Below, piece by piece: positions 1 through 64,000 of a DNA stretch of 64,000 bases; the stretch's first letter is position 1, and each line of letters starts with the position of its first letter. The DNA comes from Oscillospiraceae bacterium (GTDB lineage Bacteria > Bacillota > Clostridia > UBA1381 > UBA9506). The notes beneath the pieces were generated by a model. That model made no database searches, was not told the DNA's origin, and saw nothing but the letters and a program-made list of their open reading frames with translations. The translations under genes and the position numbers were made by a program. The stretch covers positions 1-64,000 of the forward strand of contig SVJQ01000004.1 of NCBI GenBank assembly GCA_015068905.1, written 5' to 3'.

Positions 1-91
1 ATTGTTGCCAAAATTCTCATTTTATTATTCAATTAAATTTTGGTTTGTTTCTTTTGGATTTATTTTTGTTTATCGGTTAACCTCTATTGAA

Positions 92-116
92 CCACGCGAC
101 TATCGCGTGGTTTTCG
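92..116 (+). terminator. Short hairpin, possible terminator of an upstream gene
   Basis: An 8-bp stem (CCACGCGA / TCGCGTGG) with a 3-nt loop is followed by TTTTCGTT. It would end a plus-strand transcript entering from left of the window. The T run is imperfect, so the call is moderate. The rest of bases 1-120 is AT-rich and shows nothing else recognisable. Confidence 0.5.
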
Positions 117-122
117 TTATAC

Positions 123-160
123 AAAAAGACATGGATTATTAAACAATCCATGTCTTTTTT
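123..160 (-). terminator. Intrinsic terminator of the alanine/glycine symporter gene
   Basis: A long perfect stem (AAAAAGACATGGATT / AATCCATGTCTTTTT) is flanked by A and T runs, so it can work in both directions. It lies just past the stop codon of the minus-strand symporter gene. Confidence 0.8.
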
Positions 161-191
161 GCGGTCTGTGCATTTTGCTACAGCCCTTATA

Positions 192-1712
192 TTATAGCTT
201 TGCCTCCTGCTCTTTCTGCACATCCGGGAACACAGAAAGCATTGGCTTTACATCCTTACCCTTTAGTCGTCTTGCCACATAGTTCCGCGTGATTTTCATA
301 ACCAGACCGGAAAGGGCGATAACACCGATTAAGTTCGGTACCATCATCAGACCGTTAAAGGTATCTGAAATATCCCATGCAAGAGATGAGGTTAAAAGGG
401 CACCGCACAAAATGGTCACTAAGTGAATCACTTTATAAAGCATCTTTGTCTTTTCACCAAAGAGATATTCCCAAGCCTTGCCGCCGTAATGATCCCAACC
501 TAAAACCGTGGTAAAGGCAAAGAGCAAAATAGCAACGGCAATAAACCGCTCACCCCAGATACCAAACACACCTGAAAAAGCTTTGGCAACCAAGGTTGCA
601 TCACCGGCGCCCTTAAGCATCAGCGCACCCGTATCTAAATTAATAGCGCCGGATGTCAGAACAACTAACGCTGTCATAGTACAAACCACCATGGTATCGG
701 CAAAGACCTCAAAAATACCCCAAAGTCCCTGACGGACAGGCTCAACAACATTGGAATTTGAGTGCACCATAACAGAAGAGCCAAGACCTGCTTCATTTGA
801 GAACACGCCACGCTTGCAACCCTGCGTCACAATATCCTTAACCACGATACCTGTGACGCCTCCCAAGGCTGCAGGTACAGTAAAGGCATATTTAAAGATG
901 GCTTTAAAAGAAGCACCGATAGCATCATAGTTAACGCCAATAATAATTAACGAGCCAACAACAAAAAGGACAACCATCACCGGTACAACTTTTTCTGCAA
1001 AGCTTGCAATGCGCTTTAAACCACCTAAAATAATCAGCGCAGCAATTACAAGCAGGATAACACCGATTAGCAGGTGATATACAGAAACGCCCTCATACAG
1101 CATTTTTGTAGAAAGAGCAGGGATATCAAAAGCAGAAACCATATTCACTACAATTTTGTTAATCTGACCCATAGCACCAATACCAAAGGATGCTAAAATA
1201 CAGAAAATCGAGAACAGAATTGCAAGAATTTTACCGATATATTTACAGCCCTTAAAGCTTCCCAAACCATCCTGCAGATAATACATTGCACCGCCGGACC
1301 ACTCACCATCAGCATTTTTTCTGCGAAAGAAAATGCCCAACACGTTTTCTGAATAGTTTGTCATCATACCAAAAAAGGCAGCAACCCACATCCAGAACAC
1401 AGCACCGGGACCACCGCCCACAATCGCCGCCGCAACACCGGCAATGTTACCAACACCTATGGTTGCTGCAAGGGCTGTACAAAGAGCCTGAAACTGAGAT
1501 ATTGATTTCCCCTTCACATGACCGGAAACGTCTTTTTTGAAAATCTTACCTATGGTTTCAGAAAACCAATGACCAATGTGAGTAATCTGAAAAACACCGG
1601 TAACCACTGTCATCAAAACACCTGTTGCAAGGAGCAGATACAGCCCCTTACCCCATACAAAGCCGTTGATGCTGTTGTTAAAATCCGTTAGCCACTTGAA
1701 AAATTGTTCCAT
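192..1712 (-). CDS. AGCS-family sodium:alanine/glycine symporter
   Basis: This 506-residue membrane protein belongs to the alanine or glycine:cation symporter family (AGCS, SSF-like fold), which imports small neutral amino acids with Na+. About ten or more hydrophobic segments are visible. The N-terminal half holds a family-typical stretch (TIGVGNIAGVAAAIVGGGPGA, residues about 85-105) and residues 300-320 hold the conserved GLGSS region after SNEAG. Its length fits the family. The ATG follows a good AGGAGG. A tandem glycine riboswitch and a terminator lie directly upstream, so glycine is the likely substrate or at least the sensed ligand. The gene is monocistronic. Confidence 0.93.
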   Translation of the reverse strand: MEQFFKWLTDFNNSINGFVWGKGLYLLLATGVLMTVVTGVFQITHIGHWFSETIGKIFKKDVSGHVKGKSISQFQALCTALAATIGVGNIAGVAAAIVGGGPGAVFWMWVAAFFGMMTNYSENVLGIFFRRKNADGEWSGGAMYYLQDGLGSFKGCKYIGKILAILFSIFCILASFGIGAMGQINKIVVNMVSAFDIPALSTKMLYEGVSVYHLLIGVILLVIAALIILGGLKRIASFAEKVVPVMVVLFVVGSLIIIGVNYDAIGASFKAIFKYAFTVPAALGGVTGIVVKDIVTQGCKRGVFSNEAGLGSSVMVHSNSNVVEPVRQGLWGIFEVFADTMVVCTMTALVVLTSGAINLDTGALMLKGAGDATLVAKAFSGVFGIWGERFIAVAILLFAFTTVLGWDHYGGKAWEYLFGEKTKMLYKVIHLVTILCGALLTSSLAWDISDTFNGLMMVPNLIGVIALSGLVMKITRNYVARRLKGKDVKPMLSVFPDVQKEQEAKL

Positions 1713-1744
1713 TAAAAATCCTCCTGTTTGCTGCTAAATAAAGC

Positions 1745-1778
1745 AAAAAACGGAGCTTTTGCATACACAAAAACTCCG
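1745..1778 (-). terminator. Riboswitch expression platform (intrinsic terminator)
   Basis: On the minus strand CGGAGTTTTTG and CAAAAGCTCCG form an 11-bp stem with one G-U pair, followed by TTTTTTG. It lies between the glycine aptamers and the symporter start codon, so it is the likely transcription-control switch. A second CGGAG in the 3' strand of the last aptamer helix could take part in the competing fold; this is inference. Confidence 0.82.
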
Positions 1779-1807
1779 CGTAAAAATCAAAGCCTTCTAA
1801 GACCTTT

Positions 1808-1985
1808 ACCTCCGTCCTTTTGCCTGAGAGATTAACCCTTGTGGGTCTTACACCTTCGGCATCCTTTTTGGTTCATAATATGAACCGGACTTCTCCGGAG
1901 CGCTATCCGTCTGCAGTCATTGCACATTGGCGCCTGAGAGCATTACTCCTTCGGCAAGGCTACTGCCTTTCTCCTACACACTTCA
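1808..1985 (-). promoter_or_regulatory. Tandem glycine riboswitch
   Basis: Read on the minus strand, two aptamers follow one another. Each carries the glycine-riboswitch hallmarks: GCCGAAGGAGTAA then CTCTCAGGC in the first, and GCCGAAGGTGTAA then CTCTCAGGCAAAAGGAC in the second. The linker contains GACTGCAGACGGATAG. The architecture matches the tandem class, and the downstream symporter is a known target type for this riboswitch. Whether glycine turns the gene on or off cannot be read with certainty; transporter genes of this kind are often turned off. Confidence 0.93.
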
Positions 1986-2053
1986 CTTAGCATACATATT
2001 TAATTAAATTTATTATAGTATAGATCTGACTGTTTGTCAACTCAAAAGGTACA

Positions 2054-2965
2054 TTACTTTACAATTACTACGATTCTTTCGTCTCCGTTCCAATCAACCT
2101 TTGCATCCATTGCCTCAGCAACAGCGCGCAGGGGCAGATAGGTTCTGCCGCCTACGATAAACGGTGCAACATCTAATGAAAAGGCTTCTGAATTTTTTTG
2201 TGCCACATCTGAACCAACACCAAACAACAAAGCTGTACCGTCTTTACCAATCATAGATACCATCTGGTTTGCGTCATCCCAGTTAACTTTATAGCCTAAC
2301 GTTTCTGCAACCGCTCTGATAGGCACCATGGTTCTGCCTTCAATAATCATCGGTGCCACATCAGGGCGAATGATCTCATCATTAATTGTGATTTTGATTG
2401 CACCAATTTCATAGGAAAGAGTTTCCAGCATATTATACAAATCTATAAAGTTGTTTTCGTCATCACGTCTTTCGTACTCATAAAAATATAAATGACCGTT
2501 TTGCGCTGTAACATAGCAATATCGGTAAAACCTTGTCGCATCGTAGCCGGTTGCATTGGCAGTATATATTTTTTCATATTTGTAATAAGCAATACCATTG
2601 TGGTATTCAATGCCGTCATTTACATAATCGGTTGTAACGTTCACATAGATATTGTCATTATGCGAGGATAAATCCTGAGACAGTTTAGAATCAGAATAAA
2701 CCTCTTCACATATTGCCTTTATCGCATCTACACCAACCATCTCCAAAGAATACCCTATATCATTACGGTAAGTTTCTATGACGATAGTTTCATTTGTTCT
2801 TCTGTGTTCAAATACGTATGTGTTCTGATCTCCCACATCTGTCCAAGTATCCGGCAACGTAAAAGAAATGCCAAAGCCCGTATCGTCAATCCTTTCGGCA
2901 AAAGTTGTAACCGACATACCCAGAACCAGACAAACCACCATTAAAACACTGATAATTTTTTTCAT
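2054..2965 (-). CDS. Secreted protein with copper amine oxidase N-terminal-like stalk domain
   Basis: The 303-residue product starts with a signal peptide (basic KK, hydrophobic core, cleavage near TFA-ER at about residue 23). Residues about 25-185 form a domain I do not recognise. Residues about 190-303 are a Cu_amine_oxidN1 'stalk' domain made of two similar units, visible as GRTMVPIRAVAETLGYKVNW and GRTYLPLRAVAEAMDAKVDW. Such domains are common on clostridial cell-surface proteins and carry no oxidase activity. It is the last gene of the minus-strand envelope operon, 31 bp after the SPFH gene. The function is unknown beyond an extracytoplasmic location. Confidence 0.85.
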   Translation of the reverse strand: MKKIISVLMVVCLVLGMSVTTFAERIDDTGFGISFTLPDTWTDVGDQNTYVFEHRRTNETIVIETYRNDIGYSLEMVGVDAIKAICEEVYSDSKLSQDLSSHNDNIYVNVTTDYVNDGIEYHNGIAYYKYEKIYTANATGYDATRFYRYCYVTAQNGHLYFYEYERRDDENNFIDLYNMLETLSYEIGAIKITINDEIIRPDVAPMIIEGRTMVPIRAVAETLGYKVNWDDANQMVSMIGKDGTALLFGVGSDVAQKNSEAFSLDVAPFIVGGRTYLPLRAVAEAMDAKVDWNGDERIVVIVK

Positions 2966-2996
2966 AATAATCTACCTCTTTTCTACATTCTTTAAT

Positions 2997-3950
2997 TTAT
3001 TCCTTATCACAACATGGGTCAGCTTTTTGGGCTACCGGTGCATCAGCGCCGGGTGCCGTTGTATCGCCAATGCCTGTCACTTCAGAAAACATAACATTAG
3101 ATTTTGCCATCTCTACCGTATCGGTAGGAATAATAATTTTAGATGCCTTTCCGTCTGACATAGCAACCAATGCTTCATACTTTTTAAGCTCTAAAACAGC
3201 TGCATCAGCACCGGCTTTTTTCAAAGCTTCAAGACCGTCAGCCTCTGCCTTTTTCTTTAAATAAATCGCTTTGGATTCACCTTCAGCACGGGCAATACGG
3301 GCATCTCTTTCACCCTCTGCCGCCAGAATCATCGCCTGCTTGTCGCCCTCTGCACGGGTAATGGCTGCTGCTTTGTGACCTTCAGCTTGCAACATGGTTT
3401 CACGTCTTTCGCGTTCTGCCTTCATCTGCTTTTCCATGGCATTCTGAATTTCTTTGGGCGGAATAATATTTTTAAGCTCCACGCGGTTTACTTTAATGCC
3501 CCACTTATCCGTTGCTTCATCTAATATGCTTGTCATCTTCGCATTAATGGTATCACGCGAGGTCAGAGTGCCGTCAAGTTCCAGCTCACCAACTAAGTTT
3601 CTCAAGGTTGTTGCCGCAAGATTTGCAAGGGCTGAAATCGGGCTCACAGCGCCATACGCAAACAGTTTTGCATCATACACAGCATAGTAGATAACCGTAT
3701 CAATCTGCATGGTAACATTATCTTTTGTAATAACCGGCTGCGGCGGTGAATCCAGAACCTGCTCCTGCAGGGTAACCTTTTTTGACACCTTTTCCAAAAG
3801 GGGAATTTTAAAGTGAATCCCGGCTGTCCAAGTGGTTTTATACTTACCCAAAAATTCAATGACATACTCGTGTGCCTGAGGCACAATTTTCAGGCACGAT
3901 CCCAAAAGGGATATAACCAACAACACAATTAAACCTAATACATATTCCAT
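2997..3950 (-). CDS. SPFH/band 7 (stomatin-like) membrane protein
   Basis: The 317-residue protein has one N-terminal membrane segment (residues about 3-20), an SPFH domain (about 25-200, with IPLLEKVSKKVTLQEQ and VITKDNVTMQIDTVIYY), and a helical Ala/Glu-rich stretch with AEGDKQAMILAAEGERDARI typical of stomatin/QmcA proteins. These proteins oligomerise in membrane microdomains and often act with proteases or NfeD partners; no nfeD gene is adjacent here. The C-terminal tail ends in a Cys pair (DPCCDKE). It follows the GT4-CsaB gene by 41 bp, so it is probably in the same transcript. Confidence 0.9.
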   Translation of the reverse strand: MEYVLGLIVLLVISLLGSCLKIVPQAHEYVIEFLGKYKTTWTAGIHFKIPLLEKVSKKVTLQEQVLDSPPQPVITKDNVTMQIDTVIYYAVYDAKLFAYGAVSPISALANLAATTLRNLVGELELDGTLTSRDTINAKMTSILDEATDKWGIKVNRVELKNIIPPKEIQNAMEKQMKAERERRETMLQAEGHKAAAITRAEGDKQAMILAAEGERDARIARAEGESKAIYLKKKAEADGLEALKKAGADAAVLELKKYEALVAMSDGKASKIIIPTDTVEMAKSNVMFSEVTGIGDTTAPGADAPVAQKADPCCDKE

Positions 3951-3991
3951 ATTTCATCTCTCCTTTTAATTTTTATAGATAACAGATAATT

Positions 3992-6196
3992 TTATCTGCC
4001 TATCATTTTCAACGCTTTTTCTGTGTTTTGCTTGGCTCTGTCACGAAGCTCCTGATAAGCCATATTCACGGGCTGTCTATAGGCATTCTCCATCGCCCCA
4101 GAAAGCGCCTCGCAGGTCAAATTCTCAACATTACAAATGTCATGCAGCCCCACATATTCCATAAAACCGTCAATCTTGGGGTCATAGCGCAGACCAACTG
4201 TTTTCACACCTTGCGAAACCGAATAAATCATACTGTGCAATCGCATGGCAACGTTGAGCTTTGACCGGCTGATAACGCCAATCGTTTCTTTAATACCAAT
4301 GTTCCCATCCAGCACATACGCCCGTGAACCAATCTGCTTTTGAATGTCCTGTGCCATTGGAACATCGTGAGGATACTGCATGGGCACAAGCAAAACAATC
4401 AAATCATGTTTCTCAGAAAATGCTTTCAGCGCTTTTGCAACTTCTATATTGAAATCAGGTGCATTTTTCTTCCACTCTCTGACCGCTACTGTCATATAGT
4501 CTGCCTCAGGAATGTTTGCAGCAGAAAGCAGTCTGAGCCGCTCTTTTTCAGAGCACCCGGTCAGAAGCATAGCCGGATCCGCCGTCAGGGTGATGTCCTT
4601 TTGAATATCCAGCGCCTGCATCCGCTCCAGGGATGCCTTATCACGAGTGGTAATCACATCCACACACTCGTTGATTGTTTTAACCGTAACCTTTTGGTTA
4701 GAGGCTTTATTGATAGGACCAAAGCCGTTTGCAAACTGCATAACCTTCATGCCGCAAGCCTTAGCAAGCTTAATAACAGAAAGATAATACCACAAAGACT
4801 TGCTGCTGGTTTCATCCTGCAGCAGAGAGCCACCGCCAAAAATAAGCCCCCGGGTTTTCTTGAACACTTGCTTAACCTTTCCCATTTTGAGTCTGTGCAC
4901 GGCATCAATCCGATAAATCTTTGCTGTTTCCTTCGGTCGGTTTGATAAGACCACAATGCGTACATCTTTATTTTCTTTTTTTAACTCTTCAGTCAAAGCA
5001 AGCAACAGGGCATCATCGCCATTGTTGCGAAAGCCGTAATAACCCGACACCGCAAAATCATACTGCTTGTCATCGTGATAATCTTTGATAATGCTCTCAT
5101 AAATCGCCACATGGTCGCTGGCAAATTTTTCGTTTGAGAACAGGGTTGTGGCGCGTTCCTGTATGTTTTGCCCCATCTCAGAAAGCAGCTTCGGGTTATC
5201 CAATAGTACGGCAAGCTTTTCTGCCATTTCATGATAGTCACCGCTATTAAACAAATAGCCCGTTTCATCATCAATGATGAAAGACGGAATGCCACCCACC
5301 CGAGAAGCAACCATAGGCTTACCCAAGGCAGCACCCTCAAGCATTGAATAAGGAAAGCTTTCGCAAAGCGAAGTCAGACAGTTAATGTCAATGATGTTCC
5401 AGAACGCATAAATGTCTCTTTCAAAGCCCAAGAAGCGGATTGAATCTGAAAAGCCTGTTTTTTGGGCAAGAGATACCAGCTTATCTTTTTCAACACCATC
5501 GCCGGCAATTAAAAACTCTACATTTTTATGTGTTTTTAAAACTTCTCCGGCAGCTTTGATGAAAACATCCACACCCTTGACAACGTCAAAACGAGCGGCA
5601 ATACCTACATATATTTTGTTGGCATCATACACAAAGCCGTGTTTTTTTGCATATTCTTCTTTCGGCATAATCTCTGTCGGCACCTGGGAAAAATCCATAC
5701 CGTTATAAATGGTATAAATTCCGTTTGGGCGAAAGCCACGTTCAATAAGCATATCTTTAAAATTATCCGAAACTGCCATATGATACGGAATTTTCTTCAA
5801 GGCACGCTTGTTAAGACTAGTAAAAAAGATTTTTTTAACAGGCTCGTCAAAATCCAGAAGATAGTCACTGTGTATCGTAGTGACCGTGGGGATTTTAATT
5901 TTTTTCATAACAAACTCTGCAACAAAGTTAGCACGGGCACCGTGTACATGAAAAACATCAAAACCCTCTTGATTAATCATCTTTGCAATATCATTCACAA
6001 CGGATAAATCGAATCTGTTTTTCTGCAAAAACAAAACGTTGTCAACGCCCTGCTCTTGCAGTTCCTGATAAAAAACGCCGTCAAGCAGGCAGGCAACCCG
6101 AACCGTTACTTTATGTTTCAGTTTATCCAGCAGTGAAAACAGATGTGTTTTCGCACCGCCGCTGTCGCCGCCCGATATCAGATGAAGTACTTTCAT
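3992..6196 (-). CDS. Fused GT4 glycosyltransferase and CsaB-type polysaccharide pyruvyl transferase
   Basis: Two enzymes are joined in 734 residues. Residues 1 to about 375 are a GT-B glycosyltransferase of family 4 (GGDSGGAKTHLF near the start, then CESFPYSMLEGAALGKPMVAS as acceptor/donor loop). From about 380 to the end is a polysaccharide pyruvyl transferase of the CsaB type (YYGFRNNGDDALLLAL, GGGSLLQDETSSKSLWYY, AMRLHSMIYSVSQGVKTVGL). CsaB adds ketal pyruvate to secondary wall polymer, the ligand of SLH domains. The fusion would place sugar transfer and pyruvylation on one polypeptide in the cytoplasm. An SLH protein occurs at 53.9 kb. The reading frame is intact with no sign of a sequencing artefact. 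Confidence 0.9.
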   Translation of the reverse strand: MKVLHLISGGDSGGAKTHLFSLLDKLKHKVTVRVACLLDGVFYQELQEQGVDNVLFLQKNRFDLSVVNDIAKMINQEGFDVFHVHGARANFVAEFVMKKIKIPTVTTIHSDYLLDFDEPVKKIFFTSLNKRALKKIPYHMAVSDNFKDMLIERGFRPNGIYTIYNGMDFSQVPTEIMPKEEYAKKHGFVYDANKIYVGIAARFDVVKGVDVFIKAAGEVLKTHKNVEFLIAGDGVEKDKLVSLAQKTGFSDSIRFLGFERDIYAFWNIIDINCLTSLCESFPYSMLEGAALGKPMVASRVGGIPSFIIDDETGYLFNSGDYHEMAEKLAVLLDNPKLLSEMGQNIQERATTLFSNEKFASDHVAIYESIIKDYHDDKQYDFAVSGYYGFRNNGDDALLLALTEELKKENKDVRIVVLSNRPKETAKIYRIDAVHRLKMGKVKQVFKKTRGLIFGGGSLLQDETSSKSLWYYLSVIKLAKACGMKVMQFANGFGPINKASNQKVTVKTINECVDVITTRDKASLERMQALDIQKDITLTADPAMLLTGCSEKERLRLLSAANIPEADYMTVAVREWKKNAPDFNIEVAKALKAFSEKHDLIVLLVPMQYPHDVPMAQDIQKQIGSRAYVLDGNIGIKETIGVISRSKLNVAMRLHSMIYSVSQGVKTVGLRYDPKIDGFMEYVGLHDICNVENLTCEALSGAMENAYRQPVNMAYQELRDRAKQNTEKALKMIGR

Positions 6197-6270
6197 GTCC
6201 CTGTCCTCTCAATCGTCTCGTTTCTTACAAGTTGTATCATCAAATGCAAACATTGTTTTTGTAAAATCAA

Positions 6271-6744
6271 CTATTCCTCTATTTTCTCAATGCCGGATAC
6301 CCGACCAAAAATTTTTGTATTGCCGGCACGCAAAGCCAACGAGTGGCCTACACCATATCGTGCAACCCCTACCGTGATCCCGTGTTCAAACTCCTTAGCA
6401 GAAACCCGAGCAACCAGCGTTACGCTGTTTGCATCTTCCTTTGAGGTAAGTTTCAGCTGTCCCTCTGCCGTTTCTACATAATTCTGCGAGGGACCCAGCT
6501 CTACAGTTTCAACCACACCCAAAGAAACTTTTTTATCATCATCGGTGACGGCATCGCCTTTTTTAATCAGCTCTGCTTCATGACCGGGAACATCTTCACA
6601 AAAAAAGCTGACGTGATACCATGATACTGTTTCTGTACTTGCGCGGTCAGAAAAGAGTTGCATACCCACAATGCCGACAGCGGCAATAACAACCGCCACA
6701 ATTATGGCATCAACCACATTAAACCTTGCTTTTTTCTTTTCCAT
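6271..6744 (-). CDS. DUF4330 family membrane-anchored protein
   Basis: This 157-residue protein has a short basic N-terminus, a single membrane segment (VVDAIIVAVVIAAVGIVGM, residues about 10-28) and a small extracytoplasmic domain of mostly beta character. The pattern fits DUF4330, which I know from clostridial envelope-polysaccharide loci near csaB and murJ; its biochemical role is unknown. It sits between two glycosyltransferase genes in the same orientation, with gaps of 21 and 74 bp, so it is presumably an accessory factor of wall-polymer assembly or export. Confidence 0.75.
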   Translation of the reverse strand: MEKKKARFNVVDAIIVAVVIAAVGIVGMQLFSDRASTETVSWYHVSFFCEDVPGHEAELIKKGDAVTDDDKKVSLGVVETVELGPSQNYVETAEGQLKLTSKEDANSVTLVARVSAKEFEHGITVGVARYGVGHSLALRAGNTKIFGRVSGIEKIEE

Positions 6745-6765
6745 TGAAAACGTCTCCTCTTCAGA

Positions 6766-7857
6766 TTAAAAATAATATTGAAATGTTTCTTTCAAAAGCT
6801 CATCAAGATTAAATCTGCTGAGCGCCGCCTTGCGGGCATTCTGAGAGAATTTTTCATACCCTTCTGTATCTTCAATCATGGTTTTGATTGCCTGAGCCAT
6901 AGCCTTAGTGTCCCCATATTCAACCAAAAAACCACAATTCGTTTCATCATTTACAATATCCGAATTTCCACCAACATCCGTTGCTACAATAGGCAGGGCA
7001 TGGTCAAGTGCCTCTACAATCGCAAAGGAAAGTGCTTCAAAACATTTGGCTGAGTTGACATACAAATCGCTCATGGCTAAAATCTCCTGACTGTCCTTGC
7101 GGAAGCCAAGCTGACGGATCTCGTTTTCAAGCCCCAACCGCTCTATCTGTTCTTTCACTTCATCAAACAGCTCACCATCACCAACATATAAAACAACAAA
7201 CTTTTTATCTGTCATTTTCTTCAGCTCATTAACGCTGTCAGTAAAGTAATCAAGACCCTTGGCAATGTGATATCTTGCAAGGGTTGTAATCACAAAGGTA
7301 TCGGGATCAATGCCGAATTCCTGTCTTTTTTCCATATTTTTTTCTACGCTTTCAGAAGGGGTGATACCATTAAAGACAACCACAATTTTATCTGCCGATA
7401 CCCCGTTACCAATGAGCAGCTCCTTACCCTTGTTGCACACAGAAATAATTTTGTGGTTGTGCTTGGTGAACAGTCTGTTGGTGATGCGCCAGGGCAAAGA
7501 ATTTTTTAAGGTCAGGTGACAGGTATACACCACCCGCACCTCAGGATTATAACGCTTTGACAAAATGGCAATGTAATTTTCTCTGGGATACTGGGTGTGA
7601 ATCACGTCAATTTTATGTTCACGGCAGTATGCCGCCAGGGCTTTTGCCGCTTTTAAGTCAAAGGGGTTTTTCATTGTCAACTGAAAGCAGGGAATGCCCA
7701 GTTCCTGCATCTGTTCGAGCAACAGCCCCGGCTCAGAGTAGGCAAAATAACACTCTGCATCCACTCCGTTATAGGTTTTCACTAGATTATAAACATATTT
7801 TTCCGTACCTGCTTTGCCGGCATGGTTAATGAGATATAAAACTTTCAATTTAGACAT
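6766..7857 (-). CDS. GT4-family glycosyltransferase
   Basis: This 363-residue GT-B fold enzyme has the N-terminal acceptor domain signature (HAGKAGTEKYVYNLVK, residues about 12-27) and a C-terminal nucleotide-sugar domain with a retaining GT4 EX7E-like region (EALSFAIVEALDHALPIVATDVGG, about 273-296). It should transfer a sugar from a nucleotide or lipid donor during wall or capsular polymer synthesis at the inner face of the membrane. Its start lies 1 bp after the stop of the upstream murJ-like gene, which argues for translational coupling. The acceptor cannot be told from sequence. Confidence 0.9.
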   Translation of the reverse strand: MSKLKVLYLINHAGKAGTEKYVYNLVKTYNGVDAECYFAYSEPGLLLEQMQELGIPCFQLTMKNPFDLKAAKALAAYCREHKIDVIHTQYPRENYIAILSKRYNPEVRVVYTCHLTLKNSLPWRITNRLFTKHNHKIISVCNKGKELLIGNGVSADKIVVVFNGITPSESVEKNMEKRQEFGIDPDTFVITTLARYHIAKGLDYFTDSVNELKKMTDKKFVVLYVGDGELFDEVKEQIERLGLENEIRQLGFRKDSQEILAMSDLYVNSAKCFEALSFAIVEALDHALPIVATDVGGNSDIVNDETNCGFLVEYGDTKAMAQAIKTMIEDTEGYEKFSQNARKAALSRFNLDELLKETFQYYF

Positions 7858-7858
7858 G

Positions 7859-9400
7859 TTATTTCTCTCCTCTTTTTAAAAACTTGAATAAAAGCTCTGT
7901 CACCGGTGTAATTTTCAGAACAACCGCCATAATCACATATACCAAAGCCCCTGCACCCACAGGCACAAACAGGCTGATAATACGGCTTACAACCGTTCCC
8001 GCATCCGGCAGCAGGGCATTTAACAACTCTACTACCAAAAACATAATTAGGGATGCGATGATACTCTTTACTATCAGCACGCCTAACCCCTTGGCAAAGG
8101 TGCCGATTTTCTTTCTCACTACAAATAAAAGAACACACATACCAATCAGCGAAGCACAGCTATAGGCAAGGGGAATACCATAAGCACCTAAAAACTGAAT
8201 TAAAATCAGGCTGATTGAAATGTTAGCCACCATAATCACAAGACCGTTCACAGCGCTGATGACGGTGTTACCCAAAGAATAGAGGGCACGGTCTAAAATT
8301 TCTTTATAACCAACGCCTAAAATACCGATGGCATAAACTGCCAAAAGCATTGCAGCTTTGTTAATATCTCCCGGAGTAATCTGCCCCCAGCCGGCAAGCA
8401 GAGTCAAAAGGCTGTTGCGAACACCGATAAAACCAAAGGTCATGGGAATGAGCAGCGCACTCATGCTCATCAGCACACGAAGCAACGTTGCCCTGTATTC
8501 ATCCATATTGCCCTTTGACGCACTTTCCGTCAGTTTCGGATAGATAACCGCCGTAACGGCAAATACCAGCGCCAGAACCATCTGCAGGGTCAGGTTCTGC
8601 ACATAGGTCAGAAGGGTAACCATTCCTTCAAAGCGGGCAATCATCGTTACGTTATACAGCATATTAAGCTGATAGGCACCCACGCCAAGCTGCACGGGAA
8701 TCGCCATTTTGCCGGCTTTGATAATGTCCGGATGCTTAATCTGAAAAGACGGCTTGTAGTAATACCCTTCGCGAATCAGCGGCGGAATCAATATCAATGC
8801 CTGCAGCGAAAGACCAATCACCGTCGCAACCAAAAGGCCTGAGATGCCAAAGGTGTCACCTAAAAACAAGGTATATACAATCACCACCAGACTGGACGGC
8901 ACCGTTACAAATGCCGGCAGCTTGTACCGCCCCATGGATTGCAGCATCCCCTGAAAAATGTAGTTCAGCGCATAGAAAAACATAACAGGAAAAACAATCA
9001 TCAGGGCCTTGACCGTAAAGGAATACAGCTCCTTTTTCTCAGCAAATGCCGTGTATTTCGGCAAAATGGGTGAAATAGCAAACCCAATCAGCATCAAAAC
9101 AAAAGTGAGCGCCAAAGATACTGTAATGATGTTATCTGCAAACTTTTTCGCCTCAGTAAGCTGACCCTTTGCCCTGTGGCCTACATAAATGGGAATCACC
9201 ACCGTTGAAAGTGCCGTTCCGATACAGGTAAACACAATATTGGGTATGCTGATAACATACGAATAGATATTTAGGTATTCATTGGCCACCCCGTAGTGCG
9301 CCATGTAAAACTGAACACTAAAGAGCGACAAAAGTTTTGACAGTATGGTAATCAAAAGAACCGGACTGACGGCTCCTAAAATATTTTTTTCTCTCTTCAA
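7859..9400 (-). CDS. murJ: MurJ/MviN-type lipid II flippase
   Basis: This 513-residue integral membrane protein of the MOP exporter superfamily has about 14 hydrophobic segments over its whole length. The N-terminus (SPVLLITILSKLLSLFSVQF) and GMLQSMGRYKLPAFVTVPSS around residues 155-175 fit the MviN/MurJ and polysaccharide flippase group. MurJ flips lipid II to the outer leaflet. Because it lies among wall-polymer glycosyltransferases rather than in the dcw cluster, a role in flipping another undecaprenyl-linked glycan is a real alternative. It follows the acyltransferase gene by 18 bp. Confidence 0.82.
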   Translation of the reverse strand: MKREKNILGAVSPVLLITILSKLLSLFSVQFYMAHYGVANEYLNIYSYVISIPNIVFTCIGTALSTVVIPIYVGHRAKGQLTEAKKFADNIITVSLALTFVLMLIGFAISPILPKYTAFAEKKELYSFTVKALMIVFPVMFFYALNYIFQGMLQSMGRYKLPAFVTVPSSLVVIVYTLFLGDTFGISGLLVATVIGLSLQALILIPPLIREGYYYKPSFQIKHPDIIKAGKMAIPVQLGVGAYQLNMLYNVTMIARFEGMVTLLTYVQNLTLQMVLALVFAVTAVIYPKLTESASKGNMDEYRATLLRVLMSMSALLIPMTFGFIGVRNSLLTLLAGWGQITPGDINKAAMLLAVYAIGILGVGYKEILDRALYSLGNTVISAVNGLVIMVANISISLILIQFLGAYGIPLAYSCASLIGMCVLLFVVRKKIGTFAKGLGVLIVKSIIASLIMFLVVELLNALLPDAGTVVSRIISLFVPVGAGALVYVIMAVVLKITPVTELLFKFLKRGEK

Positions 9401-9418
9401 AGTAAACAGCTCCTAAGC

Positions 9419-9949
9419 TTATGCCTTCCACCAGACATTTTCTTTCACAATCCTTGCAGGATTGCCTGCCACCAGGCATTTTTCCGGCACATCCTTTGTC
9501 ACCACGCTGCCGGCGGCCACCACAGACCCCGCACCAATGGTAACACCTTTTAAAATAAAACAGCCGCAACCAATCCACACGTTATCGCCAATCGTAACAG
9601 GTGCAACACGCTCTGTCTCTGATTCAAACCCATGGTAGTCACGGTCTAAAATATTACAGTCCCAGGAAATATTAACATTGTTCCCAATGGTTACACTCTC
9701 ACCCGCGTGAATTTCAGTGCGGTCACCAATATAACAGTTATCGCCAATGGTGATTTTGCCGCCATAGGCAGACAGCTTGACATAACGATGCAATAGCACC
9801 TTGTCACCAACGGTGATTGTGCCGTCACGTTTTAACACTCTCACGCCCTTTTCTAAGCGAAGAAGGCGCTTTGACCCCTTAAACTTGCCGCCTTTTAAAA
9901 CGCCACGCAGAACCATCATGGAATTAGAAAAAAAATCACTGATATGCAT
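9419..9949 (-). CDS. Left-handed beta-helix (hexapeptide repeat) acyltransferase
   Basis: In this 176-residue protein, hexapeptide repeats (IGDNCYIGDRTEI, IGNNVNI, IGDNVWIG, IGAGSVVAAGSVVTKDV) fill residues about 45-165, the pattern of the maltose/galactoside O-acetyltransferase family. It would move an acetyl or other acyl group from CoA to a sugar. A His following an Asp (DRDYHGF) lies where the family keeps its catalytic histidine. It is the first gene of the minus-strand envelope operon, with GAGG nine bases before ATG and a sigma-A-like promoter upstream. Confidence 0.88.
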   Translation of the reverse strand: MHISDFFSNSMMVLRGVLKGGKFKGSKRLLRLEKGVRVLKRDGTITVGDKVLLHRYVKLSAYGGKITIGDNCYIGDRTEIHAGESVTIGNNVNISWDCNILDRDYHGFESETERVAPVTIGDNVWIGCGCFILKGVTIGAGSVVAAGSVVTKDVPEKCLVAGNPARIVKENVWWKA

Positions 9950-9990
9950 AATAAAAATCCTCGTTTTTTATAGGTATATATATTTAATTT

Positions 9991-10020
9991 ATTATATCAT
10001 AGTACGTATTTTTTTGTCAA
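9991..10020 (-). promoter_or_regulatory. Sigma-A-like promoter of the envelope operon
   Basis: On the minus strand TTGACA and TATAAT are separated by 18 bp, about 40 bp before the acyltransferase ATG. It is the only good promoter seen for the run of seven minus-strand genes down to 2054. Confidence 0.7.
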
Positions 10021-10163
10021 CAAGTCTTTTCTTTTTGTGTTCCTTGTGGTATAATGAATGCAAACCATATTAAAAATTTATTAGTAGCATTCATTGCACC
10101 ATAATTTTCCTTGAATAACTTTTTAAATGAAAAATTTTGGTATAATGAAAAAGAGGTGATTCT

Positions 10164-12431
10164 ATGAAAAAAATTATGACTATGCTTCTGACAGCCGCGC
10201 TTATGACATCACAGCTTACAGCAGGCGCTGAAATTATATACGAAAGCACAAACCGAGAGCCCATTACCCAAGGTGTTTTCTATGAAGAGACTGACCGGTA
10301 CACAACGGATGGCTGGCAACGTGTCAGCGTTGTGGAAGTTGACCTTACCGATGATAAAATTGAGGTCAAAGCCCTCTCCCCCAAAAAAGGCAGCGCTTCT
10401 CTTGCAACCGTTAAACAAATGGCAGAAGAAAATGGCACCAAAGCCGCCATCAACGGTGACTTTTTTAATTTTTCTGCCGGTGAAACAAACATGCTGGGTA
10501 TGATGGTGTCAGACGGTGAGCTGATTTCAACCCCGTCAAAAGACAAACTTGCTTCCTTTGCTTTGACAGAAGATAATACTGCCGTTTTTGATTATTTTAC
10601 CTTCAGCGGCACATTGTATGCTGAAAATACCTCTTTGGTAGAAAGTTCTCACGTTGAGCTGTATCAGATCAACAAGGTACCTCTGACCACCGGGGCAATC
10701 ACTATGTTTACATCTGCCTGGGGTGACAAGGTCACCATTCCCACCGGCAATTATGCTATGATTTGTGAACCTTACGCTGAAAACCAGTACAAAATGATTG
10801 GCTTTTCATGGGGGTCTGAGGCGGTGGCAATTCCTGAAGGCGGTGCCGTTTTTACAGCCAATTATGAAATAAACGGCTTTTTGAATTTAAACTTTGCCAC
10901 AGGCGATGTGATTCGTGTTGAAACCTCGCTTTCGCCGGATGTTCCCCGCATTAAGGAATCCATCGGCGGCAACTCCCTGATTGTAAAAGACGGTGCTGTT
11001 TACGATTTTACCAACAACATTGCCGGCAAAAATCCCCGTAGTGCTTTGGGTGTTTCAAAAGACGGCAACACCCTGTATTTCGTGGCTGTTCAGGGCAGGT
11101 TGAGCGACTGTCCCGGCTTTACCCAGACTGAGCTTGCACAGTTTATGATTGACCTTGGCTGCGACAGCGCTATTAATTTAGACGGCGGCGGCAGCACCAC
11201 CTTGGTAACAGAAAATAAATTTACCGGTAACCAAGAGGTCAGAAACGACATTACCTCCCTCAGGCAGGTATCAAACGCCATAGGCGTTATTTCTCACCGC
11301 GCCCCGCTTTCAGGCGCCGCCGGCGGTGAAATTGTTCTGTCTGCCGACACGGTCGTCTGTGATGACACAGTTGATGTATGGTATTATTTTCACGACCGGA
11401 ATTATAATACCATTCCCAACGTAATGCCCCTGATTCAGACCTCAGATATACAGGCTGTTATTACAGAAAATACAATCCGTTTTAAAACCCCCGGTGACCA
11501 CACCGTCACCGTCAGCTATCAGGATGAAAAACTCACTGCTCCGGTCAAGGTTTTGGGTGACATTTTCACCATAACCGTCTCCCCTGAATCAGTCTCTGCC
11601 AAAGATAAGGACCGTGTACTTACAGTGACCGCCCACGACAGAAATGGCTACTCAGCGCCCATTCCTGCGTCTTTGGTAACATTCTCCCACTCTGATTCCC
11701 TTTCCATGTCAGGCAGTACCATTAAAAAGACTAGCGCCACCGGAACGGTTACAGCATCTTATAAAGGGCTGACCGCTAACTGTGTGGTCAATGGCGAAAA
11801 GTATCTCCGTGCAGACGACATCACTGAACGTGACGCCTTTTACGGAAAAATACAAGGCGGTGAACTGATTACCGTTGCAAATACACAAAAGCCCCAAAAA
11901 TTCATTGGCCTTCACCAACTCAAAAAATACTTAAACAGCTTAGGGGATGCCGGCGACATTTATGCTGTATCTATGTTATACGACAACTGGGGTATTGTGG
12001 AAAACTATATTGCATCAGGCAGCTTTACTGACCGCACCATTGAAAACAGCCGCGTCGTGACCGTCTCAGCGACAAAATCTGCCTCCATACGGCTGACAAA
12101 TGCCTCCAGCTGGAGCAAAATTAAAAACATCTGCCAAACGGCAACGGAAAAAAATGTGATTTTTATCTTAGACACAAACATCACAAAGCTTGATAAAAAT
12201 GAAAAAATTGTCTGGGATTATTATATGAATCAACTCCTTGCAAAAGGTAAAAACGTGTTTGTTGTCTCTCCCGGAATTAAAACCTCCGCCGAGCCCGAAA
12301 ACGGTGTCCGCTACCTGTATCTCGGCGCCCCGGGCGGAAGCACAACCGCTTCTGTCTTTTATGATTTAAATCAGGCAAAGCCCCTGCGCTTTACCTTTTC
12401 GGGGGACGAAGTGAAATACTGTTTCGAATGA
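10164..12431 (+). CDS. Secreted phosphodiester glycosidase (NAGPA domain) protein
   Basis: The 755-residue product has a signal peptide (KKIMTMLLTAALMTSQLTAGAE, cleavage near residue 22). Residues about 100-380 form a phosphodiester glycosidase domain (NAGPA, formerly DUF2233), with NGDFFNF near its start and the hallmark NLDGGGSTTLV near residues 340-350. The family removes sugars linked through phosphodiesters, and bacterial members are linked to exopolysaccharide and wall polymers. The C-terminal half contains one or two Ig-like beta domains and a region I do not recognise. It is divergent from the envelope operon and starts after an extended -10 (TTGGTATAAT). A second GGTATAAT lies about 95 bp upstream. 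Confidence 0.88.
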   Translation: MKKIMTMLLTAALMTSQLTAGAEIIYESTNREPITQGVFYEETDRYTTDGWQRVSVVEVDLTDDKIEVKALSPKKGSASLATVKQMAEENGTKAAINGDFFNFSAGETNMLGMMVSDGELISTPSKDKLASFALTEDNTAVFDYFTFSGTLYAENTSLVESSHVELYQINKVPLTTGAITMFTSAWGDKVTIPTGNYAMICEPYAENQYKMIGFSWGSEAVAIPEGGAVFTANYEINGFLNLNFATGDVIRVETSLSPDVPRIKESIGGNSLIVKDGAVYDFTNNIAGKNPRSALGVSKDGNTLYFVAVQGRLSDCPGFTQTELAQFMIDLGCDSAINLDGGGSTTLVTENKFTGNQEVRNDITSLRQVSNAIGVISHRAPLSGAAGGEIVLSADTVVCDDTVDVWYYFHDRNYNTIPNVMPLIQTSDIQAVITENTIRFKTPGDHTVTVSYQDEKLTAPVKVLGDIFTITVSPESVSAKDKDRVLTVTAHDRNGYSAPIPASLVTFSHSDSLSMSGSTIKKTSATGTVTASYKGLTANCVVNGEKYLRADDITERDAFYGKIQGGELITVANTQKPQKFIGLHQLKKYLNSLGDAGDIYAVSMLYDNWGIVENYIASGSFTDRTIENSRVVTVSATKSASIRLTNASSWSKIKNICQTATEKNVIFILDTNITKLDKNEKIVWDYYMNQLLAKGKNVFVVSPGIKTSAEPENGVRYLYLGAPGGSTTASVFYDLNQAKPLRFTFSGDEVKYCFE

Positions 12432-12442
12432 TTCTGTTGATT

Positions 12443-12475
12443 AAAAAAGAAGCCACTTCGGTGGCTTCTTTTTTT
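12443..12475 (+). terminator. Intrinsic terminator after the phosphodiester glycosidase gene
   Basis: A 10-bp stem AGAAGCCACT-TCG-GTGGCTTCT is followed by seven T. The flanking A run makes it potentially bidirectional. Confidence 0.88.
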
Positions 12476-12662
12476 GTGCTGATAAAAAATTACAGACAGC
12501 AAAAAAGAGACAGCTCTCTCACTCCTGTTTTTTGAATAAATTGAAAATATTTTTAGTTTTGCAAAAATTTATCTAGTATTTTTCAAAGAAGTATGATATA
12601 CTATGTATGATTATGTTTCCATATAGGGAACAGATACTGTTGTTTTTTAAGGAGGTTATCCT

Positions 12663-13016
12663 ATGGCAATTAAAACAGAAAATGAACGCGGCGCTATCGT
12701 TATGAGCAATACTGTCATTGCACATATTGCCGGTATGGTGGCTACCGGTTGCTATGGTGTTGTGGGTATGGCATACAAAAATGCCGGCGACACAGTGGCA
12801 AGCCTTTTAAAATGGGATACAATTACCAAAGGCATAAAAGTCACAACAGAAGATGATAAAATCAGCATTGATTTACACATCATTGTCGAATACGGTGTGA
12901 ACATTAAAGTCATTTCTGACAGCATTATCAGCAATGTTCGCTACAACGTTGAAAGCATGACCGGCTTCCGTGTGGGCAAGGTGACTGTTAACGTTGAAGG
13001 TATCCGTGTGAACTAA
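12663..13016 (+). CDS. Asp23/Gls24 family protein
   Basis: This 117-residue protein has a full-length Asp23/Gls24 domain (GAIVMSNTVIAHIAGMVATGCYGVVGM near the start, DLHIIVEYGVNIKVISDSI in the middle). It is the YloU-type member that always precedes the fatty acid kinase gene in Firmicutes. Family members are associated with envelope stress and membrane homeostasis, but the molecular role is not established. AAGGAGG lies well placed before ATG. It is followed after 16 bp by fakA. No transmembrane helix is present. Confidence 0.93.
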   Translation: MAIKTENERGAIVMSNTVIAHIAGMVATGCYGVVGMAYKNAGDTVASLLKWDTITKGIKVTTEDDKISIDLHIIVEYGVNIKVISDSIISNVRYNVESMTGFRVGKVTVNVEGIRVN

Positions 13017-13032
13017 TCCGGAGGTGTATGAC

Positions 13033-14658
13033 TTGATTTATACAATGGATGCGGCAGAGCTGTCAAAGGCACTTATCTCTGCGGCTAACAATCTTTGTAA
13101 CAATAAAAATATTTTAAATGATTTAAACGTGTTCCCCGTTCCTGATGGGGATACAGGTTCTAATATGTCTATGACTGTCAGCGCCGCCGCAGGTGAGCTG
13201 GTCGGTCGTGATTTTGAAACCGTTGGTCAGGTGATGAGCGTTGTTGCCAGCGCTTCTCTGCGTGGCGCCCGCGGTAACTCAGGTGTTATCCTGTCTCAGT
13301 TATTCCGTGGTATGTCAAAGCAGTTAAAAGAGTGTACGCTTGCTGACGCAACTGATTTGGGCAAAGCCTTTACTGAAGGTGTTGCCACCGCTTACCGCGC
13401 CGTTATGAAGCCGGTAGAGGGCACTATGCTTTCCGTTTCACGCGATGGTGCTGAAGGGGCTAAGGCTTACCTTGCCGGCAATAACGAAATTATTGCTATG
13501 TTAAAGGCAACCATTGATGCGGCTCAAAAGAGCCTGGATATGACGCCCGAAATCCTGCCGGCATTAAAAGCAGCCGGTGTTGTTGACTCCGGCGGTCAGG
13601 GTATTTTGTACCTGTTAGAGGGTGCTCTTACTTATTTAGAAACCGGCGAAATTGTAGAGCGCAATGATGGCGAGGCACTGCCTGCGCCTAAAACCGGATC
13701 TGCAAAAGCGGCAGACGGTGACATTAAATTCGGTTACTGTACTGAATTTATCATTGAAAAAGATAACAAAGATGCTTCCAGCAAGTCGTTCTCCGAAAAA
13801 TTTTCTAAAAAAGGCGACTCTATGGTTGTGGTGGATGATGAAACCATTATCAAGGTGCACATTCATACCAACAACCCCGGCTTTGTGATTGAAGAGGCGT
13901 TAAAACTGGGTGCCTTAATCAATATTAAAATTGACAATATGCGGTATCAGCACAATGAACTGTCCGAAACTGCTGCTCCCGCCGCCCCGAAGGAACCCCC
14001 TGCACCTTACGGTTTTGCCGCTGTTGCAGCCGGTGAAGGTATGGAAGCGTTGTTCCGTGACATGGGTGCAAATGAGGTCATTTTAGGCGGCCAGACTATG
14101 AACCCCAGCACTGATGATATTTTAGAAGCAGTCAATAAGATCAATGCTGAAACAGTTTATGTTCTGCCCAACAATAAAAACATCATTATGGCGGCAGAAC
14201 AGGTTGATGCTTTGACTGACAAAAACGTCGTGGTTATCCCCACCCGCTCTATTCCTGAAGGTATTTCGGCACTGCTTGCCTTTACACCCGATGTGGATTG
14301 CGATGAGAATAAAGAAGTGATGACAGAAGCTGCTTCTTTAGTCAAAACAGGTAACGTAACCTATGCTGTCAGAGAGTTTAACTTAAACGGTGAGACTCTG
14401 CCTGAAGGTAAAATCATCGGTCTGACCGGCAAAAATATTTTGGCAGCCGGTGATGACCCTGCCACCGTTGCTAAGGAGCTGCTTTCCGGCATGGTAGATG
14501 AAAATAGTGCCATCATCAACGTGTTCTACGGCGAAGATGTTGCAGACAGCGATGCCGAAGCCCTGCAGGCTTATCTGGAAGAAACCTATCCGGACTGCGA
14601 TATTTTGGTTCACAACGGCAAACAACCGCTGTATTATTACATTGTTTCTGTCGAATAA
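13033..14658 (+). CDS. fakA: Fatty acid kinase FakA (DAK2/YloV family)
   Basis: Fatty acid kinase phosphorylates exogenous fatty acids bound to a FakB carrier so that they can enter phospholipid synthesis. The N-terminal DAK2 kinase domain (residues about 1-200) shows LNVFPVPDGDTGSNMSMT for Mg-ATP binding and ASLRGARGNSGVILSQLFRG. A DegV-like C-terminal region follows and ends in the family-typical QPLYYYIVSVE. The ORF track starts at a GTG that overlaps the ribosome site. The GGAGG seven bases before TTG at 13033 makes that TTG the likely start (protein MIYTMDAAEL). The fakB genes are not in the window. Confidence 0.93.
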   Translation: MIYTMDAAELSKALISAANNLCNNKNILNDLNVFPVPDGDTGSNMSMTVSAAAGELVGRDFETVGQVMSVVASASLRGARGNSGVILSQLFRGMSKQLKECTLADATDLGKAFTEGVATAYRAVMKPVEGTMLSVSRDGAEGAKAYLAGNNEIIAMLKATIDAAQKSLDMTPEILPALKAAGVVDSGGQGILYLLEGALTYLETGEIVERNDGEALPAPKTGSAKAADGDIKFGYCTEFIIEKDNKDASSKSFSEKFSKKGDSMVVVDDETIIKVHIHTNNPGFVIEEALKLGALINIKIDNMRYQHNELSETAAPAAPKEPPAPYGFAAVAAGEGMEALFRDMGANEVILGGQTMNPSTDDILEAVNKINAETVYVLPNNKNIIMAAEQVDALTDKNVVVIPTRSIPEGISALLAFTPDVDCDENKEVMTEAASLVKTGNVTYAVREFNLNGETLPEGKIIGLTGKNILAAGDDPATVAKELLSGMVDENSAIINVFYGEDVADSDAEALQAYLEETYPDCDILVHNGKQPLYYYIVSVE

Positions 14659-14688
14659 GATTTTGCACAAAAGAGGAGGACTGCTGTC

Positions 14689-16734
14689 ATGACAACACCG
14701 GAACTTACAAGCAGCATAACCGTGCTCTCCGGCGTTGGTGAAAAACGTGCCGCTGCCTTCTCCCGTCTTGGCATTGTCACCTTGGCAGATTTACTCTCCC
14801 ACTACCCCCGCGCTTATGAAAATCGGGAGAACTGTAAAAAAATAATAGAACTTTCACATGAAGAAACGGTCTCCGTCCGCGGGGTCGTTTCTTCTTCTGT
14901 TAAGACGAATATTATCCGTAAAAACCTTCGTGTTTCTACTGTAAAAGTTTCAGACGGTACCGGTTTTTTAGAAATGGTCTGGTTCAACAACCGGTTTATT
15001 GAAAACCGGCTGAAAAAGGGCGAAACCTATGTGTTTTACGGCAAGGTGCAGCTGACACCAAAAAAACAGATGCACACTCCCATTTTTGAACGCCCTGAGG
15101 AGCAGAAGCAGTTAGGCAGAATCATGCCCATCTATCCCCTGACCGAAGGGATTACGGCAAGCATACTGACCGACTGTGTAGCACGGGCGCTGGACGCCTG
15201 CCGTGGGCAAATCAAAGAATCTTTGCCGGCAGCTTTACGCAACGCCTTTAAGCTTTGCGAAATTAACTTTGCCCTTGAAAACATCCACTTTCCTGCAAAT
15301 GAGGAAGCTTACCGGATCGCCCGGCGCAGGCTTGCCTTTGAGGAACTGTTCCTGTTCCAAACAGCTCTCTTTTCCTTAAAAAAACGGCAGAACTCCAGCC
15401 ATGCACCCCGACTGTCCGCTGATATGCAACCGTTTCTGAATTCTCTGCCCTTTACGCCCACCGGTGCACAGCGCCGCGTTATGGATGAAATCGGGAGAGA
15501 TGTATCAAACTCCAATATGATGAACCGCCTGATTTGCGGTGACGTTGGCTCCGGTAAAACAGTTGTCGCTGCCGCCGCTGTATATATGGCTGTAAAAAGC
15601 GGTTTTCAGGTTGCCTTTATGGCACCGACTGAAATTTTGGCGGCACAGCACTATAACACTTTACAAAAACTGTTTGCACCCCATAATATTACGGTTGAGC
15701 TATTGTCAGGCTCTCTGCCCGCAAGACAGAAGCGCGAAACCCTCGCCCGCATTCAAGATGGTACCACGCACCTTGTTGTGGGAACTCACGCGTTGCTCTC
15801 TGACGATGTGGCCTTTAACAAGTTAGGCTTAGCAGTCACCGATGAACAGCACCGCTTTGGTGTCGAGCAGCGACGCCTTTTGACAGACAAAGGCGAAAAT
15901 CCTCATGTTCTTGTTATGAGTGCCACGCCCATCCCTCGCACGCTAGCTTTGATTATTTATGGAGATCTGGACGTCTCTGTCATTGACGAGCTGCCGCCCG
16001 GCAGGCAAAAAATTGATACTTTTGCCGTCGGCGAAAGCTACAGAAAGCGCATTTACGATTTTTTAAAAAAAGAAATCAGTCAAGGCAGACAAGCCTACAT
16101 TGTGTGTCCTTTGGTTGAAGAATCTGATGTCACAGAGCTGCAGTCCGTAACGGCTTACATAAAAAAGCTGGAGCAAAGCGGCTTTCCCGCAGCATCCATC
16201 GGCATTCTCCACGGCAAGCTGAAGGGCGCTGAGAAAGACGCTGTTATGTCTGCCTTTAAAGAAGGAAGGCTGTCACTCTTAGTTGCCACAACCGTCATCG
16301 AGGTTGGCGTAGATGTGCCCAATGCAACCATTATGCTGATTGAAAACGCCGAACGCTTCGGGCTTTCACAGCTTCACCAGCTTCGCGGTCGCGTGGGGCG
16401 CGGCAGCCACAAATCCTACTGCATCCTGCTGTCTCAAAGCTCTCAGAACGCCGCCATGGCAAGACTGTCTGTTATGAAAAAGGAAAGCGACGGCTTTAAA
16501 ATTGCAGAAGAGGATTTAAAACAACGTGGACCGGGCGAATTTTTCGGCACACGCCAGCACGGCTTGCCGGCATTCCGCATTGCAAGCCTGTATACGGATA
16601 TGGCACTGCTCGAACAAACCACAAAAGCTGCCCGGGATTTTCTGAACCAAAGGTTCCCCTGCTCGGATGTGGAGAAAAAACTGATTACAGAAAAAATTGA
16701 TGCTTTGTTTAACAATCATGTTACAATTAACTGA
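14689..16734 (+). CDS. recG: ATP-dependent DNA helicase RecG
   Basis: RecG is the replication-fork reversal and Holliday-junction helicase. The 681-residue protein has the N-terminal helix-hairpin-like region (SGVGEKRAAAFSRLGI), the OB-fold wedge domain (about 50-160), Walker A GDVGSGKTV near residue 281, a DEQH box near 385, SATPIPRTL, and motif VI QLRGRVGRG. The C-terminal RecG region (GTRQHGLPAFRIA) is complete. Length fits the family. It follows fakA by 30 bp with an AGAGGAGG ribosome site, the usual Firmicutes neighbourhood. Confidence 0.96.
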   Translation: MTTPELTSSITVLSGVGEKRAAAFSRLGIVTLADLLSHYPRAYENRENCKKIIELSHEETVSVRGVVSSSVKTNIIRKNLRVSTVKVSDGTGFLEMVWFNNRFIENRLKKGETYVFYGKVQLTPKKQMHTPIFERPEEQKQLGRIMPIYPLTEGITASILTDCVARALDACRGQIKESLPAALRNAFKLCEINFALENIHFPANEEAYRIARRRLAFEELFLFQTALFSLKKRQNSSHAPRLSADMQPFLNSLPFTPTGAQRRVMDEIGRDVSNSNMMNRLICGDVGSGKTVVAAAAVYMAVKSGFQVAFMAPTEILAAQHYNTLQKLFAPHNITVELLSGSLPARQKRETLARIQDGTTHLVVGTHALLSDDVAFNKLGLAVTDEQHRFGVEQRRLLTDKGENPHVLVMSATPIPRTLALIIYGDLDVSVIDELPPGRQKIDTFAVGESYRKRIYDFLKKEISQGRQAYIVCPLVEESDVTELQSVTAYIKKLEQSGFPAASIGILHGKLKGAEKDAVMSAFKEGRLSLLVATTVIEVGVDVPNATIMLIENAERFGLSQLHQLRGRVGRGSHKSYCILLSQSSQNAAMARLSVMKKESDGFKIAEEDLKQRGPGEFFGTRQHGLPAFRIASLYTDMALLEQTTKAARDFLNQRFPCSDVEKKLITEKIDALFNNHVTIN

Positions 16735-16832
16735 TTTTTTGACAAAAGTCTTGACATTTATAGCAAAGTATGTAAAAATAGTATATGTATAATAGTATTT
16801 TACTGTCATAATTTTGAAATCGGGGTTGGTTA

Positions 16833-17375
16833 GTGTTGAGAGTGGTTGCAGGTTCTGCCAGAGGTACAAAGCTCCTTTGTCCTGACGGTTTATCTGTGCG
16901 CCCGACCCACGACCGGGTTAAAGAAGCTTTGTTCAGCATGCTGACAAACCGCATAAACGGTGCTTTGGTCTTAGACCTTTTTACCGGCACCGGTGCTTTG
17001 TCGATTGAAGCGCTGAGCCGTGGCGCAGAGCAGGCAGTTATGGTTGACTGTGCAGAAAAGTCCCTCTCTGTGGCAAGAGGCAATCTTGAAAAAACCCACT
17101 TGACAGAAAAAGCACGTCTGATTAAAAGCGATTATGCCGTTTTTTTAAAAAACACGGATATGCGGTTTGATCTGATTTTTTTAGACCCGCCTTATCAGGG
17201 TGAGTTCTTAAAAAATGCGCTTTCATTGATTGCCGACAGAGGGCTTTTAAACCCGGACGGTTTGATTTATTGCGAAACAGAAGGCGAGCCGCCACAAGAG
17301 GCTACCACCCTTTTTGAAGTTCTTCGTGATAAAAAATACGGCAGAGCGCGTGTTCTGCTTTTGAAAGAGTTGTAG
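16833..17375 (+). CDS. rsmD: 16S rRNA (guanine966-N2)-methyltransferase RsmD
   Basis: In this 180-residue SAM-dependent methyltransferase the start MLRVVAGSARG and RPTHDRVKEALFSML are family hallmarks. LDLFTGTGALSIEALSRGA is the SAM-binding motif and LDPPYQGEF the catalytic NPPY-type motif. Start is GTG (16833) or the next codon, TTG (16836); both give essentially the same protein. A possible promoter (TTGACA at about 16752 with an AT-rich -10) lies in the 98-bp gap after recG. coaD starts 3 bp after the stop, the widespread rsmD-coaD pair. Confidence 0.95.
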   Translation: MLRVVAGSARGTKLLCPDGLSVRPTHDRVKEALFSMLTNRINGALVLDLFTGTGALSIEALSRGAEQAVMVDCAEKSLSVARGNLEKTHLTEKARLIKSDYAVFLKNTDMRFDLIFLDPPYQGEFLKNALSLIADRGLLNPDGLIYCETEGEPPQEATTLFEVLRDKKYGRARVLLLKEL

Positions 17376-17378
17376 CAC

Positions 17379-17864
17379 ATGAGCATTGCAATCTACCCCG
17401 GCAGTTTTGACCCTATCACAAGCGGTCATTTAGACATTGTTAAAAGAAGCTGTCAGCTGTTTGATACAGTCATCGTTTCCGTTTTAAATAATTCCGCAAA
17501 AACACCGCTTTTTACGGTAACAGAACGGATTGATCTGATAAAAAAAGCAACTGCTGACCTTTCAAATTGTAAGGTTATGCATTTTGACGGCTTATTGGTA
17601 GATTTTGCTGAAAAGCAGGGTGCAACTGCGGTCATCAAAGGCCTGCGGACAATCTCTGACTTTGAATATGAGTATCAAATGGCACAATTAAATAAAAATT
17701 TAAATGCTAACATCGAAACCTTATTTATGGTTACCAATGCAAACTATTCCTACATCAGTTCCAGCGTTGTGAAGGAAATTGCTTCCCTAGGCGGCGATTT
17801 TTCCGATTTGGTTCCCAGTGAAATATATGAGGATGTTAGACAAAAGATTGAAAAGGGGCGTTAA
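17379..17864 (+). CDS. coaD: Phosphopantetheine adenylyltransferase CoaD
   Basis: This enzyme makes dephospho-CoA from 4'-phosphopantetheine and ATP. Its 161 residues are the normal length. The nucleotidyltransferase motif PGSFDPITSGHLDIVKR is at residues 6-22 and the second ATP-binding motif YSYISSSVVKEIASLGGD near residue 125. It is coupled to rsmD upstream (3 bp gap) and to the next gene (2 bp gap). Confidence 0.97.
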   Translation: MSIAIYPGSFDPITSGHLDIVKRSCQLFDTVIVSVLNNSAKTPLFTVTERIDLIKKATADLSNCKVMHFDGLLVDFAEKQGATAVIKGLRTISDFEYEYQMAQLNKNLNANIETLFMVTNANYSYISSSVVKEIASLGGDFSDLVPSEIYEDVRQKIEKGR

Positions 17865-17866
17865 AA

Positions 17867-18307
17867 ATGGAAATTTTAGAAATCATTGAGGCATTGGAAG
17901 ATAAAATTGAACATAGCTTCACAATTCCTTTCGCCGGCCGTGGCATCGTTGATAAGGACGCGCTGCTTGACCTTCTGCAGGAAGCAAGAATTAAATACCC
18001 TGAAGAAATGAAGCAGGCAAAGTGGGTCAAAGATGAACGCCAGCGCATCATTGCAGATGCTCAGAAAGAAGCAGCTGCCATTATTAAAAATACCGAAGAC
18101 AAAATTGCCGGTATGATTAACGAACACGAAGTAACCAAGCAGGCGTATGAAAACGCAAACAAGATTGTTGAAAGCGCTCAGGACCATGCCCGCGAAATCA
18201 GATTGGGTGCAAACCAGTATGCTGACGGCGTGCTTCACACCATTGAAGAACAGCTCATCACAACTGTTGAAACCATCCGTGAAAACAGAAAAGATTTAAA
18301 GAGATAA
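17867..18307 (+). CDS. Coiled-coil protein of the 'ATPase subunit H/DivIVA-like' type next to coaD
   Basis: This 146-residue cytoplasmic protein is rich in Ala, Glu and Lys and is predicted to be mostly helical. Residues about 45-125 look like a coiled coil (ERQRIIADAQKEAAAIIKNT). A short conserved N-terminal part (IIEALEDKIEHS) precedes it. Clostridial homologues beside coaD are usually labelled ATPase or V-type ATP synthase subunit H because of the coiled coil, but no ATPase motif is visible and I would not infer ATP synthase function. A scaffold-like role is possible. It ends the rsmD-coaD operon and is followed by a terminator. Confidence 0.7.
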   Translation: MEILEIIEALEDKIEHSFTIPFAGRGIVDKDALLDLLQEARIKYPEEMKQAKWVKDERQRIIADAQKEAAAIIKNTEDKIAGMINEHEVTKQAYENANKIVESAQDHAREIRLGANQYADGVLHTIEEQLITTVETIRENRKDLKR

Positions 18308-18321
18308 TGATTTTCTTACAT

Positions 18322-18358
18322 AAAAGAGGTTGTCGCATATTTGCGACAACCTCTTTTA
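18322..18358 (+). terminator. Bidirectional terminator between converging genes
   Basis: A 15-bp perfect stem AAAAGAGGTTGTCGC / GCGACAACCTCTTTT with a 6-nt loop serves the plus-strand coaD operon and the minus-strand rdgB gene. Confidence 0.9.
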
Positions 18359-18362
18359 TTAT

Positions 18363-18944
18363 TTATAGCTTTTTCAGCAAATCCGCAAGGGCACGTTTTC
18401 TGTGACTGATTTGATTTTTTTGCTCGTGGGTTAAAACCCCGAAGCTTTCCCCGAAATCATTTGAATAAAACACCGGGTCGTACCCAAAGCCACCACTGCC
18501 CTTTCGCTCTGTGAGAATTCTGCCGGAGCAGACACCCTCACCAAAAAATTCATTGCCGGCTTCATCAATCAGACAGACAACACTTTTAAACTGTGCGCCC
18601 CGGCATTCCTCCGGCACATCCTTGATCGCTTCAAGCAGCTTGTCAATGTTACCGTCATCCGTTGCGTTCTCCCCGGCATACCGGGCAGAATATACTCCCG
18701 GTGCGCCGCCTAAGGCATCTACACACAAGCCGGAATCATCAGCAAGCACCGCATATTCAGTCAGCTTTTTCAGCTCTCTTGCCTTAATCGCCGCATTTTC
18801 TGCAAAGGTTGTGCCTGTTTCTTCGGCATCAAAGGAAATGCCTGCCTCAGCAGCACCCAGAACGCGGTACCCTGTCAGAATGGATTTAATTTCTGCCAAT
18901 TTTCCCTTGTTGCCTGTGGCAACTAACAACACTTTCTCCGGCAT
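18363..18944 (-). CDS. rdgB: XTP/dITP diphosphatase (RdgB/HAM1 family)
   Basis: This 193-residue house-cleaning pyrophosphatase hydrolyses dITP and XTP to keep deaminated purines out of DNA. Visible motifs are the N-terminal ATGNKGKLAEIKSIL, the metal-binding ADDSGLCVDALGG, and C-terminal GFGYDPVF and SHRKRAL. It lies 12 bp after the nucleotidyltransferase gene on the same strand, so both are probably cotranscribed. The start ATG follows the short gap containing GGAGG. Confidence 0.95.
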   Translation of the reverse strand: MPEKVLLVATGNKGKLAEIKSILTGYRVLGAAEAGISFDAEETGTTFAENAAIKARELKKLTEYAVLADDSGLCVDALGGAPGVYSARYAGENATDDGNIDKLLEAIKDVPEECRGAQFKSVVCLIDEAGNEFFGEGVCSGRILTERKGSGGFGYDPVFYSNDFGESFGVLTHEQKNQISHRKRALADLLKKL

Positions 18945-18956
18945 ACTTGCCCTCCG

Positions 18957-19838
18957 TTAAATCCCTTTATATTTTCCTTCTGCTACAAACTGCGCCATAG
19001 CGCGTTTAACCATTTCTTTATCCTCGCGGTAAGTAACACCGTACCATTTTTCCGGTGTAGACAGCACGCGCACCTTCTTTTCGCCGCTTTGAATCAAACC
19101 ATCAACCACACTGGGCAGGAAGAATTCACTTTTCTCCTCAGTCAGTCTTGTTTTGCAGAACGCATCAAAGCCCTGCTCCAGATAGGTAAAGATTGAGGTG
19201 TCAAAGCCCCACAGATTCATGGAAACAATGGTATCCTCAGGAAGCTGGATCCAATTCTCACCATCCTCGGTATACTTTGAATCCTGAATTTTTGTGCGTT
19301 CTGTAATGGTCTTTAAATAACCGTTTTCTGCTTCACAAACCCCACGGGCAACGGTGCCGTTTTCTGTCAGGGTGTTTTTCAGCAAAAAGCCTACCATTGA
19401 GTAATCCGCAGTCCCTGCTTTTAAATGCTCAGCCATTGTCTGATAAGCGTAGGAACCATAATAGTCGTCGGCGTTGATAACAGCAAAGGGTGTATCAATT
19501 AAATCTTTCGCACATAAAATGGCGTGGCCGGTGCCCCAGGGCTTGGTTCTGCCATCCGGCACAGAAAATCCTGCAGGCAATTTATCCAGTTCCTGAAAAG
19601 CATAGTCCACATCAATCATCTTTTCAATGCGTTTTCCCATTACCTCGCGAAAGTCCTTTGCAATTTCCTTTTTGATAATAAAAACAACTTTATCAAAGCC
19701 GGCCTGTTTAGCATCATAGACAGAATAGTCAATGATAATCTCTCCATCGGGGCCTACCGGTTCAATCTGCTTTAAACCACCAAAACGACTGCCCATACCG
19801 GCAGCCATAACAGCTAATGTAATTTTATTTGATTCCAT
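18957..19838 (-). CDS. Sugar-phosphate nucleotidyltransferase-like protein
   Basis: This GT-A-type nucleotidyltransferase of about 293 residues has the signature LAVMAAGMGSRFGGLKQIEPVG at the N-terminus, VINADDYYGSYAYQTMAEHL in the middle, and NLWGFDTSIF further on. Proteins of this group join a sugar phosphate and an NTP to give an NDP-sugar, but the exact substrate is not clear. The ORF track begins at a TTG upstream. GGAG eight bases before the ATG at 19838 makes MESNKITLAV the likely start. It is first in an operon with rdgB. A small hairpin lies in its leader at about 19925-19952. Confidence 0.85.
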   Translation of the reverse strand: MESNKITLAVMAAGMGSRFGGLKQIEPVGPDGEIIIDYSVYDAKQAGFDKVVFIIKKEIAKDFREVMGKRIEKMIDVDYAFQELDKLPAGFSVPDGRTKPWGTGHAILCAKDLIDTPFAVINADDYYGSYAYQTMAEHLKAGTADYSMVGFLLKNTLTENGTVARGVCEAENGYLKTITERTKIQDSKYTEDGENWIQLPEDTIVSMNLWGFDTSIFTYLEQGFDAFCKTRLTEEKSEFFLPSVVDGLIQSGEKKVRVLSTPEKWYGVTYREDKEMVKRAMAQFVAEGKYKGI

Positions 19839-19999
19839 CGTTCCATCTCCTATTGCCAATTATTACTATACCTTTATTATACACAATTTTGTTTCAGATT
19901 GCAAACACTCTTACCAAAAATACAAAAATTGTTGCCAAAAAGGCAAAATTTTGAGAAAGCGCCTGACCGCATACTACATATTTTTCTCTTTTTCGAGTC

Positions 20000-20028
20000 T
20001 TGACATCCAAGTTTAATTGTATTAAAAT
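20000..20028 (+). promoter_or_regulatory. Sigma-A promoter of carD
   Basis: TTGACA and TAAAAT are separated by 17 bp, about 42 bp before the carD start codon. The 160 bp between this box and the divergent nucleotidyltransferase gene shows only the small AT-rich hairpin noted there. Confidence 0.8.
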
Positions 20029-20069
20029 AGAAATTAGATTGATCCACTCTTAGATGGAGGTCTGTGGCG

Positions 20070-20561
20070 ATGCAGTATCATATTGGCTCAAAAGTCGTTT
20101 ATCCCATGCACGGTGCAGGTGTGATTGAATCAATTGAAGAACGTGAAATTATGGGAAAAAAACAAGAGTATTACATTATGCGTATTCCCATTGGTGACAT
20201 GCAGGTTATGGTCCCCATTGAAAGTGCAGAAGAAATCGGCCTGCGAGAGGTCATTGACCCTGAGGCTGCTGACCGCGTGCTTGAGGACTTTAAAGCCTGC
20301 CCTATTGAAATGGATTCTAACTGGAACAAGCGCTACCGTGACAATATGACTAAAATTAAAAGCGGCAACATAAAAGATGTAGTCTCAGTTGTAAAAAATT
20401 TGATGTATCGCGACAAACTGCGGGGGCTTTCTACCGGCGAGCGGAAAATGCTGTCAAATGCAAAGCAGATTTTAGTCAGCGAGCTGGTAGTGGCAAAATC
20501 CTGCCCACAACAACAGATTGAAAAAATGATGGAGCAGGTTATCACCGCAGAACTGGCTTAG
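20070..20561 (+). CDS. CarD/CdnL-family RNA polymerase-binding regulator
   Basis: This protein of about 163 residues has an N-terminal Tudor-like CarD RNAP-interacting domain (YHIGSKVVYPMHGAGVIESIEER) and a C-terminal helical DNA-contacting domain (VVSVVKNLMYRDKLRGLSTGERKML). Family members bind the RNA polymerase beta subunit and stabilise open complexes at rRNA and other promoters. The ORF track starts at GTG 20064, only three bases from GGAGG; ATG at 20070 has the better spacing and gives MQYHIG. It stands upstream of zapA with a 49-bp gap. Confidence 0.93.
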   Translation: MQYHIGSKVVYPMHGAGVIESIEEREIMGKKQEYYIMRIPIGDMQVMVPIESAEEIGLREVIDPEAADRVLEDFKACPIEMDSNWNKRYRDNMTKIKSGNIKDVVSVVKNLMYRDKLRGLSTGERKMLSNAKQILVSELVVAKSCPQQQIEKMMEQVITAELA

Positions 20562-20610
20562 AAAAAATATCTTCACGCGTGTCTGATGAGCAGACAGAAG
20601 GGAGGCCTCT

Positions 20611-20910
20611 ATGCCTGACAGAAATAAATTGGTGGTTAAAATCGGCGGTGGTGAATACACCCTGTCATCTTCTGAATCCAGAGAATATATGCTGAGTGTT
20701 GCAGATTTGGTTGATAAAAAAATGCAACAGGTGAAGTGCGCTGACCCCACTCTTGGCACCGCTAATGTTGCCGTGCTGACTGCTGTAAATTTAGCAGACG
20801 ATTTAATTCGTATGAAGAAAAATGAGCAGGCACTGTCAAAGAACATTTTAACATATACAGAAAAAATCAGAGCCTTAGAATCTGAAATTGAAAGATTAAA
20901 AAGAAGATAA
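20611..20910 (+). CDS. zapA: Cell division protein ZapA
   Basis: ZapA bundles FtsZ filaments at the Z-ring. In this 99-residue protein the N-terminal beta strands (NKLVVKIGGGEYTLSSSESREYM) and the C-terminal coiled coil (VAVLTAVNLADDLIRMKKNEQ, then the helix to the basic end) fit the family at its normal length. An AAGGGAGG site precedes ATG. It may be cotranscribed with carD. Confidence 0.88.
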   Translation: MPDRNKLVVKIGGGEYTLSSSESREYMLSVADLVDKKMQQVKCADPTLGTANVAVLTAVNLADDLIRMKKNEQALSKNILTYTEKIRALESEIERLKRR

Positions 20911-20916
20911 AATTTA

Positions 20917-20953
20917 AAACACCTACTGTGCCTTTAACAGTAGTGTGTTTTTT
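20917..20953 (+). terminator. Intrinsic terminator after zapA
   Basis: AAAACAC-CTACTGT pairs with ACAGTAG-TGTGTTTT around a 7-nt loop, followed by TTTTTTC. Confidence 0.88.
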
Positions 20954-21093
20954 CTTTTTAACAATCAAACGGTTGTATTTTCGCTATTTATTTAAAATTT
21001 AATCAATTTGTTAAAATTTTTTAATGAGTGTATAGTATGATATAAATAAGAATCTTGTGCAAGCACAAACCCCTTTTAAAAGGAGGAATTTTT

Positions 21094-22014
21094 ATGTTAA
21101 AAAAATTGCTTTACATAACACTGTGTGTCGTATTGCTTCTTACCGGCTGTAGCCTTTCAGGCACCGGTTCTGTGAAAGGTGAGCAAAAAACTGCGATGGT
21201 TTATTATGCCAACGCCGAAGGGACAGACCTTGTCTCTGCTGAAATTGATGTTCGGGACAAAACAGAAAAAGAGTTGCCCCGTTATGTGATTGAAACACTG
21301 CTTGAGGGTCCCTCTTCTGCTGATATGTCACGTTCTGTCCGTGCGGGCACTAAGCTTTTGTCGCTGATAACGGAGAAAAGCCTTGCAAGGGTTGACCTTT
21401 CAAAGGAATTTTATCACGAAGAAAGCGTTCTGGATGTATTATCCATTGCTGCCATCGTCAAATCCCTTTGCTCCGTTAACAGCATTGATCAGGTGCTTGT
21501 GACGATTGAAGGGCAACCCCTGATCTCGCCTGATGGCACTGCACAAGGCATTTTAAAGGAATCGGATGTTGTCTTTGTAGCGGATACCTTAACAGAAGAT
21601 GAAGCCAACATCACTCTTTACTTCTCTGATGCCAATGCAGAATGTCTGGTATCTGAAATCCGTCGCGTCAAGCTGCGTCGCGGTGACTCTTTAGAGCAGC
21701 TTGTAATGCAGGAGCTGATCCGGGGTCCTGAGCTTCCGGAAAACGGCAATACGGTTCCTACCGAAACAAAAATCCGCTCCATTGAAACAAAAGATAAGGT
21801 TTGCTTTGTGAACCTTTCTTCTGAATTCGTAACCAAAAATCCGTCCGGCATCTCAGGCGAGCGAATGACGGTTTACTCCATTGTCAACTCCTTAACTGAG
21901 CTTTCCGGCATTGATAAAGTGCAGTTTTTGATTGAAGGCGAAAAAAAGGATGTATACCTGCATATGACCTTTAATGAACCCATTGAACGGGACGTCAGCA
22001 TGATACAGAAATAA
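21094..22014 (+). CDS. GerMN-domain lipoprotein
   Basis: This lipoprotein of about 306 residues has a signal peptide with lipobox LLTGC, so it is anchored outside the membrane by an N-terminal lipid. Two GerMN domains follow (about residues 45-160 and 175-290), each showing a LLEGPSS/LIRGPEL-like turn and a VDLSKEF/VNLSSEF strand. GerM of Bacillus is needed for sporulation and germination, but GerMN domains also occur in general envelope lipoproteins. The track start at 21055 is too early: AGGAGG sits just before ATG 21094. alr follows after 45 bp. Confidence 0.88.
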   Translation: MLKKLLYITLCVVLLLTGCSLSGTGSVKGEQKTAMVYYANAEGTDLVSAEIDVRDKTEKELPRYVIETLLEGPSSADMSRSVRAGTKLLSLITEKSLARVDLSKEFYHEESVLDVLSIAAIVKSLCSVNSIDQVLVTIEGQPLISPDGTAQGILKESDVVFVADTLTEDEANITLYFSDANAECLVSEIRRVKLRRGDSLEQLVMQELIRGPELPENGNTVPTETKIRSIETKDKVCFVNLSSEFVTKNPSGISGERMTVYSIVNSLTELSGIDKVQFLIEGEKKDVYLHMTFNEPIERDVSMIQK

Positions 22015-22059
22015 CCCCGAAACATTTTTAAACGGTTACTTTAGAAAGGTCGCAAAAAT

Positions 22060-23223
22060 ATGACATTATCTCACGTTGAAAAAAATCTATATTACAGATG
22101 CTATGCCGCTATAGACCTCAGCGCCATCACTCACAACGTAAGCCGGCTGAAGACCTGTATGGGCGAAGGCATTATGGCAATGGCAGTTGTCAAAGCCGAT
22201 GCCTACGGTCACGGCAGCATCACTGTAAGTAAACATATTGAAAAGGATGTAGATTACTTTGCTGTTGCAAGCCTTGATGAGGCCATTGTACTGCGTGAGG
22301 GAGGAATCAGCAAACCGATTCTGATTCTTTCTTATACAAGCCCCCTGCTGTTTGATGAGCTGATTGACAACGATATAACTGCCACAATCTATAACGTGGA
22401 TGAAGCAAAACAGCTGTCTGAGGCTGCTATTGCCAAAGGCAAAAAGGCAAAGGTTCACATCGCCATTGATACCGGTATGGGGCGAATCGGCTTTACACCG
22501 GATGCCGAAAGCGCTGACTGCGTGAAAGAGATTTCGCAGCTTGCCGGCATCACCTTAGAAGGGCTTTTCAGCCATTATGCCTGCGCTGATTGCCTTGATA
22601 AAACGGATGCACAGGAACAAACCCGCCTGTTTGATGCCTTTATTGCTATGCTTGAAGAGCGCGGTGTCAACATCCCCATCAAGCACATCTGCAACAGTGC
22701 CGGCACCATTGACTTTACAAAGCAGTATAATATGTGTCGTCTGGGCATCGCCCTGTACGGTCTTGAGCCCTCTAATGAGGTGGACATACACAAGCTTGGT
22801 CTCACCCCTGCTATGGAGGTTGTCAGCCACGTTGTACATATCAAAGATGTTCCAAAGGGCTTTAAAATTGGCTACGGCCACATTTATGAAACCCCGGTAC
22901 CTCGGAAAATTGCCACCGTCAGCATTGGCTACGCAGACGGCTTTAACCGCTGTCTCACCGGCGTGGGTTATGTGCTGATCAACGGCAAAAAGGCTCCCAT
23001 TGTTGGCAAGGTTTGCATGGATCAGATTATGGTAGATGTGACGGATATTGAAGACGTTTCCATCGGTATGCATGCCATCATCCTTGGCGAAAACCAGGAC
23101 GCACATATAACCGCCGAAGAATTTGGTGCTATGTGCCACAGCTTCAACTACGAAGTTGTCTGCACCTTTATGCCGAGAGTGAAAAGAGTATATTATGAAA
23201 ACGGAAAGATTATGAATCCATAA
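22060..23223 (+). CDS. alr: Alanine racemase
   Basis: This is the PLP-dependent racemase that provides D-alanine for peptidoglycan. Its 387 residues are the typical length. The PLP lysine motif AVVKADAYGHG is near residue 45, a conserved DTGMGRIGF region near 135-145, and the catalytic tyrosine region GYADGFNR near 290. C-terminal VGKVCMDQIMVDVTDI is typical. AGAAAGG precedes the ATG. It is the last gene of the plus-strand group and is closed by a terminator. Confidence 0.97.
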   Translation: MTLSHVEKNLYYRCYAAIDLSAITHNVSRLKTCMGEGIMAMAVVKADAYGHGSITVSKHIEKDVDYFAVASLDEAIVLREGGISKPILILSYTSPLLFDELIDNDITATIYNVDEAKQLSEAAIAKGKKAKVHIAIDTGMGRIGFTPDAESADCVKEISQLAGITLEGLFSHYACADCLDKTDAQEQTRLFDAFIAMLEERGVNIPIKHICNSAGTIDFTKQYNMCRLGIALYGLEPSNEVDIHKLGLTPAMEVVSHVVHIKDVPKGFKIGYGHIYETPVPRKIATVSIGYADGFNRCLTGVGYVLINGKKAPIVGKVCMDQIMVDVTDIEDVSIGMHAIILGENQDAHITAEEFGAMCHSFNYEVVCTFMPRVKRVYYENGKIMNP

Positions 23224-23226
23224 ATT

Positions 23227-23253
23227 AAAAAGCCGCCATATGGCGGCTTTTTA
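23227..23253 (+). terminator. Bidirectional terminator between alr and the Cys-rich gene
   Basis: AAAAAGCCGCCATATGGCGGCTTTTT is a near-perfect palindrome with T runs on both sides. Confidence 0.88.
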
Positions 23254-23262
23254 ATATGCACA

Positions 23263-24105
23263 TTAGTTACAGCAACCCTGTCGCAAATCTGATACAGTTT
23301 CAAATTTACAGTCATCCTTTTCCGGCGGGAAGAACTCGTCAAAGGGGAACTCAATTTGTTCAAACAAATCGCAGGGGCTGTCTTCGCTGGATGCTACGCA
23401 CTCCTTCTGAGGCACGCAGAAATCGTAAGCGGGAATTAAAAGCTGTACGCTTCTTTCAATCTTAACAATGGAGAAAAGACCGATGGAAACAAACACACGC
23501 TTTTTGTCGCCGCCCAGCACCAACGAATCATCAAATACGTTGCAAACACACTGAGGGATTCTTGAAAAATCGAGATCCTCACAACAGCAACAAAGCTTAT
23601 CGTTTGCATCCACCACCTTAGCAGCTAAGCACAGTGGGTCAACCACCTCAACAACAGCTTTCGGCATATTGGTTTTCTGCCATAGCTGTTCATCAAAGCT
23701 GTCATAGCTGTAGCGGGATTCAAAGACCTTGGCAGAGCCTTCAGAGCCGAACAGAATCACCTTTTTATCAAAGCTGGCAAGACCCTCTACCTTGCAGGGC
23801 TTACCTACACCGGTAAAGGCATCTAAGGTAATTTTAAAGAAGAACTTTAAATCTACCGTAAAATAGCCACGATTAAAAGGCACCGGCTCAACATCAGAAA
23901 ATACCCAGATGATTTCTGACTTTCTGCATTTTACATTAACAGCTCTGTCAATTATTTCCTGAGCCGCCGCAGTAAAATACACACGGGCATCTTCAATGCA
24001 GTCTTTATCTTTGCAGGAATCATAAATTTTATCGGTATGTATGCAGACTGCGTCCTTGGGTTCGTTGCAGCCACCACCATAGGGGTTACGCATTTTGTCA
24101 TTCAT
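23263..24105 (-). CDS. Conserved-looking Cys-rich protein of unknown function, next to sipL
   Basis: The product has 280 residues from the likely start MNDKMRNPYGGG (the track begins 27 bp earlier, at the start of the AGAAAGG region). It has no signal peptide and no membrane segment. Many cysteines are clustered: CKDKDC near residue 30, CCCC near 160, PQC/VC near 180 and a terminal GCC. The alternation of beta strands and the phrase CIEDARVYFTAAAQEII suggest a folded beta-rich domain, perhaps related to the SPOCS fold, but this is a guess. It lies 140 bp downstream of the sipL-like gene on the same strand, so a sporulation role is possible. I do not recognise a named family. Confidence 0.65.
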   Translation of the reverse strand: MNDKMRNPYGGGCNEPKDAVCIHTDKIYDSCKDKDCIEDARVYFTAAAQEIIDRAVNVKCRKSEIIWVFSDVEPVPFNRGYFTVDLKFFFKITLDAFTGVGKPCKVEGLASFDKKVILFGSEGSAKVFESRYSYDSFDEQLWQKTNMPKAVVEVVDPLCLAAKVVDANDKLCCCCEDLDFSRIPQCVCNVFDDSLVLGGDKKRVFVSIGLFSIVKIERSVQLLIPAYDFCVPQKECVASSEDSPCDLFEQIEFPFDEFFPPEKDDCKFETVSDLRQGCCN

Positions 24106-24244
24106 AAAAATTCCATACCTTTCTGCCCACACATTCTATCGTATCTACGCCTTATTTATGGGCTGATAAGGCGCAGTATCAGGAATACATAATTCCCTCT
24201 CTATACCATATCATATGCGGATACATCATAAAATGCCACAGGCG

Positions 24245-25801
24245 TTATCCCCGTGGGATTAAAATTTTCTGTCCTGCCAGAATCTGCGTGCTGTCCATTT
24301 GATTCAGCTTCATAACCTTATGTTGATCTGTGCGATAATGCTTTGCAATATCCCATAAGGTATCACCGTGCTGAGCAAAATAAATCACCAGACCGCGTCT
24401 TGCTTCATTTTCTACCTCTTCCTCCGTCAGCTCACAGCCGGTAATGTGCTCCACTGCCTGACGTCGAACGGCACGGGTGTAAAACTCCAGCACACAACGC
24501 AACTCAATTTCAGAGGCCGCATTTAATGAAAAGCTGATGTTCTGATCCGTCACGCCACATTCGAAAAAGGCTGTTCCGTCAGCGCCGTCGGCAGGCACAA
24601 TATGTTCAAAATCATATTCACCCTCTAGACTGTACATAGCCTCATCCCCCTCAGCACTGGCATACAAAACAAAAACACTGAGTTTGCCACGGATAATCAG
24701 CTTTTCATCTGCCACCAAAAGCTCTGAAACCTTAGGGCGACATTCTAAGCTGTAAACAGAACCGGCGGCAGGCAGACCTGCCGGAACTGAAAGAATCTCC
24801 TTTAAATTCAAATGACTGATTCCCTCACACAATAGCTCGTCAAGCTCTACTGTATCGCGGGCAATCTCTGCGCGACCTGACAGGCTGTAACAATCGTCAA
24901 TGTACTGCACATCCTGTATTTTTGACGCCACAACATCCGCTCGCAGAACCACATCTAACGAAATCACTCTCGGATCGCCGTTTGCGTCATCCTTGAGCAT
25001 ATAATACACATCTTTAACGGCATAAGATACGTTGCACATACAAGTATCATCCAGACCGGGGATTTCGAGCATTTCGCCAAAGGGCACTTCGTGTTCAGCA
25101 ATATGAATGCCCTCATCCGGGTCAAGGCACTGATACAGGGTGCGAACCACCAGAGTGCCCTTTGCAATCATCTTACCGGACATAATTTTGCACTCACCGC
25201 GAAGAGCTTTGACGCTCAGCTTGATAATTTCATCCACATCCGGCTTGGCCCCGGGGATTTCAAGGGTTTCTGTTACTGTCAGCTCTTTTGAAGTATCGGC
25301 AGTCACCCGATAAACAGACAGAGGCTTTGTGCGCACCTGCAATGGGCAGTCAGGCTCAACACCGGCAAGAAGTGCAAGCTCCCGCTGTCTGTACCCACGG
25401 GCAGTCACAGTAACTAAAACCTTCATATTCAGTTTGCGGGAATTGATGAGAGAAAATTCCACCTGCTCGGCCTGAGCCTTGACATTGATTTCTACGTTCT
25501 CTGTCAGGCCAAGATCAATCACATCTTTAAACTCAAATTTAGCATCAATGCTTTTAGGTCCCTCTGTTGTGCCTTCCGGGATATATAAAATTTTTACCGA
25601 TGCCAGTCCTGAAAAGCTCAGCTTGCCGTCTGCAAACTCCCGGTTTGTCACAATGGCAACTGCTTCTGTCTGCAAAATGTTTTTGATATCCGGCTTAATA
25701 TCAGGCACAATCACATCGCCCTCTGCAAGCAGGCTCATTGTCTGATTGGTTATCATCTTGCTTGCATATAAATCTTCTTTTTGAAAATGAATCTGCATCA
25801 T
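24245..25801 (-). CDS. sipL: SipL-like sporulation protein: SPOCS (DUF3794) domains plus C-terminal LysM
   Basis: This protein of about 518 residues has repeated SPOCS/DUF3794 modules (phrases such as EGDVIVPDIKPDIKNILQTEA, then TETLEIPGAKPDVDEIIKLS) up to about residue 465, followed by a LysM domain (VIYFAQHGDTLWDIAKHY...ILAGQKILIPRG). This is the layout of clostridial SipL, which binds the coat basement protein SpoIVA through its LysM domain and is needed for coat attachment. The track start is too early: AAGGAGG lies directly before the ATG at 25801 (MMQIHFQKE). It is the best evidence in the window that the organism can sporulate. Confidence 0.85.
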   Translation of the reverse strand: MMQIHFQKEDLYASKMITNQTMSLLAEGDVIVPDIKPDIKNILQTEAVAIVTNREFADGKLSFSGLASVKILYIPEGTTEGPKSIDAKFEFKDVIDLGLTENVEINVKAQAEQVEFSLINSRKLNMKVLVTVTARGYRQRELALLAGVEPDCPLQVRTKPLSVYRVTADTSKELTVTETLEIPGAKPDVDEIIKLSVKALRGECKIMSGKMIAKGTLVVRTLYQCLDPDEGIHIAEHEVPFGEMLEIPGLDDTCMCNVSYAVKDVYYMLKDDANGDPRVISLDVVLRADVVASKIQDVQYIDDCYSLSGRAEIARDTVELDELLCEGISHLNLKEILSVPAGLPAAGSVYSLECRPKVSELLVADEKLIIRGKLSVFVLYASAEGDEAMYSLEGEYDFEHIVPADGADGTAFFECGVTDQNISFSLNAASEIELRCVLEFYTRAVRRQAVEHITGCELTEEEVENEARRGLVIYFAQHGDTLWDIAKHYRTDQHKVMKLNQMDSTQILAGQKILIPRG

Positions 25802-25929
25802 CTGCTCCTCCTTCAATATATTCCTCTGTTCCAACCTATGCCTGCAGATGGCTGTTTATGCCGTTTTTCAGAATAAAAAAACTTTTTTTCGCCAAAATAG
25901 TAAGAGAATACTGTAACGGGAGTGTTTGC

Positions 25930-26424
25930 ATGGTCACAATTGCAATCGCAGAGAAAGAGGGCATAATTGCAGAGCTACTGCAAAATGCGCTAAAGGCAAA
26001 AGGGCAAAAAATATGCCGCAAAAATAGCGCCTCGGACTGCGACTATCTGCTATTGGCGCCTGACAGCCAAAAAAGCTGTGACGTTTTGCTTCTCCACCAC
26101 TACTGCCCGCCCCCCTGCGCTGACTACATTACCCTGCTGAATGCAGACGCAAAAATTACGCCGCCCACCGGCAAAAAATCTTTAGTGATTACCTACGGTT
26201 TAAATCCCCTTGCCACCGTTACCGCTTCCTCCGTCAGTACCGACGGTGAAAAAACCTCCTTTTTATGTTGCCTGCAGCGCTCTATTGTCACATTAAAGGG
26301 CAAGGTGATTGAGCCTCAGGAATTCCCGGTCACATTCCCGGGAAACTCGCAGGACCTCAGCTCTATGATGGGCTTTGTTTGTCTGGGTTTGGTTTTATCC
26401 TTTTCTCCTGACGAGTTCAGGTAA
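25930..26424 (+). CDS. Small protein of unknown function between sipL and fba
   Basis: The track ORF begins at 25738 inside the sipL coding region, but GGGAG seven bases before ATG 25930 marks the likely start, giving 164 residues (MVTIAIAEKEG). There is no signal peptide. The middle part (KKSLVITYGLNPLATVTASSVST) resembles the tone of a Mur-ligase-like or P-loop-less alpha/beta fold, and the C-terminus is hydrophobic (GFVCLGLVLSFS). No catalytic motif is clear. It is divergent from sipL with about 130 bp between starts, so the two may share a regulatory region. Function unknown. Confidence 0.6.
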   Translation: MVTIAIAEKEGIIAELLQNALKAKGQKICRKNSASDCDYLLLAPDSQKSCDVLLLHHYCPPPCADYITLLNADAKITPPTGKKSLVITYGLNPLATVTASSVSTDGEKTSFLCCLQRSIVTLKGKVIEPQEFPVTFPGNSQDLSSMMGFVCLGLVLSFSPDEFR

Positions 26425-26496
26425 CTATTATTTGGTTATTGCTCCTTTTTAACGAAAAAAGTTGTGAAAAAAATGTCAAATTCTTTAATTTGGCTA

Positions 26497-26525
26497 TTGA
26501 TTTTAATCACGACTTTTGATACAAT
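26497..26525 (+). promoter_or_regulatory. Sigma-A-like promoter of fba
   Basis: TTGATT and TACAAT are separated by 17 bp, 33 bp before the start codon. Confidence 0.7.
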
Positions 26526-26557
26526 AGATATGATAAAAATTTAAGGAGTTGAACCAA

Positions 26558-27493
26558 ATGGCATTAGTAACAAGTAAAGAAATGTTCCAGAAGGCATACG
26601 ACGGCGGCTATGCTATCGGTGCTTTTAACGTAAACAACATGGAAATCATTCAGGGTATCACTGAAGCTGCAAAAGAAGTCAGCGCTCCCCTGATTCTGCA
26701 GGTTTCCGCAGGCGCAAGAAAATATGCTAACCATACATATCTGGTAAAGCTGGTTGAAGCTGCCCTGATCGAAACTGACCTGCCCATCTGTCTGCACCTT
26801 GACCATGGTGACAGCTTTGAACTGTGTAAGTCTTGTATCGACGGTGGTTTTACCTCCGTTATGATTGACGGTTCTCACCATTCTTTCGAAGATAACATTG
26901 AACTGACCAAAAAGGTTGTTGAATACGCTCACGAACGTGGCGTTGTTGTTGAAGGTGAATTAGGCCGCTTAGCTGGTATCGAAGATGACGTTAACGTTTC
27001 TGAAGAAGACGCTTCTTACACCCGTCCTTCTGAAGTTGAAGAATTCGTTACCCGTACCGGTGTTGACTCTCTGGCTATCGCTATCGGCACAAGCCACGGT
27101 GCTTACAAATTCAAGCCCGGTCAGAAACCCCAGCTGCGTTTTGACATCTTAAAAGAAGTTGAAAAACGTCTGCCTAACTTCCCCATCGTTCTCCACGGTG
27201 CAAGCAGCGTTATCCCTGAATTTGTTGACATGATCAACGCTAACGGCGGTAACATGCCCGATGCTATCGGTATCCCCGAAGATATGCTGCGTGAAGCTGC
27301 AAAATCTGCAGTATGTAAGATTAATATTGACTCTGACCTGCGTCTGGCTATGACCGGTTCTATCCGTAAGTACATGGCTGAAAATCCTGCACACTTCGAC
27401 CCCAGACAGTACCTGTCTCCGGCTCGTGCAGCTATCAAAGAGTTGGTTAAGAACAAGCTGATCAACGTTTTAGGTTGCGACGGCAAGGCGTGA
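26558..27493 (+). CDS. fba: Class II fructose-1,6-bisphosphate aldolase
   Basis: This zinc-dependent aldolase interconverts fructose-1,6-bisphosphate with glyceraldehyde-3-phosphate and dihydroxyacetone phosphate. It has about 311 residues. Visible motifs: HLDHGDSFELCKSCIDGGFTSVMIDGSHH (catalytic Asp and first Zn His), VEGELGRLAGIEDD, GTSHGAYKFKPGQKP (Zn His) and HGASSV. The codon choice is strongly biased and even, as expected for a highly expressed gene. AAGGAG is nine bases before ATG 26558, so the track's TTG at 26549 is not needed. Confidence 0.96.
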   Translation: MALVTSKEMFQKAYDGGYAIGAFNVNNMEIIQGITEAAKEVSAPLILQVSAGARKYANHTYLVKLVEAALIETDLPICLHLDHGDSFELCKSCIDGGFTSVMIDGSHHSFEDNIELTKKVVEYAHERGVVVEGELGRLAGIEDDVNVSEEDASYTRPSEVEEFVTRTGVDSLAIAIGTSHGAYKFKPGQKPQLRFDILKEVEKRLPNFPIVLHGASSVIPEFVDMINANGGNMPDAIGIPEDMLREAAKSAVCKINIDSDLRLAMTGSIRKYMAENPAHFDPRQYLSPARAAIKELVKNKLINVLGCDGKA

Positions 27494-27529
27494 GTCTAAT
27501 CCGTTAGATTGCATATACTATGCATTTTT

Positions 27530-27560
27530 GCGGGCGATTTCATATCGCCCGCTTTTTTTG
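27530..27560 (+). terminator. Intrinsic terminator after fba
   Basis: GCGGGCGAT / ATCGCCCGC stem with a short loop is followed by TTTTTTTG. Confidence 0.9.
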
Positions 27561-27571
27561 TAAAAGGGAAT

Positions 27572-27702
27572 GTAAAAAAGTTCAGAGCGTAAAAAGAAAC
27601 TAAAATTATTTGTTTTTGCTATAAATAAACCTCGCCTTCGGGTAACCAAAATTAAGGATAAACCTTGATTTTGCTCGGTTTATTCATTCTGACTTTTTTT
27701 AC
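27572..27702 (+). other. Nested inverted repeats before the NSS transporter (possible structured leader or small mobile palindrome)
   Basis: Three stems lie inside one another: an outer pair GTAAAAAAGTTCAGA / TCTGACTTTTTTTAC at the ends, a middle pair AATAAACC / GGTTTATT, and an inner hairpin CAAAATTAAGG / CCTTGATTTTG. The outer right arm carries a T run, so it could act as a terminator when folded. The element ends about 28 bp before the TTG start of the transporter. No aptamer class that I know fits. A small palindromic repeat is the alternative. No clear promoter is visible. Confidence 0.5.
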
Positions 27703-27730
27703 CTATTTCCACTAAAAAGGAGGCATTCAC

Positions 27731-29101
27731 TTGAACCAAAGAGAACAATTCGGCTCCCGTCTGGGTTTTATTTTAATCTCTGCCGGTTGCGCCATCGGTC
27801 TTGGCAACGTCTGGCGGTTCCCTCACATTGCGGGTGAATACGGCGGTGCTGCATTTATTTTAATTTATCTTTTATTTTTATTGATTTTCGGTATTCCCAT
27901 TATGACCATTGAGTTTGCTGTCGGTCGTGGTAGCGGCAAAAGCATTGCCAAGTCTTTCGAGGAGCTTGAGCCAAAGGGCACCAAGTGGCATTGGTTCAGT
28001 CCCATTGCCATTGCCGGCAACTATCTGCTCATGATGTTTTACACCGTCGTCACCGGCTGGATGTTTATTTACTTTATTAAAATGCTCACGGGTGACTTTG
28101 TGGGCAACACTGCCGCACAAATTTCTGCACAGTTTGACGCCATGACAGCAAACCCCTGGTTGCTCATGGGCTTTATGGCGCTTTCTGTCGTCATTGGTTT
28201 TGTCATTTGCTCCTTGGGCTTAAAGGGCGGTGTAGAAAAAATCACCAAGGTTATGATGCTGGCACTTCTTGCAATCATTGTTATTCTGGCAATCCGTGTT
28301 ATCATGCTCCCCGGTGCCGGGGAAGGTCTGCGCTACTATCTGATTCCCGATTTCGGTAAAATGGTGGAAAAAGGCATTGGTGAAGTGATTATGGCAGCTA
28401 TGGCGCAGGCATTTTTCACTCTTTCCATCGGTATGGGCTCTATGGCTGTGTTCGGCAGTTATATCAGCAAAAAACGCAGACTGATGGGCGAAAGCATCAC
28501 CATTGCTATTTTAGACACCTTTGTTGCCATTATGGCAGGTCTCATCGTCATCCCGGCTTGCTTTGCCTTTGATATTAAACCGGATGCCGGTCCAAGCCTG
28601 ATTTTTGAAACTCTGCCCAATGTGTTTAACGCTATGTCGGGCGGCAGACTTTGGGGTGCTTGCTTCTTCTTATTTATGATTTTTGCCGCTATGTCTACCC
28701 TGATTGCCGTGTTTGAAAACATTATTTCCTACAGCATGGATCGCTGGGGATGGAGCCGCAAAAAATCTTGCTTAATTAACTGCGGTCTGGTCATTCTGTT
28801 ATCTGTCCCCTGCGCTTTGGGCTTTAATGTTCTGTCAGGCTTTACTCCCATGGGCACAGGCACCACAATTTTGGATTTAGAGGACTTTATCGTCAGCAGT
28901 AACATTCTGCCCTTAGGTTCTTTGGTGTATGTTCTGTTTGCCACAAGCAAAAAATACGGTTGGGGCTGGAACAACTTTTTAGAGGAAGCCAATACGGGAA
29001 AAGGTCCGAAGTTCCCCTCCTGGCTTAAAGTGTATGTTAAATATGTTTTGCCTGTTATCATTATTTTACTATGGGCACAGAGCTACCTTCCAAAAAAATA
29101 A
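27731..29101 (+). CDS. NSS-family Na+-dependent amino-acid transporter
   Basis: This 456-residue LeuT-fold symporter has the N-terminal signature REQFGSRLGFILISAGCAIGLGNVWRFP split over TM1 (GLGNVWRFPHIAG), about eleven hydrophobic segments, and a TM6-TM8 core typical of bacterial NSS proteins. It should import an amino acid such as Trp, Tyr, Leu or Ala together with Na+; the substrate cannot be told. TTG is the start because AGGAGG stands seven bases upstream. A nested inverted-repeat leader precedes it and a strong terminator follows. Confidence 0.93.
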   Translation: MNQREQFGSRLGFILISAGCAIGLGNVWRFPHIAGEYGGAAFILIYLLFLLIFGIPIMTIEFAVGRGSGKSIAKSFEELEPKGTKWHWFSPIAIAGNYLLMMFYTVVTGWMFIYFIKMLTGDFVGNTAAQISAQFDAMTANPWLLMGFMALSVVIGFVICSLGLKGGVEKITKVMMLALLAIIVILAIRVIMLPGAGEGLRYYLIPDFGKMVEKGIGEVIMAAMAQAFFTLSIGMGSMAVFGSYISKKRRLMGESITIAILDTFVAIMAGLIVIPACFAFDIKPDAGPSLIFETLPNVFNAMSGGRLWGACFFLFMIFAAMSTLIAVFENIISYSMDRWGWSRKKSCLINCGLVILLSVPCALGFNVLSGFTPMGTGTTILDLEDFIVSSNILPLGSLVYVLFATSKKYGWGWNNFLEEANTGKGPKFPSWLKVYVKYVLPVIIILLWAQSYLPKK

Positions 29102-29120
29102 ACCCTATGCCAATACTCTA

Positions 29121-29153
29121 TGCACCCCGAAACCGGGGTGCATATTTTTTTTG
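29121..29153 (+). terminator. Intrinsic terminator after the NSS transporter
   Basis: TGCACCCCG-AAA-CCGGGGTGCA is followed by a T-rich run. It separates the transporter from the next operon. Confidence 0.88.
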
Positions 29154-29161
29154 TTTTTTCC

Positions 29162-29220
29162 TTGACAATGCCATGTTTTGCTGATATAATAGTGTCAGAA
29201 TATAACTTGTTATAACAAGT
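29162..29220 (+). promoter_or_regulatory. Promoter and palindromic operator of the AtuA-like operon
   Basis: A near-consensus promoter (TTGACA, 17 bp, TATAAT at 29162-29190) is followed at 29205-29220 by the perfect 16-bp palindrome ACTTGTTATAACAAGT, overlapping the expected transcript start region. The last gene of the operon codes for a GntR/HutC-type regulator, whose family binds such short palindromes. The site is therefore the probable repressor operator, giving autoregulation; the pairing is inference. Confidence 0.82.
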
Positions 29221-29239
29221 ATTAACAGGAGGCATAAAA

Positions 29240-30610
29240 ATGGCAAAAGACGTACTCAGAATTATTTCCCCTAACGGGCATTTAGGATTTGCACCTACAA
29301 AAGAAGAAAGCTTCTATTTAGGTGCTGAAACAAAACCGGATTATTACTGCTGTGACAGCGGCAGTGACGACATCGGTCCCGTACCCTTGGGCGCTGATAA
29401 ATGCGCCAGCCACCCCGACCATCAGTATCACGATCTTGAACTGATGTTACTTAAGGCAAGAGAACAAAACGTGCCTATGATTATCGGTTCAGCCGGTGAC
29501 ACCGGTACAAACAGCCGTGTTGATATGTACGTTGGCTTTATTAAAGATATGGCAAAAAAACACAACTTAAAGCCCTTTAAGCTGGCATATTTCTACTCTG
29601 AAGTTGACAAAGAATATCTCCGCAAAAAGATGGAAGCCGGCGAAGAAATTGAAGGTCTTGACGGCCGCAGCAACTTAACCCTCGAAGAGCTTGACAAAAC
29701 CGACCGTATCGTAGCTGTTGCAGGCGTTCATCCTTTCATCAAAGCTTTAGAAATGGGCGCAGATGTTATCATCGGCGGTCGTACCTCTGACGCCTGCGTG
29801 TTTGCAGCACCTGCAATCTATGAAGGCATTCCTGAAAATATGGCATACTACACCGGCAAGGTGCTTGAATGTGCTTCCTTCTGCTGTGAGCCTTACGGCG
29901 CAAAAGAAAGCGTTATCGGTACTGTTACAAAAGACGATGTAAAGGTTACTGCTATGGCACCCTTCCAGCGTTGTACCCCGGCATCTGTTGCAGGCCACGC
30001 TATGTATGAACGTACCAACCCCTACTACGAATATGTTGCCGGCGGTATGATGGATATGAGCGAATGCGTCTACGAACAGTATGACGAAAAAACCTGCCGC
30101 ATCACCGGTGCAAAGTTTGTTCCCATTGAGGGCAAAGTTAAGGTTAAACTGGAAGGTGCCGGCTTTGTCGGCTACCGCTATTTGGGTCTTGCCGGCATTC
30201 GTGACCCCTACACCATTAAAAACATTGACGCTGTTATTGACTGGGCAAAATCTCAGGTTAAAGAGCGCCGCCCCAACGACTGGTATGAAATCAGCTACCG
30301 TGTATTCGGTAAAAACGGCGTTATGGGAGATCTCGAACCTATTAAAGAAACCAAATCCCACGAGCTGATGGTTGTAGTTGAAGGCGTTGCTAAAACTAAA
30401 GAGGTTGCTGAAGAAGTAGCCCTGGTCGGCACACGTCAGCTGTTCTATGCCCGTCTGCCTGAGGTTAAGGGTACCGCCGGCACTGCAGCCTTTGTTATGG
30501 ATGAGGTTGTTGAAATGTCTCCGGCATACAACTGGACAATGGACCACACCGTAGCCGTTGATGACCCCATGGAACTGTTCCCCGTTACCATGATTGAGAT
30601 TGGAGAGTAA
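29240..30610 (+). CDS. AtuA-like (DUF1446) family protein
   Basis: This 456-residue cytoplasmic protein matches the acyclic-terpene-utilisation AtuA / DUF1446 group: VLRIISPNGHLGFA at the start, GSAGDTGTNSRVDMYVGF near residue 78, and GADVIIGGRTSDACVFAAPAIYEG near 170. In Pseudomonas AtuA takes part in citronellol/geraniol catabolism, but most homologues have no tested activity. Here no other atu genes are present; the neighbours are DUF4387, a D-aminoacylase and a Na+ symporter, so the substrate is probably different. First gene of a GntR-controlled operon; AGGAGG precedes ATG. Confidence 0.85.
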   Translation: MAKDVLRIISPNGHLGFAPTKEESFYLGAETKPDYYCCDSGSDDIGPVPLGADKCASHPDHQYHDLELMLLKAREQNVPMIIGSAGDTGTNSRVDMYVGFIKDMAKKHNLKPFKLAYFYSEVDKEYLRKKMEAGEEIEGLDGRSNLTLEELDKTDRIVAVAGVHPFIKALEMGADVIIGGRTSDACVFAAPAIYEGIPENMAYYTGKVLECASFCCEPYGAKESVIGTVTKDDVKVTAMAPFQRCTPASVAGHAMYERTNPYYEYVAGGMMDMSECVYEQYDEKTCRITGAKFVPIEGKVKVKLEGAGFVGYRYLGLAGIRDPYTIKNIDAVIDWAKSQVKERRPNDWYEISYRVFGKNGVMGDLEPIKETKSHELMVVVEGVAKTKEVAEEVALVGTRQLFYARLPEVKGTAGTAAFVMDEVVEMSPAYNWTMDHTVAVDDPMELFPVTMIEIGE

Positions 30611-30615
30611 GAGAT

Positions 30616-30942
30616 ATGAAAACAAAAAAATTAGTTGAACTTGCAAAAACCATCCGTAGCAAAAATGCAGGTACTGACCGCATTACCTTTGACATCATCT
30701 TCCGTGAAAAAGAGAACTACGAACTGGTTAAAAAATCCGGTGCGCTGACTCGTGAAACCGTGGCAAAGCTCTACGGCATCCCCGACAGCCGCATTGCAGA
30801 CTTTGTTGAATTTGACCCGGCATACGCCATCAAGTTCACCATTAACCGCCTGCGTCCCTCCGGTTCATTTGGGGAGGGCGATGTGTTCGGTTGCCAGCAG
30901 TATCCGCCTTTATACGATATTGAAATTCCTGTTGAAGAATAA
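30616..30942 (+). CDS. DUF4387 family protein
   Basis: This 108-residue protein fits DUF4387, which is commonly found fused or adjacent to DUF1446/AtuA-like proteins, presumably as a subunit. The start LVELAKTIRSKNAGTDRITFDIIF and the segment RPSGSFGEGDVFGCQQYPPLYDIEI are visible; the latter suggests a structured C-terminal strand pair. It starts 5 bp after the AtuA-like stop, so translation is probably coupled. No catalytic motif is recognised. Confidence 0.8.
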   Translation: MKTKKLVELAKTIRSKNAGTDRITFDIIFREKENYELVKKSGALTRETVAKLYGIPDSRIADFVEFDPAYAIKFTINRLRPSGSFGEGDVFGCQQYPPLYDIEIPVEE

Positions 30943-30957
30943 TAATTTGTGCCTTTT

Positions 30958-30990
30958 TCGGGCGGTAGCTATTGACTGCCGCCCGATTTT
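30958..30990 (+). terminator. Intra-operon GC-rich hairpin (attenuator or weak terminator)
   Basis: CGGGCGGTAG / CTGCCGCCCG forms a 10-bp stem with one T-G pair, followed by ATTTTGTT. The T run is short, so partial read-through into the aminoacylase gene is likely. TTGACT within the right arm and TATAAA downstream are only 15 bp apart, a poor promoter. Confidence 0.55.
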
Positions 30991-31033
30991 GTTATAAAAT
31001 TTTTATGTATAAACAGAGGACGGAGGAACTATT

Positions 31034-32656
31034 ATGTTTGACGTAATCATCCGTAACGCTACCATTATAGATGGCACCGGCAATCCCGGTTATACCGGTG
31101 AGCTTGCCATTTATGATAAACAAATTGTAAAAATTGCTCCTAAAATAGAAGGGGAAGCTAAAACCGTGATTGATTCCAAGGGGCGTGTGGTTTGTCCCGG
31201 TTTTATTGATGCCCACGGTCATTCTGACTTTACTCTGTTTGTCAATAACCGCGGGGAAAGCAAAATCCGTCAGGGTATCACTACCGAGGTAACCGGCAAC
31301 TGCGGTTTTACCGCCGGACCGATCACAGAAGAACACGAAGATGATTTGGTACACTACTTAGCCAACACCATTGTGCTTTCTGATGACCTCAGGGCAAACT
31401 GGAAGTGGAAAACCCAGGACGAATTTTTGCGTCATTGCGCTAAAGACGGCTTAAGCTTTAACATTGTGCCACTGGTGGGTCAAGGTATGATCCACGTTGG
31501 CGTCATGGGTTTTTCTGATAAAATGCCCGATGAAAAAGAAATGGATACTATGAAATCCATGTTAAAAAGAGAACTAGACGCCGGCTTTTTCGGTATGAGT
31601 ATGGCGTTTGAATATGAACCCGGCAACTATATGCACATTGAAGAAGTTTCCGAAATGTGTAAGGTGTTAAAGGAATATGGATGTATCTATACCATTCACA
31701 TGCAAAACGAGGGTATGGATTTAATCCCCTGTGTTTCCCACGCTATTGAAATTGGTCGCAAGTCCGGCTGTCGGGTTGAAATTTCTCACCTAAAGGCACG
31801 GTATCCGCATAACTGGGGCAAAGCCAAAGAAGCTCTGAAGCTCATTGAAGAAGCAAAAAAAGAAGGTCTTGACATCTGCTTTGATGTATACCCCTACATT
31901 GCCTACGGAAGCGGTCTTATTGACCTGATTCCCCCTTGGGTAAAAAAAGACGGTCCCCGCATTATGTGCGAGCGCCTCGCGGACCCCAAGCTTCGCGAAA
32001 AAGCTCTTTATGATATGGAGCACGGCCTCCCCGGTTGGGATTCTATTATGAAAGGCGAAAACTGGGCAAGTGCGGTACAGATTGCTTCTTTAAAAACTGA
32101 AGCAAATAAAGCCTGCGAGGGCAAAGTAATTCAGGAGATTGCAGATGAGCGTAGCTGCACCCCCTACGAAGCGGTGGTTGACTTAATGGTAGAAGAAGAT
32201 GCTTCTATTAAATGCGTCTGGTTTGCCATGAATGAAGAGGAATTACAGGGCATTATGAAACATCCTGATGCTATTTTCGGTACAGATGGCAGAGCCTGCG
32301 CCACCTATGGCGAATTATCTAAAGGCGCTGTTCATCCCCGTTATTACGGAACCTATCCCCGTATTTTAGGAAAATATGTCCGGGAGGAGGGTGTGCTGAC
32401 TTTAGAAGAAGCGATTCGAAAATCCACCTCTGCGGTAGCAAAACGTTTCGGCATTTGCCGCCGCGGTGAGATAAAAGAAGGCTATTTTGCTGATTTGGTA
32501 ATTTTCTCACCGGAAGAAATCAGAGAAACCAACAGCTTTAAAGCACCCCACAGCTATCCGGCAGGCATTGACTATGTCGTCGTTAACGGTCAGGTGGTAA
32601 TCGACCACGGCGAGCATACGAATAACCTCCCCGGTGAAATTTTGAGAAAAGAGTGA
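31034..32656 (+). CDS. N-acyl-D-amino-acid deacylase (D-aminoacylase family amidohydrolase)
   Basis: This 540-residue metal-dependent amidohydrolase of the D-aminoacylase/dihydroorotase-like type has PGFIDAHGHSDFTL (HxH metal motif, about residue 60), TEVTGNCGFTAGP (zinc-ligand Cys), HMQNEG and EISHLKAR (metal His), FGTDGRA (catalytic Asp) and a C-terminal return to the small beta domain (GYFADLVIF). The family cleaves N-acyl-D-amino acids; related members act on other N-acyl or dipeptide-like substrates. Its place with a Na+ symporter and AtuA-like proteins suggests uptake and breakdown of an acylated or D-configured amino acid. Confidence 0.88.
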   Translation: MFDVIIRNATIIDGTGNPGYTGELAIYDKQIVKIAPKIEGEAKTVIDSKGRVVCPGFIDAHGHSDFTLFVNNRGESKIRQGITTEVTGNCGFTAGPITEEHEDDLVHYLANTIVLSDDLRANWKWKTQDEFLRHCAKDGLSFNIVPLVGQGMIHVGVMGFSDKMPDEKEMDTMKSMLKRELDAGFFGMSMAFEYEPGNYMHIEEVSEMCKVLKEYGCIYTIHMQNEGMDLIPCVSHAIEIGRKSGCRVEISHLKARYPHNWGKAKEALKLIEEAKKEGLDICFDVYPYIAYGSGLIDLIPPWVKKDGPRIMCERLADPKLREKALYDMEHGLPGWDSIMKGENWASAVQIASLKTEANKACEGKVIQEIADERSCTPYEAVVDLMVEEDASIKCVWFAMNEEELQGIMKHPDAIFGTDGRACATYGELSKGAVHPRYYGTYPRILGKYVREEGVLTLEEAIRKSTSAVAKRFGICRRGEIKEGYFADLVIFSPEEIRETNSFKAPHSYPAGIDYVVVNGQVVIDHGEHTNNLPGEILRKE

Positions 32657-34035
32657 AAAAGTTGACAATACAGCACATTATAGGCATCAGCATCACCTTG
32701 GCGGTTATCCTTGGCCTCAGCATCTATACCGGCAAGGCAGTTAAAAAGAATAAAGAAGCAAACTCATGGATTGTTGCCGGCATCATTATGGGCACGCTAG
32801 TTGGCGGTTCATCAACCGTCGGAACGGCTCAGCTTGCCTATAACTATGGTATGAGCGCCTGGTGGTGGACTTTGGGTGCCGGCATCGCCTGCCTTGTGCT
32901 GGCTGTTTTGTATGTAAAGCCCCTGCGGCAAAGCGGGTCAAATACCCTGCTTTCCATCGTCGGCAAGGAATACGGCACAAAGACCGGACTTTTAGCCTCC
33001 GTTCTTTCCTCCTTAGGGAGCTTTATTAACATCATTTCCCAATTAATTGCGGCAACTGCCATTATTGCTGTGGTGTTTCCAAAGCTTTCGTTGGCGCCCG
33101 CCCTTTTGATTTCTGCTCTCTTTATGACCCTGTATATCATTTTCGGTGGCACCAAAGGCAGCGGTATGGTAGGCATTTTGAAAATGGTGCTTTTATATGT
33201 CGCAATGATGACCTGCGGCATTATGGTCTTATATTTTTCCGGTGGTTTGTCCGGCTTTTTAGGAATTGTAGAACGTATCGATAATCCTGAACAGGTTTCC
33301 TTTTTCAGCTTGTTTGCCCGGGGCATTGGTACTGATTTAGGTGCTTGCTTCTCGCTGATTGTTGGCGTTATCGCCACACAAAGCTATGCCCAGGGTATTT
33401 TTGCCGCCAAAACCACCAAAGAGGCAAAAAAAGGTGCGCTTCTCAGCGCCCTGTTGGTTCCCCCTGTGGGCATCGGCGGCATTTTGGTGGGACTGTATAT
33501 GCGTAGCGTCCATCCGGGTATTGTTGCTAAAACTGCGCTGACAATGTTTGTAACAGAATATATGCCGCCACTCTTTTCCGGCGTGGTTCTGGCGACCTTA
33601 TTTATTGCTGTTTTAGGCACCGGTGCAGGTCTTGCCTTAGGCATTGCCACCATTTTAAAAAATGACATTATTCCGACCCTGACCCGTAAATCCCCCGGCG
33701 GCATGACGCTGGAGAGAATTTTAATTGTTGTTATTTTATTCTCTGCCTGCCTGTTATCTATGGGGCCCTTGGGCGACACCATTTTAAATTTTGCCTTTAT
33801 GTCTATGGGGCTTCGGGGTGCTACCATTTTTATCCCCCTGTGTTGCGCCTTTTGGTGTTCCGGCAAAATTCACAGCCGCTATGCCTTTTTATCCATTATA
33901 TTAGGCCCTGTATTGGTTTTAATTTTCGGGTTATGGAAGGTTCTGCCCTTTGACCCCTTGTTTATCGGTATTTTTGCTGCCTTGTTAATCATGGCGTTTG
34001 GATATGTGATAAACCGCAAAAACAAATTACAGTAA
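32653..34035 (+). CDS. Sodium:solute symporter (SSS family)
   Basis: This 460-residue membrane protein has about 12 hydrophobic segments. GIIMGTLVGGSSTVGTAQLAYNYG (TM2 region) and ISQLIAATAIIAVVF fit the SSS family of Na+-driven importers of amino acids, sugars or organic acids. GTG at 32653 overlaps the aminoacylase stop by 4 bp, so the two are translationally coupled; this argues that it imports the aminoacylase substrate or a related compound. The substrate is unknown. Confidence 0.88.
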   Translation: MKKLTIQHIIGISITLAVILGLSIYTGKAVKKNKEANSWIVAGIIMGTLVGGSSTVGTAQLAYNYGMSAWWWTLGAGIACLVLAVLYVKPLRQSGSNTLLSIVGKEYGTKTGLLASVLSSLGSFINIISQLIAATAIIAVVFPKLSLAPALLISALFMTLYIIFGGTKGSGMVGILKMVLLYVAMMTCGIMVLYFSGGLSGFLGIVERIDNPEQVSFFSLFARGIGTDLGACFSLIVGVIATQSYAQGIFAAKTTKEAKKGALLSALLVPPVGIGGILVGLYMRSVHPGIVAKTALTMFVTEYMPPLFSGVVLATLFIAVLGTGAGLALGIATILKNDIIPTLTRKSPGGMTLERILIVVILFSACLLSMGPLGDTILNFAFMSMGLRGATIFIPLCCAFWCSGKIHSRYAFLSIILGPVLVLIFGLWKVLPFDPLFIGIFAALLIMAFGYVINRKNKLQ

Positions 34036-34051
34036 GGAAAGGTTTTTCTTT

Positions 34052-34789
34052 ATGATTAAACATAACGCATCAAAGCCCCTGTACCTACAGGTAAAAGAAA
34101 ATCTTGAGGAAAGTATCCGCTCAGGCAAATATCCCGAGGGTGCAAAACTCCCGTCAGAAAAGACTTTGTGTGATGAATTTAAAGTCAGCAGAATCACCAT
34201 CCGTCAGGCGCTGGACCTTTTGGAAGCCAAGGGTATGACCTATTCCGTTCACGGTAAGGGGACCTTTGTCAAAGCCAGCATCATTGATTCAAACCTGCAA
34301 AAAATCAGTTCTTTTGGTGAGACGCTGGAAAAAATGGGCTACACCGGATATACGAAAATTGCATCCTACGAAGAACGGCAGGCAGACGATTTTGAACGTA
34401 TGCTTCGCGGTCAGGAATGGAACCGGATTAGCCAACTGTCATTAACGGGATATTCTATGGACGAGCCTGTGGTGCTCTACCGTTCCGTTATCCGCAGCCC
34501 TTATGGCGCACAAATGTATCAGGCAGCTTTGGATATGGAGCGAGAGGGCATTCCCTTTTCTACCTTTGACCTATATGCCAAAATCGGACTCTCTATCGGC
34601 AGCATTAACCAACAGGTTGCTGCGGTGAATGCAGATCAAGAGATTGCAGAGCTGCTCAAGCTAAAACCCGGAGATGCGGTTTTGGTGCTGGATTCTGTGA
34701 TTATGGATCAGAACAAACAGCCGATTGAATATAAAAAAGGTTACTACTGTACTGATAAATATGCTTTTAATTTAAACAGAGAGTTATAA
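34052..34789 (+). CDS. GntR-family (HutC/UTRA) transcriptional regulator
   Basis: In this 245-residue protein the N-terminal winged helix (PLYLQVKENLEESIRSGKYPEGAKLPSEKTLCDEFKVSRITIRQAL) is a textbook GntR domain, and the C-terminal half (about 90-240) is a UTRA ligand-binding domain (IEYKKGYYCTDKYAFNL at the end). Regulators of this type repress catabolic operons until a small ligand binds. It lies 16 bp after the symporter and is the last gene of the operon whose promoter carries the palindrome at 29205-29220. Confidence 0.93.
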   Translation: MIKHNASKPLYLQVKENLEESIRSGKYPEGAKLPSEKTLCDEFKVSRITIRQALDLLEAKGMTYSVHGKGTFVKASIIDSNLQKISSFGETLEKMGYTGYTKIASYEERQADDFERMLRGQEWNRISQLSLTGYSMDEPVVLYRSVIRSPYGAQMYQAALDMEREGIPFSTFDLYAKIGLSIGSINQQVAAVNADQEIAELLKLKPGDAVLVLDSVIMDQNKQPIEYKKGYYCTDKYAFNLNREL

Positions 34790-34793
34790 TTTT

Positions 34794-34840
34794 AAAAAAG
34801 ACCGTAGCAAAACGCATTGGTTTTGCTACGGTCTTTTTTT
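34794..34840 (+). terminator. Strong intrinsic terminator after the GntR gene
   Basis: A stem of about 18 bp (AAAAGACCGTAGCAAAA / TTTTGCTACGGTCTTTT) with an 8-nt loop is followed by T7. It ends the catabolic operon. Confidence 0.92.
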
Positions 34841-35045
34841 GTGCAAATAGAGTAAAAATAACACCATTGTATCCAAAATGAAATAAAACTGTCTTTTTTT
34901 GAATGCAAGCTACAATATCACGGCTGTAAATAACCCGCAGCAGCGCCGTTTTTTAGAAAATATTGTATTTAAAAAGGCATTTTATACTATATCTTGTATG
35001 TTACCGTTTGATTGCAAAAAAATTAAATTTTTTTTGCAAAAACAC

Positions 35046-35114
35046 TTGCAAAATCTATAAAAATAGAGTAAAATTAAATAAAGATGGTGAAAAGTGGAGC
35101 AAAATGGAGCAAAA
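35046..35114 (+). promoter_or_regulatory. dcw promoter with three MraZ-type decamer boxes
   Basis: TTGCAA and TAAAAT are separated by 17 bp (35046-35074). Starting at 35085, three direct repeats of 10 bp follow without a gap: TGGTGAAAAG, TGGAGCAAAA, TGGAGCAAAA. Ten-base-spaced TGGxG repeats before mraZ are the known operator of MraZ, which represses its own dcw operon. The 200 bp between the previous terminator and this promoter (34845-35040) is AT-rich and shows nothing I recognise. Confidence 0.85.
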
Positions 35115-35216
35115 ATAGCGTCTTTTTTGAAATGTTTTTTCAAAAATTAGCTGGTTGCTTTCATTTGTGTTCCTTAAATTTGTTTAAAGAACCTGCAGAA
35201 AGGGCGGTGAAAGGCA

Positions 35217-35648
35217 TTGTTTATCGGTGAATATCAGCACACATTAGACGCTAAAGGCAGAATGTTTGTTCCTGCAAAATTCCGCGATGACTTAGGCGAT
35301 GTCTTTATCGTTACTTTGGGTCTTGACAACTGCCTTTTCGTTTTCCCGGTTTTAGAGTTTGACCGCTTAAAGGCAAAGCTTGATGCCATTTCTATTACCA
35401 ATAAAGATGCCCGCCGTTTTGCCCGCTTCTTCTTTGCAAGAGCCTGCGAATGCGAAATGGATAAACAGGGCAGAATTATGTTACCTGCTAACCTGCGCGA
35501 ATACGCAGACCTTTCAAAAGATGTAACTGTTGTGGGCGTTTCTAACCGTGTGGAGCTTTGGAACACCACCGCCTGGGAAGAAACCCACAGCTTTGATAAT
35601 TTCAGTCCCGATGAATTATCTGAGAAAATGGAGCTGCTTGGTCTATGA
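35217..35648 (+). CDS. mraZ: Transcriptional regulator MraZ
   Basis: This 143-residue protein has two tandem SpoVT/AbrB-like halves: MFIGEYQHTLDAKGRMFVPAKFRDDL at the N-terminus and ACECEMDKQGRIMLPANLREYADL in the second half. MraZ forms rings that bind repeat boxes before its own gene. TTG is the start, eight bases after AGGGCGGTG. It overlaps rsmH by 4 bp (ATGA). First gene of the division and cell-wall cluster. Confidence 0.95.
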   Translation: MFIGEYQHTLDAKGRMFVPAKFRDDLGDVFIVTLGLDNCLFVFPVLEFDRLKAKLDAISITNKDARRFARFFFARACECEMDKQGRIMLPANLREYADLSKDVTVVGVSNRVELWNTTAWEETHSFDNFSPDELSEKMELLGL

Positions 35649-36586
35649 CAGAAACACAGTTTCATCACGTTCCTGTGATGCTAGAACCCTGCCTGGATGC
35701 CTTAGCAATCAAGCCTGACGGCGTTTATGTTGATGGTACCTTAGGCGGCGCCGGACATTCTTTTGAAATTGCAAAACGTTTAACCACCGGCCGGTTAATT
35801 GGTTTCGACCGTGACCCGGCTGCTATTGAAGCTTCTCGTGTAAGACTGACCTCTTTCGGCGATACTGTCACTTTTATCAACCGAAATCACTCGGAAGTGA
35901 AAGCTACATTAGAAGAGCTTTCCGTTTCACAAATCGCCGGAGCTTTGCTTGACTTAGGCGTTTCCTCACACCAACTTGACGAAGCCGAAAGAGGATTTTC
36001 TTACATGCAGGATGCACCCCTTGACATGCGTATGAATCCGAATGATTCTATGAGTGCATACGACGTGGTGAACACCTACACAAAACAAGAGCTTGAAAAC
36101 ATCATTTTTACATACGGCGAAGAACGCTGGGCAAAACGAATTGCAGAATTTATTGAAGATGCCCGCAAAAATGCACCGATACAATCTACCGGCGAACTGG
36201 TGGACATCATAAAAAAAGCCGTTCCGAAAAACGCGCGGCGCGACGGTCCCCACCCCGCCAAGCGAACCTTTCAGGCAATCCGCATCGAAGTGAACAATGA
36301 GCTTGGCAGTCTTAAGCAAACTGTATATGATTTTATTGATGCCCTTGCCCCCGGTGGCAGACTTGCGATTATCACCTTCCATTCATTAGAAGACAGAATC
36401 GTGAAAACCGCTTACCGTGACAAGGAAAAAGGTTGCATTTGTCCGCCGGAATGCCCCGTTTGTATGTGTGGCATTAAAAGTTCCGGCAAAGTGATTACAA
36501 GAAAACCCATTCTCCCCACCGAGGCAGAATTAGAAGAAAATCCCCGGGCACGGAGTGCAAAACTTCGGGTCTTTGAGAAAAAATAA
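35645..36586 (+). CDS. rsmH: 16S rRNA (cytosine1402-N4)-methyltransferase RsmH
   Basis: This 313-residue enzyme, also called MraW, methylates C1402 of 16S rRNA with SAM. Motifs: HVPVMLEPCLDALAIKPDGVYVDGTLGGAGHS (SAM site), GALLDLGVSSHQLDEAERGFSY, PLDMRMN, HPAKRTFQAIRIEVNNEL and ITFHSLEDRIVK. It has a normal length and is translationally coupled to mraZ. Confidence 0.97.
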   Translation: MTETQFHHVPVMLEPCLDALAIKPDGVYVDGTLGGAGHSFEIAKRLTTGRLIGFDRDPAAIEASRVRLTSFGDTVTFINRNHSEVKATLEELSVSQIAGALLDLGVSSHQLDEAERGFSYMQDAPLDMRMNPNDSMSAYDVVNTYTKQELENIIFTYGEERWAKRIAEFIEDARKNAPIQSTGELVDIIKKAVPKNARRDGPHPAKRTFQAIRIEVNNELGSLKQTVYDFIDALAPGGRLAIITFHSLEDRIVKTAYRDKEKGCICPPECPVCMCGIKSSGKVITRKPILPTEAELEENPRARSAKLRVFEKK

Positions 36587-36621
36587 GAACTATAAAATAA
36601 AAGGATTGGAGCGATAGACAG

Positions 36622-37128
36622 GTGAATACAAGAACAAATCTTGCTTATGACAGATTGTACGGTCCTGCTGAATCTACAACTACATACCCTGCCTATAACC
36701 CCTACCCTACATCTCCGAATGTAAGGGTTAAGGTTTCAACAAAAAAATCAAACCGTGTGGCTGAGCGCCGTGCTCATACCGCCGGTATTGCCCGTGTTTT
36801 GCTGGTTGTGGGCTTCGCATTTTTAGTGCTCTTCCGCGGTGTTATGATTACTGACCGCTGCGCTTCTGTTGAAAGAAAGCAGGATGAACTAAATGCACTG
36901 GTTGCCTCTAACGAAAAGCTGCAGGTCGAAATTGACCGCTCATTAGATCTGGACAAAGTAGAAGCCTACGCCAAAGATGAGCTTGGTATGCGCCGGGCAG
37001 AAAAATATCAAACCATTTACTTAAACCTTTCCCAGGAGGGGTATGTTGAAAAAACCTCTAAAAGCAAAAACCTGTCCAACGCTAAAACCGGTGAATTTTT
37101 AAACGGTTCTGTGGCATATTCAGACTAG
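36622..37128 (+). CDS. ftsL: FtsL-like septum protein
   Basis: This 168-residue bitopic protein has a Tyr/Pro-rich cytoplasmic N-terminus (about 1-50), one membrane helix (IARVLLVVGFAFLVLFRGVM, about 56-76), then a coiled coil ending in AKDELGMRRAEKYQTIYLNL. The size, topology and position between rsmH and the transpeptidase gene identify an FtsL-type divisome protein; primary sequence is poorly conserved in this family. The start is GTG. No ftsB is seen elsewhere in the window. Confidence 0.82.
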   Translation: MNTRTNLAYDRLYGPAESTTTYPAYNPYPTSPNVRVKVSTKKSNRVAERRAHTAGIARVLLVVGFAFLVLFRGVMITDRCASVERKQDELNALVASNEKLQVEIDRSLDLDKVEAYAKDELGMRRAEKYQTIYLNLSQEGYVEKTSKSKNLSNAKTGEFLNGSVAYSD

Positions 37129-37191
37129 TTCTTCATTATAATATATTAGTAACACTCGGAAAGGAGTTGCGGATATCCGCAGAGTACGAGT

Positions 37192-39387
37192 ATGAGCCAA
37201 TCTGCCCCCAAACGTAAATTGCGAATCAGAATATTGTGCGTTTTCATAGCCTTTGCCTCTCTTTTATCTTTGCTTGGCGTAAGGCTTGTTTTTTTACAGA
37301 TTATAGACGGTTCCGAACTGCATAAAAAGGCAGTTGAACAACAGACCCGTGACAGTTTAGTAGCGTCTCATAGAGGCGCTATTTATGACAGAAATAAAAA
37401 AATGTTAGCACAAAGCTCGGTTGCGCATACCATTACGGCAAATCCTAACGAAATTCAAAAAGCCAAAAAGAACATTTTAGAAATCGCTGCAACTCTTGCG
37501 CCCATTTTAGAAATGGATGTAAATGACATTGCGGCTCTTTTAGAGAAGAAAACCAACCACGTCACCATTAAAAGACGTGTTGAAGACGATGTGGCCAATG
37601 CTGTCCGTGAACTTGAGCTCACCGGTATCTACCTGCAGGAGGACGCCAAGCGCTACTACCCCTACGGGCATTTTGCATCCCACATTTTAGGCTTTGTAGG
37701 TTATGATAATCAGGGTCTCGGCGGCATTGAAATGGTGTATGAAGATGTGTTAAAGGGCGAGCCCGGTCGTATTATTGCCCTAAAGAATGCACTGGATACC
37801 GATATGCCTTTTAAAGATGAAACCCGTATTGACCCCGAAAACGGTACCAACGTTGTACTCACTATCGACGAGGTCGTTCAGCACTTTACTGAAAAGCACT
37901 TAGAAGAAGCTTATTATGAAGAAAAAGTTCTCTCCGGCGCCTGCGCTATCGTAACCGATGTAAAAACAGGCGAAGTGCTTGCAATGGCAACAAAATCTGA
38001 CTTTGATTTAAATGAGCCCTTTACCCTGCCGGAGGATATTGAAGCACAGCTTTCTGAAATAGACGACGATGACGAAAGAACCACGGCACGGTCCAACGCA
38101 CTGCAGAAAATGTGGCGTAACAAAGCCGTTGTTGACTCTTACGAGCCCGGTTCCTGTTTCAAAATCATCACCGGCTGTATGGCGCTTGAAGAAGGCTTGA
38201 TCACACCCGAAACCCCCTTCTTCTGCTCCGGTTCTAAAAAGGTTGAAAACCGAACCATCAACTGCTCACATCACGAAGGTCACGGCGCGCAGACTTTTGC
38301 AGATGCTGTTAAAAATTCCTGCAACCCTGCCTTTATTGACGTGGGTCTGTTGATCGGCAAAGAAAAATTCAAAGAATATTATAAGGCCTTTGGCTTTATG
38401 GATGTGACCGGCTTCGACCTGCCCGGTGAAGCATCCGGTATCTTCTATTCTGACGCAAACTATAACACCGTTGAGCTTGCAACCGCTTCCTTTGGTCAGG
38501 GTCCTGTTGTAACACCCCTGCAGCTGATGGCAGCTGTTGGTGCTGTTGCAAATGGTGGCAAGCTGATGAAACCCTATTTGGTTAAAGAGCTAATTGACAA
38601 CGACGGTAATGTTCTTAAAAAGACAGAACCCACCGTTGTCCGTCAGGTTATTTCGCAAAAAACTTCTGAACAGATGTGTGCTATGCTTGAAAACACAGTT
38701 GCAAACGGCACCGGTCAGAATGCATATATCAAAGGCTACCGCGTTGCCGGTAAAACCGGTACTTCTGAAAAAGTACCCCGTGGCAGCAACAAGTATATTT
38801 CTTCCTTCATTGCCTTTGCACCGGCAAACGACCCGAAAATCGCTTGTCTTGTAGTGCTGGATGAACCCTCAAACGGTCAGTACTACGGTGGTGCTATTGC
38901 AGCACCCGTTGTAGGTAAGATTCTGGAAGACACTCTCCGCTACATGGGCGTTGAGCCCCAGTACACGGAAGAAGAAAGACAAAACCTTGAAGTTTTTGTA
39001 CCCGATGTAAAGGGTCTGTCTATCGAAAATGCCGGCAAAAACTTACGGAATGAAGGTCTGACCTACCGCATTGTTGGCAACGGCAGCACCGTTCTGAATC
39101 AGACGCCCAAGACAGGTTCTACCCTGCCCACCGGCTCTGTGGTCATCTTATATACAGAAGAAAATGTTGCAAAAGCCACCATTGTGCCGGATGTGCGGAA
39201 CCTGTCGCTGACTGAAGCGCAGGCGCGCCTTGTCCAGCACGGTCTCAATATGAATATAACCGGTGCCGGTGCTACGGGCAACTCGTCAAATCTGACAGTC
39301 GCCAACAGTCAGTATCCGCTGCCGAGCGCTCAGGTAGAAGAAGGAACCGTCGTCGAGGTTGAGTTCCGCTATCTGGACGTAGATTAG
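37192..39387 (+). CDS. Class B penicillin-binding protein with two PASTA domains (SpoVD/FtsI type)
   Basis: In this 731-residue protein one N-terminal membrane anchor (about 10-35) is followed by a PBP dimerisation domain (about 55-215) and a transpeptidase domain (about 260-580) with active-site SCFK in YEPGSCFKIITG, the SCN motif (VKNSCNPAF) and KTG (VAGKTGTSEK). Two PASTA domains end the protein (FVPDVKGLSIENAG and IVPDVRNLSLTEAQ). It cross-links septal peptidoglycan with FtsW. PASTA-bearing members here are either the division enzyme or the sporulation paralogue SpoVD; the dcw position without a second copy favours the division role. Confidence 0.92.
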   Translation: MSQSAPKRKLRIRILCVFIAFASLLSLLGVRLVFLQIIDGSELHKKAVEQQTRDSLVASHRGAIYDRNKKMLAQSSVAHTITANPNEIQKAKKNILEIAATLAPILEMDVNDIAALLEKKTNHVTIKRRVEDDVANAVRELELTGIYLQEDAKRYYPYGHFASHILGFVGYDNQGLGGIEMVYEDVLKGEPGRIIALKNALDTDMPFKDETRIDPENGTNVVLTIDEVVQHFTEKHLEEAYYEEKVLSGACAIVTDVKTGEVLAMATKSDFDLNEPFTLPEDIEAQLSEIDDDDERTTARSNALQKMWRNKAVVDSYEPGSCFKIITGCMALEEGLITPETPFFCSGSKKVENRTINCSHHEGHGAQTFADAVKNSCNPAFIDVGLLIGKEKFKEYYKAFGFMDVTGFDLPGEASGIFYSDANYNTVELATASFGQGPVVTPLQLMAAVGAVANGGKLMKPYLVKELIDNDGNVLKKTEPTVVRQVISQKTSEQMCAMLENTVANGTGQNAYIKGYRVAGKTGTSEKVPRGSNKYISSFIAFAPANDPKIACLVVLDEPSNGQYYGGAIAAPVVGKILEDTLRYMGVEPQYTEEERQNLEVFVPDVKGLSIENAGKNLRNEGLTYRIVGNGSTVLNQTPKTGSTLPTGSVVILYTEENVAKATIVPDVRNLSLTEAQARLVQHGLNMNITGAGATGNSSNLTVANSQYPLPSAQVEEGTVVEVEFRYLDVD

Positions 39388-39424
39388 CGGAAAAGTAATA
39401 CAAAAACCGGAAAGGAGTCATACA

Positions 39425-40873
39425 ATGAAGCTCAGCAAGTTGCTTGCAGGCGTCAGCCTGACCATAAAACCCGAACAAGATATAGACATTACAAATGTCG
39501 CCTATGACTCCCGTCGTGTAACACCCGGTGCATTATTTGTCTGCATTAAGGGCTACGCCACCGATGGTCACTTATATATTGATAGCGCTATTAAAAACGG
39601 CGCTGTTGCCGTTTTGGTGCAGGATGCCGCAGCAGATACCGGCGTTTTAACCCTGCAGACCGGCGATACCCGCAAGGCTTTAGCACAAATCAGCGCTAAC
39701 TTCTATAACCACCCGGAAAAGGAAATGAAAATCGTTGGTGTAACAGGCACAAACGGCAAAACCACTGTTACCACCCTGATTAAGAGTGTGCTGGAGTTCA
39801 CCGGCAAAAAGGTGGGACTCATCGGCACCAATGAAAATATGATTGGCAGCCGTGTTCTGCCAACCGAGCGCACCACACCCGAATCCTTAGAGCTGTTTGC
39901 CCTGTTCCGCGAGATGGCAGACGAGGGCACAGAGTATGTAGTGATGGAGGTTTCCTCTCACTCACTCATTCTCCACCGTGTATTCGGCATTGTATTTTCC
40001 GTGGGTGTGTTCACCAATTTAACACAGGATCATCTGGACTTTCACGAAACTATGGAAAACTATTTTCAGGCAAAGCGTCTTTTGTTTAACACCTGTGATG
40101 TTGCCGTCTTGAATTTTGACGACCCCGCCGGCAAACGCATTGCAGAAGACCTTGCCTGTCCGGCTCTTTCCTACTCCATTGATGCTGAATCAGACTTTAC
40201 TGCGAAGAATCTTCGCATTTCACCCCGGGGTGTTTTGTTTGACCTGCAAGCAGGGGATAAACTTCTGCCTGCAAGGCTCGGCATCCCCGGCAAGTTCTCG
40301 GCTTATAACGCCTTGGCTGCACTTTCTACCTGTGTCGCTTTGGGTATAACCCCTGAAAAGGTTATTGAAGCTTTGCTGGTTGCAAAAGGCGTTAAAGGTC
40401 GGGCTGAAACGGTGTATACCCGAACTGACTATACTGTTTTAATTGACTATGCACACACCCCTGACGGTCTTGAAAACATTATCAGCACCGTAAAAGAATT
40501 TTCTCAGGGTCGTGTGGTAACTCTCTTTGGTTGCGGTGGCGACCGTGACCCGGTAAAACGCCCCATCATGGGTGAGATTGCCGGCAAGCTGTCTGATTAT
40601 TGCATCATCACCTCTGATAACCCCCGCACAGAAGACCCTATGACAATTATCCGTCAGGTTGAAGAGGGAATGAAGCGCACAACATGCGCATATACTGTCA
40701 TAGAAAATCGGCGGGATGCCATTCGCTATGCTTTAGAAACCGCCCAAAAAAATGACTGTATCATTCTGGCAGGCAAAGGTCACGAAACCTATCAGATTAT
40801 CGGTACAGAAAAGCGGCACTTTGATGAACGCGAGGTCATTCGCGATATTCTGGCAGGAACAGACAGCCAGTAA
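39425..40873 (+). CDS. murE: UDP-MurNAc-L-Ala-D-Glu:meso-DAP ligase MurE
   Basis: In this 482-residue Mur ligase the P-loop GVTGTNGKTTVTTLI is near residue 108, and the substrate domain holds SDNPRTEDP. The DNPR motif is the known marker for meso-diaminopimelate rather than lysine, so the wall is probably DAP-type. The C-terminal AGKGHETYQ is conserved. It follows the PBP gene by 37 bp and precedes murF, the standard dcw order. Confidence 0.96.
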   Translation: MKLSKLLAGVSLTIKPEQDIDITNVAYDSRRVTPGALFVCIKGYATDGHLYIDSAIKNGAVAVLVQDAAADTGVLTLQTGDTRKALAQISANFYNHPEKEMKIVGVTGTNGKTTVTTLIKSVLEFTGKKVGLIGTNENMIGSRVLPTERTTPESLELFALFREMADEGTEYVVMEVSSHSLILHRVFGIVFSVGVFTNLTQDHLDFHETMENYFQAKRLLFNTCDVAVLNFDDPAGKRIAEDLACPALSYSIDAESDFTAKNLRISPRGVLFDLQAGDKLLPARLGIPGKFSAYNALAALSTCVALGITPEKVIEALLVAKGVKGRAETVYTRTDYTVLIDYAHTPDGLENIISTVKEFSQGRVVTLFGCGGDRDPVKRPIMGEIAGKLSDYCIITSDNPRTEDPMTIIRQVEEGMKRTTCAYTVIENRRDAIRYALETAQKNDCIILAGKGHETYQIIGTEKRHFDEREVIRDILAGTDSQ

Positions 40874-40897
40874 AATCCCGGAAAGGGTTTGAGTAAA

Positions 40898-42271
40898 ATG
40901 AAACCGATTTCTATTCAAGATATTATCCTTGCCACCGGCGGCGCACTGCTCTCAGGCGACCCAAGCCAAACTGTGATCTCCGTCTGCACGGATACAAGAA
41001 AAATTGTGCCGGGCAGTTTGTTTGTGCCCCTTGCCGGTGAAAACTTTGACGCGCACAAGTTCATCCCCGATGCCTTGACAGGGGGATGCGCCGCATCACT
41101 GACCGCAAGAAAAGATATAACGGCAGAAAAGCCTTTAATTTATGTACCCGACACTCGCCGTGCATTGGCGGATTTGGCGGCATATTACCGCAAACAGTTT
41201 GCTATTCCTGTAGTTGCCATCACCGGCAGCGTAGGAAAAACAACGGCAAAAGAGCTTACATCTGCAGTTTTATCAACAAAACTGAACGTTTTAAAAACAG
41301 CCGGCAACTTTAATAACGAAATCGGCCTGCCCCTGACCCTGTTCCGGTTAGAAGATGACCACGAGGTTGCCATTACCGAAATGGGTATGAGCGGCTTTGG
41401 AGAAATTGACCTCCTTGCCAAAATTGCAAAGCCTGATATTGGCATTGTGACCAACATTGGTATGTCTCATATTGAAATGCTGGGCTCTCAGGAAAATATT
41501 TATAAAGCAAAATCTGAACTGTTTCGTCACATAAGCCCTGACGGAACTGTTATTTTAAACGGTGACGATCCCATTTTAGCAGCTCACCGAAAAGAGATTA
41601 CGCAAAAAACAATCACCGTTGGCCTTTCTGCAGGCTGTGACCTGACAGCTACTGATATCGTGCCTAAAAGCGACAGTCTTTCCTTTACAGCCGTCTATGG
41701 CGATGAAAAGGTTCCTGTCAACTTGGCCTTCCCCGGTGAACACAACGTTATCAATGCGCTGCTTGCCTGCGCTGCAGGCTTGTGCCTTGGCATTTCACTT
41801 GCCGATGCTGCCTTTGGCCTCGGGGCATATATTCCCTCTGACAGAAGGATGCAGCTCATAGACTGTGACGGCATTACCATCATCAACGACTGCTACAACG
41901 CCGCCCCCGCTTCTATGGAAGCAGGCATACGTGTTCTTTGTTCCTATGAAGGTAGAAAAATCGCGGTATTGGGTGACATTAAAGAACTGGGCGAATTCTC
42001 AAAGGAAGCACACACAGGCGTTGGCACCTTCGCAGGGCACGCCGGTGTGGATGCCCTTTTCACCTTGGGCGATCACGCAAAATGGATTGCCGAGGGTGCT
42101 AAAAACGCGGGCATGGCAGAGGAATCTATTTTCTCTTTTGATGATATTGACGAGTTAAAGAAAAGTCTGGGCGCCTTTATCAAAAAAGGCGATACCGTAC
42201 TAATAAAGGCCTCTCGTGCCATGGCGCTTGAGCGCGTAACAGAGTTTTTAACAACCGGGCAAAATGCATAA
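40898..42271 (+). CDS. murF: UDP-MurNAc-tripeptide D-alanyl-D-alanine ligase MurF
   Basis: This Mur ligase of about 457 residues adds D-Ala-D-Ala. The P-loop ITGSVGKTTAKELTSAVL is near residue 110, AGNFNNEIGLPLTLF follows, and NDCYNAAPASMEAGI and VLGDIKELGEFS lie in the C-terminal half. AAAGGG stands ten bases before ATG 40898; the track's TTG at 40889 has no proper spacing. No ddl gene is present in the cluster, so D-Ala-D-Ala must be made from elsewhere; alr is at 22 kb. Confidence 0.96.
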   Translation: MKPISIQDIILATGGALLSGDPSQTVISVCTDTRKIVPGSLFVPLAGENFDAHKFIPDALTGGCAASLTARKDITAEKPLIYVPDTRRALADLAAYYRKQFAIPVVAITGSVGKTTAKELTSAVLSTKLNVLKTAGNFNNEIGLPLTLFRLEDDHEVAITEMGMSGFGEIDLLAKIAKPDIGIVTNIGMSHIEMLGSQENIYKAKSELFRHISPDGTVILNGDDPILAAHRKEITQKTITVGLSAGCDLTATDIVPKSDSLSFTAVYGDEKVPVNLAFPGEHNVINALLACAAGLCLGISLADAAFGLGAYIPSDRRMQLIDCDGITIINDCYNAAPASMEAGIRVLCSYEGRKIAVLGDIKELGEFSKEAHTGVGTFAGHAGVDALFTLGDHAKWIAEGAKNAGMAEESIFSFDDIDELKKSLGAFIKKGDTVLIKASRAMALERVTEFLTTGQNA

Positions 42272-42292
42272 GCTTACAAAGGAGCTGAAACT

Positions 42293-43261
42293 GTGAACTA
42301 CATGATTATTTCTGCGGCTATTTCTCTCATTTTGGGGTTATTATTCACCCCCGTTTTAATTCCCTTTCTACGCCGTTTAAAATTTGGTCAAAGTATACGC
42401 GAGGAGGGGCCTAACTGGCACCGCGTAAAAAGCGGCACACCCACTATGGGCGGTATTGCCTTCATTGCTTCCTCTGTTTTGGCAAGCCTGATTGTTATGT
42501 TTTTTGCAGGCGATAATAAGCTTAAAATTCTTATCCCGCTTTTAACCGCCTTGGCCTATGGCATTGTTGGCTTTGCAGACGATTATATTAAAGTTGTGAA
42601 AAAACGGAATCTGGGTCTTTCAGCCAAGCAGAAGTTTTTAGCCCAGCTTGCGGTTTCAGTTATCAGCACAATTTCTATGCATTATACCGGTTGCATCAGC
42701 GGCGAGCTGATCATCCCCTTCCTTTCTCACAGCGTAGATATTGGTTTGTGGATGATTCCCTTAACTGTTTTGGTACAGCTTTCTGTTGTCAACAGCGTGA
42801 ACCTGACTGACGGCTTAGATGGCTTAGCATCCAGCATCACCTTCATTGTCAGCCTGTTCTTAGTTGTTTGTGCTTATGCGTTCCAAAATGCTTCCGGCAT
42901 TTTTATGGCAGCTGTTGCCGGCGGTTGTATTGCCTTTTTGGTGTTTAATGCAAATCCGGCAAAGGTGTTCATGGGTGACACCGGCTCACTTTATTTAGGC
43001 GGCGCAATTGCCGCAGTTGCTTCCCTGCTGAATATGCCTCTTTTGTTAATCATTGTAGGCGGTGTATTTTTAATTGAAACCTTGTCGGTTATTCTGCAGG
43101 TAGCATCCTTTAAGCTGACAGGCAAGCGCATTTTCAAAATGAGTCCCATTCATCATCACTTTGAAATGTGTGGGCTGACCGAAACGAAAATTGTCTTATC
43201 CTTTTCTTTAGTAACGCTCATTTTGTGCATAATCGGCTTCCTCGCAGTAAGGGGCCTTTAA
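42293..43261 (+). CDS. mraY: Phospho-MurNAc-pentapeptide transferase MraY
   Basis: This 322-residue polytopic enzyme makes lipid I from UDP-MurNAc-pentapeptide and undecaprenyl phosphate. About ten membrane helices are visible. Key motifs: GFADDYIKVVKKRN, VNSVNLTDGLDGLA, FMGDTGSLYLGG and the MSPIHHHFE histidine loop. The start is GTG. murD, which usually follows mraY, is absent: the next gene, 34 bp on, is ftsW. Confidence 0.97.
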   Translation: MNYMIISAAISLILGLLFTPVLIPFLRRLKFGQSIREEGPNWHRVKSGTPTMGGIAFIASSVLASLIVMFFAGDNKLKILIPLLTALAYGIVGFADDYIKVVKKRNLGLSAKQKFLAQLAVSVISTISMHYTGCISGELIIPFLSHSVDIGLWMIPLTVLVQLSVVNSVNLTDGLDGLASSITFIVSLFLVVCAYAFQNASGIFMAAVAGGCIAFLVFNANPAKVFMGDTGSLYLGGAIAAVASLLNMPLLLIIVGGVFLIETLSVILQVASFKLTGKRIFKMSPIHHHFEMCGLTETKIVLSFSLVTLILCIIGFLAVRGL

Positions 43262-43295
43262 TGATAAAAAACAAAGCCAAGGACGGTGATAATCA

Positions 43296-44429
43296 ATGGG
43301 TGAAACGCCTGCTAAAAAAACATTAACAAAAACAAAACTTTCCAAAACAAGCTTTGATTTTGGTTTTCTTTTTGTGGTTATTCTCCTTTTGGCTTTAGGA
43401 CTTTTAATGGTTTTCTCTGCCAGCTATCCTTACGCATATTATTATTTTGAAGATGGACTGTATTTTATTAAAAAGCAGCTTTTGTGGGCAGCCCTTGGCA
43501 CATGTGCTATGATTTTTACCGCCAACCTTCCCTATCAGAGATATAAAAAGCTGGCGTTTCCTATTTTGGTCGTTACCGCCGTTTTACTGCTTGCCGTTCT
43601 TGCTATCGGTATCAACCTAAACGGCGCCAAGCGTTGGCTTGGTGTGGGCGGTTTCACCTTTCAGCCCTCTGAGGTTGCTAAACTCGGTCTGGTGATTTTT
43701 TTCGCTGCCAGCTTGTCGCAGGCTAAAGAGAAAATTAAAGATTTTAAAATCCTGCTCCGATACTTTTTAATCATGGGGCTTTTTATGGGGCTGTTGCTTT
43801 TAGAACCTCACTTTTCCGTCTGTCTCATCATCGGTTTGACCCTTGTGATTATGCTCTATGTTGCAGGCGCAAAACTTCTGCACTTTGTGATCATCGGCAT
43901 CCCATTCGGCATTGCCGGTGCTGCTATTGCAATTATGGAGCCCTACCGCATGGCGCGTTTATTGATTTTCCGCCATCCTGAAACCGACCCATTAGGCGCC
44001 GGGTGGCAGATTCTTCAGTCTTTATACGCCATTGGTTCCGGCGGTCTGTTCGGTGTTGGGTTTGGTAACTCAAGACAGAAATTTATGTATATTTCTGAAC
44101 CGCAGAATGACTTTATCTTCTCTATTGTCTGTGAAGAACTGGGGCTCATTGGTGCTCTTGCCATTTTGGTTCTTTTTGCGGTTTTGTTCTGGCGCGGTAT
44201 GAAAATTGCTGTCAGCGCACCGGATAACTTTGGCAGTATGCTTGTTACAGGCATCATCGCTTTAATTGCCGTACAGGTTGTCTTAAACATTGCTGTTGTG
44301 ACCTCATCCGTTCCCACCACGGGTATCCCACTGCCCTTCTTCTCTGCCGGTGGTTCGTCTCTTGTCTTTATTATGGCGGCGATGGGCATTGTTTTAAACG
44401 TTTCGAAGTATAAAAAACAAACCATTTAA
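43296..44429 (+). CDS. ftsW: FtsW (SEDS peptidoglycan glycosyltransferase)
   Basis: This 377-residue SEDS-family membrane protein has ten hydrophobic segments. GLLMVFSASYPYAY near residue 35, GGFTFQPSEVAKLGLVIFFA in the middle, QNDFIFSIVCEELGLIGAL and GIPLPFFSAGGSSL near the C-terminus are all hallmarks. FtsW polymerises lipid II at the septum with the class B PBP encoded upstream. A short basic N-terminal tail (about 20 residues) precedes the first helix. Confidence 0.95.
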   Translation: MGETPAKKTLTKTKLSKTSFDFGFLFVVILLLALGLLMVFSASYPYAYYYFEDGLYFIKKQLLWAALGTCAMIFTANLPYQRYKKLAFPILVVTAVLLLAVLAIGINLNGAKRWLGVGGFTFQPSEVAKLGLVIFFAASLSQAKEKIKDFKILLRYFLIMGLFMGLLLLEPHFSVCLIIGLTLVIMLYVAGAKLLHFVIIGIPFGIAGAAIAIMEPYRMARLLIFRHPETDPLGAGWQILQSLYAIGSGGLFGVGFGNSRQKFMYISEPQNDFIFSIVCEELGLIGALAILVLFAVLFWRGMKIAVSAPDNFGSMLVTGIIALIAVQVVLNIAVVTSSVPTTGIPLPFFSAGGSSLVFIMAAMGIVLNVSKYKKQTI

Positions 44430-44448
44430 TTGTGAAGGATTTGATTGT

Positions 44449-45546
44449 ATGAGAGCCATTATCTCCGGTGGCGGTACCGCCGGTCACATTAACCCGGCAC
44501 TAGCAACCGCCGGTCGCCTTGCCAAAGAGCACGGGGCTGAGATTCTTTTCATCGGCACAAAAAAAGGCCTGGAGAGTACCCTGGTCCCCAAGGCCGGTTG
44601 GGACATCCGCTATATTCAGGTCTCCGGCTTAATCCGCCGGCTGACTCTGAAGAATTTTTTGGTTATCAAACAGTTTTTAACGGCTATCTCTCATTGCAAA
44701 AAAATCATCAAAGACTTTCGTCCCGATGTTGTTATCGGAACCGGTGGCTACGTTTGTGCACCGGTTTTATTTGCTGCTCACGCTTTGGGCATTCCCACTT
44801 TGGTCCATGAGCAAAACGTCATTCCCGGTGTTACGGTTAAAATGACCGCTAAAACCGTAGACAGCCTTTGTATTAGTTTTCCCGAAACAACCGGCTATTT
44901 AAAACCGGCATGTGCTGAAAAATGCGTTCTCACCGGTAATCCCATCCGTGAGGAAATGCTGACTGTTGATAAAGAAAGCGCACGCAAAAAACTGAACTTA
45001 GATGACCGCCCCTTTATTGTTTCGTTTGGCGGCAGTTTAGGTGCTGAGCGGCTAAATCAGGCAGCTATCTCTTTTATAAATGAAAATAAAACCGCAAATG
45101 TTCAGTTTCTATTGGGAACAGGACAGCGGTACTATGATACAGTAAAAAGTACAATTACAAATAACGCTCCCGCCATTTCAGTTGTGCCCTATATTGACAA
45201 TATGGATACCGTTATGGCGGCGGCTGACCTGATTATCGGTCGTGCGGGCGCTTTAACTGTCAGCGAGCTTTGCGCTATGGGCAAGCCCTCTATTTTAGTC
45301 CCTTCACCTAATGTAGCACATGACCATCAGACATACAACGCCAAAAGCGTTGAAAACGCAGGTGGCGCTGTGTTAATCCCTGATTGTGAATACACCGGCG
45401 ACAGACTTACCGCCGTTCTCTGCGAGCTTTTGCAAAATCCGGATCGCCTTACTGATATGTCTCAAAGGGCGAAGACCATCGGAATCACAGACGGCACCAA
45501 ACGTATCTGTGATGTTGCCTGCAAGCTTGCAGAAAGTAAAAAATAA
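44449..45546 (+). CDS. murG: UDP-GlcNAc transferase MurG (lipid II synthase)
   Basis: This 365-residue GT-B enzyme converts lipid I to lipid II. The N-terminal G-loop SGGGTAGHINPALA, GTGGYVCAPVLFAA, VHEQNVIPG and the donor motif DLIIGRAGALTVSELCAMGKPSILVP are present. It lies 19 bp after ftsW. A gap of 118 bp follows before murA with AT-rich sequence and no clear terminator. Confidence 0.97.
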   Translation: MRAIISGGGTAGHINPALATAGRLAKEHGAEILFIGTKKGLESTLVPKAGWDIRYIQVSGLIRRLTLKNFLVIKQFLTAISHCKKIIKDFRPDVVIGTGGYVCAPVLFAAHALGIPTLVHEQNVIPGVTVKMTAKTVDSLCISFPETTGYLKPACAEKCVLTGNPIREEMLTVDKESARKKLNLDDRPFIVSFGGSLGAERLNQAAISFINENKTANVQFLLGTGQRYYDTVKSTITNNAPAISVVPYIDNMDTVMAAADLIIGRAGALTVSELCAMGKPSILVPSPNVAHDHQTYNAKSVENAGGAVLIPDCEYTGDRLTAVLCELLQNPDRLTDMSQRAKTIGITDGTKRICDVACKLAESKK

Positions 45547-45664
45547 ACAGAAAAAAACGTTTTTACACCGTCAGTAGCAAAGTAACAGACTTTGCATACT
45601 ATGATACTGTAAAATGTTTTCCTTTTAGCAGAAAACAATTTTCCGTATCAGGAGGTGTAAGAAC

Positions 45665-46918
45665 ATGAGCAAGTTAGTCATTAGGGGCGGAAAACCGCTT
45701 TGTGGCACTGTTTCTGTCCAAGGCTCAAAAAATGCTGTGTTGCCAATTCTCGCCGCATCCATTTTGTGTACAAAGGGCGTAACTGTCATTCACAACTGCC
45801 CTGATTTAGATGACGTTACAATTACCGTTAAAATTCTCCGTTTTCTCGGCGCCCGTGTTAAAAGAGACGGACATACCATAACTGTAGATGCACGAAGCAA
45901 AATAAAGCATCGCATCCCCAAGCGCCTGATGCAAAAGCTTCGTTCTTCTATCATTTTTATGGGCGCCATTACTGCCCGGAATCATAGGGCTAAAATCTCT
46001 GCACCCGGTGGGTGCAAGCTGGGTGCAAGACCCATCGACCTGCATAAGGACGCCCTGCGCGCCTTAGCCTGTGATATTACAGAAAAACGCGGGTACATAT
46101 ATGTAAATGGCAAAAACCGAAGAAGCAGCGAGATTACGTTGCGTTTCCCCAGTGTAGGCGCTACTGAGAACATACTGCTTACCAGCTGTATGACCGGTGG
46201 TGTAACCGTCTTACACAATGCCGCTTGTGAGCCGGAGATTGTCGATCTGGCAAACTTTTTAAATGCTATGGGCGCAAGCATAACAGGTGCCGGCACCCCC
46301 GATATTACCGTTACCGGTGTTCCCGAACTTCACGGTACAGTCTACACCGTTATGCCGGACCGGATTGTTGCCATTACCTATCTTTGTTGCGCGGCTGTCA
46401 CCGGCGGCAATATTTATCTTTCAAACACCGTGCCGGACCATTTGGAAACGGCTCTTTCATACCTGGCGCAATGCGGCTGTCTGGTAGAGGCAGAAGATAG
46501 CAGAATTCACCTGTCTGCTCCCAAGCGGCTGACGGCACTGGCTGAGATTGAAACCTCACCCTACCCCGGCTTTCCCACCGATGCACAATCCCTCTTTTTA
46601 GCACTTTTATCCACAGCAAAGGGCACCAGCATCATCTGTGAGCGCATTTTTGAAAGCCGCTTTAAAACCGCTGATGAGCTTTCCCGTATGGGGGCTGATA
46701 TAAAAATAAAAAAGGATATTGCCACCATTTACGGCAAAGAACGCCTGTCCGGCGCACAGGTTTCTGCCTGCGACCTGCGAGGCGGCGCCGCTATGGTTAT
46801 TGCCGCTCTTGCGGCAGAAGGCACCACCGAAATTGACAACGTATGTTATATTGACAGAGGGTATGAAGCGCTGGAGAAAAACCTACAAGCTTTAGGAGCT
46901 TCTGTCAAACGGATATAA
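45665..46918 (+). CDS. murA: UDP-GlcNAc 1-carboxyvinyltransferase MurA
   Basis: In this 417-residue enzyme of the EPSP synthase fold, GSKNAVLPILAASIL near the N-terminus is conserved, and the catalytic loop SAPGGCKLGARPIDLH keeps the Cys that fosfomycin alkylates. PYPGFPTDAQSLFLALL is typical. It performs the first committed step of peptidoglycan synthesis. AGGAGG precedes ATG. Its place between murG and ftsQ is common in Clostridia. The sequence is slightly divergent from the commoner MurA consensus, so a second paralogue elsewhere would not be surprising. Confidence 0.94.
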   Translation: MSKLVIRGGKPLCGTVSVQGSKNAVLPILAASILCTKGVTVIHNCPDLDDVTITVKILRFLGARVKRDGHTITVDARSKIKHRIPKRLMQKLRSSIIFMGAITARNHRAKISAPGGCKLGARPIDLHKDALRALACDITEKRGYIYVNGKNRRSSEITLRFPSVGATENILLTSCMTGGVTVLHNAACEPEIVDLANFLNAMGASITGAGTPDITVTGVPELHGTVYTVMPDRIVAITYLCCAAVTGGNIYLSNTVPDHLETALSYLAQCGCLVEAEDSRIHLSAPKRLTALAEIETSPYPGFPTDAQSLFLALLSTAKGTSIICERIFESRFKTADELSRMGADIKIKKDIATIYGKERLSGAQVSACDLRGGAAMVIAALAAEGTTEIDNVCYIDRGYEALEKNLQALGASVKRI

Positions 46919-46940
46919 AACTTTCAGAAAGGCACAACCA

Positions 46941-47858
46941 ATGAAAACTCTGTCTCAGAATCAGAAAAGAAGAGCAAAACTGAAAAAACGCAGACTCTGC
47001 GTTACGCTGACACTCTTGCTGATTGTCGCTGCTATCAGCATTTGCCTTTTCACGCCCTTTTTCAATGTTAAAACCGTAGAAGTCAAGGGCAATAGCGACA
47101 TCAGTGCTGAACAGATTATAAAGACAGCTGCGATTCCTGATGGAATTAATATTTTCAGAGTGAATACCGGAAAAGTCAAAAAAGCACTGCTGAACATTCC
47201 TGAAATTGACTCGATTCGCGTGCGCCGGCTTATCCCCTCTAAAATTCGTTTAGAAGTAACCGAAACAAAGCCTGTTATGTCTTTTTCCTATTTGTCAGGT
47301 TATGTCATTACCAACGAAGCCGGTCGGGTTATGGCGACCGTTGACACCATAGATGACACGAATTTACTGAATATTACAGGATTGGAAATAAAAAAAGCTG
47401 AAATTTGTAAAAAAGTATCTGTACAAGACACTGATAAGTTTGATATAATATTAAATACCATCAGCGCCCTCAACCGGGCAGGTATTCTGCAGGAGATTCG
47501 TTCCGGCCATTTTGATGATATGCAAAACGTGCATTTCTACCTGCACGACGGCACCAAGATTATTTTCGGCAAAATAACAGACCTTGACTATAAGCTGTCC
47601 GTCCTGACCAAGGTTTTGGTTCAGGTGAACAGAACCGAAGGTGCCTATATTGATTTAACCACGCCGGAACGTACCTATTACGGCGTAATAGAACCGGAGC
47701 CTGAAGAGCCTGAGGAAGGCGAAGAGGCAGAGCCCGGCACAGAGCAAGCCGAGGGCGAGCAGGCAGAATCAGATGATTCTGAAGCTCAAAGTGATGATTC
47801 TGCTGACAGCGCCGAAGATGCTCAGGATGATGGAAACGAAGAAAAAGGGGAAGCTTAG
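46941..47858 (+). CDS. ftsQ: FtsQ/DivIB cell division protein with acidic tail
   Basis: This 305-residue bitopic protein has a basic cytoplasmic start (KRRAKLKKRRL), a membrane helix (about 20-40), a POTRA domain (FNVKTVEVKGNSDISAEQIIKTA, about 42-115), a beta domain to about 245, then an extended tail of about 55 residues almost wholly made of Glu, Asp, Ala, Gly and Ser. FtsQ recruits FtsL and FtsB to the septum. The acidic extracellular tail is not part of the core family. DUF881 starts 2 bp after the stop. Confidence 0.9.
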   Translation: MKTLSQNQKRRAKLKKRRLCVTLTLLLIVAAISICLFTPFFNVKTVEVKGNSDISAEQIIKTAAIPDGINIFRVNTGKVKKALLNIPEIDSIRVRRLIPSKIRLEVTETKPVMSFSYLSGYVITNEAGRVMATVDTIDDTNLLNITGLEIKKAEICKKVSVQDTDKFDIILNTISALNRAGILQEIRSGHFDDMQNVHFYLHDGTKIIFGKITDLDYKLSVLTKVLVQVNRTEGAYIDLTTPERTYYGVIEPEPEEPEEGEEAEPGTEQAEGEQAESDDSEAQSDDSADSAEDAQDDGNEEKGEA

Positions 47859-47859
47859 T

Positions 47860-48618
47860 ATGCTGAAAGATCATAAAACGCAAATTGCCGTCGGCATTTT
47901 GGTTTTAATTCTGACTTTTTTATTAGCTCTTCAATTTAAAAGCGTAACCTTTAACGCCCAAACTAACCAATCAACAAATCTGCGTGTTGACAATCTGACA
48001 GCAGAGCTGACACGCGAGCGTGAGACTAATGCAGATTTGCAAAAGCAGATTGAGGCTTACAAAAATGATATTGCTCAGTACCGTAAAGACGCCGAGCAAA
48101 CCAGTGGTTATTCTACCTTTTTGTCAGAGCAGTTAAAGCGTGCCGAGCTTATGGCTGGCTTTGTTGATGTCAAAGGCCCCGGCATTACCGTTACCTTAAA
48201 TGATATGGATAGCCAAAAAGCACAAAATAGCGTTCTGACAACCGGTGAGGCTTTAATTCACGATGAAGATTTGCGCCGTGTCATTAATGAACTTTGCGCC
48301 GCCGGCGCAGAAGCGGTTTGTGTAAACGACAGCCGCATTATCGGCACCAGCGCCATCCGCTGTGTTGGCCCCACTATTTTGGTTAATGATAAAAAAATGG
48401 CTCCGCCCTATGTGATTAAGGCTATCGGTGATACTAACCAGTTAGCTGCTGCCATGAACTTAAAGGGTGGCGTGATTGATAATTTAAAGGTCTGGGGTTT
48501 TTCTGTTCACATTGCCAAATCCCCGGAACTGGTTATTCCAAAATATGACGGCGCCATTCATTTTTCCAATGCTACCGCTGTAGAAACGGAAGAAGAAAAG
48601 GGGGGAACTGACAGATGA
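47860..48618 (+). CDS. DUF881 (YlxW/YlxX-like) membrane protein
   Basis: This protein of about 252 residues has one N-terminal membrane helix (IAVGILVLILTFLLALQF), a coiled coil (about 45-80) and a DUF881 domain with VKGPGITVTLND and ICAAGAEAVCVNDSRIIGTSAIRC-like content (ELCAAGAEAVCVNDSRI). Members lie beside sbp and ftsZ in Clostridia and Actinobacteria and are thought to assist division or envelope growth; the function is unproven. The ORF track starts 87 bp earlier inside ftsQ, but ATG 47860 directly after the ftsQ stop begins with the normal family start MLKDHKTQ. Confidence 0.88.
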   Translation: MLKDHKTQIAVGILVLILTFLLALQFKSVTFNAQTNQSTNLRVDNLTAELTRERETNADLQKQIEAYKNDIAQYRKDAEQTSGYSTFLSEQLKRAELMAGFVDVKGPGITVTLNDMDSQKAQNSVLTTGEALIHDEDLRRVINELCAAGAEAVCVNDSRIIGTSAIRCVGPTILVNDKKMAPPYVIKAIGDTNQLAAAMNLKGGVIDNLKVWGFSVHIAKSPELVIPKYDGAIHFSNATAVETEEEKGGTDR

Positions 48619-48977
48619 TAATCATTATCATTTGCGCCTTAATCGGTATTATCGCCGGTGTGCTGTTTCCCTATCACATCCCCTATGACTACTCCCGCTA
48701 TGCCGCTATGATTATTCTGGCACTGCTGGACTCAGTGTTCGGTGCAGCCTCTGCCGCAACGAGAAAAAGCTTTGACCTGCGAACTTTTATTACGGGCTTT
48801 ATCAGCAACAGTCTTTTGGCAGCTTTATTGACTTTTATGGGTGACAAATTAGGCATTGATTTATATTTAGTAGCACTTTTGGTCTTTGGTTCCCGTCTTT
48901 TTACCAATCTTTCGACCATGAGAAGGCACTTTTTAGCACAAATTAGCATAAAATTTAAAAAAAAGTCCTGTAATTGA
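48615..48977 (+). CDS. sbp: Small basic family protein (Sbp, DUF1290)
   Basis: This 120-residue membrane protein has three hydrophobic stretches. IIIIICALIGIIAGVLFPYHIPYDYSRYAAMIILALLDSVFG is broken into the two first segments typical of DUF1290, and the end is basic (IKFKKKSCN). It overlaps DUF881 by 4 bp. The pair is often found before ftsZ. Function unknown; linked to division by context. Confidence 0.9.
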   Translation: MIIIIICALIGIIAGVLFPYHIPYDYSRYAAMIILALLDSVFGAASAATRKSFDLRTFITGFISNSLLAALLTFMGDKLGIDLYLVALLVFGSRLFTNLSTMRRHFLAQISIKFKKKSCN

Positions 48978-48987
48978 AAATTTATAC

Positions 48988-49017
48988 TTGTGTAATCATA
49001 CTGTAATATGTTATAAT
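48988..49017 (+). promoter_or_regulatory. Probable separate promoter of ftsZ
   Basis: TTGTGT and TATAAT are separated by 18 bp. Together with the 163-bp gap after sbp, this suggests that ftsZ can be transcribed on its own. A further TATAAT-like box lies at about 49029. Confidence 0.6.
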
Positions 49018-49140
49018 AGAAAAAGTAGTATAATAATAATGGGTTTATGTATAAAAAGCTTTGATGATAAACGTGTAAACTCATGCTGATTTACATAAAA
49101 CGGTCGGCAATATACCGAACCAAAGAGGAGGAAACAAAAA

Positions 49141-50247
49141 GTGATTGAATTTGATAACGACGCACTGAAAAACAACCGTGTAGAAACCATTAAGGTAATC
49201 GGTGTTGGCGGCGGTGGTAATAACGCCGTTAACAGAATGATTGATTACGGCGTTAAAAATGTAGATTTCATCGCAGTTAACACAGACAAACGTGCTCTGT
49301 ATATGTCTCAGGCACCGGTTAAAATCCAGATTGGCGAAAAGCTGACTAAGGGTCTTGGCGCAGGTGCTGATCCCGAAGTTGGTCAGAAAGCCGCTGAAGA
49401 AAGCCGTGAAGAAGTTGCTCAGGCAATCGCTGGCAGTGACATGGTTTTCGTTACAGCCGGTATGGGCGGCGGTACAGGTACCGGTGCTGCTCCCATGGTT
49501 GCATCCATCGCAAGAGAAATGGGCATCTTAACTGTTGGTATCGTAACCAAACCTTTTGCTTTTGAAGGCCGCCAGAGAATGGCTCGCGCTGAAGAAGGTA
49601 TTGCAGAACTGAAAAATTCAGTTGATGCACTGGTTACCATCCCCAACGACAGACTTCTGCAGGTTTCTAACGCACACACCACTTTGGTTGACGCGTTCAA
49701 AATGGCTGACGATGTTCTCCGTCAGGGTGTTCAGGGTATTTCAGACCTGATTTCCGGTCCCGGTTACATCAACTTAGACTTTGCTGACGTTGTTAAAATC
49801 ATGAAGAACACCGGTATCGCTCACATGGGTGTTGGTCGTGCTTCCGGTGAAAAACGTGCTGAAGAGGCAGTTAAGGCTGCTATCCAGAGCCCGCTGCTTG
49901 AAACCTCTATTGACGGCGCACGCGGCGTGCTGATTAACATCACCGGTGGTTCTGATCTGGGTCTGTTCGAAATCAACAGCGCTGCTGAACTGGTTACTGA
50001 GGCTTCCGATCCCAATGCAAACATCATCTTCGGTGCTGCACTGGACGAATCTCTGCATGATGAAATCATCATCACTGTTATCGCAACCGGTTTTGAAGGC
50101 ATCCCCGCTAAGGATAAGAGCACAGGTTTCTTTACCGCTCCGGTATTCTCCGGTGGCGTGGCAGCCGGCGCTCCGGCAGCTGCTTCTGATGAGGATGGCT
50201 CTGATAAAGGCGTTGACATTCCCCACTGGATGAAAGAAAGCTTCTAA
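49141..50247 (+). CDS. ftsZ: Cell division protein FtsZ
   Basis: This 368-residue tubulin homologue forms the Z-ring. It has [18 protein letters not shown], the tubulin signature [15 protein letters not shown], and NDRLL in the GTPase core. The disordered linker after residue about 320 is short, and the C-terminal peptide is [10 protein letters not shown], a variant of the usual DIPxFLR-type motif that binds FtsA/SepF/ZapA-type partners. Start is GTG with AGAGGAGG upstream. No ftsA is in the cluster. Confidence 0.97.
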
Positions 50248-50256
50248 GAAATACAT

Positions 50257-50288
50257 AAGGGACTGTGAAAAATCACAGTCCCTTTTTT
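50257..50288 (+). terminator. Intrinsic terminator after ftsZ
   Basis: AAGGGACTGTGA / TCACAGTCCCTT stem with a 4-nt loop is followed by T6. Confidence 0.92.
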
Positions 50289-50305
50289 GTGCCAAAAATT
50301 GCAAC

Positions 50306-50334
50306 AAAAAAGCGGTTCCGTTGGAACCGCTTTT
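50306..50334 (-). terminator. Intrinsic terminator of the abrB-like gene
   Basis: AAAAGCGGTTCC / GGAACCGCTTTT on the minus strand is followed by T6; it lies 10 bp after the stop. Confidence 0.9.
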
Positions 50335-50344
50335 ACAAACTCAC

Positions 50345-50584
50345 TCAGTCTTTTAACTCGCCCATGCATTTAGGACAGATATTTCTGCCTTTAAATGTTA
50401 AGACATCTGTTGAATTGCCACAGAAAATACAAGAAGGCTCGTATTTTTTCAAAATAATCGTATTGCCATCAACATAGATTTCCAAAGCATCCTTTTCAGC
50501 TATGTCTAAAGTTCTTCTTAATTCAATCGGTAAAACAATTCTACCTAATTCATCGACTTTTCTAACAATACCCGTTGATTTCAT
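50345..50584 (-). CDS. AbrB/SpoVT-family regulator with C-terminal zinc ribbon
   Basis: This 79-residue protein has the swapped-hairpin AbrB DNA-binding domain (STGIVRKVDELGRIVLPIELRRTL, residues 3-26, then LEIYVDGNTIILKKY) and a short zinc-ribbon tail with two CxxC pairs (CIFCG and CPKC). The tail replaces the oligomerisation half of Bacillus AbrB and is common in Clostridia. AbrB proteins repress post-exponential and sporulation genes. It has its own promoter and terminator and is monocistronic. Confidence 0.93.
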   Translation of the reverse strand: MKSTGIVRKVDELGRIVLPIELRRTLDIAEKDALEIYVDGNTIILKKYEPSCIFCGNSTDVLTFKGRNICPKCMGELKD

Positions 50585-50651
50585 ATTTTGTCCTCCTCTT
50601 GCCGCAATAAAATGTTACATTGATTTCTAAAACTCAACAGCTACAACACTT

Positions 50652-50680
50652 ATGATAACATATATTTAGCAAAACGTCAA
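50652..50680 (-). promoter_or_regulatory. Promoter of the abrB-like gene
   Basis: On the minus strand TTGACG and TATCAT are separated by 17 bp, about 68 bp before the start codon. The remaining 100 bp to the next terminator are AT-rich without other features. Confidence 0.7.
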
Positions 50681-50779
50681 GTCGAAAGCCGTTACTTTAT
50701 TGAATTTTTATGATTGAAAAAAATGTATTTTACTGAATTTGATAAAATTTTGTCGTCTTTTGTCAAATTTACAAACAAT

Positions 50780-50810
50780 AAAAGCGGCTGGCCAAAAGAC
50801 CTGCCGCTTT
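50780..50810 (-). terminator. Intrinsic terminator of the M24-family gene
   Basis: The minus-strand stem AAAGCGGC / GCCGCTTT, with inner GGTC / GGCC pairs and a TTTT loop, is followed by TTTATTG. Confidence 0.8.
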
Positions 50811-50833
50811 ATACATTTCAATCAAGCTTTCCC

Positions 50834-52021
50834 TTAGCAGTCAATTTCAAATAACTTTCTGGGATAGTTAGTCAGGTTTTCACAGCCATCTTTTGTTACA
50901 ACAACAACGTCTTCGATTCTGAGGCCAATTTCTTTTTCCTTAGAGCCTAAGAAGATGTCAGCACAGAAAGCCATGTTTTCTTCCAGTAAGAAGTCTGCAC
51001 TGGTTTCAATCCAGGGTGCTTCACCCTCCATAGTGCCGTTACCGTGGAAAGGACCATACAGCAGCCAATCGCCGTAGCCCCACTCGGTTACGTTCTTAAC
51101 GTGCTGTTTTGCAACTTCACAAGCAGGCACACCGGCTTTTAACATGCCGATTGCAGCTTCCTGAGCCTTGTAGCCAACTTCAATCAGCTCGCGCTGCTCA
51201 TCAGTTGCCTTACCAAACACAACAGGACGACCGATGCTGGAAGCATAACCGTCAACACGGGCACCAATCTGCAGGAAGGTCATATCACCTTTTTCAATTT
51301 TCTTGTTACGGGGACGGCTGATAGCCTGATTTGAGCCCTTACCGGTGAGCACCCAAAGAGGATAAGATTCTCTTTCGGCACCCAGCTCGTGCATTTTGCC
51401 AAGAGCAAGACCAACAACCTGCTGTTCTGTCATACCCACGCGGATGTTTTCTAACACATAGTCAAAAGTTTTTGCTGTAATTTCAGCAGCCGCACGCATA
51501 CAAGCCAGTTCATTCGGGGTCTTGTTCATACGGATTTTATTAACAACATCATCAGCTTTTTCAATCTTCACATCGCCGTAAACCTTTAAGGACTCAGCCA
51601 AAGCTTCATACACGCCAATGGTCATCAGCGGCAGACCGGCAACACCAAAGCGACGAACCGGCTTGTCGCCCAAAAGACGCTCAATAACGGTGTTAAAAGT
51701 GTCCAGCTTATGACCGGGATATTCCGGTTCAGAAGATTCTCTGAACGCCTTTAAACGGCAGATTTCAGAAATCATAGAACGGTCAGATGCGTATGTATAG
51801 CTTTCAGGACCAATTAATAGTAAGGGATCACCCTCAGCCGGAATCAGAACACCTGCGGTTTCAAATGAGGGCCAGTAGTTTGAAAAATAGCGAACATACT
51901 GGGGCTCAGCTTCGTTTCCGTAGCTCAGAATCAGGTCATAGCCTTCTTCCTTCATAATTTTCTGAACCTTTACAACTCTTTCTTTAAACTCTTCTTTGGG
52001 GATAGACGGAATGTTTAACAT
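50834..52021 (-). CDS. M24-family (aminopeptidase P/creatinase-like) protein with altered metal site
   Basis: This protein of about 395 residues has a creatinase N-terminal domain (about 10-155) followed by a pita-bread M24 domain. The region that in aminopeptidase P reads DxG...SDxTR is here LQIGARVDGYASSIGR, so both Asp metal ligands are replaced (Gln and Ser). The His in PFHGNG and the last Glu in GLRIEDVV are kept; the penultimate Glu position reads Asp. This resembles creatinase, which works without metal. The substrate is unknown. GAGGAG before ATG 52021 fixes the start eight codons inside the track ORF. It is downstream of the ASRT-like gene in a two-gene operon. Confidence 0.85.
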   Translation of the reverse strand: MLNIPSIPKEEFKERVVKVQKIMKEEGYDLILSYGNEAEPQYVRYFSNYWPSFETAGVLIPAEGDPLLLIGPESYTYASDRSMISEICRLKAFRESSEPEYPGHKLDTFNTVIERLLGDKPVRRFGVAGLPLMTIGVYEALAESLKVYGDVKIEKADDVVNKIRMNKTPNELACMRAAAEITAKTFDYVLENIRVGMTEQQVVGLALGKMHELGAERESYPLWVLTGKGSNQAISRPRNKKIEKGDMTFLQIGARVDGYASSIGRPVVFGKATDEQRELIEVGYKAQEAAIGMLKAGVPACEVAKQHVKNVTEWGYGDWLLYGPFHGNGTMEGEAPWIETSADFLLEENMAFCADIFLGSKEKEIGLRIEDVVVVTKDGCENLTNYPRKLFEIDC

Positions 52022-52051
52022 TATAGCTTCTCCTCTCGTTATCAAAATCTG

Positions 52052-52423
52052 TTATTCACTTTGCGCCATCAGCGCCATATATGCCATGTTAGACTGCTGC
52101 ACGTCTAAACGACCGTACTGCACAACAACGCCCACATCACTTTTAATTTCCATAGAATACTGAACGCCAACGCCAATTTTAAGGCCGCCCAAAGCTTCGC
52201 TGTCATCGGTTTTAAAGCAGCGAATGCGTTTTGCCGGAACCAGATAGGGGATGTTTTCTACCGGGTCTCTGTCCTCAAAATACACGCTGATTAAAACGTG
52301 TGCATCCTGATCGTTTGTGTTTAAAATCATAACACTTTCATGTCCCACATAGTCTGCATTGGGGTCGGGCTGGGGCGAAGGACGGTAACCGTCAACAATG
52401 TACCATTGCTTTTTTCCGTTCAC
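52052..52423 (-). CDS. Anabaena sensory rhodopsin transducer (ASRT)-family protein
   Basis: This 123-residue soluble protein matches the ASRT family along its whole length: W-I-x-D-G-Y-x-P at the start, GHESVMILNTNDQDAHVLISVYFEDRDPV split as HESVMILN and DAHVLISVYF, the VPAKR turn, and VVVQYGRLDVQQ near the end. In Anabaena the protein binds a sensory rhodopsin, but most family members occur without rhodopsin and have been suggested to bind small ligands or sugars. No rhodopsin gene is in the window. It lies 30 bp before the M24 gene and is probably cotranscribed with it. Confidence 0.87.
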   Translation of the reverse strand: MNGKKQWYIVDGYRPSPQPDPNADYVGHESVMILNTNDQDAHVLISVYFEDRDPVENIPYLVPAKRIRCFKTDDSEALGGLKIGVGVQYSMEIKSDVGVVVQYGRLDVQQSNMAYMALMAQSE

Positions 52424-52459
52424 TTGCCTGACACCTGCCTTTCATCAATAATTAAATAT

Positions 52460-52488
52460 AGTATATCTCATTTTGCCACCTTTGTCTA
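52460..52488 (-). promoter_or_regulatory. Promoter of the ASRT-M24 operon
   Basis: On the minus strand TAGACA and TATACT are separated by 17 bp, about 36 bp before the ASRT start codon. Confidence 0.6.
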
Positions 52489-52543
52489 TAGACTTTTGCG
52501 TACAAATATGTATTTTAGCGTATATTTTTAAATTTCCTCTCGG

Positions 52544-52572
52544 TTGACTTTTAGCAGAATCCGTTGTATAAT
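52544..52572 (+). promoter_or_regulatory. Promoter of the YgjV-like gene
   Basis: TTGACT and TATAAT are separated by 17 bp. The box overlaps the beginning of the track ORF, which shows that the ORF's first codons are not translated. Confidence 0.8.
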
Positions 52573-52608
52573 AGTGAGGTTGAAATAAAAGAAAGGGCTG
52601 TCTTATAT

Positions 52609-53166
52609 ATGTGGACTTTTATGTCAATTTTAGTAAGAGTGTTAGGCATTTTAGGGCTGATTACCGGGGTTATTCCCTTTCAGTTCAAGCGCCATAAGCA
52701 TATTGTTTTGTGCAAAGGTCTCTCCACGGTTTTCTTTGCATCACAGTATTTTGTTCAGGGGGCCTATTTCGGTGTGGCGGATGCTTTCACCGGTGGCTGG
52801 ATGGATTTGATTTCCTCCACCCGAAATTATCTGTACTATAAATTTGTTGAAAAAAAGTGGTCTACCCTGCCGATTATCCTCTTTTTCTGCCTGATGTATG
52901 TGATCATTGCTGTTTTTTCCGGTGGCGGTTGGCTCAGCCTGCTTCCGCTGGTAGCCAAGCTGATTTCCACCATTTCATACGGGATGAAAAATGAGCGTTT
53001 GCTCCGCCTCATCACCTTCCCCTCCTGCATTTTGTGGGTTATCTTTAACTGCATTGTCGGCACCTATGAGGCGGCAATCGGCGATGCCTTATCCTTCATC
53101 TCCATCATGATTGCCATTTATAAATTTGATATCAGAAAGCCGAAGGAAGCTGTAACTACTGAATAA
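52609..53166 (+). CDS. YgjV-family inner membrane protein
   Basis: This integral membrane protein of about 185 residues has six hydrophobic segments. VRVLGILGLITGVIPFQFKRHKHIVLCK split over the first helix, LISSTRNYLYYKF in the middle and CIVGTYEAAIGDALSFISIMIAI near the end fit the YgjV group of unknown function. The promoter TATAAT at 52567 excludes the track start; GAAAGGG before ATG 52609 fits. It is monocistronic and convergent with the small minus-strand ORF. Confidence 0.8.
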   Translation: MWTFMSILVRVLGILGLITGVIPFQFKRHKHIVLCKGLSTVFFASQYFVQGAYFGVADAFTGGWMDLISSTRNYLYYKFVEKKWSTLPIILFFCLMYVIIAVFSGGGWLSLLPLVAKLISTISYGMKNERLLRLITFPSCILWVIFNCIVGTYEAAIGDALSFISIMIAIYKFDIRKPKEAVTTE

Positions 53167-53212
53167 AAAAACGGGCTATCTCAAAATAATGATTGAGATA
53201 GCCCGTTTTTTA
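53165..53212 (+). terminator. Bidirectional terminator between the YgjV-like gene and the small ORF
   Basis: AAAACGGGCTATCTCA / TGAGATAGCCCGTTTT is a 16-bp perfect stem with a 10-nt loop and T runs on both sides. Confidence 0.92.
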
Positions 53213-53218
53213 ATGTCT

Positions 53219-53362
53219 TTACTTGTCCTGCTGCATTTGCTGCTTTTGGAGCAAATACTCATAAAAATCCCACACCAGCGCCTGACTTGTTTCGCTTAGA
53301 TCACTAATGTCTAAATACTTTTGTTCACCGCTTAAGATTGCCTGATACGTTTTTTCATCCAT
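53219..53362 (-). CDS. Small ORF of 47 residues downstream of the candidate RNA
   Basis: This ORF is too short for the ORF track. The minus-strand ATG at 53362 follows AAGGAGAG with normal spacing, and the TAA abuts a strong terminator. The product begins MDEKTYQAILSGEQKY and ends with a Gln-rich tail; it is acidic, without membrane segment or signal peptide, and likely helical. I do not recognise a family. The good ribosome site and the flanking terminators argue that it is real. It lies 20 bp after the terminator of the candidate structured RNA, so expression might depend on read-through. Confidence 0.6.
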   Translation of the reverse strand: MDEKTYQAILSGEQKYLDISDLSETSQALVWDFYEYLLQKQQMQQDK

Positions 53363-53381
53363 GTTTATCTCTCCTTAAAAT

Positions 53382-53411
53382 AAAAAAGTGCACCAACCGA
53401 AGTCGGTGCAC
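53382..53411 (-). terminator. Intrinsic terminator with UUCG tetraloop, after the candidate RNA
   Basis: On the minus strand GTGCACCGAC-TTCG-GTTGGTGCAC forms a 10-bp stem (one G-U) capped by a C(UUCG)G tetraloop and followed by TTTTTTATTTT. It is one-sided, so it ends a minus-strand transcript arriving from the RNA element. Confidence 0.88.
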
Positions 53412-53431
53412 GAAAAACACAAACTCCGATT

Positions 53432-53598
53432 GTTGCAACACAAATTGAATTAGGACGGGTATACCGTTACCATAAACCAATCTTCGGAATTTGCATTTTT
53501 ACCAAATTCAAGATTAGTTTATGATACGACTAATAAAGGTATATTATCCCTTACAGACAAAAAATACCCGTTCCTAACTATTCAATTTGTGTTGCAAC
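53432..53598 (-). ncRNA. Candidate rod-shaped structured RNA (6S-like architecture or unknown class)
   Basis: The 167 nt open and close with complementary arms: GTTGCAACACAAATTGAAT pairs perfectly (19 bp), then TAGGA and CGGGTAT continue the helix with two small bulges on the 5' side, about 31 bp in total. Inside is an asymmetric open region (about 40 nt on the 5' side with a mini-hairpin AAGG/CCTT, about 8 nt on the 3' side), then a terminal hairpin CATAAACTAATCTTGAATTTG pairing with its 3' copy (about 21 bp, 9-nt loop). A sigma-A promoter ends six bases before it and a terminator follows. No ORF or known aptamer is seen. The closing stem, bubble and terminal hairpin recall 6S RNA; a leader for the 47-residue ORF is the alternative. 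Confidence 0.6.
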
Positions 53599-53601
53599 TT
53601 T

Positions 53602-53630
53602 ATTGTATCACAAGAATCGACAAATTGCAA
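53602..53630 (-). promoter_or_regulatory. Sigma-A promoter of the candidate structured RNA
   Basis: On the minus strand TTGCAA and TACAAT are separated by 17 bp. The expected start falls on the first bases of the closing stem, as if the transcript were made to begin with the helix. Confidence 0.78.
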
Positions 53631-53683
53631 GATGTTTCACAGCAGGTTTCAAAACGTGTCAAAATACCAATAAATATATTTAT

Positions 53684-53840
53684 AACCCCTGTAAATAACT
53701 ATGTAAAGGGGTCCAGGGGCAAAGCCCCTGTGTCGTTTTAAGGGGGTATGGGGGAGAATCGAAACTCCCCCATGTTTTTGCTACTTCGCGTGCCCCAGAG
53801 GGTATTGTCGCACAAAAGTAGGCCCGCCCGGCAGGGCATT
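53684..53840. repeat. G/C-run-rich hairpin cluster, likely dispersed intergenic repeat
   Basis: The local composition differs sharply from the surroundings. Four short inverted repeats follow each other: ACCCCT/AGGGGT, CAGGGGC-AAA-GCCCCTG, ATGGGGGAG/CTCCCCCAT and GCCC/GGGC. A 77-residue minus-strand ORF crosses it but has low-complexity, Pro-rich content and no ribosome site. It looks like the GC-rich intergenic repeats common in clostridial genomes, but no second copy lies in this window, so the repeat status is inferred. Confidence 0.45.
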
Positions 53841-53903
53841 TAAAACTGAAAGAAACAACAATTTTCCAAACAAGCGAGGCTGAATATGTTCTATTTATAC
53901 AGC

Positions 53904-53932
53904 AAAAAAGCACCCATCAGGGTGCTTTTTTA
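53904..53932 (-). terminator. Intrinsic terminator of the SLH-serpin gene
   Basis: AAAAAAGCACCC-ATCA-GGGTGCTTTTTT is symmetrical and lies directly after the stop codon. Confidence 0.9.
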
Positions 53933-55666
53933 TTACTCTGCAAACGCATATTCGCCCATAAACAGAATTTCGCCGTTTGTGTTATCACGAATCACAAAGG
54001 TAAAGGGCTTATTATATTTTACCTCTATGGGTTCGGGCGGAAGGGCTGAGCCTGCCATACCGAGTGCTGTGACTGCAGCTGCCTCTGTTCCCTCTTCATC
54101 CACACTGATGTAGGTTTTATGGATAGCAGAGTCAATCCACATATTGCCGCTATCAAACATATTTTGAAATTCTGCATCTTTGGTAAAAGCTTTCGCGATG
54201 CCCATCACCTGCAGAATGTCATTGAGCCCCGTGCTGTATTCTACTTTAAATTTCGGCACGGATAAAGCCACATACTCAGATTCAAAGCTTGCATTTTTAA
54301 GGACTGCCTCAGGACTGAATGCCCCGTCACCCATCAAAAGATACATGCTGACATCCATATCCTCAAGCTTTTTGGTCTCAACATATTCCCCTTTTTCGTT
54401 GAACACATCTTCTCTTGTCTGATACGGCAGAGACACAATGGTCACGCCATCAGCTTCAGCATATTGCATCCAGGCGGTGCGATTCATAAAATCAATTTTA
54501 GTTTCCTGACCGTTTCTGTCAGTAAACACGTCCTCTGCAGTAGCACCTTTGTTAAACTCCTTGAGCCATCTGCCTTTAAAATAAACGGCATTGACAAGCA
54601 TTGCCCAGAAGTCTTTGTTATCTTCTGTAATAATAGCAGGAATTTTACCTGTTGTCTTCTCGTCTACCCAGCTATTTATGCGGCTCACAGCATTCTTATT
54701 GTTCACAATGTCAGCCGTAGCACCAAAAACCTCGGCAAGCTGATTGGTATAAGCCTGCGAAAAACGCTGCGCCGTCTTATCGCTGTTAATCCAGACAGAG
54801 TTGGCAACCTGAAGCCTCAGCAAGTCAGACTGTGCATATTTTGCAAGCATATTTTGAATTTCTTTATTATAAGCATCTAAATCCTCTACGCCCACAGCGC
54901 TCAGAATTTCATCACGAGTCTCGCCATCTGCGCCGTTTGCCGCCATTAAAAGCGCCATTTTGATAGATAATGGCGAGAACATATAGTTCTGATTCTCCGG
55001 CATCTGCGCGTTCATGTTGTCTGCAAAAGTAACGGCTACATTCCGGCTGCCTGTAATGGCGTCGTACATCCGAACCAAGGTTGCCACTGCCTGCTCTGCG
55101 GTATAGGCGCCCTTCGGGCTGAATCGGTTTTCACCCACGCCCTGCATAATACCCATGTTACAAACATTTTGCACCGCACTCATTGCCCAATCGGAAATCT
55201 CTGTTTCATCATCAAACAGATAATACACCTCGTGGTGTGCAAGGCTTGCAAATAAGCCGATTCTGTCTAAAATGGTTGCAGCCTCTTCACGGGTCAGCGG
55301 TGCCTTCGGGTCAAACAGTCCGTTGCCTTTGCCTGCAACAATGCCTAGGGCATATAGTGCTAAAACCTTTTCATTGTCAGTGTCCGCAAATGCCTTCGGA
55401 TAAACATTGCCGCCATGTCCGCCCATCGCCTTATCCAGCATATTATAGGCAAGCTCACAAAACTGTTCACGGGTAATATTTCGGGTCCAAGAGACCTTAA
55501 AAGCATTTGTAATCCCAAGGCTGTCCGCCTGTGCAACATATTCCATTGCCCAGTCGCTAGGGGCTCCCATGTCTCCGTGGCCAAGCTCAGCACTATCAGT
55601 TATTACCGGCACACTCGCTATAAAAAGCATAGCCACCATCAAAAACATTGATAACACTTTTTTCAT
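53933..55666 (-). CDS. Surface-anchored serpin with three SLH domains
   Basis: This protein of about 577 residues has a signal peptide (KKVLSMFLMVAMLFIASVPVI) followed by three SLH domains (about residues 25-75, 85-135 and 145-195, e.g. LTREEAATILDRIG and YTAEQAVATLVRMYDAI). These bind pyruvylated wall polymer. From about 205 to the end is a complete serpin (NYMFSPLSIKMALLMAANGADG; NAVYFKGRW). The hinge EEGTEAAAVTA fits inhibitory serpins; counting from it puts small residues (Ser/Ala) near P1, suggesting an elastase- or subtilisin-like target. The C-terminal PFTFVIRDNTNGEILFMG is typical. GAAAGGGG fixes the ATG at 55666, inside the track ORF. Confidence 0.93.
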   Translation of the reverse strand: MKKVLSMFLMVAMLFIASVPVITDSAELGHGDMGAPSDWAMEYVAQADSLGITNAFKVSWTRNITREQFCELAYNMLDKAMGGHGGNVYPKAFADTDNEKVLALYALGIVAGKGNGLFDPKAPLTREEAATILDRIGLFASLAHHEVYYLFDDETEISDWAMSAVQNVCNMGIMQGVGENRFSPKGAYTAEQAVATLVRMYDAITGSRNVAVTFADNMNAQMPENQNYMFSPLSIKMALLMAANGADGETRDEILSAVGVEDLDAYNKEIQNMLAKYAQSDLLRLQVANSVWINSDKTAQRFSQAYTNQLAEVFGATADIVNNKNAVSRINSWVDEKTTGKIPAIITEDNKDFWAMLVNAVYFKGRWLKEFNKGATAEDVFTDRNGQETKIDFMNRTAWMQYAEADGVTIVSLPYQTREDVFNEKGEYVETKKLEDMDVSMYLLMGDGAFSPEAVLKNASFESEYVALSVPKFKVEYSTGLNDILQVMGIAKAFTKDAEFQNMFDSGNMWIDSAIHKTYISVDEEGTEAAAVTALGMAGSALPPEPIEVKYNKPFTFVIRDNTNGEILFMGEYAFAE

Positions 55667-55744
55667 CAAAACATCCCCTTTCAAATAAGGTTTTCCTTTA
55701 CCTATGTTACCTTCATTCTAGCATATCACTTGATAAATTGCAAG

Positions 55745-55788
55745 AAAAAAAGACTCCCGTAAAATAACCGCGTTTTACGAAAGTCTTT
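55745..55788 (-). terminator. Intrinsic terminator of the ferredoxin gene
   Basis: AAAGACT and CGTAAAA pair with TTTTACG and AGTCTTT with small internal mismatches; the minus-strand 3' side has T7. Confidence 0.8.
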
Positions 55789-55798
55789 GACTAAAAAC

Positions 55799-55984
55799 CT
55801 ATTCCCCTGTCACAATCACACTGACAGGGCAACCTTCGGCTGACTCACTGACTGCCCCTTCCTGACCTTTTTCCGGCTGGGCATAAACCTCTGCGGTGCC
55901 ATCGTCTTTCATTCTGAAAACCTCAGGGCAGGTGCCGGTGCAAAGCCCACAACCGATGCAGCCCTCAACAATAGTAACGTTCAT
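55799..55984 (-). CDS. Small single-cluster [4Fe-4S] ferredoxin
   Basis: This 61-residue electron carrier has EGCIGCGLCTGTCPEVF near the N-terminus, which supplies three cluster cysteines (plus one extra Cys-Pro), and GCPVSVI near the C-terminus, which supplies the fourth. The length fits the monocluster ferredoxins of Clostridia and Thermotoga. AGGAGAG precedes the ATG. It is monocistronic, so its redox partner cannot be told from context. Confidence 0.93.
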   Translation of the reverse strand: MNVTIVEGCIGCGLCTGTCPEVFRMKDDGTAEVYAQPEKGQEGAVSESAEGCPVSVIVTGE

Positions 55985-56078
55985 ATACGTCTCTCCTTTA
56001 TGAATGATAGAATACCATTATTTTCCCTGATTTTTACACTTTTATGCAAAATAGTTCTTCGGACTTTTGGTGAATCTA

Positions 56079-56107
56079 TTGACAAAACCTGCGGTTCATA
56101 GTATAAT
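56079..56107 (+). promoter_or_regulatory. Promoter of tRNA-Thr
   Basis: TTGACA and TATAAT, both perfect, are separated by 17 bp and end 17 bp before the tRNA. Confidence 0.9.
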
Positions 56108-56124
56108 AAGGAAAGATTTTAAAC

Positions 56125-56200
56125 GCTGGTGTGGCTCAGTCGGTAGAGCAGCTGATTCGTAATCAGCAGATCGTCGGTTCAAGTCCGATCACCAGCTCCA
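56125..56200 (+). tRNA. tRNA-Thr (anticodon CGT)
   Basis: The 76-nt cloverleaf has a 7-bp acceptor GCTGGTG/CACCAGC, D-arm GCTC...GAGC, anticodon arm GCTGA-TTCGTAA-TCAGC with anticodon CGT (reads ACG, Thr), T-arm GTCGG-TTCAAGT-CCGAT, discriminator T and an encoded CCA end. It stands alone between its own promoter and terminator. Confidence 0.97.
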
Positions 56201-56232
56201 AAAAAAGACTTGTCAATTGACAAGTCTTTTTT
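56201..56232 (+). terminator. Terminator of tRNA-Thr
   Basis: AAAAAAGACTTGTCAATTGACAAGTCTTTTTT is a perfect palindrome that starts right after the CCA end. Confidence 0.92.
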
Positions 56233-56235
56233 CTA

Positions 56236-56403
56236 TGAAATAAATCCTGACGTATTTGTGAAATACCCTTCGGGTGTGAAATATCGCTACGCAATATGAA
56301 ATGCCTGCGGCATGAAAGGATTTATTTTATTTCACATTTTGCGATAGCAAAATATTTCATAATCCGTAGGATTCTTTCATATCGAGCAAAGCGAGATATT
56401 TCA
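56236..56403. repeat. Array of mini-hairpins punctuated by TGAAA, then TTTCA (polarity flips)
   Basis: TGAAA occurs at 56236, 56259, 56277, 56297 and 56313; then TTTCA at 56330, 56355, 56375 and 56399. Most segments between them are small inverted repeats with different sequences: ACCC-TTC-GGGT, ATCGC-TAC-GCAAT, TGCC-TGC-GGCA, ATTTTGC-GATA-GCAAAAT, AATCC-GTA-GGATT and TATCGAGCAAAGCGAGATA. A larger stem (GAAATAAATCCT / AGGATTTATT..ATTTC) spans the left half. The element is noncoding and lies between two terminators. The hairpins differ while the 5-nt spacer is fixed, the reverse of a CRISPR array. Confidence 0.7.
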
Positions 56404-56404
56404 C

Positions 56405-56440
56405 AAAAAAACAGCCTCTGCAAAAGCAGAGGCTGTTTTA
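56405..56440 (-). terminator. Intrinsic terminator of groES-groEL
   Basis: On the minus strand AAAACAGCCTCTGC-TTTT-GCAGAGGCTGTTTT is followed by T-rich sequence, 21 bp past the groEL stop. Confidence 0.92.
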
Positions 56441-56460
56441 ATTTACCTTTTATGTGTTTC

Positions 56461-58104
<1,644 letters not shown>

Positions 58105-58109
58105 TTAAA

Positions 58110-58406
<297 letters not shown>

Positions 58407-58440
58407 TTAAATTATATAAACGTTAATTGTTAACAAATTG

Positions 58441-58506
58441 TTAGCACTCTTGACCATTGAGTGCTAACACAAGTTATATAATACTCAATATTTCACTTTT
58501 TGGCAA
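58441..58506 (-). promoter_or_regulatory. groES-groEL promoter with CIRCE operator
   Basis: The inverted repeat TTAGCACTC-N9-GAGTGCTAA at 58441-58467 is an exact CIRCE element, the binding site of the heat-shock repressor HrcA. The minus-strand promoter TTGCCA - 17 bp - TATTAT (58478-58506) lies directly upstream, so CIRCE covers the start of the transcript. hrcA is not in the window. Confidence 0.96.
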
Positions 58507-58659
58507 ATATTATGCTAAGTCATTTTTTTAAATTATTCTTATTTTTCTTGTGATTTCTTTCGTTTTCTTTCATTTTCTTTAAATTGCTGAATATTGATAA
58601 ATTTTCCGGGGTCTGTTATACTAAGAAATGTAGAAAATAACGTAAATGAGTGATAGAAA

Positions 58660-59907
58660 ATGGACTTTGATGTACTGGTCATCGGTGCCGGTGCTGCCGG
58701 GTTGATGGCAGCAGGCACAGCCGCTATGTATGGCGCAGACACCTGCCTTTTAGAAAAAAATGAAAAATGTGGCAAAAAGCTGTTCATTACCGGCAAGGGG
58801 CGTTGCAATGTGACAAACGCTGCACCGATTGCCGACTTTATGGGGCAGATTCCCGGTGACGGCCGGTTTTTATACAGCGCCTTTTCTACCTTTAATAATG
58901 AAGACCTGCGTGAGCTTTTGCTGCAAAGAGGTGTTGAAACCAAAGTCGAGCGTGGTGGTCGTGTGTTCCCCGTCAGCGATAAATCCTCCGATGTGATCCG
59001 TGCTCTTTCAGAATATGCTACTTGCTGTCGATCCGTTCAGTATAACGCCAAAGTCAAAGAACTCATCATAAAAGACGGCGCTGTTTGCGGGGTGAGCCTT
59101 TCAGGCGGTAAGAAAATAACAGCCAAAGCCATCATCATTGCAACCGGCGGTGTGAGCTATCCCCAGACAGGGTCAGATGGTGACGGCTATCGTTTTGCAA
59201 AGACAGCAGGGCATCAGATTATTGAGCCCAAGCCCTCACTCGTTCCCTTAGAAACCGTCGAAAGCTGGCCTAAGGATGCTATGGGGCTCTCCCTTAAAAA
59301 TGTGACCCTGACAGCAAAAAATAAAAGCGGAAAAGTGCTGTATCAGGAAAACGGCGAAATGCTGTTTACCCATTTTGGCATTTCCGGTCCTTTGGTGCTT
59401 TCTGCCAGCGCGCATATGCGTGACTATAGTCGCGACCGCTACACCGTGACTGTTGATTTAAAACCGGCACTCATGCCTGAGCAGCTTGACAACCGGATTC
59501 TCAGGGATTTTGCTGAGGAAATTAACAAAGACTTTATTAACAGCTTAGATAAATTGCTCCCCAAAAAACTGATTCCCGTCATTGTGAAGCTGTCCGCCAT
59601 TGACCCAAGGAAAAAGGTAAATGAAATCACAAAGGAAGAAAGAAGCCGCTTGGTACGACTTTTAAAAGAGCTGACCTTGACGGTTAAACGCCCCCGCCCC
59701 ATCGCGGAAGCCATTATCACGGCCGGCGGCGTTTCTACAAAAGAGGTTGTGCCAAAGACAATGGAATCAAAACAGGTAGCCGGTCTTTACTTTGCCGGCG
59801 AGGTATTGGACCTTGATGCCTATACCGGCGGCTATAACCTGCAGATTGCTTTTTCCACCGGCTACTTAGCCGGTAAAAGTGCCGCAGAAGCAGTTTTAGG
59901 ATACTAA
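58660..59907 (+). CDS. HI0933/BaiN-like flavoprotein (NAD(P)/FAD-dependent oxidoreductase)
   Basis: In this 415-residue protein the Rossmann motif VLVIGAGAAGLMAAGTAAMYG (residues about 5-25) binds FAD, followed by KKLFITGKGRCNVTN, FPVSDKSSDVIRAL and ATGGVSYPQTGSDGDGY, all typical of the HI0933/YhiN family. The C-terminal AGEVLDLDAYTGGYNLQIAFSTGYLAG is conserved. Some members (BaiN) were proposed to act in bile-acid dehydroxylation, but most are untested and the name should not be taken as function. It lies 22 bp before hflX. Confidence 0.9.
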   Translation: MDFDVLVIGAGAAGLMAAGTAAMYGADTCLLEKNEKCGKKLFITGKGRCNVTNAAPIADFMGQIPGDGRFLYSAFSTFNNEDLRELLLQRGVETKVERGGRVFPVSDKSSDVIRALSEYATCCRSVQYNAKVKELIIKDGAVCGVSLSGGKKITAKAIIIATGGVSYPQTGSDGDGYRFAKTAGHQIIEPKPSLVPLETVESWPKDAMGLSLKNVTLTAKNKSGKVLYQENGEMLFTHFGISGPLVLSASAHMRDYSRDRYTVTVDLKPALMPEQLDNRILRDFAEEINKDFINSLDKLLPKKLIPVIVKLSAIDPRKKVNEITKEERSRLVRLLKELTLTVKRPRPIAEAIITAGGVSTKEVVPKTMESKQVAGLYFAGEVLDLDAYTGGYNLQIAFSTGYLAGKSAAEAVLGY

Positions 59908-59929
59908 AAACACACGAAAGGAGCCTCTT

Positions 59930-61213
59930 ATGGCTTTAGTTGAAACCAAACAGGAAATAGAACGTGCCGTTTTGGCAGGTGTGCACACCGGCAGCGGCGA
60001 CCCCTTAAAAGATACAACCGAAGAATCCATCGCCGAGCTTTCACGTCTGGCAGAAACCGCCGGCGCTGAAACAGTAGGCGTTCTCATTCAAAATCGCCCC
60101 AGCCCTGAAAACGCAACCTATCTGGGTGAGGGCAAGGTGGAGGAACTCTTAAATGCCTGCCAGACGCTGGATGCAACGCTGGTCATATTTGACAGCGAGC
60201 TCTCCCCCATTCAGCTTAAAAACTTAGAGAAAATTTTAGGTCTGCGTGTCATTGACCGTAGCATGCTGATTTTAGATATCTTTGCCCGTCACGCCCATTC
60301 CAGCGAGGGTAAAATTCAGGTTGAGTTGGCACAGCTCCGCTATATGCTGCCCCGCCTGATGGGCATCGGCACACAGCTTTCCCGCTTAGGTGCCGGCATT
60401 GGCACCCGTGGTCCCGGTGAAACACGGCTTGAAACTGACCGCCGTCACATTCGCCGCCGGATTCATCACCTGCAAGAAGCCCTCTCAGAGGTCCGCAAGC
60501 ACCGCGAGCTGCTTCGTGCCGGTCGCAAAAACGACAAAGCTATTACTGTTGCCTTAGCCGGCTATACCAACGCAGGAAAATCTACTTTATTAAATATATT
60601 AACCGGTGCCGAGGTATATGCTGAGGATAAGCTTTTTGCAACCCTGGACCCCACTGTTCGTGGCTTTAGCTTAGAAGACGGCAGACAAATTTTAATGATT
60701 GACACCGTCGGCTTTATCCGCAAGCTGCCCCACCACTTAATTGAGGCCTTTAAATCTACTTTGGAAGAAATTTCGCTTGCCGATGTCATCGTGCATGTTG
60801 CCGACGGCTCAAACCCTGAATATCTGCAGCATATTCAGGTTGTCAGCGGCATTTTGTCAGAGCTTGGCGCCGGAGATAAGCCGGTGGTGCTTGCCTTTAA
60901 CAAATCTGATGCAAAGCCGGATGATTTGGAGCTGCCTGCTTCCCTCCCCGGCACAGAAAAAACTGTTTCTATCAGTGCTAAAACAGGCACAGGACTATCA
61001 GATTTAATCGACGCCATAGCTGATGTTGCCCCCGGTAAAAAGCAGGCATTCACCTTAAAAATTCCCTTTTCTCAGGGCGCACTTTTATCTGAACTTCACG
61101 AAAACCATCCCATTTTAAAAGAAGAGTATGAGCCGAACGGCACTTTAGTGGAAGTTCTTTTAAATGCCGGCGACTATAATCGCTTTAAACCTTACCTTGC
61201 AAAAGAGGAGTAA
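59930..61213 (+). CDS. hflX: Ribosome-associated GTPase HflX
   Basis: In this 427-residue protein the HflX N-terminal domain (TYLGEGKVEELLNAC; IDRSMLILDIFARHA; GPGETRLETDRRHIRRRI) is followed by the G domain with G1 GYTNAGKSTLLN, G3 DTVGFIRKLPHHL and G4 NKSD. HflX splits stalled ribosomes under stress. AAAGGAG precedes ATG. The YigZ-family gene starts 4 bp after the stop, and its ribosome site lies in the last codons of hflX. Confidence 0.96.
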   Translation: MALVETKQEIERAVLAGVHTGSGDPLKDTTEESIAELSRLAETAGAETVGVLIQNRPSPENATYLGEGKVEELLNACQTLDATLVIFDSELSPIQLKNLEKILGLRVIDRSMLILDIFARHAHSSEGKIQVELAQLRYMLPRLMGIGTQLSRLGAGIGTRGPGETRLETDRRHIRRRIHHLQEALSEVRKHRELLRAGRKNDKAITVALAGYTNAGKSTLLNILTGAEVYAEDKLFATLDPTVRGFSLEDGRQILMIDTVGFIRKLPHHLIEAFKSTLEEISLADVIVHVADGSNPEYLQHIQVVSGILSELGAGDKPVVLAFNKSDAKPDDLELPASLPGTEKTVSISAKTGTGLSDLIDAIADVAPGKKQAFTLKIPFSQGALLSELHENHPILKEEYEPNGTLVEVLLNAGDYNRFKPYLAKEE

Positions 61214-61217
61214 CCCC

Positions 61218-61847
61218 ATGGAAAAAGACTATAAAACCATAAAACAGCCTGCACGGGCAGAACACGTTGAAAAAAAATCCCGTTTTATTGCAACGGTTCG
61301 CCCCGTAACTACCGAGGCACAGGCCCTTGCCTTTATTGCGGAAATGCGGAAGGAATTTTCTGACGCTACCCATAACACCTATGCCTATGTCATCCGCGAA
61401 AACAACATTGCCCGTTTTTCTGATGACGGGGAGCCGGGCGGCACGGCAGGTCTGCCTATGATGGAAGTGTTAAAACAGGAAGAACTGCAGGATGTGGCCG
61501 TGGTTGTAACCCGTTACTTTGGCGGCACACTTCTCGGTGCCGGCGGTTTGGTTCGTGCCTATTCAAAGGGCGCTAAAATTGGTGTAGATGCCGGCATTAT
61601 TTCTGTGATGACAGATTGCACCGTGCTAAAAATCACCGTCAGCTATGAGCTTTACGGACGTCTGCAGTATCTGTTAGAGCAAGAGAATTTAAAAATTGAG
61701 GAATCTGACTTTGGTCAGGATGTTTCGGTCACCGTTTGTATCCGCTCAGCTCTGTTAGATGCTTTTCAGAAAAAGCTGACCGAAACCACCAACGGCCGGA
61801 GTCAATGTGAAATTATCTCCACCGAATACAGACCCATAGAAATTTAA
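61218..61847 (+). CDS. YigZ/IMPACT-family protein
   Basis: This protein of about 209 residues has the N-terminal UPF0029/IMPACT domain with KKSRFIATVRPVTTEAQALAFI and the core FSDDGEPGGTAGLPMMEVL and TRYFGGTLLGAGGLVRAYS motifs, followed by a DUF1949-type ferredoxin-like C-terminal domain. Bacterial YigZ proteins are of uncertain biochemical role, with proposed links to translation. The ORF track starts 54 bp earlier inside hflX; AGAGGAG before ATG 61218 fixes the start. Confidence 0.92.
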   Translation: MEKDYKTIKQPARAEHVEKKSRFIATVRPVTTEAQALAFIAEMRKEFSDATHNTYAYVIRENNIARFSDDGEPGGTAGLPMMEVLKQEELQDVAVVVTRYFGGTLLGAGGLVRAYSKGAKIGVDAGIISVMTDCTVLKITVSYELYGRLQYLLEQENLKIEESDFGQDVSVTVCIRSALLDAFQKKLTETTNGRSQCEIISTEYRPIEI

Positions 61848-61880
61848 AAAAGCTGCCTTGCTTTGCAAGGCAGCTTTTTT
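61846..61880 (+). terminator. Bidirectional terminator between the YigZ-family gene and prsA
   Basis: AAAAAAGCTGCCTTG-CTTTG-CAAGGCAGCTTTTTT has A and T runs on both sides of a 15-bp stem. Confidence 0.93.
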
Positions 61881-61890
61881 CATTAACTTA

Positions 61891-62949
61891 TTATTTAACT
61901 TTAATACCGTCTACAACATTCTGATGAATCACAATGTCCATTTCAGGCTTATAGGTGTCAATAACAGCATTGTACTTATCGGTCAGAGCCTGCTGTTTTT
62001 CGCCGGAGAGCTTTTGTTCAACAGCTGCAATAGCTGCATCATACTCTTCGCCGGAGGTAGGCAGAGCCAGCTTTTTAATGATGTGCCAGCCATATTCTGT
62101 TTCAACCAGGTCAGAAATCTGGCCAACTTCCAGCTCGTAAGAAGCTGTCTCGAAAGCGGCAACCATTGTACCCTTTGTAAAGGTGTAACCGTCAGGGGAC
62201 TGTTCCATACCCGGGTCTTCACCATATTCTTTTACCAAGCTGTCAAAGTTTGTACCGGCCTTTGCTTTTTTCAAAACATCTTCTGCCAGCTTCAGCTGTT
62301 CAGCTTTATAAGCTTCAGGATCTTTCGGTTCTACACCTTCAGCCGGTGTTTCGGTGTTGGAGATTAAAATATGTTTAACGTGAACATATTCCTTTTTATA
62401 AGCGTCCTGAATTTCATCCTCTGTGGGAACTAAATCAGCAGGATCAGCTTCCTTATCAGCGGTGCTCAGCTCGCTTACATACATGCTTGCCAGTGTGGTT
62501 TTCATCAACAGGTCAATCAGCTGATTCTGTGATAAACCGGTTGCATCAAGCAATGCATCAACCTGTGCTTTTTGATCTGCGTCTGTTGCTTTTACTGTCT
62601 GACGAATGTACTTAATGTCTTCGTCAGAAACAGCAAGGCCCTTTTCCTCAGCCTTAACACAAGCCATTTCAACACGCAGCATTTCTTCTAAGGCTTTGTT
62701 TTTTGCAGCTTCGCTTGCTTTTACGCCATCAATGTCAGCATCCCAGAAGCCTTCTAAATCGGTTGTTCCGGATTCAGCAATCATCTGCTGTTTAACATTT
62801 TCCAGATAATACATAAATTCTGCCTTGGTAACAACGCGACCGTTAACCGTAGCAATTTCTCTGGAAATTTCAAGCTTACCACAGCCTGCAAAGCTAAGCA
62901 TTAAACAAAAAACGCAAGCCAGTACAACAATTCTCTTCATTGTTTTCAC
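61891..62949 (-). CDS. PrsA/SurA-like peptidyl-prolyl isomerase lipoprotein
   Basis: This 352-residue lipoprotein has a lipobox in LSFAGC, so it is anchored on the outside of the membrane. It has a SurA-N-like helical chaperone domain (about 40-190) and a parvulin-type rotamase domain (YVHVKHILISNTE... to TEYGWHIIKKL, about 190-300). It assists folding of exported proteins. GTG at 62949 is the start: GGAG stands eight bases upstream, while the in-frame ATG is 17 bases away. It follows mfd on the same strand after 81 bp. Confidence 0.92.
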   Translation of the reverse strand: MKTMKRIVVLACVFCLMLSFAGCGKLEISREIATVNGRVVTKAEFMYYLENVKQQMIAESGTTDLEGFWDADIDGVKASEAAKNKALEEMLRVEMACVKAEEKGLAVSDEDIKYIRQTVKATDADQKAQVDALLDATGLSQNQLIDLLMKTTLASMYVSELSTADKEADPADLVPTEDEIQDAYKKEYVHVKHILISNTETPAEGVEPKDPEAYKAEQLKLAEDVLKKAKAGTNFDSLVKEYGEDPGMEQSPDGYTFTKGTMVAAFETASYELEVGQISDLVETEYGWHIIKKLALPTSGEEYDAAIAAVEQKLSGEKQQALTDKYNAVIDTYKPEMDIVIHQNVVDGIKVK

Positions 62950-63030
62950 TTAAAACACTCCTTTTCTCTGCGCCCGTGGGCGGTATATGATTCATACATA
63001 TAAGACAAAATATCTCTCACCTATTATACA

Positions 63031-64000
63031 CTATTTTTCTTCCGTGTGCAAGACCTTATAGGCTTGTAACAAACTTTTAATACAAGAGGCCATTGTTTTT
63101 TTCTCCTCTTCTCTGAGCCTGTAAGAAAAATATGGTTTTTGTCCGGCTGAAAGTAAAATTCTGCCCTGATACTTGCCAATCATCGCCGCAATCTTAGAAG
63201 GGTCAAAGCTGTCTTTAAAATAAAACAGCAGGCTACCCTCTCTGGCTGTTATCTGCGAAATGCCCGTCTCTTTGGCTAAGGCTTTACTCTCTGCCGCCAA
63301 AAGCAGATTTTCAACACAGGCAGGGTAATCCCCAAAGCGGTCAATCATTTCGTCTGCCACGTCACGGCTGTCTTCTTCATTTGCCACTGCACCGATTTTT
63401 TTATAAAATTCAAGGCGCAGACGATGACTGCGGATGTAGCTTGCCGGCAGGTAGGCATCTGCCTCAAAATCAAGCTGTGGCTCCCAATCCTCAATGGCTG
63501 CAGGCAGACCTGAAAGCTCATTCACACATTCTTCCAGCAGGCGACAATACATATCATAGCCTACCGTTTCCATATGTCCGTGCTGCTCGGCACCAAGCAG
63601 GTTGCCGGCACCGCGAATCTCTAAATCTCGCATGGCAATTTTAAAGCCTGAGCCAAACTCTGTAAATTCACGAATGGCAGAAAGTCTTTTTACCGCTTCC
63701 TCACGAAGTGCCTTATCCCGACGATAGGTCAGGTAGCAATAGGCACGGCGATTGCTGCGCCCCACGCGACCGCGCAGCTGGTAAAGCTGAGAAAGCCCCA
63801 AACGGTCCGCATCTTCTATAATCATTGTGTTCACATTCTGAATGTCAAGACCGGTCTCAATAATGGTTGTGCAAACTAAAATATCAATCTCACCCTGCTG
63901 CATAAGCATCATAACATCTTCAAGCTCCTCCGGGTCCATCTGCCCGTGGGCAAACCGAATCCGTGCATCGGGGATGGCCTCTGCCAGTCGTCTTGCACAA
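63031..64000 (-). CDS. mfd: Transcription-repair coupling factor Mfd, C-terminal part (cut by window edge)
   Basis: The frame is open to the edge of the window, so the track's ATG at 63939 is internal: codons before it encode FAHGQMDPEELEDVMM, a helicase motif of Mfd. Visible parts are the end of the second RecA-like domain (TTIIETGLDIQNVNTMIIED; QLRGRVGRS), the TRG motif region (IAMRDLEIRGAGNLLGAEQHGHM split over the hinge) and the autoinhibitory domain D7 at the end. Mfd removes stalled RNA polymerase and recruits UvrA. About 70 percent of the protein should lie beyond the window. Confidence 0.95.
   Translation of the reverse strand, partial: CARRLAEAIPDARIRFAHGQMDPEELEDVMMLMQQGEIDILVCTTIIETGLDIQNVNTMIIEDADRLGLSQLYQLRGRVGRSNRRAYCYLTYRRDKALREEAVKRLSAIREFTEFGSGFKIAMRDLEIRGAGNLLGAEQHGHMETVGYDMYCRLLEECVNELSGLPAAIEDWEPQLDFEADAYLPASYIRSHRLRLEFYKKIGAVANEEDSRDVADEMIDRFGDYPACVENLLLAAESKALAKETGISQITAREGSLLFYFKDSFDPSKIAAMIGKYQGRILLSAGQKPYFSYRLREEEKKTMASCIKSLLQAYKVLHTEEK

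Follow-up and report, generated by a model that had tools for sequence, protein, structure and literature searches.

A probable riboswitch-like transcription attenuator, built on competing tail strands, in gut Clostridia

We propose that the minus-strand element described in Table 1 acts in cis as a transcription attenuator. It would be a riboswitch-like leader that carries its own promoter and controls the 47-codon gene behind it. On the sequence evidence assembled here we regard this reading as likely. Across the family to which the element belongs, the leader probably controls whether a group of proteins, most of them exported, is produced. An earlier, sequence-only reading of the window (the whole 64,000-nucleotide stretch of DNA analysed) had described a promoter, a closing helix, an apical arm, a UUCG terminator with T6 and a following 47-codon ORF on the minus strand, and all of these are present in the sequence where it placed them. 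It preferred a dedicated small RNA and named a regulated leader as the alternative. We reverse that preference, because long copies of the element abut genes and because the tail can fold into an antiterminator that excludes the terminator.

Table 1. Parts of the element in the window (all on the minus strand) and the basis on which each was assigned
Feature	Position	Description	Basis
Sigma-A type promoter	53602..53630	-35 TTGCAA 53630-53625, 17-nt spacer, -10 TACAAT 53607-53602	sequence
Expected transcription start	near 53595	base of P1	predicted from promoter
Closing helix P1, 5' arm	53564..53598	19 uninterrupted bp 53598-53580, extension 53578-53564	sequence, folding, covariation
Closing helix P1, 3' arm	53432..53460	lower 19 bp 53450-53432	sequence, folding
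S1	53559..53566	U-rich strand UAUUUUUU, candidate partner of S2	sequence, swap test
Apical arm	53530-53467		sequence
P4	53487..53509	local apical hairpin, alternative to pseudoknot; GAAUUUG 53509-53503 : CAAAUUC 53493-53487	
S2	53486..53500	apical strand AAAAAUGCAAAUUCC, proposed anti-antiterminator, complementary to S3	RNAalifold, covariation, swap test
Segment A	53413..53432	CAAUCGGAGUUUGUGUUUUU; contains S3 and antiterminator 5' strand; about 23 nt between P1 and terminator	
Antiterminator 5' strand	53432-53423	CAAUCGGAGU, in segment A	
S3	53427-53413	GGAGUUUGUGUUUUU, just before terminator; 15 bases complementary to S2	
Intrinsic terminator	53382..53411	GUGCACCGAC-UUCG-GUUGGUGCAC + U6; hairpin 53411-53388, T6 53387-53382	
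Antiterminator 3' strand	53394..53403	ACUUCGGUUG, inside terminator	pairing-energy test
SD	53376-53371	AAGGAG, precedes ATG	
47-aa ORF	53219..53362	ATG at 53362; presumed controlled gene	

How might such a leader work? RNA polymerase would start at the base of P1, and segment A, the stretch of 23 nt that separates P1 from the terminator, would have two alternative partners. In the ON state segment A would pair forward with the 5' arm, the loop and the start of the 3' arm of the terminator, giving an antiterminator that lets the gene be transcribed. In the OFF state it would pair back with S2 over 15 bp, as a pseudoknot across P1, the terminator would form and transcription would stop. S2 would be an anti-antiterminator, since S2:S3 uses the same bases of segment A as the antiterminator hairpin and excludes it. 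This polarity, with S2:A as the OFF state, we infer from the overlap of the base pairs. If S2 were held locally, in P4 with GAAUUUG or by the U-rich S1, segment A would be released for the antiterminator. Termination is presumed to be conditional, with the balance set by a ligand, a protein or a physical signal. The two complementarities at the centre of this scheme had been missed by the earlier reading: S2 matches the pre-terminator stretch S3 over 15 nt, and S3 can form pairs with the terminator as well. A further possibility considered is a U.A-U triple helix in which S1, S2 and the tail would take part.

The 219-nt transcript of the window copy has a folding energy of -92.5 kcal/mol, compared with -43.8 +/- 4.1 for dinucleotide shuffles (z = -12, 0/200). 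The lower part of P1 is a perfect 19-bp inverted repeat with small interruptions farther inward, and what had been described as a 40/8-nt bubble is the divergent middle part, which carries a small U-flanked hairpin. The general order of parts in the family, from 5' to 3', is promoter, P1, a divergent middle with the U-rich S1, S2, the 3' arm of P1, segment A (about 23 nt), a UUCG-type terminator, a T-run, an SD and a gene. Two subtypes are distinguished, a long one of about 210 nt, to which the window copy belongs, and a short one of about 163 nt. Among 172 family copies the promoter spacer is 17 nt in 137, and the gap between the -10 box and the helix is usually 4-6 nt, a figure slightly biased by the small promoter bonus with which the helix starts of 114 copies were picked. 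At the level of sequence, the family itself, its promoter, P1, the S2:A and A:terminator helices, the terminator and the tight gene spacing can be considered established.

Covariation supports the competing helices. In the BLAST-derived alignment, 96.6% of the cells in P1, S2:S3 and the terminator are paired and 16 pairs are changed on both sides; none of 500 shuffles scored as high, and the best slid version reached 47.7%. The closing stem, whose covariation the earlier reading had made decisive for its proposal, thus does covary. For the S2:S3 helix alone 98.7% of cells are paired, with four pairs changed on both sides, and RNAalifold picked this helix unprompted; the P4 hairpin is paired in 86% of cells. 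The column pairs with the strongest covariation over 98 non-redundant copies belong to P1 and the terminator; next comes the antiterminator pair W-W'. This pair is 94% paired (z 15), a neighbouring G/A-C/U pair also covaries, and where W is changed between copies at least 90% identical elsewhere, W' is changed as well with pairing kept in 34 of 35 comparisons; the retrieval pattern restricts W to A or T in most of these copies, and the BLAST set, free of that limit, gives AU 19, UA 5 and other 1. In the short subtype, some copies of which were parsed imperfectly, partner-swap tests come out in favour of both S2:S3 and S1:S2. For the pseudoknot of the short copies the energy is -14.0 with the own partner and -10.1 with a swapped one, and control strand pairs show no effect; the p-values of the swap tests ignore relatedness, which inflates significance. 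The S1 window used for long copies also takes in the P4 5' strand, and S1:S2 is a candidate pairing supported mainly in the short subtype. Because the pseudoknot sequence of the long subtype varies little, support for it there comes from few changed pairs; in the window copy the S2:S3 duplex energy is -14.2. Each of the three helices of the proposed switch, terminator, antiterminator and S2:S3, either covaries or wins the partner-swap tests. A possible small hairpin, HA, formed by the P1 3' arm with GACWA, is not claimed, because its one covarying pair overlaps positions used by P1 and by the antiterminator.

Segment A can pair with the 5' arm, the loop and the start of the 3' arm of the terminator (CAAUCGGAGU:ACUUCGGUUG plus an inner helix), and each copy prefers its own terminator: in long copies (n=142) the pairing energies are -19.1 kcal/mol for the own, -17.0 for a swapped and -10.2 for a shuffled terminator, and in short copies (n=49) -18.5, -13.2 and -8.9 kcal/mol. 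In 93% of long and 86% of short copies the antiterminator equals or exceeds the terminator in stability; in the window copy the values are -19.8 kcal/mol for A:T and -17.0 for the terminator. Both in the window and in the family, then, an intrinsic terminator lies between promoter and coding start, and pairing energies and covariation point to a mutually exclusive antiterminator of comparable stability. The similar stability of the two hairpins, together with heterogeneous downstream genes that share no common pathway, would also suit a fixed, unregulated attenuator that sets low expression by constant partial termination. We consider this very unlikely, as a simple weak terminator would suffice for that purpose, and the conserved third competing strand and the elaborate P1 domain suggest a sensor.

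What lies behind the terminator favours a regulated leader. Of 139 long copies, 89 (64%) have an SD and start codon no farther than 40 nt from the T-run, compared with 49 of 410 other terminators in the same loci (12%; p 2e-31); at up to 130 nt the counts are 126 and 161. A spacing of 14-36 nt between T-run and start leaves no room for a second promoter, and these genes can therefore be reached only by readthrough. Proteins encoded downstream, when at least 110 aa long and scored heuristically, carry a signal-like N-terminus in 62 of 104 cases (58 of 342 control ORFs) and a lipobox in 27 of 104 (15 of 342), and BspA-type repeats occur in 19 of 134 downstream proteins. Signal-peptide proteins, lipoproteins and BspA repeats are thus over-represented among the downstream genes. 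These genes are otherwise diverse, and the lack of a common pathway, unusual for a metabolite riboswitch, counts against the leader reading; because of this heterogeneity no ligand can be inferred. The 47-aa ORF of the window has no Pfam match, and 60 related genomes yielded three weak relatives of it (40-48% identity). As these relatives lack the leader, a tie between the leader and this ORF family was rejected. A related-looking family of ORFs of about 40-60 aa, with a pattern of the type M.DYK.MY..L...V..AI..L..AQ...EE.Y, appears repeatedly right behind the leader (L010, L011, L020, L045, L048, L094 and L207).

The short subtype behaves differently. Of 48 short copies, 11 have an SD and start codon no more than 40 nt from the T-run, and 21 have none within 300 nt; about half have no start codon within 130 nt, and several end with a second terminator. 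Not every family member is therefore a leader, and the short, often gene-less subtype may act in trans. Such copies invite the broader idea of a free-standing trans-acting sRNA, running from promoter to terminator and aimed at RNAs or a protein through its U-rich or S2/S3 strands, with nearby genes incidental or on leaky readthrough. This idea, which we think rather unlikely as a reading of the element, draws on the compactness of the unit and on the many copies per genome, some in tandem, as well as on the short copies that have a second terminator in place of a gene. It accounts poorly for the start codons that long copies abut far more often than other terminators do, for spacings too small for another promoter and for antiterminators specific to each copy's own terminator. 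These points leave the dedicated small RNA of the earlier reading less well supported than the regulated leader that it had listed second. Behind gene-less short copies there is often a stretch that looks like the P1 3' arm and tail turned round, and then a second intrinsic terminator (G000 contigs C14, C9, C16 and C35, loci L193, L194, L196, L195 and L198; in G015, loci L200, L210, L211 and L213); such copies may represent either a relic or an sRNA form with two terminators. Tandem arrangements of two or three copies, comparable to tandem riboswitches, also occur (G015:C9, C16, C28, C59, C6, C19; G000:C1; G036:C17; G009:C22).

BLAST recovered relatives in 39 of 101 related genomes, and a covariance model was built from 25 of them. 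With this model the genome of the window yields 10 copies at E<1e-8, the window copy included. The model also has matches across the order (57 of 77 genomes, at most 21 copies in one genome) and across the class (63 of 292 genomes). It matched none of 299 other genomes in a phylum-wide sample, which doubles as a negative control. The exact tail pattern occurs in at least 120 stretches among genome contigs, mostly from gut Clostridia and Oscillospiraceae assemblies; some of the related copies were retrieved with a search pattern in which much of the tail is fixed, and tail conservation in that set is by construction. A phage or plasmid element was considered and rejected: plasmid records gave no match to the element, phage records one match, to the tail only, and viral contigs one exact tail-pattern match, and a viral scan with the short-type core gave no match. 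Could the hairpins merely resemble regulators, the element being a dispersed MITE-like repeat or the remnant of a mobile element? Such a view could appeal to the 21 copies in one genome, to the post-terminator stretches that resemble an inverted tail copy and to several short copies in G015 that have about 100 nt of downstream sequence in common. We judge it highly improbable nonetheless, since diverged copies retain the pairing of P1, pseudoknot, antiterminator and terminator, promoter and SD spacing are kept, and viral contigs gave a single exact match and plasmids none. Of the earlier warning that many scattered copies would point to a MITE, the scattering holds; the copies differ in sequence with pairing kept, unlike a recent MITE burst, although the G015 short copies do share flanking sequence.

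To which class of RNA does the element belong? Rfam 15 has no family at the element in the window, nor at its relatives in 20 loci of mostly long type and 18 of mostly short type, and together with strong covariation this bears out the earlier description of a structured noncoding RNA of unassigned class. A literature search returned no description of the family. The long rod with its internal open region, the sigma-A promoter and the terminator recall 6S RNA, and a divergent or second 6S RNA mimicking an open promoter had been suggested. We rate this as extremely improbable: the window copy is unmatched by the 6S model (RF00013) even at E<=10, several copies occur per genome, and the pseudoknot and antiterminator have no role in 6S. 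A canonical 6S RNA scoring 99.7 bits lies on contig C4:48261-48447 of the same genome, and for this reason the element is not the organism's 6S RNA. T-box leaders resemble the element in their length and in the competing antiterminator and terminator at their end, and they are found in the same bacteria. Unlike them, the element and its tested relatives have no match to RF00230, no tRNA-pairing antiterminator bulge or specifier was seen, and the T-box matches in these bacteria are separate elements. The chain of strands with alternative partners (1:2, 2:3, 3:4) is reminiscent of trp-type attenuators, but no leader peptide ORF was noticed in the element; attenuation through a leader peptide was rejected, since many copies have ACG in place of the AUG of S2.

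The closest likeness is to terminating riboswitches such as guanine, SAM-I and c-di-GMP-I, which also have a sensor domain in the 5' leader, an exclusive antiterminator and terminator, and a gene directly after. They differ in that the element has no Rfam aptamer match and its anti-antiterminator is a 15-bp pseudoknot from the apical strand to the tail. c-di-GMP-I riboswitches occur in several copies before surface and exported proteins, and in this the element can be likened to them. c-di-GMP is nevertheless an unlikely effector, because GGDEF proteins are not detectable in the (incomplete) assemblies of carriers G052 and G021, which have 7 and 4 copies. It was set aside as a ligand since several carriers are without detectable GGDEF proteins and c-di-GMP-I riboswitches occur separately; their model (RF01051) has no match at the element.

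Fremin & Bhatt 2021 (PMC8040213) reported a large set of uncharacterised candidate structured RNAs from gut metagenomes, some of them near terminators or palindromic. The candidates resemble the element in their gut-metagenome origin and in being, in some cases, terminator-adjacent or palindromic. The RNA family is uncatalogued in that it has no Rfam match, and it may overlap with this set.

What would such a leader mean for these bacteria? Tentatively, and with a little less than even confidence, we suggest a new riboswitch class or signal-gated attenuator in which a loop-to-tail pseudoknot serves as anti-antiterminator, and which would place exported proteins, lipoproteins and accessory genes of uncultured gut Clostridia under a common signal, at up to about 20 sites per genome. 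If so, gut Clostridia known mostly from metagenomes would share an unrecognised regulatory RNA before many surface and exported proteins, and the proteins under its control would be those that meet the host and neighbouring cells. Many leaders annotated as a terminator before a gene would be explained, and there would be a model to add to Rfam. The conserved three-way strand exchange leads to clear predictions that in vitro work could test with no need to grow the organism, and offers a handle on the signal.

Several other features of the window were observed. Just upstream of the element lies a serpin (Pfam PF00079) fused to S-layer homology domains (53933-55684, minus strand). A small protein with a match to the Anabaena sensory rhodopsin transducer family (PF07100; 52052-52423, minus strand) adjoins a gene judged by eye to be M24 peptidase-like. 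A Gut-1 RNA (RF01706; 56233-56307, plus strand) adjoins a tRNA gene downstream of groEL, and a glycine riboswitch aptamer (RF00504) occupies 1802-1908 on the minus strand.
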